NCBI RefSeq assembly: GCF_029318685.1
Contig: NZ_CP119677.1
Coordinates: forward strand, 3,463,001-3,527,000
Origin: Ruminiclostridium papyrosolvens DSM 2782
Lineage (GTDB): Bacteria; Bacillota; Clostridia; Acetivibrionales; DSM-1351
Length of the DNA stretch: 64,000 nt
Direction: 5' to 3'
Within the stretch, counting starts at the first letter, position 1. Each line of letters starts with the position of its first letter. Shown in pieces: positions 1 to 64,000 of the stretch. A model generated the notes under the pieces. It ran no database searches, was not told where the DNA came from, and saw nothing but the letters and a program-made list of their open reading frames with translations. Position numbers and translations under genes: made by a program.

Positions 1-1274
1 ATGCCTTCTGGCGTCTTTCTGGCCTTTAACTTAAAGGTAGTCTTTTCATATTTTATAAGTTTTACGGCAAGATTTCTGCTACCAAGTTCATCCATGCTAT
101 AACTGGCTCCACAGGTGGTGCATATAAACAGTGTTTCTGAGAACCTGTTTTTTCTGGTGTTGCTTCCGCACACACAACATGTATGGAAAATATCTACAGA
201 ACTTACTTTTGCAGGAACAGGCAATCCCTTTTGCGGAAGCTTGTAATCCAGCACTCTTACAAGGTCATTGTACATTTTACAACCGTATGCAGGTTTATGC
301 ACAGTCCCTTCTTCCCTCCAGCTGAGTTTGTCGCCCTTACCCACAAGGTTCTGAAGAATTACCATCGATTTGTTTTTCAAGGCTATATCTGCTATGGTGT
401 TTGCCATTTTACAGATAATTTGTTTTCTATCCTTTGTATTTTTGCAGTTTTCAAGGCTTCCCTTTGTAATAGAATTTCCTTTTTCATCTGCGATTGTGTA
501 ATTAATATCGTTTCTGATACCCCTGCTGACGCCCATAAACGTTGTAGTTTTTATCTCCTGCTCCTCTGGCAGGTTAATACTCATACTCAGAAAGTACTCA
601 TTATTTTTCCACAACAACCGTGCCGTCCGAAGTATTTCAGGTCTCTCAACTGCTTGACTAAGCATGTCCTCCTGCCATTTTCCGAATGAAAGGGGAACTA
701 TTATGAAGGTTTCCCTTTTTAAACTTTTGGCAGGCTCCGGGCTTTTTGATATATATATAAGTTCCCTGTTATTAGCGGCTATTTTACGTACTTTGGCATT
801 TTTAATATTCATCAGGAACAGTTTAGCAAAGTACTTGTTGCTGTCAGGATCATAAAGTAAGCAAAAACTTCTTTTTGTGTCATACCTGCAAAAATAAATA
901 GGTCTTAGCTTTTCATTTACCTGAACATTATCTTGTCTGAAATTCGGAAACACCATATCGGGTTTTGTTTGTTTCTGAGCAAAATAACTTGCCATCGTCA
1001 TCCCAAAGTCAAGCTTCAAAGAATCCTTAAACGGCTGTACATCAAAATTGTTCAATTCGTTTGATATTCTACTGTCTATCCATTTTGAAAGAGACAGTGT
1101 ACTGTAGGTCCCCTTTGGGGATTTATAATTACTCTCAATGTCATCTATATTATCAAAAGCAGTTTTTAACAAATAATTAAATGCATTATTATAATTTTCA
1201 AATGCCTTTTGAATTATTTCACGTTTAAGCTTACCGGGTTTGTGAATTTTTAAATGTATTGTCCGAAGACCCAA
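1..1274 (-). CDS. TnpB-like protein with degenerate RuvC site (TldR-like), C-terminus outside window
   Basis: The 424 visible codons have IS605 OrfB/TnpB architecture: a basic N-terminus (RTIHLKIHKPGKLKRE), a RuvC-like core and a zinc finger with CVCG and CTTCG pairs. RuvC-I reads MGVSRGIRND, with Ser250 where active TnpB has Asp. RuvC-II reads MVILQNL, with Gln308 where the catalytic Glu belongs. RuvC-III keeps Asp395 (SMDELGSRNLA). Two of three catalytic acids are therefore replaced, as in nuclease-dead TnpB homologues (TldR) that act as RNA-guided repressors. I chose a TTG start at 1274 because the purine-rich GGGAGGGGGAG lies 5 nt upstream and the homology begins just after it. It starts 16 nt after the SpoIIE-like gene stops, so it is probably the last gene of that operon. 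No TnpA gene is seen. Any guide RNA would lie downstream, outside the window. Alternative: a decaying IS605 relic. Confidence 0.8.
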   Translation of the reverse strand, partial: MGLRTIHLKIHKPGKLKREIIQKAFENYNNAFNYLLKTAFDNIDDIESNYKSPKGTYSTLSLSKWIDSRISNELNNFDVQPFKDSLKLDFGMTMASYFAQKQTKPDMVFPNFRQDNVQVNEKLRPIYFCRYDTKRSFCLLYDPDSNKYFAKLFLMNIKNAKVRKIAANNRELIYISKSPEPAKSLKRETFIIVPLSFGKWQEDMLSQAVERPEILRTARLLWKNNEYFLSMSINLPEEQEIKTTTFMGVSRGIRNDINYTIADEKGNSITKGSLENCKNTKDRKQIICKMANTIADIALKNKSMVILQNLVGKGDKLSWREEGTVHKPAYGCKMYNDLVRVLDYKLPQKGLPVPAKVSSVDIFHTCCVCGSNTRKNRFSETLFICTTCGASYSMDELGSRNLAVKLIKYEKTTFKLKARKTPEG

Positions 1275-1289
1275 GAAAGCTCCCCCTCC

Positions 1290-2462
1290 CTAGCAATACT
1301 CTATACTGATATGTTTTCCCGTATGTGTAAGCAATGCGGCCAGTTCTTCCACCAGCTTGAATTTCATACCCATGTTAAGGGGAAATTCAGGATTCTGATG
1401 TGCCGGATTCATCGCCCTTCCAACAAAGAAATATATACTTGTACTCTCCTCAAGGAGCATTTTTGCCAGCCTTGAAGCACCATCTTTTTTATTTAGCTTC
1501 AGCATATCTCCCATACCACTCTCAGGTGAAACGCAGGCTTTCAACAAATCAAGTGTTTTCCTAAGGGTAAGTACACCTTCTGTTGTCAGGTTTATACCTT
1601 CTATCTCTGCCGTAGGAGGAACCGCAGGATTAAAGTACTCTATAGATGTCTTAATTTCCTTCCCCAAAACTCTGGCAACAATTTGAGACGTAGTACCGCC
1701 GCAAATAACTTTTTTTCCTTCGTTTCCTATAAAACGAGATACAATCTCATCATCCCGTGTAGAATCCACAGGCGGCCCTATCATCAGGTTCAGCTTAACA
1801 GGTTTTTTTGCTTTAAGGGTAACAACTGTAGTGTCGTCACCGGGTTCATGTGAATAAAGGTTATCACAGGCTGACAACAAAAGTTTTGCAAGTGTCTTCG
1901 AGGATGCATCCTTTTTATAGGTCTTTTGTATATATTCACTGACATTATCCCACTGCCACCCCAAATTTAGTGTCTGTCCTATTCCCGCATGGATAACTCC
2001 ATCGCTTATCATTACAAATAAGTCGTCAGGACTGACTTTGAATCTGGCTTCCTTTATAAGCTTATCGTTAACGACCCTGCTTTCTGTCTCCAGATTCAGC
2101 ATCTTACCTTTTCTAAGCCTTACTACTGAAGGATTATCAAATTCGGCCAAGTAACCTTCACCGTTATTGAATATTTGTATTATGGAGAAAGTTGAGTAAG
2201 CAACTCCTCTCTCTTTGCAGACAGGGAGAGTTTTTGCAACCGTATTAACAGCCTCTTCTATATCCAGACCATTCGACATAATTGTACCTATAATCTTAGA
2301 AGTAAGAGTTGCAAGTATGTTTGCTTTTACACCACTTCCCAGACCATCAGCCAAAACCACTACCACTGAATCAGGGCTTCTGATTATTTCTACCTTGTCT
2401 CCGCATAATTCTTCTCTATATTTATTTATACTTTCGTAACTTACATCAATATACAGGCTCAC
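1290..2462 (-). CDS. SpoIIE-family protein phosphatase (PP2C-like)
   Basis: A 390-residue PPM/SpoIIE-type serine phosphatase. The N-terminal half has the metal-binding loop VVVLADGLGSG (about residues 34-44), then FVMISDGV and the late GDDTTVVTLKAKKP, all hallmarks of SpoIIE phosphatases. The last ~160 residues (from LNLMIGPP) are an extra domain I do not recognise by name. No membrane segments are visible, so it is probably cytoplasmic and not the large SpoIIE of sporulation. The GTG start overlaps the stop of the upstream sensory-hydrogenase gene by one base (TAGTG), implying translational coupling. Proteins of this type recur next to PAS-containing [FeFe]-hydrogenases, so I infer it relays a hydrogen or redox signal by dephosphorylating an unknown target. 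Confidence 0.85.
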   Translation of the reverse strand: MSLYIDVSYESINKYREELCGDKVEIIRSPDSVVVVLADGLGSGVKANILATLTSKIIGTIMSNGLDIEEAVNTVAKTLPVCKERGVAYSTFSIIQIFNNGEGYLAEFDNPSVVRLRKGKMLNLETESRVVNDKLIKEARFKVSPDDLFVMISDGVIHAGIGQTLNLGWQWDNVSEYIQKTYKKDASSKTLAKLLLSACDNLYSHEPGDDTTVVTLKAKKPVKLNLMIGPPVDSTRDDEIVSRFIGNEGKKVICGGTTSQIVARVLGKEIKTSIEYFNPAVPPTAEIEGINLTTEGVLTLRKTLDLLKACVSPESGMGDMLKLNKKDGASRLAKMLLEESTSIYFFVGRAMNPAHQNPEFPLNMGMKFKLVEELAALLTHTGKHISIEYC

Positions 2463-4186
2463 TATAATTCACCCATCTCTGACATAATGGATTTTTTAAG
2501 CTTGGTTAAAGCTACCTTGGTTTCGGCAGTAGTTTCACCAAGCAGACTTGCTATCTCCTGAGCCACTGTCATTTGTTTTTCCATAATTTTCTGAGCAATA
2601 TCTATATTCTGAGAACGACTTTCCAGAATTTTCTGCCTCTGGGCCTCCTCTTTCGTAATATCATTTATTATAACTATAACAGTATTATGTTGTTTTACTT
2701 TTATAATGGACTGTTTTACTACCAGACCGTAACTTTCGTAAACATATTTTTCATCATACACACTTTCTGAACCTTCTAGCACCTGTTCAAACTCATCACA
2801 GGGAAGAATTTCTGAAATACTTTTTCCATTCATGTTTCTGGCTCCCAGATTGAACATTTGCTGCGCTGACTTGTTAAGCTCCTGTATTTTAAGGCCTTCA
2901 TCAAGAGCAAAAATTGCATAAGGTGTATAATTTATAATTATGTTTGAAATAGATTCAGCCCTTTCCCTCATATAGGGAAGACACATATGAACCTGAGCTT
3001 TGCCGTGGAAAACGGCTGTAGCCTTTTCCCTGCAGGAGTGATAACCGCAGGCTCCGCAGTTGAGTTCTTTGTCCTTGCTGAATTTTCCAATGCTGTTCAA
3101 TATACCTTGTATTACCGCCTCTGACGGTACATCCAGCTTCTTTGACCTGTCAACGAATTTCTTCTTTAAGTCAACCTTAGTCAAAGCCATTACAGTGTTG
3201 GTTAAACCTGAATCAGTTTGAATACCTGTTCTTTTAGCATAGTTCAAAAGCCTCTCTCTTGCAGTGAGAAATCCTCCCGGCACATGCTTCATACAAGGGC
3301 CGCCTAAACATCCTCCCTTACAACTGCTCATTTCAATCAGGTAGTTTTCAATATCCCCTTCTACTATGGATTGAAGAACATCCATGCATCGTTCAACACC
3401 GTCCACACTAATGGATCTGTAGTTCTTTTTATATTTTCTGTCAATGGTCTTCAGAATTCCGCCGGGTACGGGATATATTCTCGCTGACGTATCAAAGTTT
3501 TTTAATCCGTCAATGATTTCATTTGACTCGTACAGTCCTTCTTCTTCAAACCACTTGTCCAAATCATCAAAAGTCACTACAGCATCAATCTGATTGCCGT
3601 TTTGAAGGTCATTAAATTCTTCTTTCTTTGAAATACAAGGACCTATAAATACTACTCTGATTCTTTGTCCGTATGTTTCCCTGAGCATTTTAGCATGAGC
3701 TATCATGGGAGAAACCACAGGAGCAAGCTGATCCAACAACTGAGGATAATATTTTTCTATAAGTAATATTATTGATGAGCAGCAGCTGGTTATGATATTT
3801 TTCATTTTCTTCTGCTTCAAAAGACTCTCATACTGTCTTGATACCTGATAAGCACCGTTAGCTGTTCCTTCGATGTGTGTAAACCCAAGCTTTTTCAGAG
3901 CATAATAAACCCACTTTTCATCATGGTCAAATGCAGAAATAAATGAAGGTGCCAGACTTACATAAACTTTTTCACGCTTCTGTATAAATTTTTTGACTTT
4001 TTCAACATCGCTGTTAACGCTTTTTGCATTCTGAGGACATACCGTTAGGCAATTTCCACAGAGCATGCACTCGTCATGTATGATTTCAGCCTGATCGTTT
4101 TTAAATGCAATAGCGTTCACAGGGCAGCTTCGTATACATTTATAACAGTTTTTACAGTTCGCTTCTTTAAATTGAATTACGCTCAT
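2462..4186 (-). CDS. PAS-containing sensory [FeFe]-hydrogenase (HydS-like)
   Basis: 574 residues. Two N-terminal 4Fe-4S motifs (Cys11/14/17/21 and Cys40/43/46/50) precede an H-cluster domain with modified signatures: TSCCSS (about 133-138), GPCISKKEE, and SSCKGGCLGGPC. A further Fe-S module (CGACGYHSC...C) is followed by a PAS domain and a C-terminal coiled segment. Catalytic hydrogenases have TSCCPxW, MPCxxKxxE and MACPGGC, so the altered residues plus PAS match the group C sensory type. It probably senses H2 or redox state and signals to the SpoIIE-type phosphatase whose GTG start overlaps its stop codon. The ATG has GGAGG 7 nt upstream. No DNA-binding domain is visible. Family placement is firm; the signalling role is inferred. 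Confidence 0.88.
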   Translation of the reverse strand: MSVIQFKEANCKNCYKCIRSCPVNAIAFKNDQAEIIHDECMLCGNCLTVCPQNAKSVNSDVEKVKKFIQKREKVYVSLAPSFISAFDHDEKWVYYALKKLGFTHIEGTANGAYQVSRQYESLLKQKKMKNIITSCCSSIILLIEKYYPQLLDQLAPVVSPMIAHAKMLRETYGQRIRVVFIGPCISKKEEFNDLQNGNQIDAVVTFDDLDKWFEEEGLYESNEIIDGLKNFDTSARIYPVPGGILKTIDRKYKKNYRSISVDGVERCMDVLQSIVEGDIENYLIEMSSCKGGCLGGPCMKHVPGGFLTARERLLNYAKRTGIQTDSGLTNTVMALTKVDLKKKFVDRSKKLDVPSEAVIQGILNSIGKFSKDKELNCGACGYHSCREKATAVFHGKAQVHMCLPYMRERAESISNIIINYTPYAIFALDEGLKIQELNKSAQQMFNLGARNMNGKSISEILPCDEFEQVLEGSESVYDEKYVYESYGLVVKQSIIKVKQHNTVIVIINDITKEEAQRQKILESRSQNIDIAQKIMEKQMTVAQEIASLLGETTAETKVALTKLKKSIMSEMGEL

Positions 4187-4271
4187 AAAGTCGCCTCCAT
4201 AGCCATGACGGCTCTTATGCAGTTATTAGTATATTCTGCCTGTTGCCCTACGTAAATTTTAATAATTTACA

Positions 4272-4532
4272 CTATACCAACTTGCCTTCAATTGTGTTGA
4301 TTACTTTCTCTTTAAAGAAGCTTTCGGCACTTATAACGCCTACGTCTCCATAAAAAGTATCGCCTATTTTAACGCAAACACCTGTTGTGCAATGCCCCAT
4401 ACAAAAGGACGCCTTTAATTCAACTCTGCTTTCAAGATTATTATCCTTTATCATTCTTTGAAAACAGTTGATTATCTGATAAGACCCCTTCAAATGGCAG
4501 GAACTACCAACACAAACATATATATCAAGCAT
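4272..4532 (-). CDS. Small thioredoxin-like [2Fe-2S] ferredoxin (NuoE C-terminal type)
   Basis: An 86-residue protein matching the thioredoxin-fold [2Fe-2S] domain of NuoE/HydC: IYVCVGSSCHLKGS near the N-terminus and ASFCMGHCTTGVCVKI in the middle supply the four Cys ligands. It lacks the NuoE helical N-terminal domain and so should be a soluble electron carrier. The ATG at 4532 is preferred over an upstream GTG because GGCGGTGG lies about 5 nt before it. It is the first gene of the operon leading into the sensory hydrogenase, 85 nt downstream, and has its own promoter with a Rex-like site. It may deliver electrons to the sensor; that is inference. Confidence 0.8.
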   Translation of the reverse strand: MLDIYVCVGSSCHLKGSYQIINCFQRMIKDNNLESRVELKASFCMGHCTTGVCVKIGDTFYGDVGVISAESFFKEKVINTIEGKLV

Positions 4533-4550
4533 ATATTCCACCGCCTATGT

Positions 4551-4568
4551 TTGTTAAACAAATAACAA
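4551..4568. promoter_or_regulatory. Candidate Rex operator, sensory-hydrogenase operon
   Basis: TTGTTAAACAAATAACAA has perfect 6-base inverted arms (TTGTTA/TAACAA). It matches 13 of the 14 defined positions of the clostridial Rex consensus TTGTTAA-N4-TTAACAA. It overlaps the predicted transcription start of the promoter at 4573-4601, where a repressor would block initiation. Rex is an NADH/NAD+-responsive repressor of fermentative and hydrogenase genes in Firmicutes. The rex gene itself is not in this window. Confidence 0.65.
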
Positions 4569-4572
4569 TATA

Positions 4573-4601
4573 ATTGTAAATTATATATTTTTTTATGTCA
4601 A
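4573..4601 (-). promoter_or_regulatory. Sigma-A promoter of the sensory-hydrogenase operon
   Basis: On the minus strand the -35 box is TTGACA (4601-4596), then a 17-bp spacer and the -10 box TACAAT (4578-4573). The predicted start near 4566 lies inside the Rex-like palindrome, about 34 nt before the ATG at 4532. Confidence 0.65.
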
Positions 4602-4662
4602 ATCCATATAGTTACTTAAAATCTGATTATATATATGAAGGTCTTTAATTTAAGCTTATGGT

Positions 4663-4851
4663 CTATTTACGTCCTGAAAATGCAGGTACCAAACCTAAAA
4701 ATAGCGGGCTTAATTGACAATAGGATTTATTACAGCTGTTACAGCAATACTCCATATCTGTTTTTGCTTCATCAACCATCATTAACTTCAGGCAAGTATT
4801 TATATCATTGCCTGCTACGTCACACAACATTTTATTTTCGTTATTCATCAT
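4663..4851 (-). CDS. Small cysteine-rich protein of unknown function
   Basis: 62 residues with six cysteines (10, 20, 36, 37, 40 and 45), including CCNSCNKSYC, which could bind metal or an Fe-S cluster. I do not recognise a family. It is supported by GGGAGG just upstream of paired ATG codons at 4851 and 4848, and by its position between two hydrogenase operons. It follows the terminator of hydCBA and precedes the promoter of the sensory operon, so it may depend on read-through or an unseen promoter. It could equally be a minor accessory peptide or a non-functional remnant. Confidence 0.5.
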   Translation of the reverse strand: MMNNENKMLCDVAGNDINTCLKLMMVDEAKTDMEYCCNSCNKSYCQLSPLFLGLVPAFSGRK

Positions 4852-4931
4852 GATGTCCTCCCTTTGCCTTATTGGCTTAAAATTTATTTTTTTATTCTTT
4901 AATATATGAATGAATATCTGAGATTTTTAAA

Positions 4932-4973
4932 ACAGATGGGGCCAAAGACCGTTAGCCTTTGTGCCACATCTGT
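4932..4973 (-). terminator. Terminator of hydCBA
   Basis: Long imperfect hairpin with arms 4932-4947 and 4957-4973. On the minus strand it is followed by TTTTAAAAA, immediately after hydA. Confidence 0.75.
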
Positions 4974-4985
4974 AAATATATTATT

Positions 4986-6674
4986 TTAATGTTTTCCATC
5001 TCTGTGGAGAATATGTCTGTTGCTGTTCAGAACGCCGTTATACAAAGCGTCTATAGTTGGATTGTCATCTGAACGTTTGATTGGCAAGGACTTATCTACC
5101 TTGTATATACCTTTTGCTCTTAATTTTCTTACATTTTCATTCTGAGGAATAGGCTGTCCTGCACCGCCTATACACCCTCCCGGGCAAGCCATTACTTCAA
5201 TAAAGTCGAATTTTTCTTCCCCGCGCTTTATTTTTCTGATTAGCTTTTCAGCATTTTTAAGTCCGTGAACTACTCCGATTCTTACGGTTCTCCCGTCAAT
5301 TTCAGCTGTGGCTTCTTTGACGCCTTCCATACCTCTGACTCCTGAATATGAGATGCCTTTCAGGGCTGAAGCGTTTCTTTCCTTGTAGTAATAACGAAGT
5401 ACTGCTTCGGATACACCTCCGCTTACACCGAATATTACACCTGCTCCGCTGGTAAATCCAAAAGGCATATCAATAGCTTCGTCTTCGAGCTCATTAAACA
5501 CGATACCGTTTTCCTGTATCATAATAGCCAGTTCCTGTGTGGTTATAACCATATCTACCTGTCTTTCACCGTTTATAGCGTTTTCAGGTCTTGCTGCTTC
5601 ATATTTCTTTGCTGTACACGGCATTATGGCAATAACTATGTTTTCTTTTTCTTCGGAAAACTTTTCTTTTTTAAACTGTTCTTTTATAACTGCTCCGAAC
5701 ATCTGCATTGGAGACAGACAGGAGGACACATTTTCCATAAGTTCAGGATGCTTTTGCTCTGCATATTTGAACCACGAAGGGCAGCAGGAGCTGAACAAAG
5801 GCAGTTTTTCCTTTCTCTGAATTCTGTCCATGAGCTCTTCCGCTTCTTCTATAACAGTCAAATCGGCACCAACCGCTGTGTCAAATACCTGATCAAAACC
5901 AAGCTTTCTGAGTGCTGCAACAATCTTACCCATTGATATCTGTCCGGGTTGAAGTCCGAAATCTTCTCCGATTGCAACACGTACTGCAGGCGCTATCTGA
6001 GCTATTACGCGCTTGTTTTTGTTCTGAAGTGCCTCATATGCTCTGTCAATATCTTTCTTTATCATCAATGCTCCGGTAGGACAAACTACCCTGCACTGAC
6101 CGCAGTTAACGCAATCCACTTCCTGCAATGATTTATTGAAGGCAGTTGTTACCTGAAGATTTGATCCTCTGTAAGCAAAATCCAGTACCCCAACGCCTTG
6201 AATTTCCTGACACGCTCTTACACAGTCTCCGCAAAGTATACACTTGTTTGGATTTCTGATTATAGATGGCCCAAGGTCATCTATAGGCATCTCTTTCTTT
6301 TCCTGCCCGAACCTTACTTTCTTTACTCCAACCTTTAAAGCTATTTCCTGCAGCTTGCATCTTCCGCTCTTTTCACAGGTTGTACAATCTCTGTCATGAT
6401 TGGCAAGGAGAAGCTCTAATATCATTTTTCTGTGCTTCTTGAGCTTATCTGTATTTGTCCATACCTCCATACCATCCTTAGGAGGCGTTGAACATGAGGT
6501 TATGGTGCTGCCCCATTTATCCTCAACCATACACATTCTGCATGCACCGTAAACACTGAGCTCTGAGTGGTAGCAGAAGGTAGGAAGCTCAATGCCTGCT
6601 CTCCTGATTACTGCCAGTATATTTTTTTCATCTGTATATTCAACCAGTTGACCGTCAATTATCATAGTTCCCAT
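4986..6674 (-). CDS. hydA: NAD-linked [FeFe]-hydrogenase catalytic subunit HydA
   Basis: 562 residues. The N-terminus carries a [2Fe-2S] domain (Cys around 34, 45 and 48), the His-Cys 4Fe-4S motif (HDRDCTTCEKSGRC) and two 4Fe-4S clusters (CILCGDCVRAC and CVNCGQCRVVC). The H-cluster domain shows SSCCPSW, IMPCTAKKYE and VMACPGGCIGG, the three catalytic signatures. It should reduce protons with electrons arriving through HydB/HydC. In related clostridia this trimer couples NADH and ferredoxin oxidation (electron-confurcating type). The ATG is preceded by AAGGAGG 11 nt upstream. The hydB stop lies only 6 nt before it, so the three genes form one operon, closed by the hairpin at 4932-4973. Confidence 0.95.
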   Translation of the reverse strand: MGTMIIDGQLVEYTDEKNILAVIRRAGIELPTFCYHSELSVYGACRMCMVEDKWGSTITSCSTPPKDGMEVWTNTDKLKKHRKMILELLLANHDRDCTTCEKSGRCKLQEIALKVGVKKVRFGQEKKEMPIDDLGPSIIRNPNKCILCGDCVRACQEIQGVGVLDFAYRGSNLQVTTAFNKSLQEVDCVNCGQCRVVCPTGALMIKKDIDRAYEALQNKNKRVIAQIAPAVRVAIGEDFGLQPGQISMGKIVAALRKLGFDQVFDTAVGADLTVIEEAEELMDRIQRKEKLPLFSSCCPSWFKYAEQKHPELMENVSSCLSPMQMFGAVIKEQFKKEKFSEEKENIVIAIMPCTAKKYEAARPENAINGERQVDMVITTQELAIMIQENGIVFNELEDEAIDMPFGFTSGAGVIFGVSGGVSEAVLRYYYKERNASALKGISYSGVRGMEGVKEATAEIDGRTVRIGVVHGLKNAEKLIRKIKRGEEKFDFIEVMACPGGCIGGAGQPIPQNENVRKLRAKGIYKVDKSLPIKRSDDNPTIDALYNGVLNSNRHILHRDGKH

Positions 6675-6680
6675 TGTTAT

Positions 6681-8552
6681 TTACGCCTCCTTTATTGCTG
6701 CAAATGGACATGCTTCCAGACAGGCACCGCACTTGATACATTTTGACTGATTAATTGTGTACGGCTCCTTAATCTTTCCTTCAATTGCCTGAACTGGACA
6801 TATTCTGGCACATTTGCTGCAGCCCTTGCATTTTTCCTTTTCTATTACTATATAAGCCAGAGCTTTACAGGTATGTGTTTTGCACTTCTTATCTATAACA
6901 TGTTCCAGATATTCATCTCTGAAATATTTCAAAGTACTTACAACAGGGCTTGCAGCTGACTTACCCAGTCCGCATAATGCCGTGCTGCTTATGGTATCTG
7001 CCAACTCCTCAAGTAAATCAAGGTCTTCTTTAGTACCTTTGCCGTTTACTATCTTTTCAAGGATTTCAAGCATTCTCTTGGTTCCTTCACGGCATGGCAC
7101 ACATTTTCCGCAGGATTCGTTCTGTGTAAAGTTCATGAAGAACCTTGCTACTTCAACCATACAGGTGTCTTCATCCATTACAACCAGTCCGCCTGAACCT
7201 ATCATTGCTCCTACTTTTTTAAGTGAATCAAAGTCCAAAGGTAATTCCAGATGTTCCTCTGTGAGACATCCTCCTGAAGGACCTCCTATCTGAACTGCCT
7301 TAAATTTCTTGTTGTCCTTGATACCTCCACCGATATCAAATATTACTTCCCTCAAGGTTGTTCCCATTGGAACTTCTATCAACCCTGTGTTGTTAACGTT
7401 TCCGGTTATGGCAAATGCTTTTGTTCCGGGACTGTTTTCAGGCCCAATACCTTTATACCATTCACTTCCATTTATTATAATTGAAGGAACATTGGCATAT
7501 GTTTCTACATTGTTAAGTACTGTCGGCTTTTCCCAAAGTCCTTTTTCAACCGTTCTTGGAGGTTTTACCCTTGGCATTCCTCTTTCGCCTTCTATTGACG
7601 CGGTTAATGCACTTCCCTCACCACATACAAAAGCTCCTGCACCTTTGTTTATATTTATATCAAATGAAAATCCGGAATTTAGTATGTTCTCACCCAACAT
7701 TCCGTGCTTTCTAGCATCTTCAATAGCTATTCTTAATCTTTCAACTGCCAGAGGATATTCTGCTCTGACATATATATATCCTGAAGTACTTTTGGTTGCA
7801 TACCCGGCTATAGTCATACCTTCGATTACACCGTGAGGATCACCCTCCATAATACTTCTGTCCATGAAAGCTCCGGGGTCGCCTTCGTCTCCATTACAGA
7901 CAACGTATTTAATTTTGCTGTCCTGCTTTAACACTTGCTGCCACTTTCTACCTGCCGGATAACCTCCGCCCCCTCTTCCTCTGAGGTTGGAATCCAGTAT
8001 TGACTGACATACTTCCTGAGGCTCCATATCAAACAGTACTTTGCCAAGAGCCTGATAACCGCCCTTTGCTACATATTCGGCAAAGGATTCTGCATTGATG
8101 CTTCCGCAGTTTTTAAGTACCATTCTTGTCTGCTTTTTATAGAAAGGGATGTCTTCATGTGCCTTATATACCTTATTGTCTGCTGAATACATTAGTCTTT
8201 CAACAGCTTCGTCGTTTATAAGGGTTTTAGCTACTATTTCTTCACAATCTTCTATCTGAACTCTCAAGTACAAGTAATTTTCAGGTTCTATTCTTACCAA
8301 AGGTCCCATTTCACAAAAACCGTGGCAACCGCTCTTTTTAACTCCTATGCCTTCTTTTTCATAATCCAGTTCAAGGTCCACTAAAAGCCCTTTTTCATTT
8401 ATAAGCTCTTTGATTCTGTTGTATATCTCTAAAGCTCCTCCGGCTACACAACCTGTTCCCGCACACACCAGAACCTTCTTTTTTTGCTTTTCCAGTGCTT
8501 GTATTGACCTGTCAGAAAAGGCTTTAAATTCTTGCAAATCATTAATTTTCAT
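6681..8552 (-). CDS. hydB: Hydrogenase NADH-oxidising subunit HydB (NuoF-like)
   Basis: 623 residues, built as HydB of trimeric hydrogenases. An N-terminal thioredoxin-like [2Fe-2S] domain (VCAGTGCVAGG; GCHGFCEMGP) is followed by the NuoF core with the FMN/NADH-binding glycine-rich segments (LRGRGGGGYPAGRKW; GAGAFVCGEGSAL) and the cluster motif ESCGKCVPCREGT. Two C-terminal 4Fe-4S motifs (CKGCSKCARICP; CIKCGACLEACP) finish the chain. It takes electrons from NADH via FMN and passes them to HydA; it is also where bifurcation is thought to occur in this family. Its ATG overlaps the hydC stop by one base (TAATG), indicating coupled translation and fixed subunit ratios. Confidence 0.95.
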   Translation of the reverse strand: MKINDLQEFKAFSDRSIQALEKQKKKVLVCAGTGCVAGGALEIYNRIKELINEKGLLVDLELDYEKEGIGVKKSGCHGFCEMGPLVRIEPENYLYLRVQIEDCEEIVAKTLINDEAVERLMYSADNKVYKAHEDIPFYKKQTRMVLKNCGSINAESFAEYVAKGGYQALGKVLFDMEPQEVCQSILDSNLRGRGGGGYPAGRKWQQVLKQDSKIKYVVCNGDEGDPGAFMDRSIMEGDPHGVIEGMTIAGYATKSTSGYIYVRAEYPLAVERLRIAIEDARKHGMLGENILNSGFSFDININKGAGAFVCGEGSALTASIEGERGMPRVKPPRTVEKGLWEKPTVLNNVETYANVPSIIINGSEWYKGIGPENSPGTKAFAITGNVNNTGLIEVPMGTTLREVIFDIGGGIKDNKKFKAVQIGGPSGGCLTEEHLELPLDFDSLKKVGAMIGSGGLVVMDEDTCMVEVARFFMNFTQNESCGKCVPCREGTKRMLEILEKIVNGKGTKEDLDLLEELADTISSTALCGLGKSAASPVVSTLKYFRDEYLEHVIDKKCKTHTCKALAYIVIEKEKCKGCSKCARICPVQAIEGKIKEPYTINQSKCIKCGACLEACPFAAIKEA

Positions 8553-9025
8553 TATCCTTCACTCCTCAAAGTCTTTATTATTTCAATTGTTGAATCAGGC
8601 GTCATTTTAGCGTATACCTTATCATTTATTGTAATAACCGGTGCAAGTCCGCAGGCTCCCAAACAGGAAACTGTTTCAACTGTAAACAGCTTGTCATCTG
8701 TAGTGTGTTTGCTTTCAGACAGGCCCAGTTCTTTTCTCATTGCATTTAATATAGGAATTGATTTTCTTACGTGACAAGCTGTACCGTCACATACTTTAAT
8801 AATGTATTTTCCCTTAGGCACCAAAGAAAAGTTTTCATAAAACGTAGCTACACTGAATATCTTTGAGAGATTAATCTCCAGCTTTTCAGCTACATAATTC
8901 AAAACATCCTCGGGCAAATATTTGTATTCGTTCTGGATTTCCTGTAAAACTGCTATCAGGTGCGATTTATTGTTGTCGTGCTTATTTAAAATCCCGTTAA
9001 CCAGACTGCATTTGCAATCATCCAT
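8552..9025 (-). CDS. hydC: Hydrogenase subunit HydC (NuoE-like)
   Basis: 157 residues of NuoE/HydC type: a helical N-terminal domain (LIAVLQEIQNEYKYLP, EKLEINLSKIFSVATFY) and a C-terminal thioredoxin-fold [2Fe-2S] domain with CDGTACHVRKS and CLGACGLAP. The ATG at 9025 is chosen over one 39 nt upstream because GAGGAGGG lies 8 nt before it. It is the first gene of hydCBA. Upstream are a good promoter (9100-9128) and a Rex-like palindrome (9078-9095), so expression probably follows the NADH/NAD+ ratio. Confidence 0.93.
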   Translation of the reverse strand: MDDCKCSLVNGILNKHDNNKSHLIAVLQEIQNEYKYLPEDVLNYVAEKLEINLSKIFSVATFYENFSLVPKGKYIIKVCDGTACHVRKSIPILNAMRKELGLSESKHTTDDKLFTVETVSCLGACGLAPVITINDKVYAKMTPDSTIEIIKTLRSEG

Positions 9026-9077
9026 CTTGTTTTCCCTCCTCAAGTACTTATAAAGTGCATTCACTTATCAGATATCT

Positions 9078-9095
9078 TTGTTATTTTTTTGACAA
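9078..9095. promoter_or_regulatory. Candidate Rex operator, hydCBA
   Basis: TTGTTATTTTTTTGACAA matches 12 of the 14 defined positions of the Rex consensus TTGTTAA-N4-TTAACAA. It sits directly after the -10 box, over the predicted start site. It is weaker than the near-perfect site at 4551-4568, but the identical placement in a functionally linked operon supports it. Confidence 0.5.
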
Positions 9096-9099
9096 TATA

Positions 9100-9128
9100 A
9101 TTCTAGCCAGAGGAATACCTTCTGCCAA
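9100..9128 (-). promoter_or_regulatory. Sigma-A promoter of hydCBA
   Basis: Minus-strand -35 TTGGCA (9128-9123), 17-bp spacer, -10 TAGAAT (9105-9100); each box differs from consensus at one base. The leader to the hydC ATG is about 65 nt. Confidence 0.6.
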
Positions 9129-9226
9129 TGTTTATATAGAAATACAATGTCTGAAATTCAGTTATAGATAAGGTTTTTGGAATTTATTTCAAAAAATGAT
9201 AAGGATAATTCGTTAAAAGAATACAA

Positions 9227-9272
9227 AAAATCAGCAAATTGCAATGTTTAATTATTGCAATTTGCTGATTTT
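9227..9272 (-). terminator. Terminator after the aldo-keto reductase gene
   Basis: A perfect 19-bp stem (9227-9245 with 9254-9272) and 8-nt loop. Its outer bases are A/T runs, so it could work in both directions. It separates the aldo-keto reductase gene from the hydC promoter. Confidence 0.75.
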
Positions 9273-9316
9273 ATATGCGTTAATTCAAAAATGCCAAGTT
9301 TAACGGTAATATTAGC

Positions 9317-10414
9317 TTATTTACGGGTGTCCTCAAATGTACTGATTTCTTTCAATCTGCCTATTATCGGCAGGTGCTGTGTACATTTTCTTTCGCACAA
9401 ACCGCATTCTATGCACTCGTTAACATCCTCTTGCTTTATGCCCCAATGCCATTTGATATTGTCTAAAACATCCTGAGTATTGCCAAGAATATGGTTGTTG
9501 TATGACAGCATGTATTTTGACACAGGTATCATCTTTGGGCAGTATTCGCAATAACGACAGCCTGTACAAAGCTTGTCCATGGAATTAAACAGCTTTCCTT
9601 CTATTTCCTTTAACTTTGATTGCTCAAGTTTAACAAGGTTATCACCAACTCTACAGTTTTGAACTACCTCATCAATACTTCCCATTCCGGCTAATACAGT
9701 GGTTATTTCATCATGGGAAGCATTAAATCTCAATGCAGCATCAACTACGTTTTTGTCATCTTCACTTCTGATAAAATCAAAATAATCAGCCTTTTGTGGA
9801 ATCAGACCGCCTCCCAAGGGATTCATGGTAGCAATACCCAGACCCTTTTTATAGGCAGTTTCCAACCCTTTTTGTCTGAAGGGAAAGTTAAGTATATTGT
9901 AACCCACGGTCATTCCCTCAAAGCAGTCTTCATTTACTATTGTTTCAATCTCGTCTCCCGTACAATGGGTTGAAAAGACAATATGCTCTATAAGTCCTTC
10001 TTCTTTTGCCTTTAAAGCAGCTTCATAAGCACCATCTTTTACCATCCTGCTTCTGTAGTCATCCAAACTGAGAATACACCATATGTGGAAAAAATTAACT
10101 TTTTCAAGATTCATTCTCTTTAGAGATGTCTCCAACTGTTCACGTAGTTTTGAGCCATCCTTCTGACTGCTTTTTGTTGAAACATAAAAAGGCTTCTTCA
10201 TATTCTTAAAAGCATGGGACATAATGAATTCGCTATGGTCATCGTTATATCCCGGGGCAGTATCAAAATAATTTACACCAAGTTCATTTGCACGTACTAC
10301 TATTTCTGCACATTCATCATAGTCATAGCTATCTCCGTTTTTTGGAAACCTCATTCCTCCAAATCCAATTGCGGATATATCCTTGCCTGTGTTGCCGTAT
10401 TTTTTGTAAATCAT
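9317..10414 (-). CDS. Aldo-keto reductase with C-terminal 4Fe-4S domain
   Basis: 365 residues. The TIM-barrel aldo-keto reductase part starts YKKYGNTGKDISAIGFGGMRF and contains FDTAPGYN (Asp and Tyr), STKS (Lys) and FHIW (His), the expected catalytic residues. The C-terminal ~90 residues carry ferredoxin-like cysteine motifs (CTGCRYCEYCP and CIECGLCERKC). This fused class is widespread in anaerobes; substrates are mostly unknown, so only a general NAD(P)H/ferredoxin-linked carbonyl reductase role is justified. The ATG has GGAGG 9 nt upstream. The gene stands alone between its terminator and a possible -10 TATAAT box at 10465-10460. Confidence 0.9.
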   Translation of the reverse strand: MIYKKYGNTGKDISAIGFGGMRFPKNGDSYDYDECAEIVVRANELGVNYFDTAPGYNDDHSEFIMSHAFKNMKKPFYVSTKSSQKDGSKLREQLETSLKRMNLEKVNFFHIWCILSLDDYRSRMVKDGAYEAALKAKEEGLIEHIVFSTHCTGDEIETIVNEDCFEGMTVGYNILNFPFRQKGLETAYKKGLGIATMNPLGGGLIPQKADYFDFIRSEDDKNVVDAALRFNASHDEITTVLAGMGSIDEVVQNCRVGDNLVKLEQSKLKEIEGKLFNSMDKLCTGCRYCEYCPKMIPVSKYMLSYNNHILGNTQDVLDNIKWHWGIKQEDVNECIECGLCERKCTQHLPIIGRLKEISTFEDTRK

Positions 10415-10557
10415 TTAAAAATACCTCCGGGTCTCGATTAGTTTATATTATTTTTAGTAATTATATCATAAGTAGTATTACGTTAAAATTATACTTTTAT
10501 AAAACTAAATTTCAATGTATAATCTTATCTTTTTTACATGTAATTTTATAACTATTT

Positions 10558-11304
10558 TTATTCAAAGGATAAAGTACAGCCATTTTCCTTTAGCCATTTT
10601 CTGTAAACTTTATAATCCGGCATAACAGCTTCAACAAGTCCCCAAAATCTCCCTGAATGATTCATTTCTTTCATGTGACACAGTTCATGTATTACTACAT
10701 AATCAACTACCGGCAAAGGTGACATAACAAGTTTCCAATTAAGATTAATGTTACCTTTTGAACTACAGCTTCCCCATCTGGTTTTCTGCTCTTTGACAGT
10801 CACTTTTTTGGGTGATACACCAACCACAGATGAGTATATTCTGATTCTTTCAACAAGAAGTTCTGCTGCCTTTGATAAATACCAGCTTTTTAGTGAAGAT
10901 TTAATTTTTTCCTTATCATCGGCTCTGGATATTTCTAAAACTATTAGTTCATCTTCAAAGTGTAAATCTGCTTTTTTGGTAATACTTTTTTCAACAATTT
11001 TAAGCCTGTATGATTTTCCCAGATAATAAAATAAATCACCGCTCTCAAAGGATTTATCTATAACAGCAGGAGATTTTTCACGGATTTCTTCCAGTTTTTG
11101 TACTATCCACCTCTCTTTTTCAGACAGAAGCTTCTCAATGTATGTAAAAGGAGTTTTTAACGGACATCCTACAATAATCTGTCCGGTATTTTTTATCCTA
11201 ATAGTAATTGTTCTTCTGCTGCTTCTTTTAAGTGTATACTCCAGTTCTTTTCCGTTAAGGTTAATACGAGACAAGGTTTCTACACTTCTTTGAGATTTAT
11301 TCAA
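10558..11304 (-). CDS. YgjP/SprT-like zinc metallopeptidase (DUF45 family)
   Basis: About 248 residues. The C-terminal domain has the zinc site YVVIHELCHMKEMNHSGRFW (HExxH, then a third His), preceded by KTRWGSCSSKGNINLNWKL, the YgjP/DUF45 signature. The N-terminal half contains the family's usual segment VGCPLKTPFTYIEKLLSEKERWI. A TTG start at 11304 is chosen because GGAGG lies about 10 nt before it; an ATG at 11346 without a good ribosome site is the alternative and adds 14 residues. It is divergent from the membrane-protein gene at 11493. The physiological substrate is unknown. Confidence 0.85.
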   Translation of the reverse strand: MNKSQRSVETLSRINLNGKELEYTLKRSSRRTITIRIKNTGQIIVGCPLKTPFTYIEKLLSEKERWIVQKLEEIREKSPAVIDKSFESGDLFYYLGKSYRLKIVEKSITKKADLHFEDELIVLEISRADDKEKIKSSLKSWYLSKAAELLVERIRIYSSVVGVSPKKVTVKEQKTRWGSCSSKGNINLNWKLVMSPLPVVDYVVIHELCHMKEMNHSGRFWGLVEAVMPDYKVYRKWLKENGCTLSFE

Positions 11305-11492
11305 TTTAACAATTCCTCCGCAAGCACTAAATAACTGTATCCCCATATTAGCAAAGCAATTTGTGCAATGTCAATCGGAAAATTTTATATTGAAATATTA
11401 TTTAAAGACTTTGAATACACATATAAAAGTAACGCTATTTGTTTAAATTTCATAGCATGATATTAAACAAAGCCAATAAGAGAGTTGCATTT

Positions 11493-12119
11493 ATGAACTA
11501 TAATGTATCGAAACATTTGGTAAGGGTCTATGATGTTTTTCTGTGCTTTATTATATATTCTTTCTGTGGGTGGTTAATGGAAACAGTTTATATGTCTGTT
11601 TATCACTGGCATTTTATAAAAAGAGGTTTTCTCATAAGCCCTTTATGCGGGATTTATGGCGTAGGTACAATTTTGGTTGTATTTCTTCTGGACAAATTAA
11701 AATCCCGCCCCGTTCTTGTATTTTTGGGTGCAATTGTTATTACTACTGTTCTGGAGCTAATTACAGGACTTCTCTTTCACTATGTACTAAAACATGAACT
11801 ATGGGATTACAGTGGAGATTCTTTAAATTTTCTTGGAATAATATGTTTGAGGAATACCCTTATTTGGGGAATAATGTCCCTTATAGCAGTTTATGGCATC
11901 CATCCCATAGTAATGAAGAAAATAAAAGTGCTTTCACTTCGTAACAAGACTTTAATCAGCAATATATGCTTTGTATGGATTTCGGCAGACTTAAGCATTT
12001 CCGTCTTTACAAGCTTCAACGGCATAAATAATATTACCTGGGTATCCGGCTTGGTGTTGCACAGGCTCAAATACATTGAAAGTATGACTGTTAAGGTAGT
12101 TTATTACATAAGGCATTAA
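11493..12119 (+). CDS. Multi-pass membrane protein, putative ABC-transporter type IV permease family
   Basis: 208 residues with about five or six hydrophobic segments. It opens with the conserved block YSFCGWLMETVYMSV, then RGFLISPLCGIYGVGTI and LELITGLLFHYVL, typical of the CmpB-like (DUF1113) integral membrane family of Firmicutes. No transport function has been firmly shown for the family. It is the only convincing plus-strand gene here. The ATG at 11493 precedes the family block; upstream in-frame starts at 11439 and 11457 are possible but have poor ribosome sites. It ends 4 nt from the convergent ArsC-like gene. Confidence 0.75.
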   Translation: MNYNVSKHLVRVYDVFLCFIIYSFCGWLMETVYMSVYHWHFIKRGFLISPLCGIYGVGTILVVFLLDKLKSRPVLVFLGAIVITTVLELITGLLFHYVLKHELWDYSGDSLNFLGIICLRNTLIWGIMSLIAVYGIHPIVMKKIKVLSLRNKTLISNICFVWISADLSISVFTSFNGINNITWVSGLVLHRLKYIESMTVKVVYYIRH

Positions 12120-12123
12120 TACT

Positions 12124-12459
12124 CTATTCCCATTGATTCCATATATCAGGCTGAAAACCCACTGTTGCCTGTTTTCCATTTCTTACTATGGGACTGTTAA
12201 AGAGCTTGGGATTTTTTAAAAGAACCTCTTGTGCAACTTTCCCCACTCCCAGATTTCTCATATTGAGTTTATCATATTCCTTTGATTGTGTATTTATCAA
12301 ATTACTTATACCAACGGCTCCTTTTACACTTTCGAATTCGCCCTTGCTCATTCCGTATTTAAAGAGGTCTATATACTGATAGCTGATTTTTCGTTCTTTA
12401 AAATATCGCTCTGCTTTTTGTGTATCAAATCCTTTTGCCCCATAAATCTGTATATTCAT
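12124..12459 (-). CDS. ArsC/Spx-fold family protein lacking the catalytic cysteine
   Basis: 111 residues with the ArsC-family thioredoxin fold: IQIYGAKGFDTQKAERYFKERKISYQYIDLFKYGMSKGE at the start and NSPIVRNGKQATVGFQPDIW near the end (the P-I/V-R motif). The position that holds Cys in arsenate reductases and CxxC in Spx reads AKGFDTQK, with no Cys anywhere in the protein. It cannot be a normal thiol arsenate reductase; related cysteine-less members are of unknown role. The second ATG (12459) is the start because AAAGGAG ends 4-5 nt before it. It lies 37 nt after cheB and may be co-transcribed. Confidence 0.75.
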   Translation of the reverse strand: MNIQIYGAKGFDTQKAERYFKERKISYQYIDLFKYGMSKGEFESVKGAVGISNLINTQSKEYDKLNMRNLGVGKVAQEVLLKNPKLFNSPIVRNGKQATVGFQPDIWNQWE

Positions 12460-12495
12460 AAAACTCCTTTGCATCTTATTATTTATAATGATTAT

Positions 12496-13509
12496 TTATT
12501 TTAACATTGAAACCAGTAGCTTGGGAATATTCTCAAGGGAGGTCTGCTTTTCCACTGCTCCGATATCATATGCAACTCTTGGCATACCGTAAACAACACA
12601 GGACTTTTCATCCTGTCCGATGGTCCTGGCGCCTTTTCCTCTCATAGTAAGCAATCCTTTTGCTCCGTCAGAACCCATTCCTGTTAGTATGACCCCAACT
12701 GCCTTGTTTCCGGCTTCCCTTGCCACTGATTCAAATAGAATATCCACAGAAGGACAATGTCCGTTAACCTTTTCGCTCTGAAATACTTCTGCTCTGTAAC
12801 GTTCTCCTGTTTTTTTGATTCTCATATGGTAATCCCCCGGTGCAACAAGTACTTTTCCTTCTTCAATATAGTCACCGTTATTAGCCTCTTTAACTTTTAA
12901 GCCTGTTTGATTATTGAGTCTTTCGGCGAACATACGAGAAAACATTGGAGGTATATGCTGAACTATAACTATACCCGGAATGTTTGGAGGCAACTGTTTA
13001 AGAATGTTGAAAACAGCTTCAGTTCCCCCTGTTGAAGCACCAATTGCTATAATTTTACTGCTGTCAAATTTCATATCAGAGGAAACTGTTTCACCTATAA
13101 TTCTGACTCTCTCCGGCAGTTTGGATTTTTTCGCAACCTTTACTTTAGTTATCAGTTCTTTTATAAATTCTTCTACGTTTTTGGATATTTGCATATCAGG
13201 TTTCAGAATAAAATCCACTGCTCCGGCTTTTATTGCATCGAAAACAGCTTCACTAATAGAGCTTACCACAATAATCGGAATCATGTGCTGAGGCAAAAGC
13301 CTGCTTATAAATTCAATGCCATTCATTTTTGGCATTTCAATGTCGCAAATCATAACATCAGGGTCATATTCTTCTATTTTATCTCTGGCATCAAAGGGAT
13401 CCACCGCCTTAGCAACCACTTCTATTTCCGGGTCCAGAGTTATTCCTCTTGAAATTACTTCACGAAACAGTAAACTGTCGTCAACCACCAGCACTTTGAT
13501 TTTTTTCAT
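12496..13509 (-). CDS. cheB: Chemotaxis protein-glutamate methylesterase CheB
   Basis: 337 residues. An N-terminal receiver domain (VLVVDDS; phosphorylated Asp in MICDIEMPKMNG) precedes the methylesterase domain with GASTGGTEAV (Ser), VQHIPPMFS (His) and GMGSDGAKGL (Asp). It removes methyl groups from receptor glutamates and its activity rises when phosphorylated by CheA. The ATG at 13509 is preferred over one at 13536 because AGGAAGGG lies about 9 nt before it. It is downstream of the DUF1540 gene's terminator (13560-13594), so it may be expressed by read-through or from its own promoter. Confidence 0.93.
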   Translation of the reverse strand: MKKIKVLVVDDSLLFREVISRGITLDPEIEVVAKAVDPFDARDKIEEYDPDVMICDIEMPKMNGIEFISRLLPQHMIPIIVVSSISEAVFDAIKAGAVDFILKPDMQISKNVEEFIKELITKVKVAKKSKLPERVRIIGETVSSDMKFDSSKIIAIGASTGGTEAVFNILKQLPPNIPGIVIVQHIPPMFSRMFAERLNNQTGLKVKEANNGDYIEEGKVLVAPGDYHMRIKKTGERYRAEVFQSEKVNGHCPSVDILFESVAREAGNKAVGVILTGMGSDGAKGLLTMRGKGARTIGQDEKSCVVYGMPRVAYDIGAVEKQTSLENIPKLLVSMLK

Positions 13510-13559
13510 ACCATATAACCCTTCCTGTATATTCATATGTTTAGTATGTTCTACATTAA

Positions 13560-13594
13560 AACGCCATACCCCTTTTTTTTAGAGGTATGGCGTT
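13560..13594 (-). terminator. Terminator after the DUF1540 gene
   Basis: Hairpin with 11-bp arms 13560-13570 and 13584-13594, followed on the minus strand by TTTT. It lies between the DUF1540 gene and cheB. Confidence 0.7.
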
Positions 13595-13610
13595 ATTTAA
13601 AACTATTAGC

Positions 13611-13784
13611 TTACTGGTTTTCAGGTAAAAATGTAGCACAATCTGTTTCCTGGGTATCTCTTGCATTTCTAGGCTGAACTTCTATCTGTTCAGCGGTACA
13701 GTGATCACCATTCATATAATAGTGACATGTATTAACAATGCATTTTATACCAGTATTGGGCTGACTCATTTTTTTAACAGACAT
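13611..13784 (-). CDS. Small DUF1540-type cysteine protein
   Basis: 57 residues. The core GIKCIVNTCHYYMNGDHCTA, then EIEV-like and DCATF segments, gives the DUF1540 pattern C-x4-C-x8-C...C, probably a small metal-binding fold. The family is common in spore-forming clostridia and its role is unknown. AAAGGAGG lies about 7 nt before the ATG. It lies between cheR and cheB on the same strand and ends at a strong terminator. Confidence 0.8.
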   Translation of the reverse strand: MSVKKMSQPNTGIKCIVNTCHYYMNGDHCTAEQIEVQPRNARDTQETDCATFLPENQ

Positions 13785-13877
13785 TGTGTATTCCTCCTTT
13801 GAAATTGACTTTCCTAAAGTATTATTTGCACAAATTTCGTTTTAATTCATTCAAGATTTAAGCAAAATTTGCATCAT

Positions 13878-14690
13878 CTACCCTTTTATATACAAAGAAG
13901 GCATAATGTATCTGAAACCTGTTTTTTCTCGGCTAATTGACTCAGAATGACCTATAAATAAATATCCGCCATACTCCAATATATCATAAAACTTTTTAAT
14001 AAGTGTATTTTTTGTGATATTATCAAAATAAATCATGACATTTCTACAAAAAATCACATGTAACTTTTTTCTAAAAGGAAAATTATCCATCAGATTAAAC
14101 TTTCGAAATATGATATCCTCCTTTATTAAATCTTTTACAATTGAACACCGGCTGTTATACTTTTTCAAATAATTTGTTTTCCAGTACATCGGAAGAGAAA
14201 GAAGTTCCTCATTATTATATATGCCCTTTACTGCAGTTTCCAGTACTTTTTGTGATATATCTGTAGCTAGGATTTGGGTATCCCAATTTACTTTTTCATT
14301 TCCAAAACAGTCACGATTTATCATTGCCAAAGTGTAGGGCTCCTCACCCGTAGAGCATCCTGCACTCCATATTCTTAAATCTCTGCTTTTTACATTCCTC
14401 ACCAAATATGGCAGTATCTTGTTTTTGTAATATTCAAAGTGTTCAGCTTCTCTCATAAAAAATGTATGATTTGTTGTAATCCTGTCAATTAATACTTGTT
14501 CTGAATTCTCTGTTCTGTCACTGATAACATGGGTGAAATAATCAGTGAAGTTGTCAATATCAAGGGAATTTAAGACATTTTGGAGTCTTCCCATTACAAG
14601 AACCTGTTTCTCCGGCCTCAGATTGATGCCATATTTATATTCAATATACTCCGATAACTGTTTAAATTCCTTTTCTGTAATAGAAATCAT
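13878..14690 (-). CDS. cheR: Chemotaxis receptor methyltransferase CheR
   Basis: 270 residues. The N-terminal helical domain (EFKQLSEYIEYKYGINL) precedes the SAM-binding methyltransferase domain with WSAGCSTGEEPYTLAM, DISQKVLETA and VIFCRNVMIYFD, all CheR hallmarks. It methylates receptor glutamates and with CheB gives sensory adaptation. It follows the receptor gene by 27 nt with GGTGGGAAAG before the ATG, so it belongs to the che operon. Confidence 0.93.
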   Translation of the reverse strand: MISITEKEFKQLSEYIEYKYGINLRPEKQVLVMGRLQNVLNSLDIDNFTDYFTHVISDRTENSEQVLIDRITTNHTFFMREAEHFEYYKNKILPYLVRNVKSRDLRIWSAGCSTGEEPYTLAMINRDCFGNEKVNWDTQILATDISQKVLETAVKGIYNNEELLSLPMYWKTNYLKKYNSRCSIVKDLIKEDIIFRKFNLMDNFPFRKKLHVIFCRNVMIYFDNITKNTLIKKFYDILEYGGYLFIGHSESISREKTGFRYIMPSLYIKG

Positions 14691-14717
14691 TAAAACTTTC
14701 CCACCAGACCATAATTT

Positions 14718-16421
14718 TTAATATTTGCCAAAATCTTTGTCGTTTAAGTCGATTGTTTTAGTTCTTACATTCCGTGTGGTATTTTTGCTTTTGTCACTCA
14801 TTTTATTAAGAATTTTTAAAATGTCAGGGTTAATTTCCCCATCTCCTTTATAGTTATCTGTTGAACGTACAGCCTTCTTCAATGTAAATCTTTCCACCTG
14901 TTCGCTCAAAACCTCTGCCTGACTGGAAAGCTCCTCACTTGCAGCAGCGCTTTCCTCAGAGGTTGCCGAGTTAGCCTGAATTACCTGAGACACCTGCATA
15001 ATACCCTGATTTATTTGTTCAATTCCGGCTGCCTGCTCATTTGATGCTTCAGCAATATTACCTACAAGATCCGCAGCCTTTGCAACACCATCCACAATCA
15101 GCCCCAATGCTTCTGCCGTCTCATTTGCTATTTTTGTTCCCCCTTCTACCTTACGTATTGAACCCTCAATCATATCGGTAGTTTCCTTTGCGGCATTTGC
15201 TGAACGAGCAGCCAGATTTCTGACCTCCTCTGCAACTACAGCAAAACCTTTTCCGTGCTGTCCTGCTCTAGCTGCTTCTACTGCCGCATTAAGGGCAAGT
15301 ATATTTGTCTGAAATGCAATCTCATCTATTACCTTGATTATCTTTGAAATATTACTTGATGAATCATTAATGTCATCCATTGCATTTAGCATTTCCTTCA
15401 TATGCTTATTGCCATTTAAGGCAATTGTTTTTACATTTTCCGCAAGACTGCTGGCTTGTGCTGCATTTTCAGCATTTAATCTTGTTTGTGTTGATATTTC
15501 TTCAAGGGAGGCAGTTAACTCTTCTATGGAGCTGGCCTGTTCAGTTGCACCCTGAGAAAGTTCCACACTTGAATCAGATACCTGTCTGGAGCCTGCGGAT
15601 ACCTGTTCGGCAGCTGAACTGATGCTTGATATTACATCATTCAAATTATCCGACATCCTTTTAAAAGCTGATGCAAGCATTCCTATCTCATCTCTGGAAT
15701 TTTGCTTAACATCCACATTCAAATCACCATCTGCAATTTTTTCAGCAGCAATAACAAGCCTGTTTACCGGTACACTAATTATTCTGGAAATAAAGATTCC
15801 CAGAATTACTGCTGCAATCACGGCTATCACCACAACAGCAAGCATCATGTAAACTGTATTGTTAGTATCTCCGGCATATTCATCTGCTCTCTGCACTCCA
15901 CCGGTTTGCTTTAGGTCAAATAATTCATCTATGTACTGTTTTGCTAATTTTGCAGGTTCTGCTCCTTCTTTATAGAATAGAGCCCGAGCTTCATCATTCT
16001 GTCCTGCAATTGACATATTAATTACTCTGTCTCTGATTTCATTGTACTTGTTCAGATTCTCATTAAGTGCTGTATATACTTTTTGTCCGTCCTCAGTCTT
16101 CAATGAATTGTACAGGGCTTTAAGGTTTTTTTGAATATCTGTGTCCAAATCCTTAATCAGATTGTTATAGTTTTTCCTGTCTTCTGCACTATCACTAAGC
16201 AATATATCTCTGGTTGCTGCCCGTATACTGTTAAAGTCTGTACTTGCCTTTCCTATATTGGCGGTTGCTATACCGAAGTTTTCATAAAGCTCTGTATAGT
16301 TTTTATTTACCTGTTTGATATTGAATATACCTACTATTCCAACTACTCCCGCTAACAGTGCCACAATTACAAATGTTGATACAAGCTTTGCTCCTATTTT
16401 TAAGTTGTTAAACCATTTCAT
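14718..16421 (-). CDS. Methyl-accepting chemotaxis protein
   Basis: 567 residues. A first membrane helix (about 11-33), a periplasm-like four-helix sensor region (about 34-190, 4HB_MCP type), a second membrane helix (about 190-212), a HAMP domain (SRIISVPVNRLVIAAEKIADGDL) and a long cytoplasmic signalling domain. The hairpin tip IDEIAFQTNILALNAAVEAARAG is the conserved contact for CheA and CheW. The ligand is unknown. No C-terminal CheR-binding pentapeptide is seen. It sits 13 nt after cheW, so this receptor is probably dedicated to this CheA/CheW set. Confidence 0.93.
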   Translation of the reverse strand: MKWFNNLKIGAKLVSTFVIVALLAGVVGIVGIFNIKQVNKNYTELYENFGIATANIGKASTDFNSIRAATRDILLSDSAEDRKNYNNLIKDLDTDIQKNLKALYNSLKTEDGQKVYTALNENLNKYNEIRDRVINMSIAGQNDEARALFYKEGAEPAKLAKQYIDELFDLKQTGGVQRADEYAGDTNNTVYMMLAVVVIAVIAAVILGIFISRIISVPVNRLVIAAEKIADGDLNVDVKQNSRDEIGMLASAFKRMSDNLNDVISSISSAAEQVSAGSRQVSDSSVELSQGATEQASSIEELTASLEEISTQTRLNAENAAQASSLAENVKTIALNGNKHMKEMLNAMDDINDSSSNISKIIKVIDEIAFQTNILALNAAVEAARAGQHGKGFAVVAEEVRNLAARSANAAKETTDMIEGSIRKVEGGTKIANETAEALGLIVDGVAKAADLVGNIAEASNEQAAGIEQINQGIMQVSQVIQANSATSEESAAASEELSSQAEVLSEQVERFTLKKAVRSTDNYKGDGEINPDILKILNKMSDKSKNTTRNVRTKTIDLNDKDFGKY

Positions 16422-16434
16422 AGTGAAAGGCCCC

Positions 16435-16932
16435 CTAATTATTAAAATTAATTAACATTTCTACATCATTTTCATTCAGTAATTTCTCACAATCCAGCAG
16501 CATTTTTACATCATTATCTACCTTGCCTATGCCTTTAATAAATCTGTTACCTGTTTTATTAAGTTCCGGTGGCGGAACTATATCCGATTCCGGTATAACA
16601 ATAACTTCGGACACACTATCTACAATCAGTCCTGCCGAAAGGTCGTCAATGTCAATAACAATAACACAAGTCCTGTCATTATACTCCTTGAAAGGCTTCT
16701 TAAACCTTAATCTTACATCAATTACCGGAATTATCTTTCCTCTTAGATTAATGATACCCCGGACGTACTCCGGCAGTTCAGGAACCTCAGTTATAGGTTG
16801 TATCCCTATGATTTCCGTCACATGCCTTATTTCTATTCCATAGAATTCCTTTCCCAACAGAAATGTAAGAAACTTGTCTTTCTGAGTATCTTCATCCTGC
16901 TGGTGCATTTCTTGACCTACTGCATTTTCCAT
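16435..16932 (-). CDS. cheW: Chemotaxis coupling protein CheW
   Basis: 165 residues, one CheW domain: FLTFLLGKEFYGIEIRHVTEI, then VRGIINLRGKIIPVIDVRLRF and AGLIVDSVSEVIVIPESDI. It has a short acidic-polar N-terminal tail (EMHQQDEDTQKD). It links the receptor to CheA. AAAGGAG lies 9 nt before the ATG. It is positioned between cheA and the receptor gene. Confidence 0.93.
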   Translation of the reverse strand: MENAVGQEMHQQDEDTQKDKFLTFLLGKEFYGIEIRHVTEIIGIQPITEVPELPEYVRGIINLRGKIIPVIDVRLRFKKPFKEYNDRTCVIVIDIDDLSAGLIVDSVSEVIVIPESDIVPPPELNKTGNRFIKGIGKVDNDVKMLLDCEKLLNENDVEMLINFNN

Positions 16933-16957
16933 AATTCCAGCTCCTTTTTATTAAGCT

Positions 16958-18954
16958 TTATAGTTTATTTGTCATAATCAGCCGGGATACATCAAATATA
17001 AGACTTATATTTCCGTCCCCCAGCAAAGTACATCCCACAAAATCAGACTTCTGATATATTTTCTTAATATATGGAGGAAGTGCTTTAACAACCACCTGCT
17101 GCTGGCCCAGCAATTCATCAGCAAAGATGCATATGGATCTGTCATCCTGTTCAACCATTAACAATATTCCTCGGTCAAATTCAGTTATTTCTGTTTTTAT
17201 CTTATAAATGTTGTGGAGTCTGTATATGGGATAACATATTCCTCTTACCATTATCATCTCGTTTTGGTCAGGGTCAGTAATTAAGTCTTTTTTACCCGGT
17301 CTGAAAGACTCCTTGATAGCTGTTGTAGGAATTGTAAACCTTGAGTTGCCTACCTTTATGTTCATACCATCAATAATTGCAAGGGTAAGAGGAATTTTAA
17401 GCGTAATTATGGTACCTTTACCTTGGGTACTGTCAACAGACACACTTCCTCCAACTGCTTCAATATTCTTTGCAACTACATCCATTCCCACACCTCTGCC
17501 TGAATATTCAGTGATGTTATTGTTTGTAGTAAAACCGGGAAGAAAAATCAAATTGTATATTTCCCTATCCGACATTTCATTTTCAGGTTTGTGTATAAGA
17601 CCGTTTTCTCTTGCTTTATTCATTATTGAGTTTTTATCAAGTCCTTGACCATCGTCTTTCACCATAATCAAAACATCACTACCGGAATTTTTAGCTTCAA
17701 GGGTTATAGTACCCATCTCCGGTTTTCCTGCCGACAATCTGTCCTTGGCCGTTTCTATTCCGTGGTCTATGGAATTTCTTATGAGATGCATTAATGGGTC
17801 AGATATATGCTCAATGATATTTTTATCAACTTCTGTGTCTTCTCCGATTAACACCAGATCTGCCCTTTTATCAAGCTTTTTGCACATATCACGTACAATC
17901 CTGTGCATTTTGTGAAAAGAAGTTCCAAAGGCACCATTCTTATAGACATTACCATTTGCTGAATTTCATTATGTATTTTCCGCATCTGTCTTGCTGCCTT
18001 ATAAAAATCCGGCAGCTCTAAATTATTTAAATCAGGATTTTGCGTAACCATTGCTTCGGCAATAACCATCTCTCCTACAAGGTCCATCAGTGTATCAAGC
18101 TTTGAGACACTGACACTTATCATACTTTGATGTGTGTTGTTACATGTTTTCATTCCTTCTTGGGATTTGCAAATTGTCTCGTCATGCTTTCTGCAATCTC
18201 GACTATTATTGTGAACCAATTCCAAATCTTTCAGAAAAATTATTTGACTGAAAAAATTTTGTAATTCTTCATATGTCTTGTCTGAGTTAAAGAATATTTT
18301 GAAACCGTTTTTATGTATAATATTGGAGCTGTTATCATCGTCTATAATGTCTTGCGGTATATAATAAAAATCCTCTGTGATCTGCTTTAGATTATGAATA
18401 ACCGAATATGCACGGATATTCTCCATTTCACAGCCATCTTCAAATCGGATTACCGCCTGAAATTCTTTTGTACAAGTGCTTTCTAACGCATTTTCCTGCT
18501 TTACATAAACGCTATCTTGATTTACCGATTCTTTAACTTTACTGTCTCGTTTAATGTAACTTAAAAGGTCTCTTATACCTGATATAAGATTATCCGCCTT
18601 CCCATCAGCAGTTTCGTTTCGTTTAATCTTTTGAAGTTCAACCTTAATAAAATCCACACCATCGAGAACTATATCAGAAATGGCAGAAAAATTCACATAT
18701 TGATTTCTTTCTTCACGGATAAAATAGAACAAATCCTCAAGAGCATGTGCCAAAGTTGATATATTATTGAATAGCATCATCGCAGAAGAACCTTTTATAG
18801 TATGCATTATTCGAAATATTTCATTTATGGTTTCACAAGTATAATTACCGACTTTTTCACTTTCAATTATAATAGTTTCAAGCTGTTCTATAAGTTGGTC
18901 TGACTCATACAAATATATCTCAAGCATTGGTTCATTACTTGGTTGCTCTGACAT
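16958..18954 (-). pseudogene. cheA: cheA, chemotaxis histidine kinase, broken by one frameshift
   Basis: Two overlapping frames together make one CheA. The first (18954->17848) starts with the Hpt domain (FRIMHTIKGSSAMM, His51), a central region and the dimerisation helices ending QQMVMSIRMVPL. The second (in frame to 16958) resumes with GTSFHKMHRIVRDMCKKLDK, the ATPase domain (HLIRNSIDHGIE; VKDDGQGLD; YSGRGVGMDVV) and the C-terminal CheW-like domain. The conserved text RMVPLGTSFHKMHRIVRD would be continuous if one G were restored at the plus-strand CC (17924-17925). As it stands, translation leaves the frame there and stops at 17848. Either a true lesion that silences this pathway or a sequencing error. 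All other domains and motifs look intact. Confidence 0.85.
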
Positions 18955-19039
18955 AATGTACCTCCACCCGTAATTGCGGGTACAAATTAATGATATTATT
19001 TTCTTTAGTAAAATAAGGTGAATAAGTTAAAAAAGAGAG

Positions 19040-19405
19040 TTACAATTCAACAATTTTTCTTAATGTGTTAATAACATTCTCGTCTTTATATGGCTTAACA
19101 ATAAAGCTTATAGCTCCATTTAATATGGATTCTCTTACCTGAGCTTCCTGTCCCATAGCTGAAACCATTACTACCTTTGCGTTGGCATTGATTTGCCTTA
19201 TTGCTTTCAAAGCCTGCAAACCGTCCATTTCCGGCATTGTAATATCCATTGTTACCAAATCGGGCATAAATTCCCTGTACTTATTAATAGCTGCAAGACC
19301 GTTGTCAGCTTCACCTACAACCTCAAAATCATTTCTTTCAAGTAATAGTCTTAATGAAGTACGCATAAAAACAGTGTCATCAACAACAAGAACTTTTTTT
19401 CTCAT
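19040..19405 (-). CDS. cheY: CheY-type single-domain response regulator
   Basis: 121 residues, one receiver domain: KVLVVDDTVFMR (acidic pocket), VTMDITMPEMDGL (phospho-Asp), VVMVSAMGQ (Thr/Ser position) and FIVKPYKD (Lys). It carries the CheA signal to the flagellar motor or another output. The ATG at 19405 is preferred over an upstream in-frame start at 19438 because AAAGGA lies 7 nt before it. It is the first gene of the che operon, after a consensus promoter (19539-19567) and a 22-bp palindrome in the leader. Confidence 0.92.
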   Translation of the reverse strand: MRKKVLVVDDTVFMRTSLRLLLERNDFEVVGEADNGLAAINKYREFMPDLVTMDITMPEMDGLQALKAIRQINANAKVVMVSAMGQEAQVRESILNGAISFIVKPYKDENVINTLRKIVEL

Positions 19406-19428
19406 TTTATGTATCCTTTCATTTAAGA

Positions 19429-19450
19429 CGAAATTCATAAATGAATTTCG
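19429..19450. repeat. Perfect 10-bp inverted repeat in the cheY leader
   Basis: Arms CGAAATTCAT and ATGAATTTCG with a 2-bp AA centre, between the promoter and the cheY ribosome site. It may be an operator, or an RNA hairpin shielding the ribosome site. No T-tract follows, so it is not a terminator. Confidence 0.5.
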
Positions 19451-19538
19451 CCTGATAAATAAGTTATTATTTAATTACATAATTAGTTTACCATTAACTT
19501 TATACGGTTTACTAAATTTAACTTATGTTTACATGCAT

Positions 19539-19567
19539 ATTATAGTTTTATCCAATATTTATGTCAA
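19539..19567 (-). promoter_or_regulatory. Sigma-A promoter of the chemotaxis operon
   Basis: Minus strand: -35 TTGACA (19567-19562), 17-bp spacer, -10 TATAAT (19544-19539), a full consensus match. The predicted leader to cheY is about 125 nt. Confidence 0.75.
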
Positions 19568-19599
19568 CTATTTAGTTTTTAACAAAAGATATAAATTTT

Positions 19600-20244
19600 T
19601 CAGAAAAGTTTCAGACACGGTCCGTGACCAGGCATCAGATAATTTAAATGCAAGGCTGAAAGGTCTCTTTTTAGCCGTTCCAGAGCTTCCTGAGACGGTA
19701 CCTTGTGTAAGTTGATATTTTGAATTTCCTCATTTATTGCTGAATTCTCCATGGACTTTTGGATTGTACCGGTTCTGATAAATAAATCACTGCTGTACAG
19801 TATTCCCTGATTTGCTTCGACCATAATTAAGCCCTCCCAAAGATGCATTTCTGAAGGGTATGATATGAATTCAAACAAGCTGTCTCCGATTTTCATTTTA
19901 TCCTGAGGATTAACAACTGCAATATTTGAAGTAATGCCAAAGCCCATCAGCTGTCTTGCCGTTATCTGGGAACATATAGCTTTTATTTGGGGATAGTAAT
20001 TTTTTAAAAGGGCCAGACCGCCACACTCATCTGATTCAAAATGTGAAATAAACACGTATTCTAAAGGACTACTTCCTATCACTTCCTGAATTTTGGGAAT
20101 TAACACTTCAGTTCTGTCAATGGCTCCTGTATGAATCAACATTGGAATTGGAGTTAAAACAAGAAACTGATTGAATGACAGATCGATTGCATCAACATAA
20201 CTATTAAAAAGGTATACGTTATCCATTACTTTGTATTCTTTCAT
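19600..20244 (-). CDS. Stand-alone ODP-type diiron beta-lactamase-fold protein
   Basis: 214 residues, the metallo-beta-lactamase-like domain of flavodiiron proteins without the flavodoxin domain. All six diiron ligands can be placed: His68, Glu70 and Asp72 in HFESDE, His134 in SEMHLWEG, Asp153 in LYSSDLF and His207 in PGHG. This matches the oxygen-binding diiron protein (ODP) family, members of which act as O2/iron sensors in chemotaxis in Treponema. Here the gene stops 33 nt before the promoter of the che operon, which supports a sensory rather than enzymatic role (inference). The ATG at 20244 follows AGGGAG by 6 nt; an in-frame GTG at 20265 is less likely. Alternative: an O2- or NO-reducing enzyme needing a separate flavoprotein partner. 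Confidence 0.8.
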   Translation of the reverse strand: MKEYKVMDNVYLFNSYVDAIDLSFNQFLVLTPIPMLIHTGAIDRTEVLIPKIQEVIGSSPLEYVFISHFESDECGGLALLKNYYPQIKAICSQITARQLMGFGITSNIAVVNPQDKMKIGDSLFEFISYPSEMHLWEGLIMVEANQGILYSSDLFIRTGTIQKSMENSAINEEIQNINLHKVPSQEALERLKRDLSALHLNYLMPGHGPCLKLF

Positions 20245-20310
20245 AATAATCTCCCTATTTGACACTTATTTTTAATGAATTAATATTAGTGTACATAAAT
20301 TCAATAAAAA

Positions 20311-20342
20311 ATATTGGTATAAACTATTTCCAATACCAATAT
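20311..20342 (-). terminator. Terminator after the PilZ gene
   Basis: Perfect 10-bp stem (20311-20320 with 20333-20342), followed on the minus strand by TTTTTATTG. Confidence 0.75.
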
Positions 20343-20373
20343 CCAATAAATCTGTTCTTATATTTATTACATA

Positions 20374-21015
20374 CTAAAACTTAAAACTTGCACTTAGCAA
20401 ATGTCTGTACATAATCTCTTTTTCACTGAGTATAAAAGATGTTAATTGATTCTGTGTAGCATACATAGAATTTTTATCTCTGTGCATCAGCTGTATACCG
20501 TACTCACATCTTCCGAAATTAACGGTTTTTCTGACTATGGTTGCATCATATTTAATTACACTATTACTAAGGAATGCACTAATCTCAACCTCATCGTCTT
20601 TATTGAACTCATCTTTAGAATATATGCACATGCCTGCATAGCTGAAATCCTTTATGCATATGGGTTCTCGTTTACTGGAATTTACAAGCTTTATTTCACC
20701 TGTCAGCGAAGTAGGGAATCTCTCGTATTGTCTTCTTTCAGTTTCAAAAGCTATATTTTGAGGATTATTGGCGTGGATTATGTATTCTTCTTCTTTTGGT
20801 ATGGCACCTACTATATTTCCGCCGCTTAAATAAAAAGACTCGTCACTATTAAGAAAACCAATAAGCACGGGATCTCCTTTTAGAATTTCAGCACCATTTT
20901 TTTCATCTTCACCTATCTTAACAGTGAATACTTTTTGGGTATCACCACTTACAATGGTACAGTGCATAGGCTTGACCTTATTATAATGTCTTAATACCAA
21001 GTTTAACTTTTCCAT
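20374..21015 (-). CDS. PilZ-domain (YcgR-like) c-di-GMP receptor
   Basis: 213 residues. An N-terminal YcgR-like domain (about 1-90) is followed by a PilZ domain with the two c-di-GMP-binding motifs, ERRQYERFPTSL (RxxxR) and KDFSYAGM (DxSxxG-like). It should bind c-di-GMP and adjust flagellar motility. The ATG at 21015 has GGAGG 5 nt upstream; the in-frame start at 21075 lacks one. It is monocistronic, with a terminator after it and a diguanylate cyclase gene just upstream on the same strand. Confidence 0.88.
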   Translation of the reverse strand: MEKLNLVLRHYNKVKPMHCTIVSGDTQKVFTVKIGEDEKNGAEILKGDPVLIGFLNSDESFYLSGGNIVGAIPKEEEYIIHANNPQNIAFETERRQYERFPTSLTGEIKLVNSSKREPICIKDFSYAGMCIYSKDEFNKDDEVEISAFLSNSVIKYDATIVRKTVNFGRCEYGIQLMHRDKNSMYATQNQLTSFILSEKEIMYRHLLSASFKF

Positions 21016-21203
21016 ACTATCCTCCAGTACAAAAATACATAATATTAAGTTTAGGATTGTAAATTTTTGATACACTACTTCTACTTATAAAAGAATAGCA
21101 TATTCTAATTTCTTGAACAAGACTATTTATGGAAAATATATTATTTATTTACATAAATTAGGATTAAATTTGTACTTTATGAAAACTATTTTATAAATTT
21201 GTA

Positions 21204-22292
21204 TTATAAAACCTCATCTGATACAACAAGATTTCTTCCATTACGTTTTGCTTTGTAAAGAGCCTCATCAGCCCTTTCTATTATCTGTGTTATATCTGTG
21301 ACTGTTTCTGGATAGGAAGATATGCCAATGGATATTGTTACATTAATCTTCCTGCCGGAGGAAACCTCAAACTCATTGTCAGCAATTATTTTACGGATTC
21401 TTTCAGCTATCTCAATAGCCATGCTGTTTGAAGCATTTTCCAGTAAAATAGAAAATTCTTCACCTCCGTTTCGCGAAATATTATCATCTGTTCTACAATT
21501 TTGTTTTAATATTTTTCCTATTTCTTTTAAGACCTTATCTCCTGACTGATGCCCATGCGTATCATTTATATTTTTAAAAAAATCTATATCTATTAAAAGT
21601 AAAGAAAATTTTTGATTATTGCTCACTGCCTTCTCTATTACAAGCCTGAATAATTTATTAAACTCTCTTACATTATTAAGTCCTGTCAGATAATCCTTGG
21701 TTGATTCCTCTTTTAGCTTTCTGAATAATAAACTCATGTTATTAAGATATATCATATACTTGTATACTGTATAACTAACGATAACAGTGCCAAGAATAAA
21801 ATATGGAAATACTATTAGTAGGATTGAAATGTCTTTTTGAAAAATATAAAAGTAAGCTCCACAGCTTACAATGGTCATGTATATTGTAGAAAGGAGCCAT
21901 TTTCTACCCAAGGATTTTTTCGTTTTGAAAATAAGCAGTATTCCTACTGTTACCAATGCAATAACTACTGTGCCGGTTTTAGAATACATATTGACTCCAA
22001 AATATTCAATTCTGAAGGCTCCCATTACAAGGCCTGATACAATAACAGATAATCCGCCCCCCTCTGCAGCAGCCAATAAGGCCGCTATATTTCTGAAATC
22101 CAACAGTGTCTTGTTTTGGATTCTAAAACTATACCACATTAGTAATATACCTAAAGTTCCACATGCAACACCTGCCACAAGCTTAAAAACAGGGCTGGAT
22201 TGCATTACTAAATCCCGGTCCCGATAGAATTGGTTTGCTATGCTTAAAAAGGAAATAAGTATAGCTGCGTTTATTATAAGATCACTGAACAT
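21204..22292 (-). CDS. Membrane diguanylate cyclase (5TM-5TMR_LYT plus GGDEF)
   Basis: 362 residues. Five to six membrane helices (about 1-185) contain the 5TMR_LYT pattern (FRNIAALLAAAEGGGLSVIVSGLVMGAFR), found in sensors of murein peptides or other small ligands. The C-terminal GGDEF domain (about 195-355) has an intact GGEEF active site and an RTDD inhibitory I-site five residues before it. It therefore makes c-di-GMP and is feedback-inhibited. The PilZ gene downstream is a natural target. AAGGAAGG lies before the ATG. Confidence 0.9.
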   Translation of the reverse strand: MFSDLIINAAILISFLSIANQFYRDRDLVMQSSPVFKLVAGVACGTLGILLMWYSFRIQNKTLLDFRNIAALLAAAEGGGLSVIVSGLVMGAFRIEYFGVNMYSKTGTVVIALVTVGILLIFKTKKSLGRKWLLSTIYMTIVSCGAYFYIFQKDISILLIVFPYFILGTVIVSYTVYKYMIYLNNMSLLFRKLKEESTKDYLTGLNNVREFNKLFRLVIEKAVSNNQKFSLLLIDIDFFKNINDTHGHQSGDKVLKEIGKILKQNCRTDDNISRNGGEEFSILLENASNSMAIEIAERIRKIIADNEFEVSSGRKINVTISIGISSYPETVTDITQIIERADEALYKAKRNGRNLVVSDEVL

Positions 22293-22316
22293 CCTTTATT
22301 CCTTCCTTATGTATAT

Positions 22317-22487
22317 CTATTGTATATAGTTGTAGTCCCAATGAATTTCCACATTAATTTCGTTATGTAAATTTTTATTAAAATATATATTTTCACCATA
22401 ACCTAGTATTTCTTCATATGAGTTCAGATATTCTTTAAGCCGTTTAGTTATTTTATTGTCAGCAATAATTATAATTATATCAAAAAT
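22317..22487 (-). pseudogene. Possible C-terminal remnant of a small protein gene
   Basis: About 55 codons open on the minus strand (text such as KRLKEYLNSYEEILGYGENIYF) ending at TAG 22319-22317. No ATG, GTG or TTG start with a ribosome site exists before it, and the frame runs into the terminator hairpin after the xylanase gene. The protein-like composition suggests an ancient fragment, but chance is not excluded. Otherwise this 252-nt spacer holds only that terminator and the leader of the cyclase gene. Confidence 0.2.
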
Positions 22488-22489
22488 TA

Positions 22490-22513
22490 AGCCCGGATAA
22501 AATCATCCGGGCT
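22490..22513 (-). terminator. Terminator after the 1490-residue xylanase gene
   Basis: Perfect 9-bp GC-rich stem AGCCCGGAT/ATCCGGGCT with a 6-nt loop, followed on the minus strand by TAATTTTTG. Confidence 0.8.
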
Positions 22514-22544
22514 TTTGAATTAGTAATATTTATTTTTGTTAGCT

Positions 22545-25500
22545 CTATATAAGGTTTGACTCGGTTAATAATTTATTGATTACCGATGCCGTTTCAGCAC
22601 GTGTAAGGTTATCTTTTGGTGCAATTACTGTCAGACTTTTACCTGACACGATTCCGGCCTTAACGCAGGCAGCAGTTGATTTTTTTGCCCATAGGGCCAA
22701 ATTGTCAGAATCATTGAATTCTTTTAGTGAATCAGCTACTTCCTCGGCGGTATAAGAAGTCTTTAACCCGGTAAGCAGCATTGCTTTTGAAACTATAGTC
22801 ATAGCTTCCTGACGTGTTATGTTACTCATAGCTCCAAATTCACCGTTCCCATAGCCTGAGATTATACCGTATTTATGTGCTATGGCTACAGCATCATGGT
22901 ATCTGCTGCTGCTTGTTACGTCTGAAAAAATGTCTTCTCCCTCTCCGATACGATAAAGGCCCATAGCCTTCACCAAAGAATCAATGAATTCGCCTCTGGT
23001 GATAGCCATATCAGGATTAAAGTTATCATTATCATATCCTTCCATGATAAGCCTTGAGGCAATATTACCCACAGCTTTCTTTGACCAATGATTTTCAGTA
23101 TCTTTGAAAGTCTTTGTACTTGATATAATTGCATATGTACTGTTTGTCAAGCTGTTTATTTTTACATAGTTTTTACCGTCTTTGCTTACTACTGTTGTAG
23201 GTACATGTGAGAAGCTGCCGTCTTTATTAAGCACTACTCCTGTTATAATCTCACCCGGTATTAAGCTGTCCTTCAATTCAATTGTTCTTGTAACATACCC
23301 GCTAAATTTGGAAACTTCAACGGTTTTAGTATCATTTGAGCATGTCACGTTAAATTCTACCGGATTAGAAGCCAACTTATAATTATTTTTATCTGAGGTC
23401 TCTTTTACAGTATTTTTAACAGCATCAGCCACTCCTGAGATACTTACATTTACCTTAATATCAGTATTGCCTTCAAATGCAGAAGCAATTTTATTAATGT
23501 CTAACCTTGAAGCCGGAAGTGTATATGTAACGTTGTCACTTTTTATCTCCAGAACCGCTTCCTTCTCGGCCATATTTTTTATGGTTTTAGGAGTTAACTG
23601 TGCGGTTACGATATCAGCTTTTGAAATTGGCTCTAATACAATTACTGTCTTTTCACCAAGGACTTCTGCAACCTTACTTTCATCTAAAACAATACTTATA
23701 ACTTTTTTCCCGTCTTTATATTCATTAACAGCTTTTGCAATGGATACTTCTTTTCCGTTAACCTTACCCTTCACAGTTTCCGAAGCAGGTGTGTCATTAG
23801 ACTGTGATGACGGTGCTGGTGCGCTGTCATCGCTTAGTATAAGCTCACCGTACACAGAAGTATCCTTATAACCAACTCCCGTAGTGTCATTCCAATTTCT
23901 ATATCCTGTACGTGTCCCATCCTTTGCATCATTAATCTGAGCATCAAATCCGATTTTACTATTTTTTGACGGGATAATAGTTTTAAACGGTATTTTCATT
24001 TCAACAGTATAACTTGTACCTGACACTTTAACAGACGATTGGAAGCCTTCTTTTATTTGGTCAGGATTAAATGAGGTCTCATTGTTAAAGTTTACTCGGT
24101 ACTGTCCGTCATCTTTCTCATATGAGGCGGTTTTACCGTTATTTTCATCAACAAATACTTCTACAGAGTCATGCTCCCAAGGATTTGCACTTGATTTGTC
24201 CAGTATTGAATCATATACCTTTATTAATACATACAGATTTTTATCATCCCAGAGAACCTGTGCGTTTCCTTTTGCTGTCTCCCATGCAGCATTTGCTTTG
24301 TCTATTGGTATTACCTTCGCCTTATCCCAAATACTGTCAACAAATCCATCTATTACAGGTGTACCCTTCGCAGCTGTTCCCTGCTTTATCTCTACCGTAG
24401 CCGGTGCCTCATGCTCAGCCATGTATTTATCAGGGTCAATTATTGCGTAATATGCACTTTTTGCCTGTAAATCACCGTCAAACGGCAGTGGACAATTTTC
24501 CTTTCTCCAGCTGTTACCGTCATCAAGTCCCCAAATTGTAACACGGCTTATTTTATCAGCATGAGCCTTATAGATTTTCATGAGCTGTGCATACAAGTAA
24601 GCCTGAGCATTTATCTCATCGCTGCTCTGCTTTTGGTCGCTTCCTGCGGTAATGTCCAACTCGGTAACACACACATCTACTCCCAAATCAATAAATCTTT
24701 TAAGAGATGCCTCAACATTCTGTGGTTTTGTAGAAGTATTGTAGTGTGCCTGCATACCTATGCCGTCTATCAGCAGCTCTCCTGGGTGAGTTTTCCCATA
24801 GTTTGTATTGATTTCATTTACCATGTTAGCTATAGCTTTAGATTTATTCTGATCATCATCGTTATAGTCATTATAATAAAGCTTTATATCCTTCAGATTA
24901 TTCTTTTCAAGAACTTCCTTTGTAATCAGAAACGCTTGCTCTACATAATCATCACCTATGGACTGGTACCACATTGAATCTTTACGTAAGCAATTCTTCC
25001 AGTTTGAAGAGTCACCGATTCCATCTGACATAGCTTCATTAACTACATCCCATGATATAACGTCGTTACCGAAATGCTTAACAACATTTTCTATATGGGT
25101 TCTCATGTTAAGCAGAGCTTCTTCACGGGATATTGTAATATTTTTTCCAGTTTCATCTTTTTTATATTTTGTTGCATCAGCCTCATCCTGTACTCCATTC
25201 ATCCATACAGGTGTTTGTTGATGCCAGACCAATACATGCCCGTGTACCTTTATGTTGTTATCTTTTGCTTTTTGTATCATTGCGTCAGCAGTTCCAAAGC
25301 TGAATACTCCTTTGCTCCGCTGCAGTGCGTCCGGCTTCATATCATTGCCCGCAGTAATAACATTGAAATGCTGCTTTAACAGCTCGAAGCTTTTTCCTGC
25401 AAGCTCACTTGGGGCTATGGCATTTCCAAAAAGAAAGTCATCTTTGTATATGTCCTTTATAGGAGTAAGGTCAGTTTGGACTGGTAGTGATACAGAACCT

Positions 25501-27017
25501 GAATTAACCACACTGATATCATCAATATAAAACTCCGCTTCTTTGTTATCACTTTGTAAATATACAGTTATATATCCGCTTGAAGTATCATAATAACGTT
25601 GTTTACCCTCAAACTTTACCCATCCGTCAGTGTCGGTAATTTTCTTTTTAGATAATGAAGGATATTCAACAGCACCCTCTTTATTTCCAATCTGCGAGCT
25701 GAGATCTATTTCTGCACTGCCTGAACCTGATGCCAGCTTTACCCAAACTGTCACTCTATATTCACTGCCTTGATCTATATATTTCTCTACACGCAATGAC
25801 GGGCCACAGTAAGCATTTTCTCTGCCTCCGGCTACTTTAAGAGAATATCCGCCGACATCAGTATGATTGGCTTCATCAGTTACACTAAGAACTTCTTTTC
25901 CAATTCTCGGAATAAAGCCACTTTCCTTCCCGTCCTCGAAGTCAATGGTTTTCATTGAAGGTGCAGGTCCGGTTACAAGTATATCACCTATGTAAAAAGG
26001 TACTGTTTTTCCTTCATCGTTTGACTGGACTCGTACCCTGTCGTCTTTACTTGTATCTACCGTATACTTACCTTTTAATACAAAAGGTTTTCCTTTTACA
26101 TAATTTGTACTTGAAATTACACCAAAACTGTTTATGCTTTGTAGAAACGCCTGTGCCCCCTCCGGTACATCAGTATCTGAATCCACATAGCCTATTACTG
26201 TTATTTCGTAAGATTTTCCGTTCTCCAGTCCTATGTCACTGAAAACAAAATCCGCACCATCATAGTTATTAGCCCTCGTATCCACATATAAAGCAGCTCC
26301 GTCTTCATTTAGCACCGTTTCGTCAACATCACCTGTAGGAAAGGTTTTTTCGGTAACAGTTGTCAGAGTAGCACCCCCGGCTTGTGTGGCTGTTCCTTTT
26401 CCGTTTGAAAAGGTTTCGTGATATATTGCTTTTACAGGTGCAGGTGCCGATGATTTTTCACCTGTAACCGTTATCTCTCCAATATAAAAAGGTACTTTTG
26501 CTCCCAAATCATCTGATTGGATTCGTATTGCAGAATCCTTACTGGTATCAACTGTATAAGTTCCTGTTAAGGTAAATTCTTTTCCAGCTACAAAATCAGC
26601 ACCTGCAATCCAAGCATAGCTGTTTACAGCCTGAAGAAATGCCTGTGAACCTGATTTTACTATTGGATTTTCAGGGTCAGTTTCAGCGTCAACATAGCCC
26701 TTAACTGTTATGGTATATTTATTCCCTTCTTTCATTCCTAATTTTTCAAATGAAAAATCAGCTCCATCCCAGTTGTTCTTTCTGGGATTTACATATAAAG
26801 CGGCTCCGTCTTCATTGCCGATAAAAACTTTTCCAGTAATAGGTGTCAGGGTTGCATCTCCGGCCTGTGTAGCTGGTCCCTGTCCATGGGTAAAGTCATC
26901 ATGATAGATTGTTGTAATTTCTGCTTTTACCATATTATTTAAAGGCATTACCGAAAAAAGCAGGGCTATAATCATTACAACTGATAAAACTCTTTTCCAT
27001 TTTTTATTATTCCTCAA
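22545..27017 (-). CDS. Multidomain GH10 endo-xylanase with CBMs and SLH anchor
   Basis: 1490 residues. A signal peptide (about 1-32) is followed by two CBM22-like repeats (about 36-190 and 195-350), a CBM4_9/CBM22-like domain (about 355-510) and the GH10 domain (about 518-870), with acid/base Glu in WDVVNEAM (about 660) and nucleophile Glu in TELDITAG (about 784). Then come a CBM9-like domain (from [12 protein letters not shown], about 890), an unrecognised segment (about 1100-1290) and three SLH repeats to the end. It should cut xylan while attached to the cell wall; no dockerin is present, so it is not a cellulosome part. The start is TTG with GGAGG 9 nt upstream. It is a paralogue of the next gene, with one extra CBM and the extra segment. 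Confidence 0.93.
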
Positions 27018-27087
27018 GTAAATGCACCTCCATAAAAATAGATTACCAAATATGCTGTTTGTTCTATAAATGTTTTTTCAAAGCAAA

Positions 27088-27118
27088 AGCCGACCCCTAA
27101 ACTTTTACGGAGCCGGCT
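27088..27118 (-). terminator. Probable terminator between the two xylanase genes
   Basis: Imperfect GC-rich hairpin (arms 27088-27097 and 27109-27118, two mismatches), then TTTTGCTTTG on the minus strand. It follows the 1048-residue xylanase gene. Confidence 0.5.
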
Positions 27119-27136
27119 CAAAGTGAAATTCAATTA

Positions 27137-30100
27137 TTATTTTGCGGACAATTTCTTTACTATTGCTTCTGTTTGTGAAACAGTTATATTTTCTTGTGGT
27201 GCCAACAGCTTTCCGCTTTTGCCGGATACAATTCCTGCTTTAATACAAGCAGCAACAGAACCTTTTGCCCAACCGGCAACTTTATTTGAATCCTTAAATT
27301 CCTTGAGGATTTTATTTATGTCAGCAGCTGAATAATTAACATTCTTTCCTGCTGCCTTCATTGCCTTTGCAATAATTGTCATTGCTTCCTGACGAGTAAT
27401 CGTGGACTGTGGCTTAAATTCTCCGTTCCTGTATCCTGATACTATACCTTTCTGGTAAGCAACACTTACGGAAGCGTAATAGCTTGCATCCTTAGCTACA
27501 TCTTTAAAGGAGTCTTTAACCTGAACATTTTTATTCAGACCCAAAGCTTTAATGACAGAATCAATAAATTCTCCTCTTGTAATGTAATTAGCTGTGTTGC
27601 TGCTTTCAGAGTTACTGAGGGTGAGAACACCATATACTGATGTATCCTGATATCCTGTTCCTGTAGTATCATTCCATGATGCAACACTCTTACGTGAACC
27701 GTCTTTAGCATCATTAATCTGAACGTCAAATCCTATTTTCATATTGTTTGATGGAGTTACTGATTTTAGAGGAATCTTCATTTCAACCGTATAATTTTTT
27801 CCTGCAACCTTTGTTGCAGATACAAATCCTGCTGAAATTGCTGCCGGATTAAATGAAGCCTCATTATCAAAGTTAACTCTGTACTGACCGTCATCATTCT
27901 CATAGTATGAAGTCTTTGCGTTGTTCTCATCCACAAATACTTCAACTGAGTCTTGTTCGTATGTGTTTGCACTCTTTTTATCAAGTTCGGAGTCACTTAC
28001 CTGAACAAGTACATACAGGTTTTTATCATCCCATAAAGCCTTTGCGGTTGCTGTTGCTCCCTGCCATGCCATTTGATATGTATTAACAGGTATAGCCTGT
28101 GCTTTACTCCATACACTATCTACAGTACCGTCTATTACAGGTGTTCCAAATTTAGCTGTAGCAGATTTTGCACCTTTAGGTGTTTGCGGTTTATGTTCAG
28201 CCATGAATTTAGTTGGGTCTACAACTCCCGTAAATGCAGGTTTTGCTTGAAGATTTTTGTCAAAAGGCAAAGGATTTGTGGAGGATCTCCAGCTTGTACC
28301 GTCATCCAGTCCCCAAATAGTAACACGGCTTATATTTGCTGCGTGCTTCTTATAGATATCGAATAACTGTGCATATAAATATCCCTGTGCGTCTGCAACT
28401 TCATCTGTTAACTTGAAGTCGCTGCCTGCCTGAACATCAAGCTCTGTTATGCTTACTTCAACACCCAGAGAAATAAATCTCTCCAAGGAAAGTTCAACGT
28501 TAGAAGGATTTGTTGACATGTTGTAATGTGCCTGCATTCCTACACCGTCGATGAGAAGCTTGCCCGGGTGAGTTTTTGCATATTTTTCGTTTAATTCTTT
28601 TACCATATAATAAATAGCTTTTGATTTATTTTGATTATCATCGTTATAATCATTATAATAAAGCTTTACATCCCAATTAGGATGAGCATCCAGAACCTCT
28701 CTTGCCGCTAAAAATGCCTGTTCCATGTAGTCAGGGCCAATTGCCTGATACCACGGGCTTTGACGTAATGCAGCCTTCCAGTCTGAAGGGTTAGTAGGAT
28801 TGTCATTCATACCTTCATTAACTACGTCCCATGATATTACCTTGTTGCCGTAATGCTCAACAACTGTTTTAATATGAGTTCTGAGATTTGTAAGAGCTTC
28901 CTCACGTGACAATGGTATGCTATTTCCGCTTGCATCAACCTTTGTATTTAACCATGCAGGTGACTGCTGATGCCAAACAAGGGTATGTCCGTGCATCTTG
29001 AAACCCTCTGACAAAACCTTGTCAACAAGTTTATCTGCATCAGCAAATGTAAAGTTACCCTTTGTAGGCTGTAATGCATCCGGCTTCATAGCGTTTCCTG
29101 CGGTCATTACGTTAAAGTGCTTCTTTAGAAGGTCAAGTCTTATACCTTCCATATCCTCTGCTGCTATTGCATTTCCAATAAGGAAATCCTTTTTATATAC
29201 ATCTTTAATAGATTTCAAATCATTTTGAATTTTAATTGGTTCTGAACCTGTTTTCTCAAGACTGATATCATCAATATAGAAGGAAGCATTGGCACTGCTC
29301 GCACTTTCTATATACATGGTAATGAATCCGCTTGAAACATTGTTGTAGCGATATGTACCCTCATACTTAACCCAACCGTCAGAAGTACCTATGGTCTTTG
29401 CTGCAAGACTCACATAAGACGCACTTCCGCCATTTCCAACCTGAGTTGAAAGTTGGAGTTGTGAGCTTTCAGGACTGATAAGCTTTACCCATGCAGTAAT
29501 CTTGTATTCACTGCCCTGACTTACAAGCTTTTCAATATTCATGGAAGGGCCATGCCAGGACATGGTTCTGTTTTCTACCTTTAAAGCATATGAACCGCCA
29601 TCTGTATGGTTAGCTTCTTTTGTTACGGTCAGCTTTTCTGAACCGTCTCTTCCTACAAAGCCTCCGGCTGTGTTATCTTCAAATGTTATTGTTTTAATAA
29701 CTTCTGCCTTTGGTTTGTTGGAATCTTCCGGTGCTGCTTCAGAAGCCTCTTCTGTTATTGAAATGTCTCCAATATAGAACGGAACCTCTTTTCCTTCATC
29801 ATTGGATTGAACACGCACTCTATCATCCTTTGAAGTATCAACAGTATACTTTCCGTTTAACGTGAAAGCCTTTCCTGCAACGAATTCTGCACCTGCCAGC
29901 CATGAGTAGCTGTTTGCAACCTGAAGAAATGCCTGTGCGCCTGCAGGAACTTTTGCATTGGAATCAACAAAACCTTTTACGGTTACGTTATAAGTCTTAC
30001 CGTTTTTTAATCCGATATCTGCAAACTTAAAATCAGCAGCATCCCAGTTATTTTTTCTGTTGCTTACATATATTGCTGCTCCGTCACTATTACCATCAAA

Positions 30101-30283
30101 AACCTTACTTCCAACCTTTTCAATACTGGCTCCGCCGGATTGAGATACTGCTCCCTTTCCATCTGCGAAAGTTTCATGATAAGTAGTTTTCGTGTCTGCC
30201 ATTACTGAGCTAAAAGGCATAACGGAAATGAGCATTGCAATGGCTAGAAGCAATGCTAAAACTTTATTTCTGTTTCTGTACAT
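27137..30283 (-). CDS. GH10 endo-xylanase with CBMs and SLH anchor
   Basis: 1048 residues. Signal peptide (about 1-29), one CBM22-like domain (about 33-180), a CBM4_9/CBM22-like domain (about 195-345) and GH10 (about 355-700), with catalytic Glu in WDVVNEGM (about 489) and TELDVQAG (about 614). A CBM9-like domain (about 720-920) and C-terminal SLH repeats (from about 925; two clear, a third shorter) complete it. Like its neighbour it is a secreted, wall-attached xylanase without a dockerin. The ATG has AGGAGG 8 nt upstream. The 293-nt spacer before it holds a long AT-rich leader with a possible hairpin at 30328-30361; no clear promoter boxes were found. Confidence 0.93.
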
Positions 30284-30327
30284 TAAATCGTCCTCCTGAT
30301 TTTAAATGTTTTTAATTGCTAAAAAGC

Positions 30328-30361
30328 GTGCTGCTTTTCTATAGAATGATTTTTGCGGCAC
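30328..30361 (-). promoter_or_regulatory. Possible leader hairpin upstream of the xylanase gene
   Basis: GTGCCGC pairs with GCAGCAC (one mismatch) and is followed by GCTTTTTAGC, about 45 nt before the xylanase ATG. It could be an attenuator or a mere chance hairpin. The rest of the 30284-30576 spacer shows no gene. Confidence 0.25.
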
Positions 30362-30576
30362 TATCCCCCTTTCTAAATGTAAAGCTACTTTATTAATTAC
30401 TTTTAACAATTCCTTAAACTAAATGGTTATAGCAAATTCTTTTAGTGTGATATAACTTCAGAAATTAGTGTATTATTGGTATGTAATACTATATTAAAAA
30501 TACTACTATTGTTTTTACAAGTCACGACTGATTTTACATAATTAGTACTGAAAAATCTTATATCTTTTTTCTGGCA

Positions 30577-31467
30577 TTATTTTATTAATGGAAATTCAAC
30601 ATGAATTGTCAGTTGATTTTTGTACAAGTCTGCGCTTACATGCCCGCTCATTTCTTCTGCAAGAATTTTTACAATTGCAAGACCAAGACCTGTTGTTTTG
30701 CTTCTCGATTTGTCTCCTGTATAAAAGCGGTCAAACAGACGTGTTACATCTATCTGGGATGTGTTTTCTACAGGATTTTTTATGGATATGGCTGCCCTTT
30801 GAAATGCTGTTAGTTCAACTTCAACATTTCCGGCAGAATGTGTAAGACAATTCCTTAAAAGGTTTTGAATAATGCGAAATGTTATCTCTTTATCAGCCAT
30901 AATAAATATGGGAGGTGTCTTCGTGAAGGACACTGTTAGTCCGTGTTCCTCAAAGGAGGACACACAACCTGCAAGACATTCCGTTACAAGATTTGTGAGA
31001 TTAACTCTTTCAAGTTGGGGTTTGAGTTCTGAATTTAAAAGATATGAGTATTCAAAAAAATGGTCTATCAGCTGTCCAAGCTGCTGGGCATGTTTTTGTG
31101 CAATGCCAAGTCTCTTTCTCTGTTCTTCTGTCAGCTGTCCCTTTTCCATCAGTTGTTGATAACCTCTTATTGCCGTAAGAGGAGTACGTAAATCATGGGA
31201 TAAATTTGCTATTAGTTCTTTAAACTGTTTCTCCTCTCTAACGCAGTCAAGACGGAGGGTTTCCTCCGCCTTTAAGCACTTATTTATATTTGAAGTCAAT
31301 TGACTAAGTTCATGGTTAATCAGTTCAACTCTGACAGGCTGTCTTGTATCACCCGAAAGTCTGTTCTCCAACTGGCGGTTGATTCTCCGTAACTGAGTCT
31401 GAACAACCATAATGTAAAGAATCATCAGTAAAACTATGATTATAAGAATTCCAATTGTAATTGCCAC
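30577..31467 (-). CDS. Sensor histidine kinase
   Basis: 296 residues. One N-terminal membrane helix (about 3-24), a short linker, then HisKA with ANLSHDLRTPLTAIRGY (phospho-His) and HATPase with NLLRNCLTHS, RFYTG and TGLGLAIVKILAEEM. No extracellular sensor domain is present, which is typical of intramembrane-sensing kinases paired with antibiotic-responsive ABC transporters. It is the last gene after response regulator, ATPase and permease, so it should pair with the regulator at 33341-34021. Confidence 0.88.
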   Translation of the reverse strand: MAITIGILIIIVLLMILYIMVVQTQLRRINRQLENRLSGDTRQPVRVELINHELSQLTSNINKCLKAEETLRLDCVREEKQFKELIANLSHDLRTPLTAIRGYQQLMEKGQLTEEQRKRLGIAQKHAQQLGQLIDHFFEYSYLLNSELKPQLERVNLTNLVTECLAGCVSSFEEHGLTVSFTKTPPIFIMADKEITFRIIQNLLRNCLTHSAGNVEVELTAFQRAAISIKNPVENTSQIDVTRLFDRFYTGDKSRSKTTGLGLAIVKILAEEMSGHVSADLYKNQLTIHVEFPLIK

Positions 31468-31486
31468 CGCTTCACCTGACCTTCTA

Positions 31487-32284
31487 TTACTTTATCTCCG
31501 TTTTTCTGAAAATACCACAAGTAATTATAATTACTGCAATACCAAAAATTATACTTACTGCAAACGTCTCAAGGAGTTCTCCTCCACCGGAATGTACCGT
31601 CAAAAACATTCTATTCCCTCCAAATGGAGTCAAAGAAAAAATATTGTTAACAACCTCTGACCGTGATGCTAAAGATGATATTTGTCCGCTAAGAATGGAA
31701 ATAGCATAATATATTGCCACCACTAAAACAGGCTTTTTAACCGCAAATGCAATGGGCAGGCATAAGCTCAGCTGTGACATATGAACCAATATCAGCGTCC
31801 CTGCTGCTGCTATTAGCTTTGCAAAAACAGAGGCACTAATTTCAGTACCTGATTCTTTTGATAATATATTTAAAAATCCAATTGATACCGAACTCATATC
31901 AAATTTATTTCCGGAACATACTGCAATAATTGTTACCAGTGCATAAGGAAGAATAATAAACAAAACCGAGCAAAAATATACAATGGATTTACTGACTATT
32001 ATCCTGCCTCTTGAGCTCCCATCAGCTATAGTGTTATGAATGGTTTTATTTTCAAAATCTCCGCAAATAAATACTCCGGCAATTACAGCTCCAAGTATAC
32101 TTATAGTATTCATGTCTGAAAACATAAAGCCAATTCCCGAATATTCCCCTCCCAGATTACCCTTGTTTATAAGGTATGCAAATAATACCATCATTAGGGA
32201 GCATAATAATGTAATTGCAAATAAAACCTTTATTGCTGTTGATTTAAAAATTTTATATAAATCAGCTCTAATCATGTTAACCAT
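31487..32284 (-). CDS. ABC-2 type transporter permease
   Basis: About 265 residues with six hydrophobic segments. It starts MIRADLYKIFKSTAIKVLFAI and contains DFENKTIHNTIADGSSRGRIIVSK, typical of permeases in bacitracin/lantibiotic self-protection exporters. The start overlaps the end of the ATPase gene by 8 nt (ATG at 32284; 32275 is possible). It forms an exporter with the ATPase. Confidence 0.82.
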   Translation of the reverse strand: MVNMIRADLYKIFKSTAIKVLFAITLLCSLMMVLFAYLINKGNLGGEYSGIGFMFSDMNTISILGAVIAGVFICGDFENKTIHNTIADGSSRGRIIVSKSIVYFCSVLFIILPYALVTIIAVCSGNKFDMSSVSIGFLNILSKESGTEISASVFAKLIAAAGTLILVHMSQLSLCLPIAFAVKKPVLVVAIYYAISILSGQISSLASRSEVVNNIFSLTPFGGNRMFLTVHSGGGELLETFAVSIIFGIAVIIITCGIFRKTEIK

Positions 32285-33200
32285 TCTGTTCACCGCCAAT
32301 CACTGAAATAAAGTAATTTTCAAGAGTATCCCCCTGTATTGAAAATTCAGTTATCAAAATATCATTATCGAAAATTGCCCTTGCTACTGCTTCTCTGTTA
32401 TCAAGGTAATCATAAAGCTTTATTCTCTTATCCGGCATTACCTTGTAGTTAGTTGTACCTAGCCGGGTTTCCAGAACACTTGCCAGTTTTTCAGGCTGGT
32501 CGCATTCGATATAGATATGATGTTTACACTTTTCTTCCAGTTCCGACTGTGTAACAGCCTGTTTCACGACTCCCTGATGCATTATTATATAGTCGGTAGC
32601 GACCTGATAAAGCTCCGGCAGATTGTGACTGGATATCAGAATGGTCATATGCCTTTCATCACACAGTCTCTTAAGGAGCTTTCTTATTTCTACTACTCCC
32701 AAAGGGTCAAGCCCATTAATAGGTTCGTCCAGAATCAGCAATTCCGGCTCCCCCAATAATGCTATGGCTATTCCCAAGCGCTGCTTCATTCCAAGGGAAA
32801 AATTTTTAGCCTTCTTTTTTCCTGTATCAGACAGACCTACAAGCTCAAGTAATTCCTGCTCTGCGCTAACATTTGGAATACCCTTAATTATCCGATAATA
32901 TCTGAGGTTTTCCTGTGCGGACATGTAAGGTATGAAGCCGGGATATTCAATCATGCACCCCATTCTTTTTCTTTGGGACTCAAGCAGCTTATCTCCCTTC
33001 TTTCCGAACAACTCCACATGGCCTCCGGTGGGAAAAGCAAGTCCGGCTGCTATTCTCATAAATGTCGTTTTACCGGCACCGTTTCTGCCTATCAATCCGT
33101 ATATTCTACCTGCCTCTATAGCTACGGATATATTATCCAGTACTTTTACACCATGATAACTTTTAGACAGGCTATCTGTTTTCAATACATATTCCTTCAT
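32277..33200 (-). CDS. ABC transporter ATPase (bacitracin/lantibiotic exporter type)
   Basis: 307 residues. Walker A GRNGAGKTT (about 38-46), signature FSLGMKQRLGIA, Walker B LLILDEP and the switch His in SSHNL are intact. The C-terminal ~90 residues are the extension common to BcrA-type ATPases. It energises the permease whose start overlaps its stop. A 140-nt spacer separates it from the response regulator gene; a TATACT box there may be an internal promoter, with no clear -35. Export of, or immunity to, the product made by the upstream NRPS/PKS genes is the natural inference. Confidence 0.88.
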   Translation of the reverse strand: MKEYVLKTDSLSKSYHGVKVLDNISVAIEAGRIYGLIGRNGAGKTTFMRIAAGLAFPTGGHVELFGKKGDKLLESQRKRMGCMIEYPGFIPYMSAQENLRYYRIIKGIPNVSAEQELLELVGLSDTGKKKAKNFSLGMKQRLGIAIALLGEPELLILDEPINGLDPLGVVEIRKLLKRLCDERHMTILISSHNLPELYQVATDYIIMHQGVVKQAVTQSELEEKCKHHIYIECDQPEKLASVLETRLGTTNYKVMPDKRIKLYDYLDNREAVARAIFDNDILITEFSIQGDTLENYFISVIGGEQNG

Positions 33201-33340
33201 TTTATCACTTCCCTTTCTGCACCTTAACAGCCCATTTTTTTATACCTTTAAGAAATGTTCTGACTATGTTTTTAGTATAAAATCCAATGGTTTAGAAAAG
33301 GTTAAGTCAGGAAACAAAAATGTAAGGTTTTTGATAAGTT

Positions 33341-34021
33341 TTACTCTTTGTACAGGCGATAACCAAGTCCCCACACTGTTTCTATATATTCTTGCTGAGC
33401 ATTTGCGGTTTTAAGTTTACTTCTTAGATTGCTCATATGAGTTTTAACTGCATTATCATCTCCAAGATAAGCTTCCTGCCAGATAGTTTCATAAAGATTT
33501 GCTTTGGTAAATACCTTATCCCTGTTCTTAATGAGTAATTCCATTATCCCGTATTCCTTGGCTGTCAAATCAAGCTCCTTGCCATTTACAATTATCCTTT
33601 TTGAATCAATGTCAACAGCCACATCTTTGTAATGTAATATTTTTTCTGACTGCGCCTTTATACGGGAGCGCCTGAGATTTGCTGAAACTCTTGCAACAAC
33701 CTCACCTAAGTCAAAAGGCTTTGTTACATAATCATCCGCACCCATTTTAAGCAAATCAATTTTTAGTCCAATAGTATCTTTGGCTGAAATGACAATGACA
33801 GGTACATCTGAAAATTTACGGACTTCTTTTAATATCTCATCACCACTTTTATAGGGAAGCATAATATCAAGGAGAATCAGATCATACTGATTCTCCTTGA
33901 TTTCTTTAAAGCCATCGGTTCCGGTATAAGCTGAAAATACTTCAAAGCCTTCCTCTGTAAGTATTTCCGATAACATTGAATTTACGTCTTTACTATCTTC
34001 AATAACGAGTATTTTTTCCAT
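33341..34021 (-). CDS. OmpR-family response regulator
   Basis: 226 residues. A receiver domain (ILVIEDSKDVNSML; phospho-Asp in LILLDIMLPYKSG; Lys in YVTKPFDLGE) and a C-terminal winged-helix DNA-binding domain (LDLTAKEYGIMELLIKN; DDNAVKTHMSNLRSKL; ETVWGLGYRLYKE). It starts 42 nt after the last glycosyltransferase gene with no obvious terminator between them, so it may be expressed with the biosynthetic operon. Partner kinase: 30577-31467. Confidence 0.9.
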   Translation of the reverse strand: MEKILVIEDSKDVNSMLSEILTEEGFEVFSAYTGTDGFKEIKENQYDLILLDIMLPYKSGDEILKEVRKFSDVPVIVISAKDTIGLKIDLLKMGADDYVTKPFDLGEVVARVSANLRRSRIKAQSEKILHYKDVAVDIDSKRIIVNGKELDLTAKEYGIMELLIKNRDKVFTKANLYETIWQEAYLGDDNAVKTHMSNLRSKLKTANAQQEYIETVWGLGYRLYKE

Positions 34022-34063
34022 ATTTTTTCTCCATATATTAATACTCTTAAAATTATACCAAAC

Positions 34064-35281
34064 CTATAATATATTAACTATTCTTTTCTTTCCTACATAA
34101 AGCAGTATATCCTTAACAGCCTGTTCGGGACCACCTGCATTTATGAAAGAGTCCCTCATCCTGAGCGCATTCTCACGGTAGGAATTGTCAGTCATTATTT
34201 TTTGTACAGACTCTTTTAGTAAGTCCGAGTTTGCTTTAGATTTTTTCAAACAAATTCCACATCCCGTTCTGACAACCTGCATTGCTACATGAGCCTGTTC
34301 CTGCTGTTGAGGTATGATTATTAATGGAACTCCGTAGAATAGACCTTCCTGGGTACTGTTCATCCCTCCATGAGTCATGAAAATACTACACTCTTTTAAT
34401 ATTTCCAACTGGGGAACTTCAAAATAGTATTTTACTGTAAAATTTTCCGGAATTATCAAAGTGGATATGTCAATGCTCTTTCCTACTGACATTAGTACAT
34501 CTATTTCCATGTTTTTGAAAGCCTCAGTGCAAGTATTGAAAAAGTCTATGTTGTTGTTGAATATGGTTCCCATGGATATGAAAAGCAGTTGTCTTTTAGT
34601 GTTTCTGTTTAGCTTTAGTTCAGGTACATTCTCTTTTCTGTACATACTGGATGGTCCTACAAACTTGTAACGTTTCATAAGTTTTTCAGATTTTGGCTGA
34701 AATTCCTTTGAGGTATATACTAAGTTTATTTCTTCCTTATTCAGCATAACATCCATCATACTGTGTACTTTTATATTATATTTACTTTCGATTGCTTTTT
34801 TTATTTTACGTACTTTTATCATGTTAGGAATATTTTTTACTGTATTAAAAGCCAGTGCCAAAACAAAACCGGCAGTCAAAATAAATCCGTCGGGCTCCAA
34901 TGCTATAGTTGTAAAAGTATTAATTGCAGGTATATTTGTAATTTGGGCCAAATGTTTTCCCCAAGGACACATAGTATCATGTATTATATATGCAGGTTTA
35001 TCTCTTTTCACATCCTCTATTAATTCATCCAGTATTAATTCACTCAAGTCAAGATGAACTCTGAACAAATCCGTAATATTATATGTCACATAATTTTCAT
35101 CAAGATAAAATTTACTGCTGTATCTTCTGAATACAGCTCCTGTACTTTCAATCTTTTCTCTGAAACTATCAAGGTTATAATATATAACCTCCTCCCCGTT
35201 TTTCACCAACTCCTGTACGAGTCCTAAACTGGGATTTACATGGCCATGAAAAGGAATGTTGAAAAAAAACACCTTGGACAT
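34064..35281 (-). CDS. GT1-family glycosyltransferase (macrolide type), copy 3
   Basis: 405 residues, GT-B fold. The N-terminus MSKVFFFNIPFHGHVNPSLGL holds the His/glycine loop of the acceptor side. The C-terminal donor-binding motif FMTHGGMNSTQEGLFYGVPLIIIPQQQEQ is typical of UDP/NDP-sugar transferases of the MGT family. A hydrophobic stretch near 130-155 could allow membrane association. It probably glycosylates the lipopeptide product. AAGGAGG precedes the ATG. It follows the PCP-BtrH-like gene directly and is closely related to the two transferases at 36741 and 37954. Confidence 0.88.
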   Translation of the reverse strand: MSKVFFFNIPFHGHVNPSLGLVQELVKNGEEVIYYNLDSFREKIESTGAVFRRYSSKFYLDENYVTYNITDLFRVHLDLSELILDELIEDVKRDKPAYIIHDTMCPWGKHLAQITNIPAINTFTTIALEPDGFILTAGFVLALAFNTVKNIPNMIKVRKIKKAIESKYNIKVHSMMDVMLNKEEINLVYTSKEFQPKSEKLMKRYKFVGPSSMYRKENVPELKLNRNTKRQLLFISMGTIFNNNIDFFNTCTEAFKNMEIDVLMSVGKSIDISTLIIPENFTVKYYFEVPQLEILKECSIFMTHGGMNSTQEGLFYGVPLIIIPQQQEQAHVAMQVVRTGCGICLKKSKANSDLLKESVQKIMTDNSYRENALRMRDSFINAGGPEQAVKDILLYVGKKRIVNIL

Positions 35282-35283
35282 AT

Positions 35284-36714
35284 CTATTTTCCTCCTTTAT
35301 AGCCTGTTTCAAATTCCCTGCAAATCTCCCTTAATAATTCTTCTTCACTATTTCCAGCCGTTCTTATGGTTTCTATTACTTTCTGAAATGAAGCCATTAA
35401 ATCCTCAAAGTTCACTTCAGCCGGATTAAAATTAAACCTCAACATTTTTTCTAAATCAAAGAATGTAAGCCTTGCAGTATTCATCTTCTCCACCAGTTTA
35501 TTAAATTTATTCAATAAGTCCTCTAATTTTGCTGATGTGTAGTATTTCCCTGTAATATATTTAAACCTGTCATAAAGTCCTTTTTTATGTTCGTATAATA
35601 AATGAATACTTCTATAATCAATTGCAGGCATTATGTCCCCTAGCATCTTTTCCTTAAACTGCTCTACCATCCCCTTAACATCCAATCCGTGTAGAATGTC
35701 TCTGCCAAGCTTTTCAAGGCTTTCAACCATTGCGTTGTATATTTTGGGGCCATAAATCAAATCAGTACACATTTGCTGTTCTTCCAAAGGTATAAGTTTT
35801 TCAATTCTGGATTTATCCAGATTTGAGCCATCCAAGTATTTATATATTTCTTCCATAAATTTATTTAAATCAAATTTGTATTCCCCTACCGTTGACTTTG
35901 GTGTCAGCAGTTGTATTGCTTCCGTCTCTGCCCACGGTGCAGTTAGCTTATAATTTGTCTTAGCCGATTCGTATGCTTTGGCAAAATCATCGTAATCAAA
36001 TTCAAGTTCTTTGAACATCATATTTGTGTCAAAACCCAGACCCATTAATTTTCTTTCTGCTTTATCGTAGCCAAAAACCATTGATTGGTGAACATAGTGA
36101 TGTTCGTTGAAGCTGCCTTTCTGAGGTAAGTAATACTCATCAAGATTTATTGTAAGATATGTGCCTGCGTCAACGCTCTTTTCAACAAAATCAAGAATAT
36201 CAGACTGTTGGTCAGCATATGTAAGGTATTTTTCGTCAAATATATCTTCAAAGTTGTTTTTTGGCTCCAAAAACTCTAATCTTGAAAAACTGTTATTGTA
36301 TGTAATGAAAAATAATTGAATATAGTGTTGATAAAACCATGTATAATACCTTTCGTCAGATAAAATAGCACATAGGGGAATTGACCGATGCAAATATGTT
36401 GTTATATCCCTTTGATATTTTATTTTCAGTTTTTTTCCTTGTGTTTTATGGAGCATAACTGTGACTTTTTCTATATCTCCAGCAGTATGCATATTTTTGA
36501 CTATTTCTGAAATTGTCCTATGGTTAAAAATGTCGTTGGGTGTGACCTGAATACCCTTTTCCAAACATATGTCCGTTATCATTTCAGCTTTAAATGAGTC
36601 TCCTCCCAAATCAAAGAATCTGTCATTTACGTCTAATGTCTTTACATGCAGTACTTCCTTCCAGATGTTTGCCAGTATCTCCTCAATTTGCCCTACACTC
36701 TGTTTTTCTTTCAT
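35284..36714 (-). CDS. Carrier protein fused to a BtrH-like acyltransferase domain
   Basis: 476 residues. An N-terminal peptidyl carrier domain (about 5-78) has the phosphopantetheine Ser40 in FFDLGGDSFKAE. Residues ~95-476 form a domain that resembles the N-terminal domain of butirosin protein BtrH, a papain/C39-like fold that moves an acyl group from a carrier protein to an amine. Cys115 (SIPLCAILS), His209 (HHYVHQS) and Asp229 (LGLGFD) fall in the Cys-His-Asp order of such enzymes and are conserved in the homologous tail of the 1205-residue NRPS. No adenylation domain is present, so the carrier must be loaded in trans. It lies between glycosyltransferase genes. The BtrH-like assignment is by motif reading and moderately sure. 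Confidence 0.7.
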   Translation of the reverse strand: MKEKQSVGQIEEILANIWKEVLHVKTLDVNDRFFDLGGDSFKAEMITDICLEKGIQVTPNDIFNHRTISEIVKNMHTAGDIEKVTVMLHKTQGKKLKIKYQRDITTYLHRSIPLCAILSDERYYTWFYQHYIQLFFITYNNSFSRLEFLEPKNNFEDIFDEKYLTYADQQSDILDFVEKSVDAGTYLTINLDEYYLPQKGSFNEHHYVHQSMVFGYDKAERKLMGLGFDTNMMFKELEFDYDDFAKAYESAKTNYKLTAPWAETEAIQLLTPKSTVGEYKFDLNKFMEEIYKYLDGSNLDKSRIEKLIPLEEQQMCTDLIYGPKIYNAMVESLEKLGRDILHGLDVKGMVEQFKEKMLGDIMPAIDYRSIHLLYEHKKGLYDRFKYITGKYYTSAKLEDLLNKFNKLVEKMNTARLTFFDLEKMLRFNFNPAEVNFEDLMASFQKVIETIRTAGNSEEELLREICREFETGYKGGK

Positions 36715-36740
36715 AAATATCCAACACCCTTTCTCTAAAA

Positions 36741-37952
36741 TTATGTCATCCTATCAATGCTTTTTATATAAGAAAATATCTCCTCCGCCGCTTGTTCCGG
36801 CCCGCCTGCTTTTAAAAATGAAGCCTTCATTTTATCAGCATTTTTAACATAGGAATGGTCAGAGGTTATTTTTATATAACTTTCTTTTAATGACTCCGGT
36901 GTAACTTCCGACATATCAAGATAGATTCCGCTTCCTGTTTCAGCCACTCGCTTAGCCATATGAGCCTGCTCCAACTGCTGTGGTACAACAATCAACGGGA
37001 TTCCATTCATTAGTCCTTCATGGACGCTGTTCATTCCACCGTGTGTAATAAACACATTACATGCTTTTAGTACTTCTAATTGGGGTATCTCATAAAAATG
37101 CTTCACGGTAAAGTTTTCGGGAATTGTAAGGGAAGATATATCTATTTTCTTACCAACCGACATGACAACATCCATATCCATGTTGCCAAAAGCCTTTATA
37201 CATTTTAAAAAGAACTCCCAGTCATTATTAAACACAGTACCAAGAGAAATAAAAAGTAAAGGTCTGCCTTCCGACCTGTTTAGTCTGAAAGCTTTTATTT
37301 TCTCCTTCCTATACATACTTACAGGCCCTACAAATTTGTAATCATCCCCAAACTTTTCAGAATACGGTTGGAAAGTTCGCGACGTAAATACCAGTGTTAA
37401 AGCCTCTTTATTGTCAATAATATCAATTAAACCTTTTGTTTTAATATTGTATTTCTTTTTTAACCTCCCGGAAATTTTACGGATATCTATCATTCGTGGA
37501 ATATTTTTGAGTATCAAAAATGCAACTGCCAAAACTAAACCAACTGTCTTTAAAATGCCTTCGGGTCTTTCTACAAATGTTGTATATATATTGACAGCAG
37601 GTATATTATAGGCCTGTGCCGCATGTTTTCCCCAAGTAGACATAAAATCATGGATTATGTAATCAGGCCTGTCCCGTTTCATATCGTTATAAATTTTTTC
37701 CATTATAAGTTCACTTAACTCCATGTGAACTCTCAATATTTCAATATTGTTATGTGTAACAAAATCATCATTCAGGTAAAATTTATCTCCGTAACTTCTG
37801 AATACAGCTCCCGAGCTCTCAATCTTTTCCCTGAAGCTGTCAGTACAGTAGTATATGACCTCTTCCCCTTTTTCCACCAGTTCTTTGGCAAGTCCCACAC
37901 CGGGATTAACATGGCCGGAAAATGGTATGCTGAAAAAAAATACTTTTGACAT
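36741..37952 (-). CDS. GT1-family glycosyltransferase, copy 2
   Basis: 403 residues, MGT-type GT-B enzyme. N-terminal SKVFFFSIPFSGHVNPGVGL; C-terminal donor motif FITHGGMNSVHEGLMNGIPLIVVPQQLEQ. The ATG at 37952 is chosen because GGAGG lies 5 nt before it and it directly abuts the stop of the preceding transferase gene; an in-frame TTG at 37964 overlaps the ribosome site. It is the most divergent of the three paralogues (VVPQQLEQAHMAKRV against IIPQQQEQAHVAMQV), so it may use a different sugar or acceptor. Confidence 0.88.
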   Translation of the reverse strand: MSKVFFFSIPFSGHVNPGVGLAKELVEKGEEVIYYCTDSFREKIESSGAVFRSYGDKFYLNDDFVTHNNIEILRVHMELSELIMEKIYNDMKRDRPDYIIHDFMSTWGKHAAQAYNIPAVNIYTTFVERPEGILKTVGLVLAVAFLILKNIPRMIDIRKISGRLKKKYNIKTKGLIDIIDNKEALTLVFTSRTFQPYSEKFGDDYKFVGPVSMYRKEKIKAFRLNRSEGRPLLFISLGTVFNNDWEFFLKCIKAFGNMDMDVVMSVGKKIDISSLTIPENFTVKHFYEIPQLEVLKACNVFITHGGMNSVHEGLMNGIPLIVVPQQLEQAHMAKRVAETGSGIYLDMSEVTPESLKESYIKITSDHSYVKNADKMKASFLKAGGPEQAAEEIFSYIKSIDRMT

Positions 37953-37953
37953 A

Positions 37954-39186
37954 TTAGCCTCCAATTTCAGATACAGAAAAATGTATTTTCTTCTGTTTTA
38001 CGTATGTAAATATCTCCTTGACTCCTCTTTCAGGGCCTCCGGCATCAATAAAGGAATCTCGCATTTTCAATGCATTTTCCCTATATGAATGGTCGGACAT
38101 AATTTTTTCTACCGATTGTTTAAGCAAATCCGGTGTGATTTTGGAATTTTTCAGGCAAATGCCGCTTTTAGTTCTAACCACCTGCATTGCAACATGAGCC
38201 TGTTCCTGTTGCTGAGGTATTATAATCAATGGAACACCATTGTAAAGGCCTTCATGAGTACTGTTCATTCCACCATGTGTCATGAAAATACTACATTCTT
38301 TAAGTACCTCCAACTGTGGAATTTCGTTATAGGGCTTTACTTTAAAGTTTTCAGGAATTGAAAGAGAAGGTATATGAATGCTCTTACCCACAGACATTAG
38401 CACATCCATCTCCATATTCCCGAAAGCCTCTGTGCATTTATCAAAAAATTCCCTATTGTTATTGAATATTGTACCCATGGAAATAAACAATAAAGGTCTG
38501 TTTCCTCGTTTGTCAATATTAAACTGGGGAATTGCTTCTTTTCTGAACATACTTGTAGGCCCTATAAATTTATATTCATTGCCCAGTGCCTGCCGATTGG
38601 GCTGGAATAGGTCAGATGTGTAAACCAGATTCAGACCCTGCTTGTTGCATAAAATATCAACAAGGCTTTCGATACGTACGTTATACTTATTCTTTAAATC
38701 TTTTCTTATTTTTTGTATTTTTAATACGTTTGGTATATTGGTTATCATAGCCATAGCAAAACTTAGAATAAAGCCAATGGTAAGTAAAAATCCGTCAGGT
38801 GCCAGTACTAGTGTAGTAAAAGTGTCAATTGCAGGTATACCCGCAGCTGCTGCCGCACATTTGCCCCATGTTGCCAAAGAGTCATGTACTATGTAATCCG
38901 GCTTGTCTCTTTCAATGTCACATAGCAGTTTATCCATTATTAATTCCGTGAGTTCCATGTGAACTTTGAATAATTCAGTCAAGTTATAGGTTACAAAACT
39001 ATCGTCCAGATAAAATTCATCTCCGTAGCTTCTGAACTCTGCCCCTGTACTTTCAATCTTTTCCTTAAAACTGTCTATTCCGTAATATATAACTTTCTCT
39101 CCCTTTTTCACCAGTTCTTGTGCCAGTCCCAAACTTGGGTTAACGTGTCCGTGAAAAGGAATATTGAAAAAGAACACTTTTGACAT
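37954..39186 (-). CDS. GT1-family glycosyltransferase, copy 1
   Basis: 410 residues, MGT-type. N-terminal MSKVFFFNIPFHGHVNPSLGLAQEL is almost identical to copy 3; the donor motif is FMTHGGMNSTHEGLYNGVPLIIIPQQQEQ. It begins 3 nt after the 1205-residue NRPS gene, with GGAGG before the ATG, so it is translated with that enzyme. It differs from copy 3 mainly in the acceptor-binding N-terminal half. Copies 1 and 3 look like a recent duplication. Confidence 0.88.
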   Translation of the reverse strand: MSKVFFFNIPFHGHVNPSLGLAQELVKKGEKVIYYGIDSFKEKIESTGAEFRSYGDEFYLDDSFVTYNLTELFKVHMELTELIMDKLLCDIERDKPDYIVHDSLATWGKCAAAAAGIPAIDTFTTLVLAPDGFLLTIGFILSFAMAMITNIPNVLKIQKIRKDLKNKYNVRIESLVDILCNKQGLNLVYTSDLFQPNRQALGNEYKFIGPTSMFRKEAIPQFNIDKRGNRPLLFISMGTIFNNNREFFDKCTEAFGNMEMDVLMSVGKSIHIPSLSIPENFKVKPYNEIPQLEVLKECSIFMTHGGMNSTHEGLYNGVPLIIIPQQQEQAHVAMQVVRTKSGICLKNSKITPDLLKQSVEKIMSDHSYRENALKMRDSFIDAGGPERGVKEIFTYVKQKKIHFSVSEIGG

Positions 39187-39188
39187 AC

Positions 39189-42100
39189 TTATCTTCCTCC
39201 GCTAAGGTTGTTCTTTATTTCTGTATAAATCTGCCTGAGTAATATCTTTTCTTCGTCTCCCGCTGACTTAACGGCAGACGTCATTTGCAAAAAGGACTGG
39301 AACAGCTCATTAAAATCTGTTGTACTAGGATCAAAGCCGGCGTTAAACATACTCTCTAAATCGAAGAATGTAAGTCTTGCAGTATTGAGTTTTTCTATAA
39401 TCTTCATATACTTATCCGTGAACCGATTTAACATTTCCGAAGAAGCAAAATTATTAATAATATATCTTAATCTGTTGTAAATACACTTTTTATGCTCATA
39501 AAGCAGGTGCATGCTTCTATAGTCCATAGAAGGCATGATATCAGCCACCGCTTTTTCTTTGCACTGCTCGATAATATTCTGTACGTCCAGCCCCTTCATA
39601 ATATCACCGCCCAGCTTTTCGAGGCTTTGCACTATGACATCATATACTTCAACACCATATTTTAACTCACCAAAAGTATTCATTTCATCAGAAGCCACCA
39701 GCTTATTAATTTTATCGCTGTTTACGGGCGAGGAAGTCAGGTAGTTGTCAATACTTTCAAGCACACTTTCAATGTCTAATTCATAGTCTTTGTCAAATTC
39801 CCTGGGAATAAGCAGTTGTACTGCTTCCGTTTCGGCCCAGGGTGCAAATACTCCATAATGTACCTTTGCTGATTCATATGCATCAACAAAATCCTTGAAA
39901 TCAAAAGTAATTTCATTAAATATCATTTCAGAGTCAAACCCTATTGCCATAAGCTTTTTTTGTATATCGTCATAGCCGTATATAAGAGAGGGGTGTACAA
40001 AGTGATTTTTTCCGTAACTCCCCTTCTGTGGAAGGCAATATTCGTCTATATGTACTGAAACATACACCCCTGAGTCAATTTTATCCTTTATAAATTGCAG
40101 AATATGAGGTACTTCCTCAAATTTCAAAAATACCTCTTGAAATACGTCATTGTAATTATTTTTTTCTTCAAGAAATTCGAGTCTGGAAAAACCATTTTGG
40201 TATGTTATTGAGAATATTTCAATATAGTGCTGATAAAACCATTTGTAGTTTTCTTCACAAGAAAGTATGGCGCATAGAGGCAGCGACCTGTGTAAATAGG
40301 TTGTTATCTCACGCTGAAGGTTTATTTTCAGCTTTTTAGTGCCGACCTGTTCATTAAAAATAGTATCTGTGTTTACATGATTATCACACTTTATTGTATC
40401 AAAATTAACATTTTGCACTATTTTTGCAACGGTTTTGTAAGTAAAAATATCCTTTGCAGATATCTTTATCCCTTTTTCTAAACATAATTCAGATATTTTC
40501 ACGGCTTTCATGGAATCTCCGCCAATGTCAAAAAATCTATCATTTACTCCTATTTTTTCTAAGCCCAATACTTCCTGCCAAAGGGCTGTAAGCTTTTCTT
40601 CTTTAATGTTAGCAGGTGCTGAGTATTCCACTCCTGTATCTATATTTTTTGTATATTTGGCAAGTTCATTTCGGTCTGCCTTTCCGTTTTGCATCAGCGG
40701 AATTTCAGGAAGGCCTATATATTGCGAAGGTATCATATATTCCGGCAGCATACCAGATAGGTAATCTCTGAGTTCTACAGCAGTCAAATCCCTGTCCGAA
40801 ACAATATATGCACATATGTATTTGCTGCCTTTTGTATCATCATTGACCATTACAATACATTCCCTGACAGGCTCATAGCTTAACAGACTGTTTTCTATCT
40901 CACCCAGTTCTATTCTGAAACCTCTCACTTTCACCTGATAATCAGCTCTGCCCAAAAACTCAATATTCCCGTCATCAAGCCATTTAGCCAAATCGCCTGT
41001 TCTGTAGATAGTAATTGAAGCATTATTAATTGGTATAGAAATAAATTTTTCTTCAGTTAATTGCGGACGTTTTAGATAACCTCCCGTAATACCTGCACCT
41101 GAAACACATAATTCACCGGGAACACCCACAGGAACAAGGTTTAAATCCTCATTTACAATAAATACACTATGGTTTGCTATAGGCTTTCCAATAATCGATG
41201 TAGTGTCACGGGTCATTCCTTTATATGATGTAGAGGCAATTGTATTCTCAGTCGGGCCATATTCATTGGATATCATAATTTCAGGATTTATGTAATTACT
41301 CATATCTATGAGACTCTCGTCGGCCTTTTCCCCTGCAAGAGTAACAAATCTGATATTACTTAGCTGTTCTTTCTTTGCCCCATCAAGAATAGCTCTGTAC
41401 ATAGATGGTACAAGACACATATTTGTTACTCTTCTATCCTGTAATACAGTTCTTATAAAGCTGTAATTCATCCTGCTATCTTCTTCTATAATTACAAGTG
41501 TCCCGCCGGACAACAGACTGGAATAAAAAATAGAACCAAAGCCGTCAAAGGCAACCGACAGCAGTTGAAGGGATACATCCTTTTTATTGTAGTTATAATT
41601 TCTAATACGCCAATTTGCGAAATTTACCATGTTCCTGTGTTTTACCAGTACACCTTTAGGTGTACCTGTTGAACCTGATGTATATATAACACATGCCAAG
41701 TCCTCTGGCTCGTTTACTTCCTCAAGGTCTTCATCATTTACAGGATACAGCTCATCATTATCTATATGTATAATTTCTCCATTAAATTGAACCTTATCTG
41801 CAATATCACTATGTGTTAATAGTATATCGGTTTCACTGTCTTCCAGTATCAGGTTTATCCTATTCTGAGGATAATCGGGGTCAATGGGAAGATATGCTCC
41901 TCCTGCCTTTAATACAGCCAGTATGCCAACTACCATCTCATAGGATTGGCGAGGCATTATAGCTATAATACTGTTGGGCCTAACTCCTTTTTTCCTTAGC
42001 AGCCTTGCCAGTCTGTTGGATTTTTTATTTAATTCTTCAAATGTGATATTTTGTGCAATACATTTGCCCTCGTACTCTGAAACACAGCTTACTGCCGTAT

Positions 42101-42806
42101 TATCCGGTGTAAGTGCAGCCTGCTTTTCAAACATCTTATAAAGAGAAGTATTACTTTCTTGGTATATTACTGTGGTATCATTAAAAGCTTTAACTATTTT
42201 TTCACGTTCCTCAGCTGTAATAAGTTCTATTTCAGCTATTGGGACATTCTGATTTGAAAGAAGCTGTTCCAATATGTAAAGATAGGATTTTTGAAACAAA
42301 ATTGCACTTATATCCTTAAGCTTGCTTGAATTATATGTAATCTGTACATTTATACAGTCATCAGTTTTATAAAAACTAAAAACAAGGTCATTTTCTACGC
42401 AGTTTACTATTTCGTTTTCATTAATAGTGTGCATGTTTTTGTAAATTAATACAACTTTTAACAAAACCCCACTATCCACGGGACAGTACCGTTTTTTACA
42501 ATTTGCAGTTATTTCCTGAGTTATATTTTCCAAATAATCTGCGATAGTCATTTTACCCTGTACACAGGAATAAAACTCATTTATCCCCTCCAAAAGAGGT
42601 ATACCCACAAGAATATCTTTTTGATTGATGTATTTATAAAGAAGGATATTTATAGCTGCCGTGAGTTTTGTGAAAACATTAATATCTTTATCTTCTTCAA
42701 CGCAGCATAGTTTATAAGTCAACTCTCTGCTTATTTCAAATTGAAATCTTTCTCTTCTGTTACCCGTTTTTCTTTCTAAAAGCTTTCCTGATACCTTCTG
42801 TTCCAT
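39189..42806 (-). CDS. NRPS: truncated C - A - PCP - BtrH-like domain
   Basis: 1205 residues. Residues ~1-205 match only the C-terminal half of a condensation domain and lack HHxxxDG, so it should not condense. The adenylation domain (about 215-730) is intact: YTSGSTGTPKG, NEYGPTEN, YRTGDLAKW and KVRGFRIELGE. The specificity positions I read (D, G, S, C, T, A, E, I, A) match no code I recognise. A PCP (Ser in DIGGDSMKAV, about 767) is followed by a BtrH-like domain (about 820-1200) with Cys in SLPLCAILS, His in NHFVHPS and Asp in IGFD. That tail is homologous to the 476-residue protein. No thioesterase is present. I infer that this protein activates one amino acid and that the BtrH-like domain transfers it, or the finished chain. 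Confidence 0.85.
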   Translation of the reverse strand: MEQKVSGKLLERKTGNRRERFQFEISRELTYKLCCVEEDKDINVFTKLTAAINILLYKYINQKDILVGIPLLEGINEFYSCVQGKMTIADYLENITQEITANCKKRYCPVDSGVLLKVVLIYKNMHTINENEIVNCVENDLVFSFYKTDDCINVQITYNSSKLKDISAILFQKSYLYILEQLLSNQNVPIAEIELITAEEREKIVKAFNDTTVIYQESNTSLYKMFEKQAALTPDNTAVSCVSEYEGKCIAQNITFEELNKKSNRLARLLRKKGVRPNSIIAIMPRQSYEMVVGILAVLKAGGAYLPIDPDYPQNRINLILEDSETDILLTHSDIADKVQFNGEIIHIDNDELYPVNDEDLEEVNEPEDLACVIYTSGSTGTPKGVLVKHRNMVNFANWRIRNYNYNKKDVSLQLLSVAFDGFGSIFYSSLLSGGTLVIIEEDSRMNYSFIRTVLQDRRVTNMCLVPSMYRAILDGAKKEQLSNIRFVTLAGEKADESLIDMSNYINPEIMISNEYGPTENTIASTSYKGMTRDTTSIIGKPIANHSVFIVNEDLNLVPVGVPGELCVSGAGITGGYLKRPQLTEEKFISIPINNASITIYRTGDLAKWLDDGNIEFLGRADYQVKVRGFRIELGEIENSLLSYEPVRECIVMVNDDTKGSKYICAYIVSDRDLTAVELRDYLSGMLPEYMIPSQYIGLPEIPLMQNGKADRNELAKYTKNIDTGVEYSAPANIKEEKLTALWQEVLGLEKIGVNDRFFDIGGDSMKAVKISELCLEKGIKISAKDIFTYKTVAKIVQNVNFDTIKCDNHVNTDTIFNEQVGTKKLKINLQREITTYLHRSLPLCAILSCEENYKWFYQHYIEIFSITYQNGFSRLEFLEEKNNYNDVFQEVFLKFEEVPHILQFIKDKIDSGVYVSVHIDEYCLPQKGSYGKNHFVHPSLIYGYDDIQKKLMAIGFDSEMIFNEITFDFKDFVDAYESAKVHYGVFAPWAETEAVQLLIPREFDKDYELDIESVLESIDNYLTSSPVNSDKINKLVASDEMNTFGELKYGVEVYDVIVQSLEKLGGDIMKGLDVQNIIEQCKEKAVADIMPSMDYRSMHLLYEHKKCIYNRLRYIINNFASSEMLNRFTDKYMKIIEKLNTARLTFFDLESMFNAGFDPSTTDFNELFQSFLQMTSAVKSAGDEEKILLRQIYTEIKNNLSGGR

Positions 42807-42826
42807 TTGACAATTACCCGCCTTCC

Positions 42827-44077
42827 TTATAAACTGCCAATTTGAGATTTTAACCCGGTTTCTATGAACAGCTTGTTTAATCTGTCCTTCTGTTCATTAT
42901 CCGGTAACAATTTTGTATCTAATATTTGTTTTAATAAATGAAGAGCCTCTTCTATATGTTCCTCGGTGGGCTGTGTACTTTCTTTTATCAACTCTTCTTT
43001 TAGCGCAACTAATTTCCGGTATGACTCTACTACACCTTTTTGATACATATTTTCATCCCAGTTTCGGTTTTTTGTGCTAACCGCAGTTGCTATACAGCGG
43101 GTTATAAACATCATACCGTTGTTTACCGTCTCCGTTTCTTTTTCCGAAATCAGTTTTTTCTTCAAATGCAATATATCTTCCGTTGTTTCTGAGGAAAAGA
43201 TTGATATTGACGTATTGCTCCGCAAAAGGTTTTTCAGAACAGCTTTTGGCCCCATTTCAACAGCTTTATTAATGCTGGAATTCTGTAAATACTCTATAGT
43301 AGACTGCCATTTTACAGGGTTTGTTATTTGCACAGATAAATAATCAATAATCTGGTCTTTGCTGGGGTATGGCTTTGCCGTTACATTTGAGATTACCGGC
43401 CATTCCATTTCGCAGAAGTTATACTTTTTCAGTTCCTCTCTAAAGCTGTCAGACGCGGGCTGCATCAACGGACTGTGAAAGGGCGCGCTTACTTTCAGAT
43501 AAACTACTCTTGCACCCATGGACTTCAACTGCTCTCCCACAGCATTAACTGCTTTTACATGCCCTGATATTACTATTTGCTCCAATGAATTATAGTTGGA
43601 GACCACAACAATATTCCCTTCTTTTGATACTAGATAACATTCCTTTTCTATAATCTCCTTTTCAACACCGCTTACGGCAGCCATACTGCCAATTCCTTCC
43701 GGAACCGCTTGCTGCATAAGCCTTCCTCTCTGCCTTACAAGCCTTACAGCATCTGCAAACTGAATACCTCCTGCACAACAGAGTGCAGAAAGCTCTCCAA
43801 GGCTGTGTCCGGCGGTATAGTCAGGCTTGATGCCTATCTCTTGCATATATACTTTGAATGCTGCAACACTCGCAGTCAGTATGGCAGGCTGGGTATTTTC
43901 TGTTTTTGTCAATTCATCCATACTTCCTTGGAGGCACAGTTTTTTTAAGTCAAAGTCAAGGGCTTCATTTGCTTCATCAAAGACCTGTCCCGCAACCGAA
44001 AAATTTTCACAAAGCTTACTGCCCATACCAATATATTGAGCCCCCTGCCCCGGGAACAAAAATGCTAGCTTATTCAT
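42827..44077 (-). CDS. Stand-alone malonyl-CoA:ACP acyltransferase (trans-AT)
   Basis: 416 residues. The first ~300 form an acyltransferase: FLFPGQGAQYIGMG, active-site Ser in GHSLGELSAL and AFHS-type specificity text VSAPFHSPLMQ, consistent with malonyl. The last ~110 residues are an extra helical region without a recognised domain. It should supply malonyl units to the two ketosynthase proteins, neither of which has a working AT. Its ATG overlaps the stop of the 2741-residue NRPS (ATGA), so the two are translationally coupled. An fabD housekeeping role is unlikely given this position. Confidence 0.9.
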   Translation of the reverse strand: MNKLAFLFPGQGAQYIGMGSKLCENFSVAGQVFDEANEALDFDLKKLCLQGSMDELTKTENTQPAILTASVAAFKVYMQEIGIKPDYTAGHSLGELSALCCAGGIQFADAVRLVRQRGRLMQQAVPEGIGSMAAVSGVEKEIIEKECYLVSKEGNIVVVSNYNSLEQIVISGHVKAVNAVGEQLKSMGARVVYLKVSAPFHSPLMQPASDSFREELKKYNFCEMEWPVISNVTAKPYPSKDQIIDYLSVQITNPVKWQSTIEYLQNSSINKAVEMGPKAVLKNLLRSNTSISIFSSETTEDILHLKKKLISEKETETVNNGMMFITRCIATAVSTKNRNWDENMYQKGVVESYRKLVALKEELIKESTQPTEEHIEEALHLLKQILDTKLLPDNEQKDRLNKLFIETGLKSQIGSL

Positions 44078-47000
44078 ACCATATCCAACTCCTTTTGAAA
44101 TTTGCTTTCTAAACCCAAATTCGTAATTTCATAAAGATATTTTTTAAATTTATTAATCAGTTCTTTCATAGTGCTTTCGTAATATTGATGCTTGTTGTAA
44201 TGCAAAGTAACATTCAAGTTGCCGTCCAGAATCATAAGTTCAATAATCAAGGTGTACTTTCTTTCAGACTCAGGACTCTCATTTAGATTTTTATATAGAG
44301 GTGATATACCAAAGCCATGAAACTCCTCATTTGTCCTGCCTGCAAAATCACCTGAATAATTAAATAGTATTTCCGGCTGTAGTTTAAGCTTTAATTCCTT
44401 TTTATTTTCAGGCAGCGTTACCTCTCTCAAGATTTCATATCCAAGTCCCCTGCCGGGCACATTTCTGAACATATCTCTGATTGATATTATCTGGGAGGTG
44501 AGCTCCTCAAGCTTTGACATATCGAGTATTGCAGGAAACTCTGTGGCAAACCAACCCACTGTTCTTGAAACATCAATTCCTTCAAAAATGTTCTCCCTGC
44601 CATGAATTTTATAATCTATGAGTATATTGTTATTGCCTGTCCACTCTTTTACGGCTGCCCCGAAGGCCGTCGCCAGTAAATCCTTTATATCAGTATCCAA
44701 GCTCTGGTTTACCTTCTTCATCAGTACCTTAGTTTCATTTTCTAAAAGCAGTGTTTCATTTAAGGCAATATCATACTTATGCCTTTCCTCATTAAATACT
44801 GTATCCTTAGGGAGCATTGCCACAGGCGTGTTTTCTATTTTTTCCCAATACTTAATTTCTTTTAGAAATTCACTGCTGTTGGAATAAGCATATATTCTCT
44901 CTGACCATTCCTTCAATGAAGAAGTTTTGGGAGGAAGAGATATTGTCTCATCTCTTTGCAGTTGATTATACGCTGCTGCTGCATCCTCCAGTATTGTCAT
45001 AAGTGATAGCCCGTCGCAAAGCAGGTGATGTATCACCAGCAGAAGATGGTCTCCGTCATGGCGTCTGAAAAGTGCCAGCTTTACAAGGGGCCCCTCTGTA
45101 AGATTCATGCTCCTGTGCAAGGCATATGCAGTATTATCCATATTGGTTGTATCATCTTTGTCAGCTATACAGTCATATGTACTTATTTCAAATAATTTAC
45201 CGTCTGTTCCTTTGTTGTATTGGGTTATTTTCTCTCCGTCAATTCTAAAATTAATTCTAAGTGCATCATGCTGTTCTAATATTTTGGTAAAGGCCTTTCT
45301 GATAATATTCTCATCAAGCCTGTCTTTTCTGAACATCATTACAGATATGTTCCAGTGGTTTATTTCCGTCCTTGTTTTTCTGAAAAATCCTTTCTGGGTT
45401 GGAAGTAAGCCTATTTCTCCGGTAACCGGCTGCTCAATGTCAATCTTTACTGCAAACTTTACCAGACTGCTGAGATTTTCTATTGTCTGTCCTTCGAACA
45501 AGTCTTTTATTTCAAGTTGTAATCCCTGCTTTTTCAGTAGTATGATTGTTTCCATTGCCTTCAGGGAATCTCCGCCAATATCAAAGAAGTTGTCCTTTAT
45601 TCCAATCCTGTCTATGCCTAATATTTTCTGCCATATATTTGCCAACTGTTTCTCCGTATCGTTTCTTGGCGCCGTATAAACTCTGTCTGTTGCAATGACA
45701 GGGGTAGGAAGTGCCTTCCTGTCTATTTTCCCGTTGAAGGATAGAGGCAATTTTTCCAGAAAAACATAGATTCTGGGAACCATATATTCCGGGAGACTCT
45801 TTTCAAGGAAGGACTGAATACCAACTTGCTCCACTCTCATACTGTTTTCGCATACTACATATGCTACAAGCTGTATATCACCCTCGCCTTTTTTCCATGC
45901 AACTACTACACATTCTTTAACATCCGGGTGAATCAATAACTTCTTTTCTATTTCCCCAAGTTCAATCCTCAGCCCTCGTATTTTAACCTGAAAATCCATT
46001 CTCCCCAAGTATTCAATATTTCCATCCCGTCTCCACTTTGCCAAATCACCGGTGCGGTAAAGTCTCTCGTGTGGTTGATATGGATTTTGTACAAATTTCT
46101 CGTTTGTCAGTTCAGGTTTGTTCAGGTATTCTCTTGCAAGACCGATGCCCCCGATACACAGTTCTCCTGCTATCCCAACAGGCTGCAGTTGCATATTTTT
46201 GTCCAGTACAAGGAGCTTTGTATTATCAATAGGCTTACCAATAGGAATAGAATCCGGTTCAACCTCTGTGTCACAGTCAAAATATGATACATCTATTGTT
46301 GCTTCAGTAGGCCCGTAAAGATTTGTAAGTCTGGTTCCATTTTCAAAAAGCAAATCCTTAAAAGCTTTTACCTGTGAAGTTATTAAGGCCTCTCCGCTGG
46401 CAAAAATCTGTTTTAGTCCTGCAACTCTTGGTGCCTCACCCGTTTGTTTAAGATATTCCAGAAAAATCCCCAGCATCGACGGCACAAAATGAATAACTGT
46501 AATATTGTTTTTTTCAATAGCTTCAACAATCTTTTCCGGGTCTTTTTCAGCTCCCGGCTCAAGAAAACACACCTTAGCTCCCGTCATAGACCACCAGAAC
46601 ATTTCCCATACAGATACATCAAAGGTGTAAGGAGTTTTCTGGAGAATAATATCATTTTTATCTAAAGGATATTTTTTCTGCATCCAGTTTAGCCTGTTGA
46701 CAAGAGACCTGTGTTCTATCAGCGTTCCTTTGGGCTTACCTGTGGAGCCTGATGTATATATTACATATGCAATACTCTCAGGGGTTGCTGTCAAAGGCAG
46801 ATTTAATTTTTCTCCATCAGATAAATCAACAAAATCAAGATTTATCTTTTTTATGTTTTGCGGGATTTTAAAGTCTGTATACTCCTTATGTGTCAGCAAT
46901 ATCCCTGTTTGACTGTCTTTTAGTATATAATCTATTCTTTCGACAGGAAAATGAGGGTCTACCGGGAGGTATGCTCCTCCTGCTTTTTGTATAGCCATTA

Positions 47001-50000
47001 TTGCTATTATCATCTCAAGTGAACGTTCCATCATTACTGCTATAATACAGTCTTGTCCTGCTCCTTTTTCTTTCAGAAGCCTTGCAAGGCAGTTTGCCCT
47101 GTCGTTGAGTTCACCGTAGCTCAATTTCTTATTTTCAAATATTACCGCAGTATTCAAAGAATCTTTCGCAGCCTGTTCCTCCAAGTATTGATAAATAACC
47201 TTGTTATCAGGAAAGTCTGCCTTTGTATTATTAAAGTCCGATAATATCTGTATCTTTTCTGTTTCTGTAATGTATTCAAGTCTGGAAACCTTCTCATTAG
47301 GCCTTTGGACTATATTTTCAAGTAGTTTAATCAAATGCATTGATATTTCTTTAACTGTTTCAGGCTCAAATAGGGATATGTTATAGTCAAACCCGCCTTT
47401 TATACCTTTTTCTGTCTCTGTAAGCTGCAATCTTAAATCAAAAGGTGCCATATTGCTTGCTACATCTATTTCAGTTATTTTCATTCCGTCAAGCTCCAGT
47501 TCAGCTTTCTTATTGTTGTGGAGTATAAACATAACCTGAAATAACGGAGCCCTGCTGAGGTCGCGTTCCAGTTTCATTTCTTCAAGCATTTTGTCAAAAG
47601 GCAGTTCCTGATGTTCATATGCCTCAAGGGTAGTTTTTTTTACTTTTGAAAGAAGGCTTAAAAAGTCTAAATCCTCCTCAAAATCAGTTCTGAGCACCAA
47701 TGTATTTATGAAAGGCCCCACTGTATTTTCAATTTCAGCTCTATTCCGGTTTGCAACTACTGTACCCGTAAAAATGTCATTTTGCCCTGAATACCTGTGC
47801 AATAATGTCTGGAAGGCTGCAAGAATAAGCATAAACAATGTAGCTCCCAAATCGTTTGAAAGTTTCCTTAGCTCCGGCACCAGCTTTTCCGGAATTACAA
47901 CGCTCTCAAAACAACCTTCGTATGTGCGGTTTTTAGGCCTTGCCTTATCGGTGGGAAGTTCAAGAGTTGTTGGATTTTTAAGCTGGTTTTTCCAGTATCC
48001 CATGAGCTTATCCAATCTTTCCCCTGAAAATCTGTTCCTTTCCCATATAGCATAATCTGCAAACCTTATTGGAAGCGGTTTTATTTCTATGTTTTTTCCT
48101 GTGGTAAGCTGACTGTAATTACGTAAAAAGTCCTCTACTATAATCGTATTTGACCAACCGTCAGAAATTATGTGATGCGTTGTCATTGAAAAAATATATT
48201 CATTTCCGTTGAGTAAGAAAAGGCAAAATCTGAACAATGGGCCTTTTTCCAGATTGAATATGAATCGTGCCTCTTTCCTTAAAAGTTGTGTGATTTCATA
48301 TTCATTATCTGTTGTCAGGTGTGTCAGATCAATTTCGTTTATCTCAACATCAATATTGTCATTTATAACCTGCACGGGACTGCCATTTATATTCTTGAAT
48401 GTTGTTCTTAAAGCTTCGTGGGACATAACTGCATTTTCCAGTGTTTGTTTAAGTATTTCTATATTCAGTCCTCCGCTTATACGTACGGCACTGGACAAAT
48501 TGAAAACTGCATTACCCTTGTTCAACTGGTCGTAAAACCACATGGACTGTTGTGAAAAGGAAAGAGGAAATTCTTCATTCTCGTCACAAACCCTTAATAT
48601 ATGGTCTTGTGTATCATCTGAATTGTCTGTTTGTTCAAATTCTCCTACCAGTTTTCCCAATTCTGCTATTGTTCTGTTCTCTATAATCCATTGGAGAGGG
48701 ATATATTTATGAAATCTGTCCCTAAGTCTCGAAATTATGGAAACGGCGGCAAGGGAATGTCCCCCCAGCTTAAAGAAATCATCATTTACTCCTATTTTCT
48801 CAACTCCAAGTATTTCCTGCCAAACTTGAACCAGTATCTTTTCAGTATTATTACCCGGTGCTTTATATTGTTGGTTGGTGGTTCCCACAGGTTTTTTGCC
48901 AATACCCGACCTATGAACAGGCAGTGCCGTGAGCAGTTTGCCTGAAGCATTTTCAAGAGGTAGCAGATATGCTTTGTGGTGAAGCATTTCACTGTTAACT
49001 TCTAAAACCTTCCAGTTATTGTTTTCCAACTTCTTTCCGCCATCTTGTTTTATGTAAACATTCTCATATTTTGATTCTGTTACTGCTTCGGGCTTTACTG
49101 TGGACTCAAATTTAGTATCATAGTAACTTTCTACCAGATTTTCATGTTCAGGTATTGCGTTAATATCTAACTGAAACCTAATGAAGCCACTCCCTTCCTC
49201 AACACTTTTCCAACCGCTCTTTTCAAGAAATTGCTTAAAGGGCATATTTTTTTCAGTAGGTCGGAACTCGGCTTCAAGTACCTTTGCACCTGTTTTAATA
49301 CAAAGCTTTTTAAGGCCCACAAGTATTGCATCTTCAATTCTTCTTCCCAATACTCTGCAACTCAGCAGGAATGTGTCTATTAGCAGCTTGTCCCCGTTTT
49401 CCTTTGATATTACCTCACCTACAAGCCCGTAATCTCCGAATCGGTCCCTTACTTCTATTACATGGCATTTGAAACCCGGTAAACTTGTCAGAAGCCTCAA
49501 TTCCTCTTCTGTTCTTCTTATAGTGCTAAGATTAAACTGATTGGTTCTATGTGTGAGTTGGGCTGCTCTTATGTATTGTGAATCCTCAATGAGATTCATG
49601 CTCATTTTTAGTTCAAGACCTTGTATAAAACCGTCCAGTGAAGGAACACTTTCCTGCATTTGCTTTCTTTCCTTCTCGGCTATATACATTTGTGTTCTCT
49701 GACCATCCTCTGCTGTAACTTTAAACCTGTCAAAGGCCCATACATGCTGAAGATAAGACGGTATTTGTTCTGTATTCTCAGGAAGATTAAGAGTTAACAC
49801 CTCCGGCAGTTTTGTCATTACCTCACTGCACTCCACAGGACTGTCATCTATAAAAATAAAGCTGTCAATGCCAAGATTAAGCTCATGGGCAATTTCCCTT
49901 ATATTGTCGGCTTTTGACTGCCAGTTGATTCTCCATGACACAAAATGCTCCTTTTTCAGCAACATTCCCTTGTTGCTGTCAAATACCTCCCATACATCCG

Positions 50001-52299
50001 CCTCATTGTTTTTGCTGCATAGTGCCAAAAGCATACCTTTACTGTAACTTTCCAGCATGAACTCCTGTAATCTCTTAAAAGGTTCGCTTATTATAACCCC
50101 TTGTGCTCCTTCTTCTCCGCATACACCTTTCCATAGGGTGTTGTCACAGTCAAGTACTATAACCTTGAAGTTTTGCTTTTTCCAAGCACATATATTTCTG
50201 GCGGCAAATGTTCCCAAAGCACTGAAATACATATCACTAAAAGGCATATGCGCTTCAGTATCTTTTAGTGAGTCAAACACGGTATCAATAATAAACTGTT
50301 CCTCCAGATTTTCACAGTCCATTGCATATATATTTTCCATATCCTCTAAAGCCAGTTTCCATCTGTTGTTCATATCTTCTATATAATCACTGACTCTTTG
50401 ACTGATATTTGAATACTGACCTACAGGAAGCACACCAACAAAATAAGGTATTGTCTTTGCTTTTGATTTCAAAACACTTAAAAGATAGCTATAGTTCTCT
50501 TCAAGCTTTTTAATCTGCTCTGCGTCCTCTGACATATTATTTCTTAACCAATCCTCAAAACGGATTAGTAGAATATTGACACCGTCATTTAGTGAAACTA
50601 AACTTGTTTCGTCTAAAAGCTGCTGAATTACCTGATTATAGGGTGCAAAAACCACCTCGTTTTTAATGCCGAATTCTTTGCACCACCAATTTATATAATC
50701 TTCAATAGGCTCAGCTGTGAAGGTTGCTGTAACAGCTATTTTTAGCTTATGTATTTTTTTAATATCCTCTTGATTGAATATGGGAAGCTGTGTAATTTTC
50801 TCCTCGGGATTTTCTACTATACATTCCAATGTGGTAATCAGGTGTCTTACCAACGTTCTGATGGTAGAAGCATCAAAAATTGAAACGTTATAATCAAAGG
50901 CACCTTTTAAGCCCTCCTGTGTCTCAGTGAGTTGCAGTCTTAAATCAAACGGTGCCATATCACTTTCTATCTCAAGGGGCTGCATTGTTACTCCCGGAAG
51001 TTCTAAGTCTACTTTTTGAGTGTTCTGCAGTATAAACATAACCTGAAAAAATGGATTTACTCCATCCTCTCTGGGTGGTTTCAGTTCCTCTACCATCTTG
51101 TCAAAAGGCAGCTCCTGATATATAAATGCGTCATAGGTGGTTTTCTTTACTCTTTCTAATACCTCGGCAAAGCTTATTTCCCCTTCAATTTGGGTGCGCA
51201 ATGCAAGAGTATTCATAAAAAATCCTACTGCACGCTCAAGCTCTTTTCTGTTTCTGTTTGCAACAACTGTACCTATACATATATCCTGCTGCCTCGAATA
51301 CCTGTAAAGTAAAGTTTTAAAGGCAGCAAGAATCAATATAAACTGGGTAACACTTTTATTTTTACAAACATTATTTATTTTCGTTGTAAGTTCAGGGGAT
51401 ATTGCCACAGGTTCATATCCACCCTCAAAAGCTCGTACAGTAGGTCTTTCACGGTCAAGGGGAAGTTCTAGAGTGCTTGTATTTGCCAGTTGTTTTTTCC
51501 AATAGGATAATAAATTATCCAACACTTCTCCCTGTAATCTGTTTCTTTCCCAGTACGCATAATCCGCAAATTGTAATGAAGGCAGAGGCATTACCTGACC
51601 TGTCCCCTGTATTTCGGACTTATATAAAGTAAACAGCTCTCCCACCAATACCGTATTTGACCAACCGTCAGATATTATGTGGTGTATAACCAAAGTTAAT
51701 ACATAGTTATCTGCGCCAAGTATAAATAGGTGAAAACGGAATAATGGGCCTGTTTCAAGATTAAAGACCCGCCTTGCTTCCTCTTTTAAAAGGTCTTTAA
51801 CACGAACTTCATCAACGGAATTCTCCAAATATGTTTTACAAAGCTCTGTTGTTAATTCTGCTTTTACAACCTGAACGGGATTTCCGTCAATACTTTTGAA
51901 GGTTGTCCTCAAGGCCTCATGCCTTTTTACCAGTACATTTATTGCTTTTTCAATGGCATTTATGTCAAGTTCACCTGTTATTTTTACAGCATTTGATATA
52001 TTAAAAGCAGGATTTCCATTAATAAGCTGGTCATAAAACCACATAGACTGCTGTGAATAGGAAAGTGGAAATTCCGTTTTGCCTTCTCTGGGAGCCTGCG
52101 GAATCTGCTCATTATTTGAGGTAGTTTCCATTTTTATTTTTTTGAGAAATTCTATTATTTCAAGCTTATTTTGTGAAATTTCATTAAGTAGTGTTTTATT
52201 TACTACTCCTTTTGGAGCCTTATATTTTAATTCATCCTTGTCCAACCATAAATTTACTCCCATATTACGCAGCCTTGACAGAAATTGCATTACAGACAT
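44074..52299 (-). CDS. NRPS with FkbH domain: TubC-C-FkbH-PCP-C-A-PCP-E
   Basis: 2741 residues. A TubC-type docking domain (1-~50, FLSRLRNMGVNLWLDKDELKYKAP) leads to C1 (HHIISDG, about 209). A FkbH-like HAD domain follows (about 560-1080; LDCDNTLWKG about 720), as in enzymes that load glyceryl from 1,3-bisphosphoglycerate. Then PCP1 (Ser about 1181), C2 (HHIISDG about 1378), an A domain (TSGSTGKPKG about 1851; LYGPTE about 1996), PCP2 (about 2245) and a terminal epimerase (HHLLCDG about 2430; RTVGWFATEFP). The specificity residues D, V, W, H, F, S, L, I, D fit serine, so D-Ser is predicted. The ATG at 52299 has GGAGGTGG about 7 nt upstream and starts exactly at the docking domain; an in-frame start at 52398 lies inside the previous gene. 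Confidence 0.9.
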   Translation of the reverse strand: MSVMQFLSRLRNMGVNLWLDKDELKYKAPKGVVNKTLLNEISQNKLEIIEFLKKIKMETTSNNEQIPQAPREGKTEFPLSYSQQSMWFYDQLINGNPAFNISNAVKITGELDINAIEKAINVLVKRHEALRTTFKSIDGNPVQVVKAELTTELCKTYLENSVDEVRVKDLLKEEARRVFNLETGPLFRFHLFILGADNYVLTLVIHHIISDGWSNTVLVGELFTLYKSEIQGTGQVMPLPSLQFADYAYWERNRLQGEVLDNLLSYWKKQLANTSTLELPLDRERPTVRAFEGGYEPVAISPELTTKINNVCKNKSVTQFILILAAFKTLLYRYSRQQDICIGTVVANRNRKELERAVGFFMNTLALRTQIEGEISFAEVLERVKKTTYDAFIYQELPFDKMVEELKPPREDGVNPFFQVMFILQNTQKVDLELPGVTMQPLEIESDMAPFDLRLQLTETQEGLKGAFDYNVSIFDASTIRTLVRHLITTLECIVENPEEKITQLPIFNQEDIKKIHKLKIAVTATFTAEPIEDYINWWCKEFGIKNEVVFAPYNQVIQQLLDETSLVSLNDGVNILLIRFEDWLRNNMSEDAEQIKKLEENYSYLLSVLKSKAKTIPYFVGVLPVGQYSNISQRVSDYIEDMNNRWKLALEDMENIYAMDCENLEEQFIIDTVFDSLKDTEAHMPFSDMYFSALGTFAARNICAWKKQNFKVIVLDCDNTLWKGVCGEEGAQGVIISEPFKRLQEFMLESYSKGMLLALCSKNNEADVWEVFDSNKGMLLKKEHFVSWRINWQSKADNIREIAHELNLGIDSFIFIDDSPVECSEVMTKLPEVLTLNLPENTEQIPSYLQHVWAFDRFKVTAEDGQRTQMYIAEKERKQMQESVPSLDGFIQGLELKMSMNLIEDSQYIRAAQLTHRTNQFNLSTIRRTEEELRLLTSLPGFKCHVIEVRDRFGDYGLVGEVISKENGDKLLIDTFLLSCRVLGRRIEDAILVGLKKLCIKTGAKVLEAEFRPTEKNMPFKQFLEKSGWKSVEEGSGFIRFQLDINAIPEHENLVESYYDTKFESTVKPEAVTESKYENVYIKQDGGKKLENNNWKVLEVNSEMLHHKAYLLPLENASGKLLTALPVHRSGIGKKPVGTTNQQYKAPGNNTEKILVQVWQEILGVEKIGVNDDFFKLGGHSLAAVSIISRLRDRFHKYIPLQWIIENRTIAELGKLVGEFEQTDNSDDTQDHILRVCDENEEFPLSFSQQSMWFYDQLNKGNAVFNLSSAVRISGGLNIEILKQTLENAVMSHEALRTTFKNINGSPVQVINDNIDVEINEIDLTHLTTDNEYEITQLLRKEARFIFNLEKGPLFRFCLFLLNGNEYIFSMTTHHIISDGWSNTIIVEDFLRNYSQLTTGKNIEIKPLPIRFADYAIWERNRFSGERLDKLMGYWKNQLKNPTTLELPTDKARPKNRTYEGCFESVVIPEKLVPELRKLSNDLGATLFMLILAAFQTLLHRYSGQNDIFTGTVVANRNRAEIENTVGPFINTLVLRTDFEEDLDFLSLLSKVKKTTLEAYEHQELPFDKMLEEMKLERDLSRAPLFQVMFILHNNKKAELELDGMKITEIDVASNMAPFDLRLQLTETEKGIKGGFDYNISLFEPETVKEISMHLIKLLENIVQRPNEKVSRLEYITETEKIQILSDFNNTKADFPDNKVIYQYLEEQAAKDSLNTAVIFENKKLSYGELNDRANCLARLLKEKGAGQDCIIAVMMERSLEMIIAIMAIQKAGGAYLPVDPHFPVERIDYILKDSQTGILLTHKEYTDFKIPQNIKKINLDFVDLSDGEKLNLPLTATPESIAYVIYTSGSTGKPKGTLIEHRSLVNRLNWMQKKYPLDKNDIILQKTPYTFDVSVWEMFWWSMTGAKVCFLEPGAEKDPEKIVEAIEKNNITVIHFVPSMLGIFLEYLKQTGEAPRVAGLKQIFASGEALITSQVKAFKDLLFENGTRLTNLYGPTEATIDVSYFDCDTEVEPDSIPIGKPIDNTKLLVLDKNMQLQPVGIAGELCIGGIGLAREYLNKPELTNEKFVQNPYQPHERLYRTGDLAKWRRDGNIEYLGRMDFQVKIRGLRIELGEIEKKLLIHPDVKECVVVAWKKGEGDIQLVAYVVCENSMRVEQVGIQSFLEKSLPEYMVPRIYVFLEKLPLSFNGKIDRKALPTPVIATDRVYTAPRNDTEKQLANIWQKILGIDRIGIKDNFFDIGGDSLKAMETIILLKKQGLQLEIKDLFEGQTIENLSSLVKFAVKIDIEQPVTGEIGLLPTQKGFFRKTRTEINHWNISVMMFRKDRLDENIIRKAFTKILEQHDALRINFRIDGEKITQYNKGTDGKLFEISTYDCIADKDDTTNMDNTAYALHRSMNLTEGPLVKLALFRRHDGDHLLLVIHHLLCDGLSLMTILEDAAAAYNQLQRDETISLPPKTSSLKEWSERIYAYSNSSEFLKEIKYWEKIENTPVAMLPKDTVFNEERHKYDIALNETLLLENETKVLMKKVNQSLDTDIKDLLATAFGAAVKEWTGNNNILIDYKIHGRENIFEGIDVSRTVGWFATEFPAILDMSKLEELTSQIISIRDMFRNVPGRGLGYEILREVTLPENKKELKLKLQPEILFNYSGDFAGRTNEEFHGFGISPLYKNLNESPESERKYTLIIELMILDGNLNVTLHYNKHQYYESTMKELINKFKKYLYEITNLGLESKFQKELDMV

Positions 52300-52318
52300 T
52301 GTAACCACCTCCAGAAAA

Positions 52319-55294
52319 TTATATTGTGCCGCCTTCCATTTCCTCTTGCGCAGCTGCCGCCTCTTCTTCTCCCTGCATTGCCCAACGGAAGGTTTCAATC
52401 ATTTCGGCAACATCCGCTATTGTTGTAGCCTCCAAAAGCTTTGTCATTGGAATCTGTATTTTGAATACCTTGCTCAAATCAGCTGCAACGGCGGCAGCAA
52501 TCAGCGAATGGCCTCCCAGTTCAAAGAAATCGTCATGTATTCCCAGTTTTTCAAAGCCAAGAACCTTTTTCCAGTACTCCGCAATTACTTTTTCAACCTC
52601 ACTTGAAGGCTCAACATAAGGTACATCCAAATCGGGACGAGGCCTTTTACTAAGCTTCTCAGAGCCATCCATATCTCCGGTTAGTTTTTCCGGCCCTTTT
52701 AGTAATAGTGGTGAAACATTTATTTTGCCTTGGAATTCTGAGCACAGCTTTTCAAGTTTAGCTTTAAAAAGAAGAATATCTTCTATTTGCTTTTTCTTTT
52801 CAGCTTCATCCAAATCTACTGATATTGATATATTTCCCTTTGTAGCCTCTGTAAGAACCTTTTCGTCAATTTCCGATTTATCTGAAACAGGAAATTCCTG
52901 CTCTTTTTTGCTTTCATTTCTTACACCCGGTTCAATCCAATATCGCTGCCTTTCAAAGGGATATGTGGGCAGTGGAATACGGTGTCTATTTTCTTCTTCA
53001 TATAATTTATTCCAGTCAAGCTTTCCTCCGTAAACCCAAATCTTTCCCATACATTCCATAAATGACTCAGAGGAGCTTTTGCTTTCAAGCTGAACTGCAA
53101 TAAAAGAAGTTCCTGCTTCCGATGAGAACCTTTTACCGTTGCCGATTTCAACAAAAATCCTTTCATCATCAGACACAATTTCCTGCAAGCCTTGAGCTGA
53201 TAAACTGCAATTACGCTGTTTCAGCCAGTAATCAGTACTTGTGGCCATGGAATCCTCTATCCATTTTCCACTTACGGATGATACAAAAGGTATCTCAGGT
53301 ATACTTAAATTGATTTCTGAAAGAATACCCGAAAAATCCTTGTCTTCAGAAGCAGTAATTCTCAATGCATCTTCAAGACCAAAAACTTCAGAAATGCATG
53401 CGGCAACATATTCTCCCGTACCTTCACCTATCATACTTTCAGGTTTTATGCCTGACTCCTGCAGGAGTTTTGCCATTGAATACTGTGCAACAAAAGCTGT
53501 TGACTTTTCAATACTGCTATTTTTATTACCGGTTCTGTCTGATTCAAGTAAAGTTCTGATATCTGTACCCAATATTGGCAATAGAAAATCAGCACAGTAG
53601 TCCACAGTATTTCTGAACTTTTCTTCTGTCCTGTACAATTCACCGCATTTATTTATGTATTTTGTATCTCCAGGTAACATAAATACAACCGGCCTGTCCT
53701 TGTGTTTTTGGAAGTATGAGAATACATTTTCACATGTAGTATTACTCAATTTAACTCCCAAATCTTCAAGGTTTTTACATACAACAATTCTGCGGTGATT
53801 GAAACTCCTTCTGCCGACATGATGTGTAAAGGCTATATCTGCTATATTCAAGTCAGGATTTTTCTTAATATGTTCAGCAAGATTTTGCGTCATTTTTTCC
53901 AGTGCTGTTTCTGTCTTTGCTGATAGTGAAATCAGCTGGTACGGTCTTTGTGATTCTTGGGATGGTTCCGCAGCAGGGGCTTCCTCAAGAATAATATGTG
54001 TATTGGTACCGCCGATTCCAAAGGAACTAACACCTGCTCTTAGCGGAAAACCTTCTGTTTCCCATTTTGCAGGCTCACTATTTACATAAAACGGGCTGTT
54101 TACAAAATCTATTTTGGGATTCGGTTCCTCAAAATTCAGACTCGCCGGAATTATTCTGTGTTTCATGGAAAGTATTGTTTTTATCATACTTGCCACTCCA
54201 CCGCCATTTACAAGATGTCCAATATTGGTTTTTGCCGAACCTATGGCACAAAATTCTTTTTTATCGGTATATGCTCTGAATGCCTTAGTCAAAGCGGCTA
54301 TTTCAATGGGGTCTCCCAGATTTGTACCCGTTCCGTGAGCATCTATGTATGTTATTGTTTCCGGGTTAACTCCGGACATTTCTATGGCCTCAGCAATACA
54401 TTCCGCCTGACCGTCTACATTTGGAGCAGTATAGCTGTTCTTTGAAGAACCGTCATTATTTATACCTGTTCCTTTTATAACCGCATGTATATAATCTCCG
54501 TCGGCAATTGCATCTTCCAGTCTTTTTAATGCTAATATGCCAAGTCCGCTTCCGCTTACCGTTCCATTGGCTTTTGAGTCAAATGCACGGCAGTGTCCGT
54601 CTGCTGAACCGATGCCGCCTTCCTGATAAAAGAAGGTCTCGTTTCTTGACACCTGAAAGCTGACCCCACCTGCCATAGCAATATCACACTCAAAGTTATT
54701 AAGACTTTGACAAGCGTAATGAACCGCCACCATAGAGGATGAACATAAAGTGTTGACATTTACACTTGGCCCCATTAGATTCATTTTGTAGGACACCTTT
54801 GTTGCAAGAAAATCCTGTCCGTTTGCTATCATTATTTTGAAGGATCCCAGACTTTCAACAAGTCCCGGATTGGAATACAGGTTTCTTACCATGTATCCGC
54901 TTAAGTTTGCACTTGCATATACTGCAACTCGTCCGTCATACAAATCTGAATTATATCCGGCACTTTCAAGTACCTCCCATGCACTTTCCAAAAACAGGCG
55001 ATGTTGTGGGTCCATAATTTCGGCTTCTCTGGCAGAATAATCAAAAAACTCTGCATCAAACATGTCCATACCATCCAAAATAGCATCCGCAGCAACATAC
55101 TTGGGATTATCCAGCAGATGTTCATCTATACCCATCTTTACCAAATCATCATGTTTAAAAAATTTTACTGACTCCACGCCGTTATAAAGATTCTCCCAGA
55201 ACTTCTCCGTATTATCAGCACCCGGTAAACGGCCTGCCATACCTATTATGGCTATTGCACCGTCCAAAGAGCCGTTTTCTTCAAAATTACTCAT
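52319..55294 (-). CDS. PKS module: KS - inactive AT relic - ACP
   Basis: 991 residues. The KS (about 10-435) has the catalytic set: Cys about 185 (NTLCSSSMVAVH), DAHGTGT and KTNIGHL. The next ~300 residues keep AT-like order (VVFMLPGD; AFVAQYSMAKLL; FVSSVSGKW), but the GHSxGE site reads IGEGTGEYVAA, so the nucleophilic Ser is gone and this AT is dead. A post-AT linker (LPTYPFERQRYW) and an ACP (Ser about 928, ELGGHSLIAA) end it. Malonyl must come from the trans-AT. No reductive domains, so this step should leave a beta-keto group. The ATG overlaps the stop of the preceding gene (TAATGA). The Ala/Glu-rich tail may dock to the TubC domain of the next protein. Confidence 0.9.
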   Translation of the reverse strand: MSNFEENGSLDGAIAIIGMAGRLPGADNTEKFWENLYNGVESVKFFKHDDLVKMGIDEHLLDNPKYVAADAILDGMDMFDAEFFDYSAREAEIMDPQHRLFLESAWEVLESAGYNSDLYDGRVAVYASANLSGYMVRNLYSNPGLVESLGSFKIMIANGQDFLATKVSYKMNLMGPSVNVNTLCSSSMVAVHYACQSLNNFECDIAMAGGVSFQVSRNETFFYQEGGIGSADGHCRAFDSKANGTVSGSGLGILALKRLEDAIADGDYIHAVIKGTGINNDGSSKNSYTAPNVDGQAECIAEAIEMSGVNPETITYIDAHGTGTNLGDPIEIAALTKAFRAYTDKKEFCAIGSAKTNIGHLVNGGGVASMIKTILSMKHRIIPASLNFEEPNPKIDFVNSPFYVNSEPAKWETEGFPLRAGVSSFGIGGTNTHIILEEAPAAEPSQESQRPYQLISLSAKTETALEKMTQNLAEHIKKNPDLNIADIAFTHHVGRRSFNHRRIVVCKNLEDLGVKLSNTTCENVFSYFQKHKDRPVVFMLPGDTKYINKCGELYRTEEKFRNTVDYCADFLLPILGTDIRTLLESDRTGNKNSSIEKSTAFVAQYSMAKLLQESGIKPESMIGEGTGEYVAACISEVFGLEDALRITASEDKDFSGILSEINLSIPEIPFVSSVSGKWIEDSMATSTDYWLKQRNCSLSAQGLQEIVSDDERIFVEIGNGKRFSSEAGTSFIAVQLESKSSSESFMECMGKIWVYGGKLDWNKLYEEENRHRIPLPTYPFERQRYWIEPGVRNESKKEQEFPVSDKSEIDEKVLTEATKGNISISVDLDEAEKKKQIEDILLFKAKLEKLCSEFQGKINVSPLLLKGPEKLTGDMDGSEKLSKRPRPDLDVPYVEPSSEVEKVIAEYWKKVLGFEKLGIHDDFFELGGHSLIAAAVAADLSKVFKIQIPMTKLLEATTIADVAEMIETFRWAMQGEEEAAAAQEEMEGGTI

Positions 55295-58200
55295 TAATGC
55301 TTTTCCCCCCTCTGTATCATCAGCCTTTGTTTTCTTTGCTTCATTCTTTCCTGTTGTTTGCTGACCCTCTCATTTATGCGTTTAAAGCTTGGCTTTTCTT
55401 CCTGATGGTTATCACCCTCAAGCTTCGAGGCCAGAAGCGCTATAGTATTGTATTTATATAAATCAACAACGGCTAAATCTGTTGTAAACATTTCTTTTAT
55501 TTTTGTATGTAGCTGTACCAAGAGAAGAGAATCCCCACCCAGTGCAAAAAATTCATCATGAATTCCTACCCCCTCTATGCCAAGAAGATTTTGCCATAGG
55601 GGTACAAGTCTTTTTTCAGCCTCGCTTTTAGGTGCAGAATATGCATTGGGAAGATCCGGTCTTGGATGTAATGTCTTCTGTTGGTCAATTTCTGCCACAG
55701 TATTTATTTTTTTATTTATATAGCCTGCACTTGCAATAGCTTCTTTAATTTCTTTGGTTGATACAATAACCTGATTGTTAAAGAACTGTCCCGACAGTAT
55801 CTTTTCAAATGCCTTTCTTCCTTCTGCTGACGTCAGTCCCGAATTCATAATATTGCTGCTGTTTGAAAGGTTAATTAAACTGTTATAGCCTTGAGTTTCT
55901 TCGGTAAAGGAATTTAAACTCCGACTTCTGTTCTTAATGTTTTCACTATTCTCCGCTGAAACTTGTCTCATTGAAAAATTCTTTATTTCAATTATCTGAA
56001 CACCTTTTCCATCTAAAATATCAATATCACAGGTTATTATTTCATTAGGTGCATTGTATTCATCCCTGAAGATCATACGTGCATAAATTTTTTCAGGCAG
56101 TTTTTGTTTTACGATTAACTTCTCGTATGAAACAGGAAGAAAATTTCTTTTGGATGCTAATCTTACCGAACCGGTAGCAACATCCAAAAGAGAAGGATGT
56201 ATATTAAAGTACCTTAAATCATCTATAAATTCCGGGGCTAATTCTATCTCCGCAAATCCTTTTGTACCGTGGAATCCAAGTCTTTTCAGTGTCTTCCACC
56301 TGTTCCCGAAAGTTATAAATTCATTAATATCTTTCTTAATGTAATCAAATTTTTCTTCATTGAATATGTTCTCTGCTTGAGAAATATCAATGTTCTTGTA
56401 TTCAGGGTCAATTACAGCTGTAATTTTACCTTGAGCATGTTCTATCCATGGATTTTCTTCCACATTTGAATTGAGTCTGCTGAATATTTTGAATTCAAAA
56501 TGTCCGCTGCTGCTTTTCAATATTGTCAGAACATCCTGTTCTTCACTTTCCCTGACTACCATTGGTGTCAGAAAGGAAACATACGAAAATTCAACAGGTT
56601 TATCCCCATTTATATCTGCAAAAGCAGCTCTGGCCATTTCAAGGTATGTGGTTCCTGCTATTGTAGGGATTCCCATTACAAGATGTTCACTAAGTACCCA
56701 ATCCTTCTTAGGACTGAACCGTGATAAATATACCGCCTTATCCGGTGATTCGGATATCTTTCTGTCCAGCAGGGGATGAATGGATTTTTTGTTGCCTGTG
56801 GCCATACCTATTCCCGGCCACCTGTCCCAATTAATTGATACAAAACGTGTTCCCTGTCTTGAATCATGAGCAACAGCAAATGCGTCCATGAAATTATTGG
56901 CAGCACTGTAATCTGCTTGTCCAAAACCTCCTGTTATGGAGTTGAGTGATGAACTCATAATAAAGAAATCCGGCTTACAGTCCTTTAATACTTCATATAA
57001 CACCCGTGTTCCAGTAACCTTTGGCGCAAATACATCTTCAACAAAGGTTTCTTCCTTCAGCTGTATCATGCCACCACCCGGATTTCCGGCTGCATGAATC
57101 ACACCGTCGATTTTTCCGAAGTGATTGTTAATCTGTTGACATACACCAGTCATTTCTTCCATATTGTCTACATTTCCACGGCAGATGAGAATTTCTGAGC
57201 CAAGTTCTTTTATATGCTTTAAGGTTTTTATTTTTATAGAATTTTTGTCAGCTATGCCCTTGTTTTCCAACCACTCGTCCCACTTCTCCATTTGCGGGAA
57301 GGAAGACCGTCCCAAAAGTACAAGATTTACGTTTTCCCTCTCGGCAAGATATTCTGCCAGAACCAGTCCGATTCCGCCCAAGCCGCCTGTTATGAGATAA
57401 GTTCCCTTATTTTTTATTTGAAGTACAGGCTTTTGAGTATTTTGGAGTTCCATTTTATCAAAGCTTTGAATTAAGCGGCTTTCTCCTCTGTACGCTACCG
57501 TGGCATCTTCGGAATCACTACAGGCTTCATAAAAAAGTTGCTCCAGCAACTCTCTTTCTAGAGGACTGCCATCTTCACAAAGTATGAAATCCACGCTTCT
57601 GCACTTGATATTTTCATATTCTCTTGGAATTACTCTGCAAGGGCCTAATACCAAGGCTTTTTCAGGGTACAGTACCGATTCTCCGAACACCTTTTGCATA
57701 CCATTTGTGAGAGCAATAACAGTTATATCTTTTTTCAATTCCTGTTTACCCAGTGCTTTTGCAAGGAACAGCATGCTGTAGAAAAGGTCCTTGCCCCGGT
57801 TTTCATTTGAAATTCCCAGCATATTAATAATTCTGTCGGGTAATTTACCTTGATTTTTCAGTTCTGTCAGTAATGTGTCATAGTTCTGCTGCTGTTTTGG
57901 GTTAGCCACAATGACTTCTGCCCCGGCTTCTTTTAAAAGCTCCGCAAATTTATTTTCAAAGCTGTTTTTTTCACTCAAAGCAAGTATTACTTTGGTATTT
58001 TCAGCCAATATCAGCTCTGATGGATTATTGTAAAGGGTCTGTTTCCATAATGGTGAATAGAAATAGTCCTTGATGTCCTTCCTGCCGTCTTTTTTAGATT
58101 TTGCCCAGAAGGATTGTCCTTCAAAGGGGTACACCGGAAGACTAACCTTGTTTCTTACCTGTCCTTCATATAAGCTAATCCAATCTATTTTTTCGCCTTG

Positions 58201-61200
58201 CAGCCAGAAAAGTCCCAATTCTTCCTCTGTGTAATCCTTTAACCTTGCAGCATTATAGCTTTTGTCACTTTTTTCATGTTTTCCATATATCAAATTATCA
58301 TTTTCTAAAGCTTCTATTGCTTCTTCTCTTGTATTGCAGACAACACAGCACTTGTACTCAAATTCTCTTCGTCCCAGCTTCAGTGTGTATGCCGCATCCG
58401 TCATATCAATATCGGGATTTTCTTTTAAATGTAATGCAAAGTTTGCTGTCATTCTCTTTAATGCAATTGGCGTTTTAGCTGAAAATATTAATAAATTCGT
58501 TGTTTTTTCAGAAGCTGCATATTTTTTTGCGGGAGCTTCTTCCAAAACGGCATGTGCATTTGTACCTCCGATTCCAAATGAGCTAACTCCTGCTCTTCTG
58601 GGTATCCCATCAGTTTTCCATTGGGAGAGTTTTTCATTTACATAGAAATGTCCGTTTTCAAAATTGCACTTTGGGTTAGGCTTATCAAAATTCAGACTTG
58701 GAGGTATCATGCCGTTTTTGATGGCTAGAACTGTTTTTATAAGGCCTATTACCCCTGATGCCGCATCCAGATGGCCTATGTTTGTTTTGACAGAGCCAAT
58801 TGCACAATACTTTTCCTTGTCAGTCTTATCACCAAAAACTTTTTCCAGTGCTTCTATTTCTATTGGGTCGCCAAGTGGTGTCCCTGTTCCGTGGGCTTCA
58901 ATATATGTAATAGTGTCAGGGCTTATTCCGGCCAGTTCCTGTGCCTTTGCAATAACTCCCGCTTCCCCTTCAATTCTCGGGGCAGTATAGCCTACTTTCA
59001 GCGAGCCGTCGTTGTTCACAGCCGTTGCCTTTATTACTGCACAGATGTTGTCACCTTCCGCTATGGCATCCTCCAGCCTTTTTAGAACAACTGCTCCGGC
59101 GCCGTTTCCGCCCACAGTTCCTTTTGCTTTTTCGTCAAAGGCTCTGCAATGTCCATCCGGTGACAGTATCATTCCTTCCTGATACAGATAACCTGTTTTT
59201 TGTGGAAGCCTTATACTTACACCCCCTGCTAAAGCCATGTCACATTCTTTATTCAAAAGACTTCTGCACGCAAGATGTACTGCAACCATTGAGGATGAGC
59301 AGGCTGTCTGAACAGTTAATCCGGGGCCTTCCAGATTTAGTTTATAAGCTACCCTGGTGGCAAGGAAGTCCTTATCGTTATTTATCATTATCTGATAATT
59401 ATTTGCCACATTTCCAATTTCATCGTCCTCTGTGAGATACTTTATATATGTATTCATACCGACGCTTGCAAAGGTTCCTATAGCACCAATAAACTTTTCG
59501 GAATCACAGCCTGCGTCTTCCATTGCCTTCCATGCTTCTTCAAGGAATATTCTCTGCTGAGGGTCCAGTATTTCCGCTTCCCTTGGATTAAAGCCGAAAA
59601 ACTGTGCATCAAATTTGTCGGCGTCCTCTAAAACACCCCAAGCCTTCACGTATTCAGGCTTTTTTAACAAATCAGGAGCTATTCCCTCTGCAATTATTTC
59701 TTCATCACTGAAACGGGTTATTGATTCCCTTCCCTGACAAAGATTTGACCAAAACTCATCTATATTTTTTGCACCGGGTACTCTTGCACTCATACCTATT
59801 ACTGCTATATCATTGCTTTGTAAAGAAGTCGTTTTTGGCATACTTTTTTTGTTGTCTGTAACGACTGATTTTATGCCCAGCCTTTGTTCAAGATAATCTG
59901 ACAGTGTGCCGACTGTAGGATATTTGAACAAATCCATAACCTGCAAATTTATATTCATTGCTTTGGCTATTTTGCTGCGTACTTTTGCCAAAAGTAGTGA
60001 ATGACCACCCAAATCAAAGAAGTTTTCATTGAGTCCTATGCTTTCTCTGCCAAGAACCTCTTTCCAGATGTCTGATACCGTTTTTTGCACCTCATTTGAC
60101 GGCTGCAATCTGTTTGTATTTTCTCCACGGACTGCTTTTTCAGGTGTTGGCAAAGCTTTTCTGTCTATTTTATTGTTTGGTGTCATCGGGAAGGAATCAA
60201 GCTTTACAAAATATGAGGGTATCATATAGTCAGGAAGTCTTTCCCTTAAGTACGTCCTTAACGCACTTGTATCTGTATCCTTGGTTTTTGGGATTACATA
60301 GGCTATAATAGCTTTTTCTCCGCTTAATATTTCTCTGCATACAACTACGCTCTGAGTAATCAAAGGATTTTTGTTTAAAAGTGTCTCTATTTCACCTAAT
60401 TCTATGCGGAAGCCCCTTATTTTAACCTGATGATCACCACGCCCTACAAATTCTATGTTTCCGTCAGGCATAAACCTGACAATATCTCCTGTTTTATATA
60501 ATTTGGATTCTTTTTTGCTATTAAAGGGGTTTGGAATAAATTTTTCCGCTGTCAGCTCCGGAAGTTTTAAATATCCCCGTGCAAGACCTGCTCCACCTAT
60601 ATATAGTTCTCCCGGTATGCCTACAGGAGTGGGCTTCATTTCATTATCAAGTATATATACCGTTGTATTTGCAATAGGTTTTCCTATGGATACCGGGCCT
60701 TCTTTTGAAGCCAAGCGCATCATGGTAGACCATATAGTAGTCTCAGTTGGCCCATAAACATTCCACAGACATGAACATCTGTCCATTAACTCATTCGCCA
60801 AATCTCTTGGCAGTGCCTCTCCTCCGCAGAGAATTTTGAGACTGCTGTTTCCCTGCCATTGTGCTTCCACAAGCATTCTCCACGTGGCAGGCGTTGCCTG
60901 CATAATAGTAATATCATGCTTATCCATAAGTGCTATGAGTTTTTCTCCGTCTATTACTTCATCTCTTCCTGCCATTACAACTGTGGCACCTGCTACTAAT
61001 GGCAGCAGCATTTCCAGACCTGCAATGTCAAAGGACAAAGTAGTTACAGCCAAAAGCCTGTCTTTTTCACATATGTTTGTATTTGTACCCATTGAAAGCA
61101 GGAAGTTTGTTAATGCATGGTGTTCAATCTGCACACCCTTTGGATTTCCGGTGGAGCCTGAAGTATATATTACATATGCCAGATTATCCGATTTGGCTCT

Positions 61201-64000
61201 GTTTTCAGGTTTTCCAGCGCTTTGTTCAGATATTTGTTTCCATTGTTCATCTAAGCAAATTATTTTTGCTGTGTTTAAAGGCAGTGTATCCTTAATTGCA
61301 GTATCAGTTAAAATGACAGGAACCTGTGCATTTTTGAGCATATACTCCAGTCTGTCCTTTGGAAAAACGGGGTCCATAGGAAGGTACGCTCCACCTGACT
61401 TGTGGACACCTACTAAAGCCGTAAGCATATCTATAGAACGCTCCATATATATGCCTACTATGGTTTCAGGGCCGACTCCCTGAGCTGCAAGATAATTTGC
61501 AAGCCGGTTGGCTCTTGTGTTCAGGTCGCTGTAGGAAAGCTGTTCGTCTCCCTTTACTACAGCGACGGCATGGGGATTAATTGATACCTTGTCCTCAAAA
61601 AGTCGTATCCACAAACCACTCTCAAAATCCATACGGGTATTGTTCCAGCCTTCCAGTAAGGTTTTACTCTCCTCTGAACTTAAAATATCAAACTTGTTGA
61701 TTTGTGTTTCAAAATTCTCAGTTAAGTTCTCCAATAAATATGTGTAATGTCCTGCCATTCTTTTTATGTATTCTGCATCAAATAAGTCTGTATTAAATTC
61801 AAAGTTTACTTCCAGTCCTGACCCACTGTCGTTTATATCAACAGAAAGGTCAAATCTCGCTGTGTCACCCTCTATGTCAATACTTGAAATACTCATGCCG
61901 GACAGCCTTGCTTCAGGTACAGGAGTATCCTGGAGGCTGAAAAACATCTGGAAAAGGGGATTGCGACTCATATCGCGTTCCAGATTAAGTTCTTCAACTA
62001 TTTTTTCAAAAGGAACATCCTGATTAGAGTATGCTTCAAGGGTGACATTTCTTACATTTCTCAAAAGTTCACGAAAGCTGCTGTCTCCGTTGAAAGCTGT
62101 CCTAATGACCAGATTGTTTGTAAAGAATCCTATCAGTGGTTCCAGCTCTGAACGGTTCCTGTTTGCAACAGGTGAACCGATGATTATGTCTTCTTGTCCT
62201 GTATATTTAAAAAGTAAAACCTTAAAGGCTGCAAGTAACATCATATAAAGCGTGGCACCTTCTTGTTCTGCCCTGGTTTTTAGTTTTTGAGACAACTCCT
62301 CTGAAAGTCTGCAACGTAAGTTTGAGCCTCTATAGGTTTGTACTGTAGGCCTTTGCTTTGAAAAGGGCAGTTCCAGTACCGGAAGCTTTCCTCCTAACTT
62401 TTCCTTCCAGTAGACAAGCTGTTTGTGTATAGTATTTCCCTTGTATCTGTCTATTTGCCAACAAGCGTAATCCGAATACGAAATTTTTAGTTCAGGCAAG
62501 ACATAATTTTTGTTTTGCAAATAGGAATTATATAATATTTCCAATTCTTTCAGCAGTATCTTGAAAGACCAGCCGTCAAACACCATATGATGAGCTGCCA
62601 GAATCAAAATGTATTGGTCTTTTTCAAGCTGAAGCAATTTTCCTCTGATTAAAGGTGCCTTACTTAAATCAAATGGATAGCTTATTTCCTCTTTTGCAAG
62701 AACCATAGCTTCTTTTTTTCTACTGTCTAATGGTATTTCTGTAAGACTAATTAAAGGCAGCTCCATGTGAACTCCTTCCATTACTGTCTGCACAGGTATT
62801 CCATCCTCTTCACGAAAAGAAGTTCTCAGGCTTTCATGTCTCCCTATAATTGTATTAAAACTCTTTAACAGTAAGTCGTAATTAATATCTCCCTCAATAT
62901 TAAGGCATGAATATAACATGTATTGGGAGCTGTTTTCATTCAGTCTGTCAAGAAACCATATCCTCTGCTGAGCATATGAAAGTGGTAAAGCACCCTTTTC
63001 TTGTAAACGCCGCACGATATTTTCATCATCTGATTTTATATCTGATTTTTCAATGATGTCAGCAAGGATGTCAAGGACAGGGTTTTCAAAGAAAACTGTC
63101 TGTTCAAGTTCAACTCCGAACTCCTCTCTGATTCTGGAGATTGTCTGAGTAAGCTTCAAAGAATCTCCTCCCAATTCAAAAAAATTATCCTTAATGCCTA
63201 TCTGCTTTACACCCAGTATCTCTTGCCAGATTTTTACCAGTTTTGCCTGTATCTCATTTTCTGGCAGGTCAATTGTTCTGCTGTCTGCTTCTGATTTAAG
63301 CAGTAATTCTAATTCATTCTTTATGGTATCAAACTCACCATTAATATAGTTTTCACGGAGCTTGTAACGCTGTACTTTTCCACTGGTGGTTTTGGGAATA
63401 CTTTTTATTGGAATTACCTGTGACACTTCTATTCCCATTCTCTCACTGATTAATTTTTTCAGAGTACGTACTGTTCCCGTAAATTTATCTGCTTTCATTT
63501 TGAACAGCACAAAGAGTATCAGTTCATCAGACTTTATTTTTTCATTGAAGGCTCCCACCGCTACAATCTTGCCCAAATCAATGCCGTCTGCTTCCTGTGC
63601 GATACGCTCAATATCATGGGAATAGTAGTTTTGGCCCTTTACAAATATTACATCCTTAGCACGTCCCGTTATAACAAGTCTTCCATCTCTCATAAAGCCC
63701 AAGTCCCCTGTATTGAGCCAGCCGTCCTGAGTTATTGCTTTGCGGGTTGCTTCCTCGTTGTTATAGTAGCCCGAGGTTACATTTGCGCCCGATATGCATA
63801 TGTAGCCAATTCTGTTTTCACCTATTTCATTGTTGTCAATGTCACATATTCGGACATAGCAGTCATATAGGGGATATCCTTCATCAGCAAAGCTGCAGCC
63901 TCTGATGTCGTCCTTGGCTACTTCTCTTACAGTATCACCTGTATTCAGGTAATTACGGTCTAAGGTTATAAATCTCATTTCGTCACCAAGGCGTGGAAAG
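55294..64000 (-). CDS. Hybrid lipopeptide synthetase: FAAL-ACP-C-A-PCP-KS-KR-DH-ACP (N-terminus outside window)
   Basis: At least 2900 residues; the frame stays open to the edge. Numbering from the internal Met at 63978: the C-terminal part of a fatty acyl-AMP ligase (GWLNTGDLGFMRDGRLVITGRAKD, about 85-110), ACP (about 271), C (HHMVFDG, about 467), A (TSGSTG about 941; VYGPTETT about 1077), PCP (about 1322), KS (from about 1389; TACSSS, EAHGTGT, TNIGHL), a linker with the AT missing, KR (TYLITGGLGGIG about 2198; GQADYSAANN), DH-like (SEHLVMGIPTIAG about 2429) and ACP (about 2814). The A-domain residues D, I, L, Q, L, G, V, I, W resemble glycine codes. It should activate a fatty acid, add Gly, then one malonyl unit with keto reduction. 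The KR-before-DH order is unusual, and the DH HxxxGxxxxP motif has Ala for Pro. Confidence 0.9.
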   Translation of the reverse strand, partial: FPRLGDEMRFITLDRNYLNTGDTVREVAKDDIRGCSFADEGYPLYDCYVRICDIDNNEIGENRIGYICISGANVTSGYYNNEEATRKAITQDGWLNTGDLGFMRDGRLVITGRAKDVIFVKGQNYYSHDIERIAQEADGIDLGKIVAVGAFNEKIKSDELILFVLFKMKADKFTGTVRTLKKLISERMGIEVSQVIPIKSIPKTTSGKVQRYKLRENYINGEFDTIKNELELLLKSEADSRTIDLPENEIQAKLVKIWQEILGVKQIGIKDNFFELGGDSLKLTQTISRIREEFGVELEQTVFFENPVLDILADIIEKSDIKSDDENIVRRLQEKGALPLSYAQQRIWFLDRLNENSSQYMLYSCLNIEGDINYDLLLKSFNTIIGRHESLRTSFREEDGIPVQTVMEGVHMELPLISLTEIPLDSRKKEAMVLAKEEISYPFDLSKAPLIRGKLLQLEKDQYILILAAHHMVFDGWSFKILLKELEILYNSYLQNKNYVLPELKISYSDYACWQIDRYKGNTIHKQLVYWKEKLGGKLPVLELPFSKQRPTVQTYRGSNLRCRLSEELSQKLKTRAEQEGATLYMMLLAAFKVLLFKYTGQEDIIIGSPVANRNRSELEPLIGFFTNNLVIRTAFNGDSSFRELLRNVRNVTLEAYSNQDVPFEKIVEELNLERDMSRNPLFQMFFSLQDTPVPEARLSGMSISSIDIEGDTARFDLSVDINDSGSGLEVNFEFNTDLFDAEYIKRMAGHYTYLLENLTENFETQINKFDILSSEESKTLLEGWNNTRMDFESGLWIRLFEDKVSINPHAVAVVKGDEQLSYSDLNTRANRLANYLAAQGVGPETIVGIYMERSIDMLTALVGVHKSGGAYLPMDPVFPKDRLEYMLKNAQVPVILTDTAIKDTLPLNTAKIICLDEQWKQISEQSAGKPENRAKSDNLAYVIYTSGSTGNPKGVQIEHHALTNFLLSMGTNTNICEKDRLLAVTTLSFDIAGLEMLLPLVAGATVVMAGRDEVIDGEKLIALMDKHDITIMQATPATWRMLVEAQWQGNSSLKILCGGEALPRDLANELMDRCSCLWNVYGPTETTIWSTMMRLASKEGPVSIGKPIANTTVYILDNEMKPTPVGIPGELYIGGAGLARGYLKLPELTAEKFIPNPFNSKKESKLYKTGDIVRFMPDGNIEFVGRGDHQVKIRGFRIELGEIETLLNKNPLITQSVVVCREILSGEKAIIAYVIPKTKDTDTSALRTYLRERLPDYMIPSYFVKLDSFPMTPNNKIDRKALPTPEKAVRGENTNRLQPSNEVQKTVSDIWKEVLGRESIGLNENFFDLGGHSLLLAKVRSKIAKAMNINLQVMDLFKYPTVGTLSDYLEQRLGIKSVVTDNKKSMPKTTSLQSNDIAVIGMSARVPGAKNIDEFWSNLCQGRESITRFSDEEIIAEGIAPDLLKKPEYVKAWGVLEDADKFDAQFFGFNPREAEILDPQQRIFLEEAWKAMEDAGCDSEKFIGAIGTFASVGMNTYIKYLTEDDEIGNVANNYQIMINNDKDFLATRVAYKLNLEGPGLTVQTACSSSMVAVHLACRSLLNKECDMALAGGVSIRLPQKTGYLYQEGMILSPDGHCRAFDEKAKGTVGGNGAGAVVLKRLEDAIAEGDNICAVIKATAVNNDGSLKVGYTAPRIEGEAGVIAKAQELAGISPDTITYIEAHGTGTPLGDPIEIEALEKVFGDKTDKEKYCAIGSVKTNIGHLDAASGVIGLIKTVLAIKNGMIPPSLNFDKPNPKCNFENGHFYVNEKLSQWKTDGIPRRAGVSSFGIGGTNAHAVLEEAPAKKYAASEKTTNLLIFSAKTPIALKRMTANFALHLKENPDIDMTDAAYTLKLGRREFEYKCCVVCNTREEAIEALENDNLIYGKHEKSDKSYNAARLKDYTEEELGLFWLQGEKIDWISLYEGQVRNKVSLPVYPFEGQSFWAKSKKDGRKDIKDYFYSPLWKQTLYNNPSELILAENTKVILALSEKNSFENKFAELLKEAGAEVIVANPKQQQNYDTLLTELKNQGKLPDRIINMLGISNENRGKDLFYSMLFLAKALGKQELKKDITVIALTNGMQKVFGESVLYPEKALVLGPCRVIPREYENIKCRSVDFILCEDGSPLERELLEQLFYEACSDSEDATVAYRGESRLIQSFDKMELQNTQKPVLQIKNKGTYLITGGLGGIGLVLAEYLAERENVNLVLLGRSSFPQMEKWDEWLENKGIADKNSIKIKTLKHIKELGSEILICRGNVDNMEEMTGVCQQINNHFGKIDGVIHAAGNPGGGMIQLKEETFVEDVFAPKVTGTRVLYEVLKDCKPDFFIMSSSLNSITGGFGQADYSAANNFMDAFAVAHDSRQGTRFVSINWDRWPGIGMATGNKKSIHPLLDRKISESPDKAVYLSRFSPKKDWVLSEHLVMGIPTIAGTTYLEMARAAFADINGDKPVEFSYVSFLTPMVVRESEEQDVLTILKSSSGHFEFKIFSRLNSNVEENPWIEHAQGKITAVIDPEYKNIDISQAENIFNEEKFDYIKKDINEFITFGNRWKTLKRLGFHGTKGFAEIELAPEFIDDLRYFNIHPSLLDVATGSVRLASKRNFLPVSYEKLIVKQKLPEKIYARMIFRDEYNAPNEIITCDIDILDGKGVQIIEIKNFSMRQVSAENSENIKNRSRSLNSFTEETQGYNSLINLSNSSNIMNSGLTSAEGRKAFEKILSGQFFNNQVIVSTKEIKEAIASAGYINKKINTVAEIDQQKTLHPRPDLPNAYSAPKSEAEKRLVPLWQNLLGIEGVGIHDEFFALGGDSLLLVQLHTKIKEMFTTDLAVVDLYKYNTIALLASKLEGDNHQEEKPSFKRINERVSKQQERMKQRKQRLMIQRGEKH

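What the first reader, a model, noticed from the sequence alone, without database searches (positions are those of the whole stretch)
1..1274. Nuclease-dead TnpB homologue (TldR-like candidate RNA-guided repressor)
The protein has the whole TnpB layout including the paired CxxC zinc finger, but the RuvC-I Asp is Ser250 (GVSRGIRND) and the RuvC-II Glu is Gln308 (VILQNL); only Asp395 of RuvC-III remains. The frame is open across the 424 codons seen, with a strong ribosome site, so it is not simply decayed. Selective loss of catalytic acids with an intact frame is what defines TldR proteins, TnpB homologues exapted as RNA-guided transcription repressors.
Basis: partly seen in the sequence, partly recalled or inferred. 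Interest (0 to 1): 0.85.

Follow-up and report, generated by a model that had tools for sequence, protein, structure and literature searches.

The report
Nuclease-dead TnpB controlling hydrogenase genes
A bacterial relative of the CRISPR-like enzyme TnpB has lost its DNA-cutting residues but is kept by selection beside a previously undescribed small RNA, and the RNA's short tip matches a conserved DNA site in front of the same hydrogen-metabolism operon, so it looks like a natural RNA-guided gene switch for hydrogen and ethanol metabolism.

Summary
Confirmed and extended. The ORF is a complete 491-aa TnpB homologue, last gene of a [FeFe]-hydrogenase operon (nuoE-nuoF-hydA-2Fe2S protein-hydS(PAS)-PP2C-dTnpB). 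I found 24 orthologues in Ruminiclostridium and relatives. RuvC-I Asp is absent in 24/24; RuvC-II Glu is kept in only two; the zinc finger is invariant; dN/dS is about 0.08. Directly after the stop codon, in all 24, lies an undescribed structured RNA: pseudoknot, strong covariation, no Rfam match, then a ~10-nt tail starting UAUCU and a terminator. In the order it occurs once in each of the 17 dTnpB genomes and in none of the other 41. The strongest conserved word upstream of the operon, found without reference to the RNA, lies in ACC[G/T]TATCTA, which contains the RNA tail's first six bases. Sites share one orientation and sit 23, 41-42 or 52-56 bp upstream of the -35, an activator-like geometry. 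In this genome AAACCKTATCTA occurs once, at window 9165-9176. Published TldR work reports a 6-nt seed. Best reading: a vertically inherited RNA-guided transcription factor for H2/ethanol redox genes, probably an activator rather than a repressor. RNA-guided binding and direction of control are inferred, not shown.

The parts
1..1274 (-). dTnpB: nuclease-dead TnpB homologue, first 424 of 491 codons (TTG start at 1274). The gene ends left of the window at G000:C1:3462799. Just beyond it, also left of the window and so without window coordinates: guide-RNA candidate scaffold G000:C1:3462720-3462796 (-), presumed 10-nt guide tail TATCTAGTTT at 3462717-3462726 (-), then a terminator hairpin at about 3462672-3462716 (-).
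   Evidence: gene; RNA:
1290..2462 (-). PP2C/SpoIIE-type phosphatase; its stop codon is 16 bases before the dTnpB start.
2462..4186 (-). HydS: putative sensory [FeFe]-hydrogenase with PAS domain.
4272..4541 (-). Small thioredoxin-like [2Fe-2S] protein.
4986..6674 (-). HydA: [FeFe]-hydrogenase large subunit.
6681..8552 (-). NuoF-like subunit.
8552..9064 (-). NuoE-like subunit, first gene of the operon.
9078..9095 (-). Rex-like box TTGTCAAAAAAATAACAA (consensus from memory).
9100..9128 (-). Predicted operon promoter TTGGCA-N17-TAGAAT. The scan alone is not above chance; its position is supported by comparison across species.
9165..9176 (-). Predicted dTnpB-RNA site AAACCTTATCTA: presumed TAM (ACCT) then TATCTA matching the RNA tail. 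Only exact copy of AAACCKTATCTA in the genome.
9196..9205 (-). Weaker second site TCCTTATCAT, about 30 bp further upstream.

Best explanation
A domesticated RNA-guided transcription factor. dTnpB binds the RNA made from the 3' end of its own operon. The RNA's scaffold is held together by a pseudoknot next to a fixed tail of about 10 nt. The first 6 or so bases of the tail (UAUCUA/G) pair with DNA next to an ACC[G/T/A] motif 23-56 bp upstream of the -35 of the hydrogenase operon, and in some species of alcohol-dehydrogenase promoters. Because the RuvC site is dead, the complex stays bound without cutting. From there it most likely helps RNA polymerase (activation), giving feedback control of H2/ethanol redox genes, presumably tuned by the co-encoded hydrogen sensor HydS and phosphatase PP2C. 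Shown here by comparison: loss of catalytic residues, selection, synteny, RNA structure, site conservation, spacing and RNA-site match. Inferred: RNA binding, DNA binding, activation, and the HydS/PP2C link.
For: RuvC-I Asp lost in 24/24 with strong purifying selection. Fixed position after HydS-PP2C and exact co-occurrence with that subclade in 58 genomes of the order. Structured RNA directly downstream in 24/24; 98.2% of cells paired, 12 of 19 pairs with changes on both sides, pseudoknot pairs compensated; one strong hit in each of 17 dTnpB genomes, none in 41 others. Terminator hairpin typically about 10 nt after the pseudoknot. Motif found de novo: CCGTATCT in 14 of 20 upstream regions against 0.01 expected, relaxed motif in 17; not in intergenic DNA of four HydS-PP2C operons without dTnpB. 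Single genome site here, and at an alcohol dehydrogenase in G012. Common orientation and spacing (about 7% by chance). Own RNA-site pairs match better than shuffled pairs, p = 0.004. A 6-nt guide suffices for a known TldR (PMC13418256).
Against: The exact match is only 6 nt in this genome and 5 in several others. The site in G006 reads TATTTA and the RNA in G032 reads UAUCC; G200 and G127 have the RNA but no recognised site. The permutation test does not control for phylogeny. UAUCU could be part of the scaffold and the resemblance partly chance: I estimate about 1% for a 5-nt word in a 9-nt motif on either strand. Activation rests on site geometry alone. There are no expression or binding data.
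Confidence: 0.66

Rival explanations
1. Same RNA-guided binding, but as a TldR-type repressor: the complex silences the hydrogenase operon (negative feedback) by hindering RNA polymerase or a nearby activator.
For: Known TldRs repress promoters they target (PMC13418256). The operon encodes the regulator itself, as autorepressors often do.
Against: Sites lie upstream of the -35 and leave it free, at set helical distances, sometimes in tandem.
Confidence: 0.22
2. The DNA motif belongs to a conventional protein regulator and the TATCTA in the RNA tail is a coincidence; dTnpB-RNA acts elsewhere or in another way.
For: The match is short; three to four genomes are exceptions; a looser form of the motif is at background level genome-wide.
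Against: The motif is absent from dTnpB-less HydS-PP2C operons. G035, the only RNA with UAUCUU, also has the operon site TATCTT; G111 matches over 10 nt. The order and strand are what TnpB targeting requires.
Confidence: 0.12
3. A structured 3' RNA and a TnpB-derived protein that acts on RNA only, for example on stability of the operon mRNA, with no DNA target.
For: The RNA is part of, or next to, the operon's 3' end and ends in a terminator.
Against: Does not explain the conserved promoter site or its match to the tail.
Confidence: 0.06
4. Decaying transposon remnant with no function.
For: TnpB genes are often relics (general knowledge).
Against: dN/dS about 0.08, 24 intact orthologues, fixed synteny, conserved RNA.
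Confidence: 0.01

Closest known systems
TldR (TnpB-like nuclease-dead repressors; fliC- and csrA-associated in PMC13418256, oppF-associated from memory)
   Same: TnpB homologue with dead RuvC, adjacent guide RNA, coupling to a non-transposon gene, short seed next to a TAM.
   Different: Vertically inherited in a hydrogenase operon rather than phage or flagellin loci; guide cut short by a terminator about 10 nt after the pseudoknot; about 85-aa C-terminal extension; sites upstream of the -35, activator-like; RuvC-I Asp replaced by varied small residues.
TnpB / omega-RNA of IS200/IS605 elements
   Same: Fold-level sequence layout, zinc finger, RNA encoded at the 3' end of the gene, pseudoknot next to the guide (last point from memory).
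   Different: No catalytic site; no transposase gene or element ends noticed nearby; guide fixed across species.
Nuclease-dead Cas12f with sigma factors (RNA-guided transcription in Bacteroidetes; from memory, paper not held)
   Same: Natural nuclease-dead Cas12f-like protein thought to turn promoters on.
   Different: No sigma factor is encoded here; sites sit on ordinary sigma-A-type promoters; the partners are HydS and PP2C.

Membership tests
TldR | TnpB homologue with inactivated RuvC and intact frame | tested here: met
TldR | Stable association with non-transposon genes | tested here: met
TldR | Conserved guide-RNA scaffold next to the gene | tested here: met
   Structure and covariation only; expression not testable
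TldR | Guide matches a promoter-region target beside a TAM | tested here: inconclusive
   5-10 nt matches beside ACC[G/T/A], with exceptions
TldR | Represses the targeted promoter | not testable with these tools
   Site geometry is unlike promoter blocking
TldR | Phylogenetic placement with published TldR clades | not tested
   Reference sequences not at hand; founding papers not held
Active TnpB nuclease | RuvC D-E-D triad | tested here: not met
   RuvC-I Asp absent in 24/24
Any Rfam RNA family | Match at gathering score | tested here: not met

The most novel reading that the evidence does not exclude
A chromosomal, vertically inherited TnpB-derived RNA-guided transcription activator with a genetically fixed short guide, wired to a hydrogen sensor and controlling hydrogenase and alcohol-dehydrogenase genes in cellulolytic clostridia.
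Probability: 0.42. Interest if true: 0.95.

Novelty: new variant of a known kind. Interest (0 to 1): 0.88.

Why it matters
The RNA-guided regulators of this type that I could read about sit in phages or beside flagellin genes and repress. This one would be core metabolic machinery in cellulose-degrading clostridia, with a defined RNA, a single predicted site in the genome studied and probable activation. That would make natural RNA-guided activation, and how hydrogen-sensing hydrogenases signal, directly testable.

Tried and rejected
AlphaFold2 on two sequences gave mean pLDDT 38.6 and was not used. Viral-contig scans found no relatives with the queries tried. The whole 16-nt stretch after the pseudoknot has no target excess over the reversed-pattern control; only the first six or so bases match the site. 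Weak RNA-model hits elsewhere lack the scaffold and look like chance. A relaxed site pattern is close to background. Extra sites that I read are mostly inside genes; intergenic ones were at iron alcohol dehydrogenases (G012, G137), a second hydrogenase operon (G207) and a ferredoxin/NAD(P)-oxidoreductase-like gene (G137); the last two do not have the usual promoter spacing.

Full report
Observation. Window 3-1274 (-) is the first 424 codons of a 491-codon gene whose end lies left of the window. It is a TnpB homologue by NCBIfam (guided_TnpB, E 1.4e-16, below the curated cut-off) and Pfam (TNB domain). Against intact TnpBs, RuvC-I GVD reads GVS (Ser250), RuvC-II LEN reads LQN (Gln308), and the RuvC-III Asp395 is kept; a profile search of solved Cas12f/TnpB chains gives the same columns.

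Family. Single copy in its genome. I found 24 orthologues: 17 in 58 genomes of the order, all but one of the Ruminiclostridium genomes included, and 7 more in a sample of the class. In a 398-genome sample of the phylum only this genome itself and generic TnpB-like matches came up. The RuvC-I Asp is S, A, G, T or V in all 24; the RuvC-II Glu survives in two; the four zinc-finger cysteines are invariant in the 17 aligned; the family carries a C-terminal extension of about 85 aa. dN/dS is 0.07-0.085 against close species. The gene is old, under selection and catalytically dead.

Context. In every locus the gene follows HydS (an [FeFe]-hydrogenase with PAS domain in this genome) and a SpoIIE/PP2C phosphatase, usually in one operon with nuoE-nuoF-hydA; in several lineages adhE lies between. 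In the order, the 17 dTnpB genomes are exactly those with the close HydS-PP2C subclade; four genomes with a more distant HydS-PP2C (about 48% identity) lack dTnpB, and the one Ruminiclostridium genome without dTnpB lacks HydS and PP2C too.

RNA. Right after the stop codon all 24 loci share a structured element; in this genome it is G000:C1:3462720-3462796 (-), just left of window base 1. P1 is a hairpin whose loop (GCUGC) pairs with a 3' GCAGC strand; an optional P2, P3 (CUUAC-AGA-GUAAG) and a P4 hairpin lie between; then come UAUCU(A/G), a short tail and a terminator. With this structure 98.2% of cells pair, against at most 52.3% when partners are slid; 12 of 19 pairs show changes on both sides, including pseudoknot pairs. 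The structure was drawn from these sequences, so the compensatory changes weigh more than the percentage paired. Rfam has no match at gathering score. A covariance model finds one strong hit in each of the 17 dTnpB genomes and nothing above 26 bits in the other 41; the model was built from those loci, so the absence elsewhere is the informative part. A pseudoknot strand directly before the guide is how I recall TnpB omega-RNAs being built (from memory).

Target. Among words over-represented in 20 upstream regions, CCGTATCT leads (14 regions, 0.01 expected); the relaxed motif CC[A/G/T]TAT[C/T][T/A] is in 17. TATCTA is also what follows the RNA's pseudoknot. The listed sites face the promoter in the same direction. 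The best-scoring promoter lies 41-42 bp downstream of TATCT in Ruminiclostridium, 52-56 bp in most others and 23 bp for the proximal copy of tandem pairs (copies 29-31 bp apart); 26 of 27 top predictions fall in these classes, against about 7% in shuffled sequence. The classes were defined after seeing the data, and the Ruminiclostridium sites are not independent of each other. In this genome AAACCKTATCTA occurs once in 5.03 Mb, in this promoter, window 9165-9176. In G012, where the local cluster lacks it, its only copy is in an iron alcohol-dehydrogenase promoter. Exact matches between RNA tail and site are 6 nt here and 7-10 nt in G022, G035, G137, G111, G009 and G207; own pairs match better than shuffled pairs (p = 0.004, phylogeny not controlled). 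Exceptions are G006 (site TATTTA), G032 (RNA UAUCC), and G200 and G127 (no site found).

Mechanism. For a known TldR, guides as short as 6 nt silence, with a seed at positions 1-6 (PMC13418256). The simplest model here is dTnpB-RNA bound upstream of the -35, acting on RNA polymerase. Upstream position, fixed orientation, tandem copies and spacings that differ by roughly whole helical turns (42 is about one turn from 53; 23 is about three turns from 54) argue for activation; repression is possible. HydS and PP2C presumably feed H2 or redox state into it; that is inference from co-occurrence only.

Novelty. It works like a TldR and meets the sequence-level criteria, but repression is untested and the geometry differs, so I call it a new variant rather than a plain member. 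The founding TldR papers were not in the library held, and a search for hydrogenase-linked TnpB found nothing, so I cannot exclude that this clade appears in a supplementary list.

Noticed in passing
L002:15471-15615 (-), left of the window, upstream of a TerC-like gene: Conserved leader (AAAGGGGAGTAGCTT...) that looks like a yybP-ykoY manganese riboswitch; the Rfam score of 13.9 bits is far below the gathering score of 45.
   Followed up: partly
L038:~3260-3532 and L043:12585-12878: A small protein of about 90 aa downstream of the RNA in two genomes has its own copy of the ACCKTATCTA motif upstream.
   Followed up: partly
L121-L124: In four relatives without dTnpB the order is adhE - HydS - PP2C - nuoE - nuoF - hydA, so alcohol dehydrogenase and the sensor-phosphatase pair are linked even without dTnpB.
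   Followed up: partly
L212, L214, L219: Candidate further sites in front of an iron alcohol dehydrogenase (G137), a second hydrogenase operon (G207) and a ferredoxin/NAD(P)-oxidoreductase-like gene (G137), hinting at a small redox regulon in some species.
   Followed up: partly
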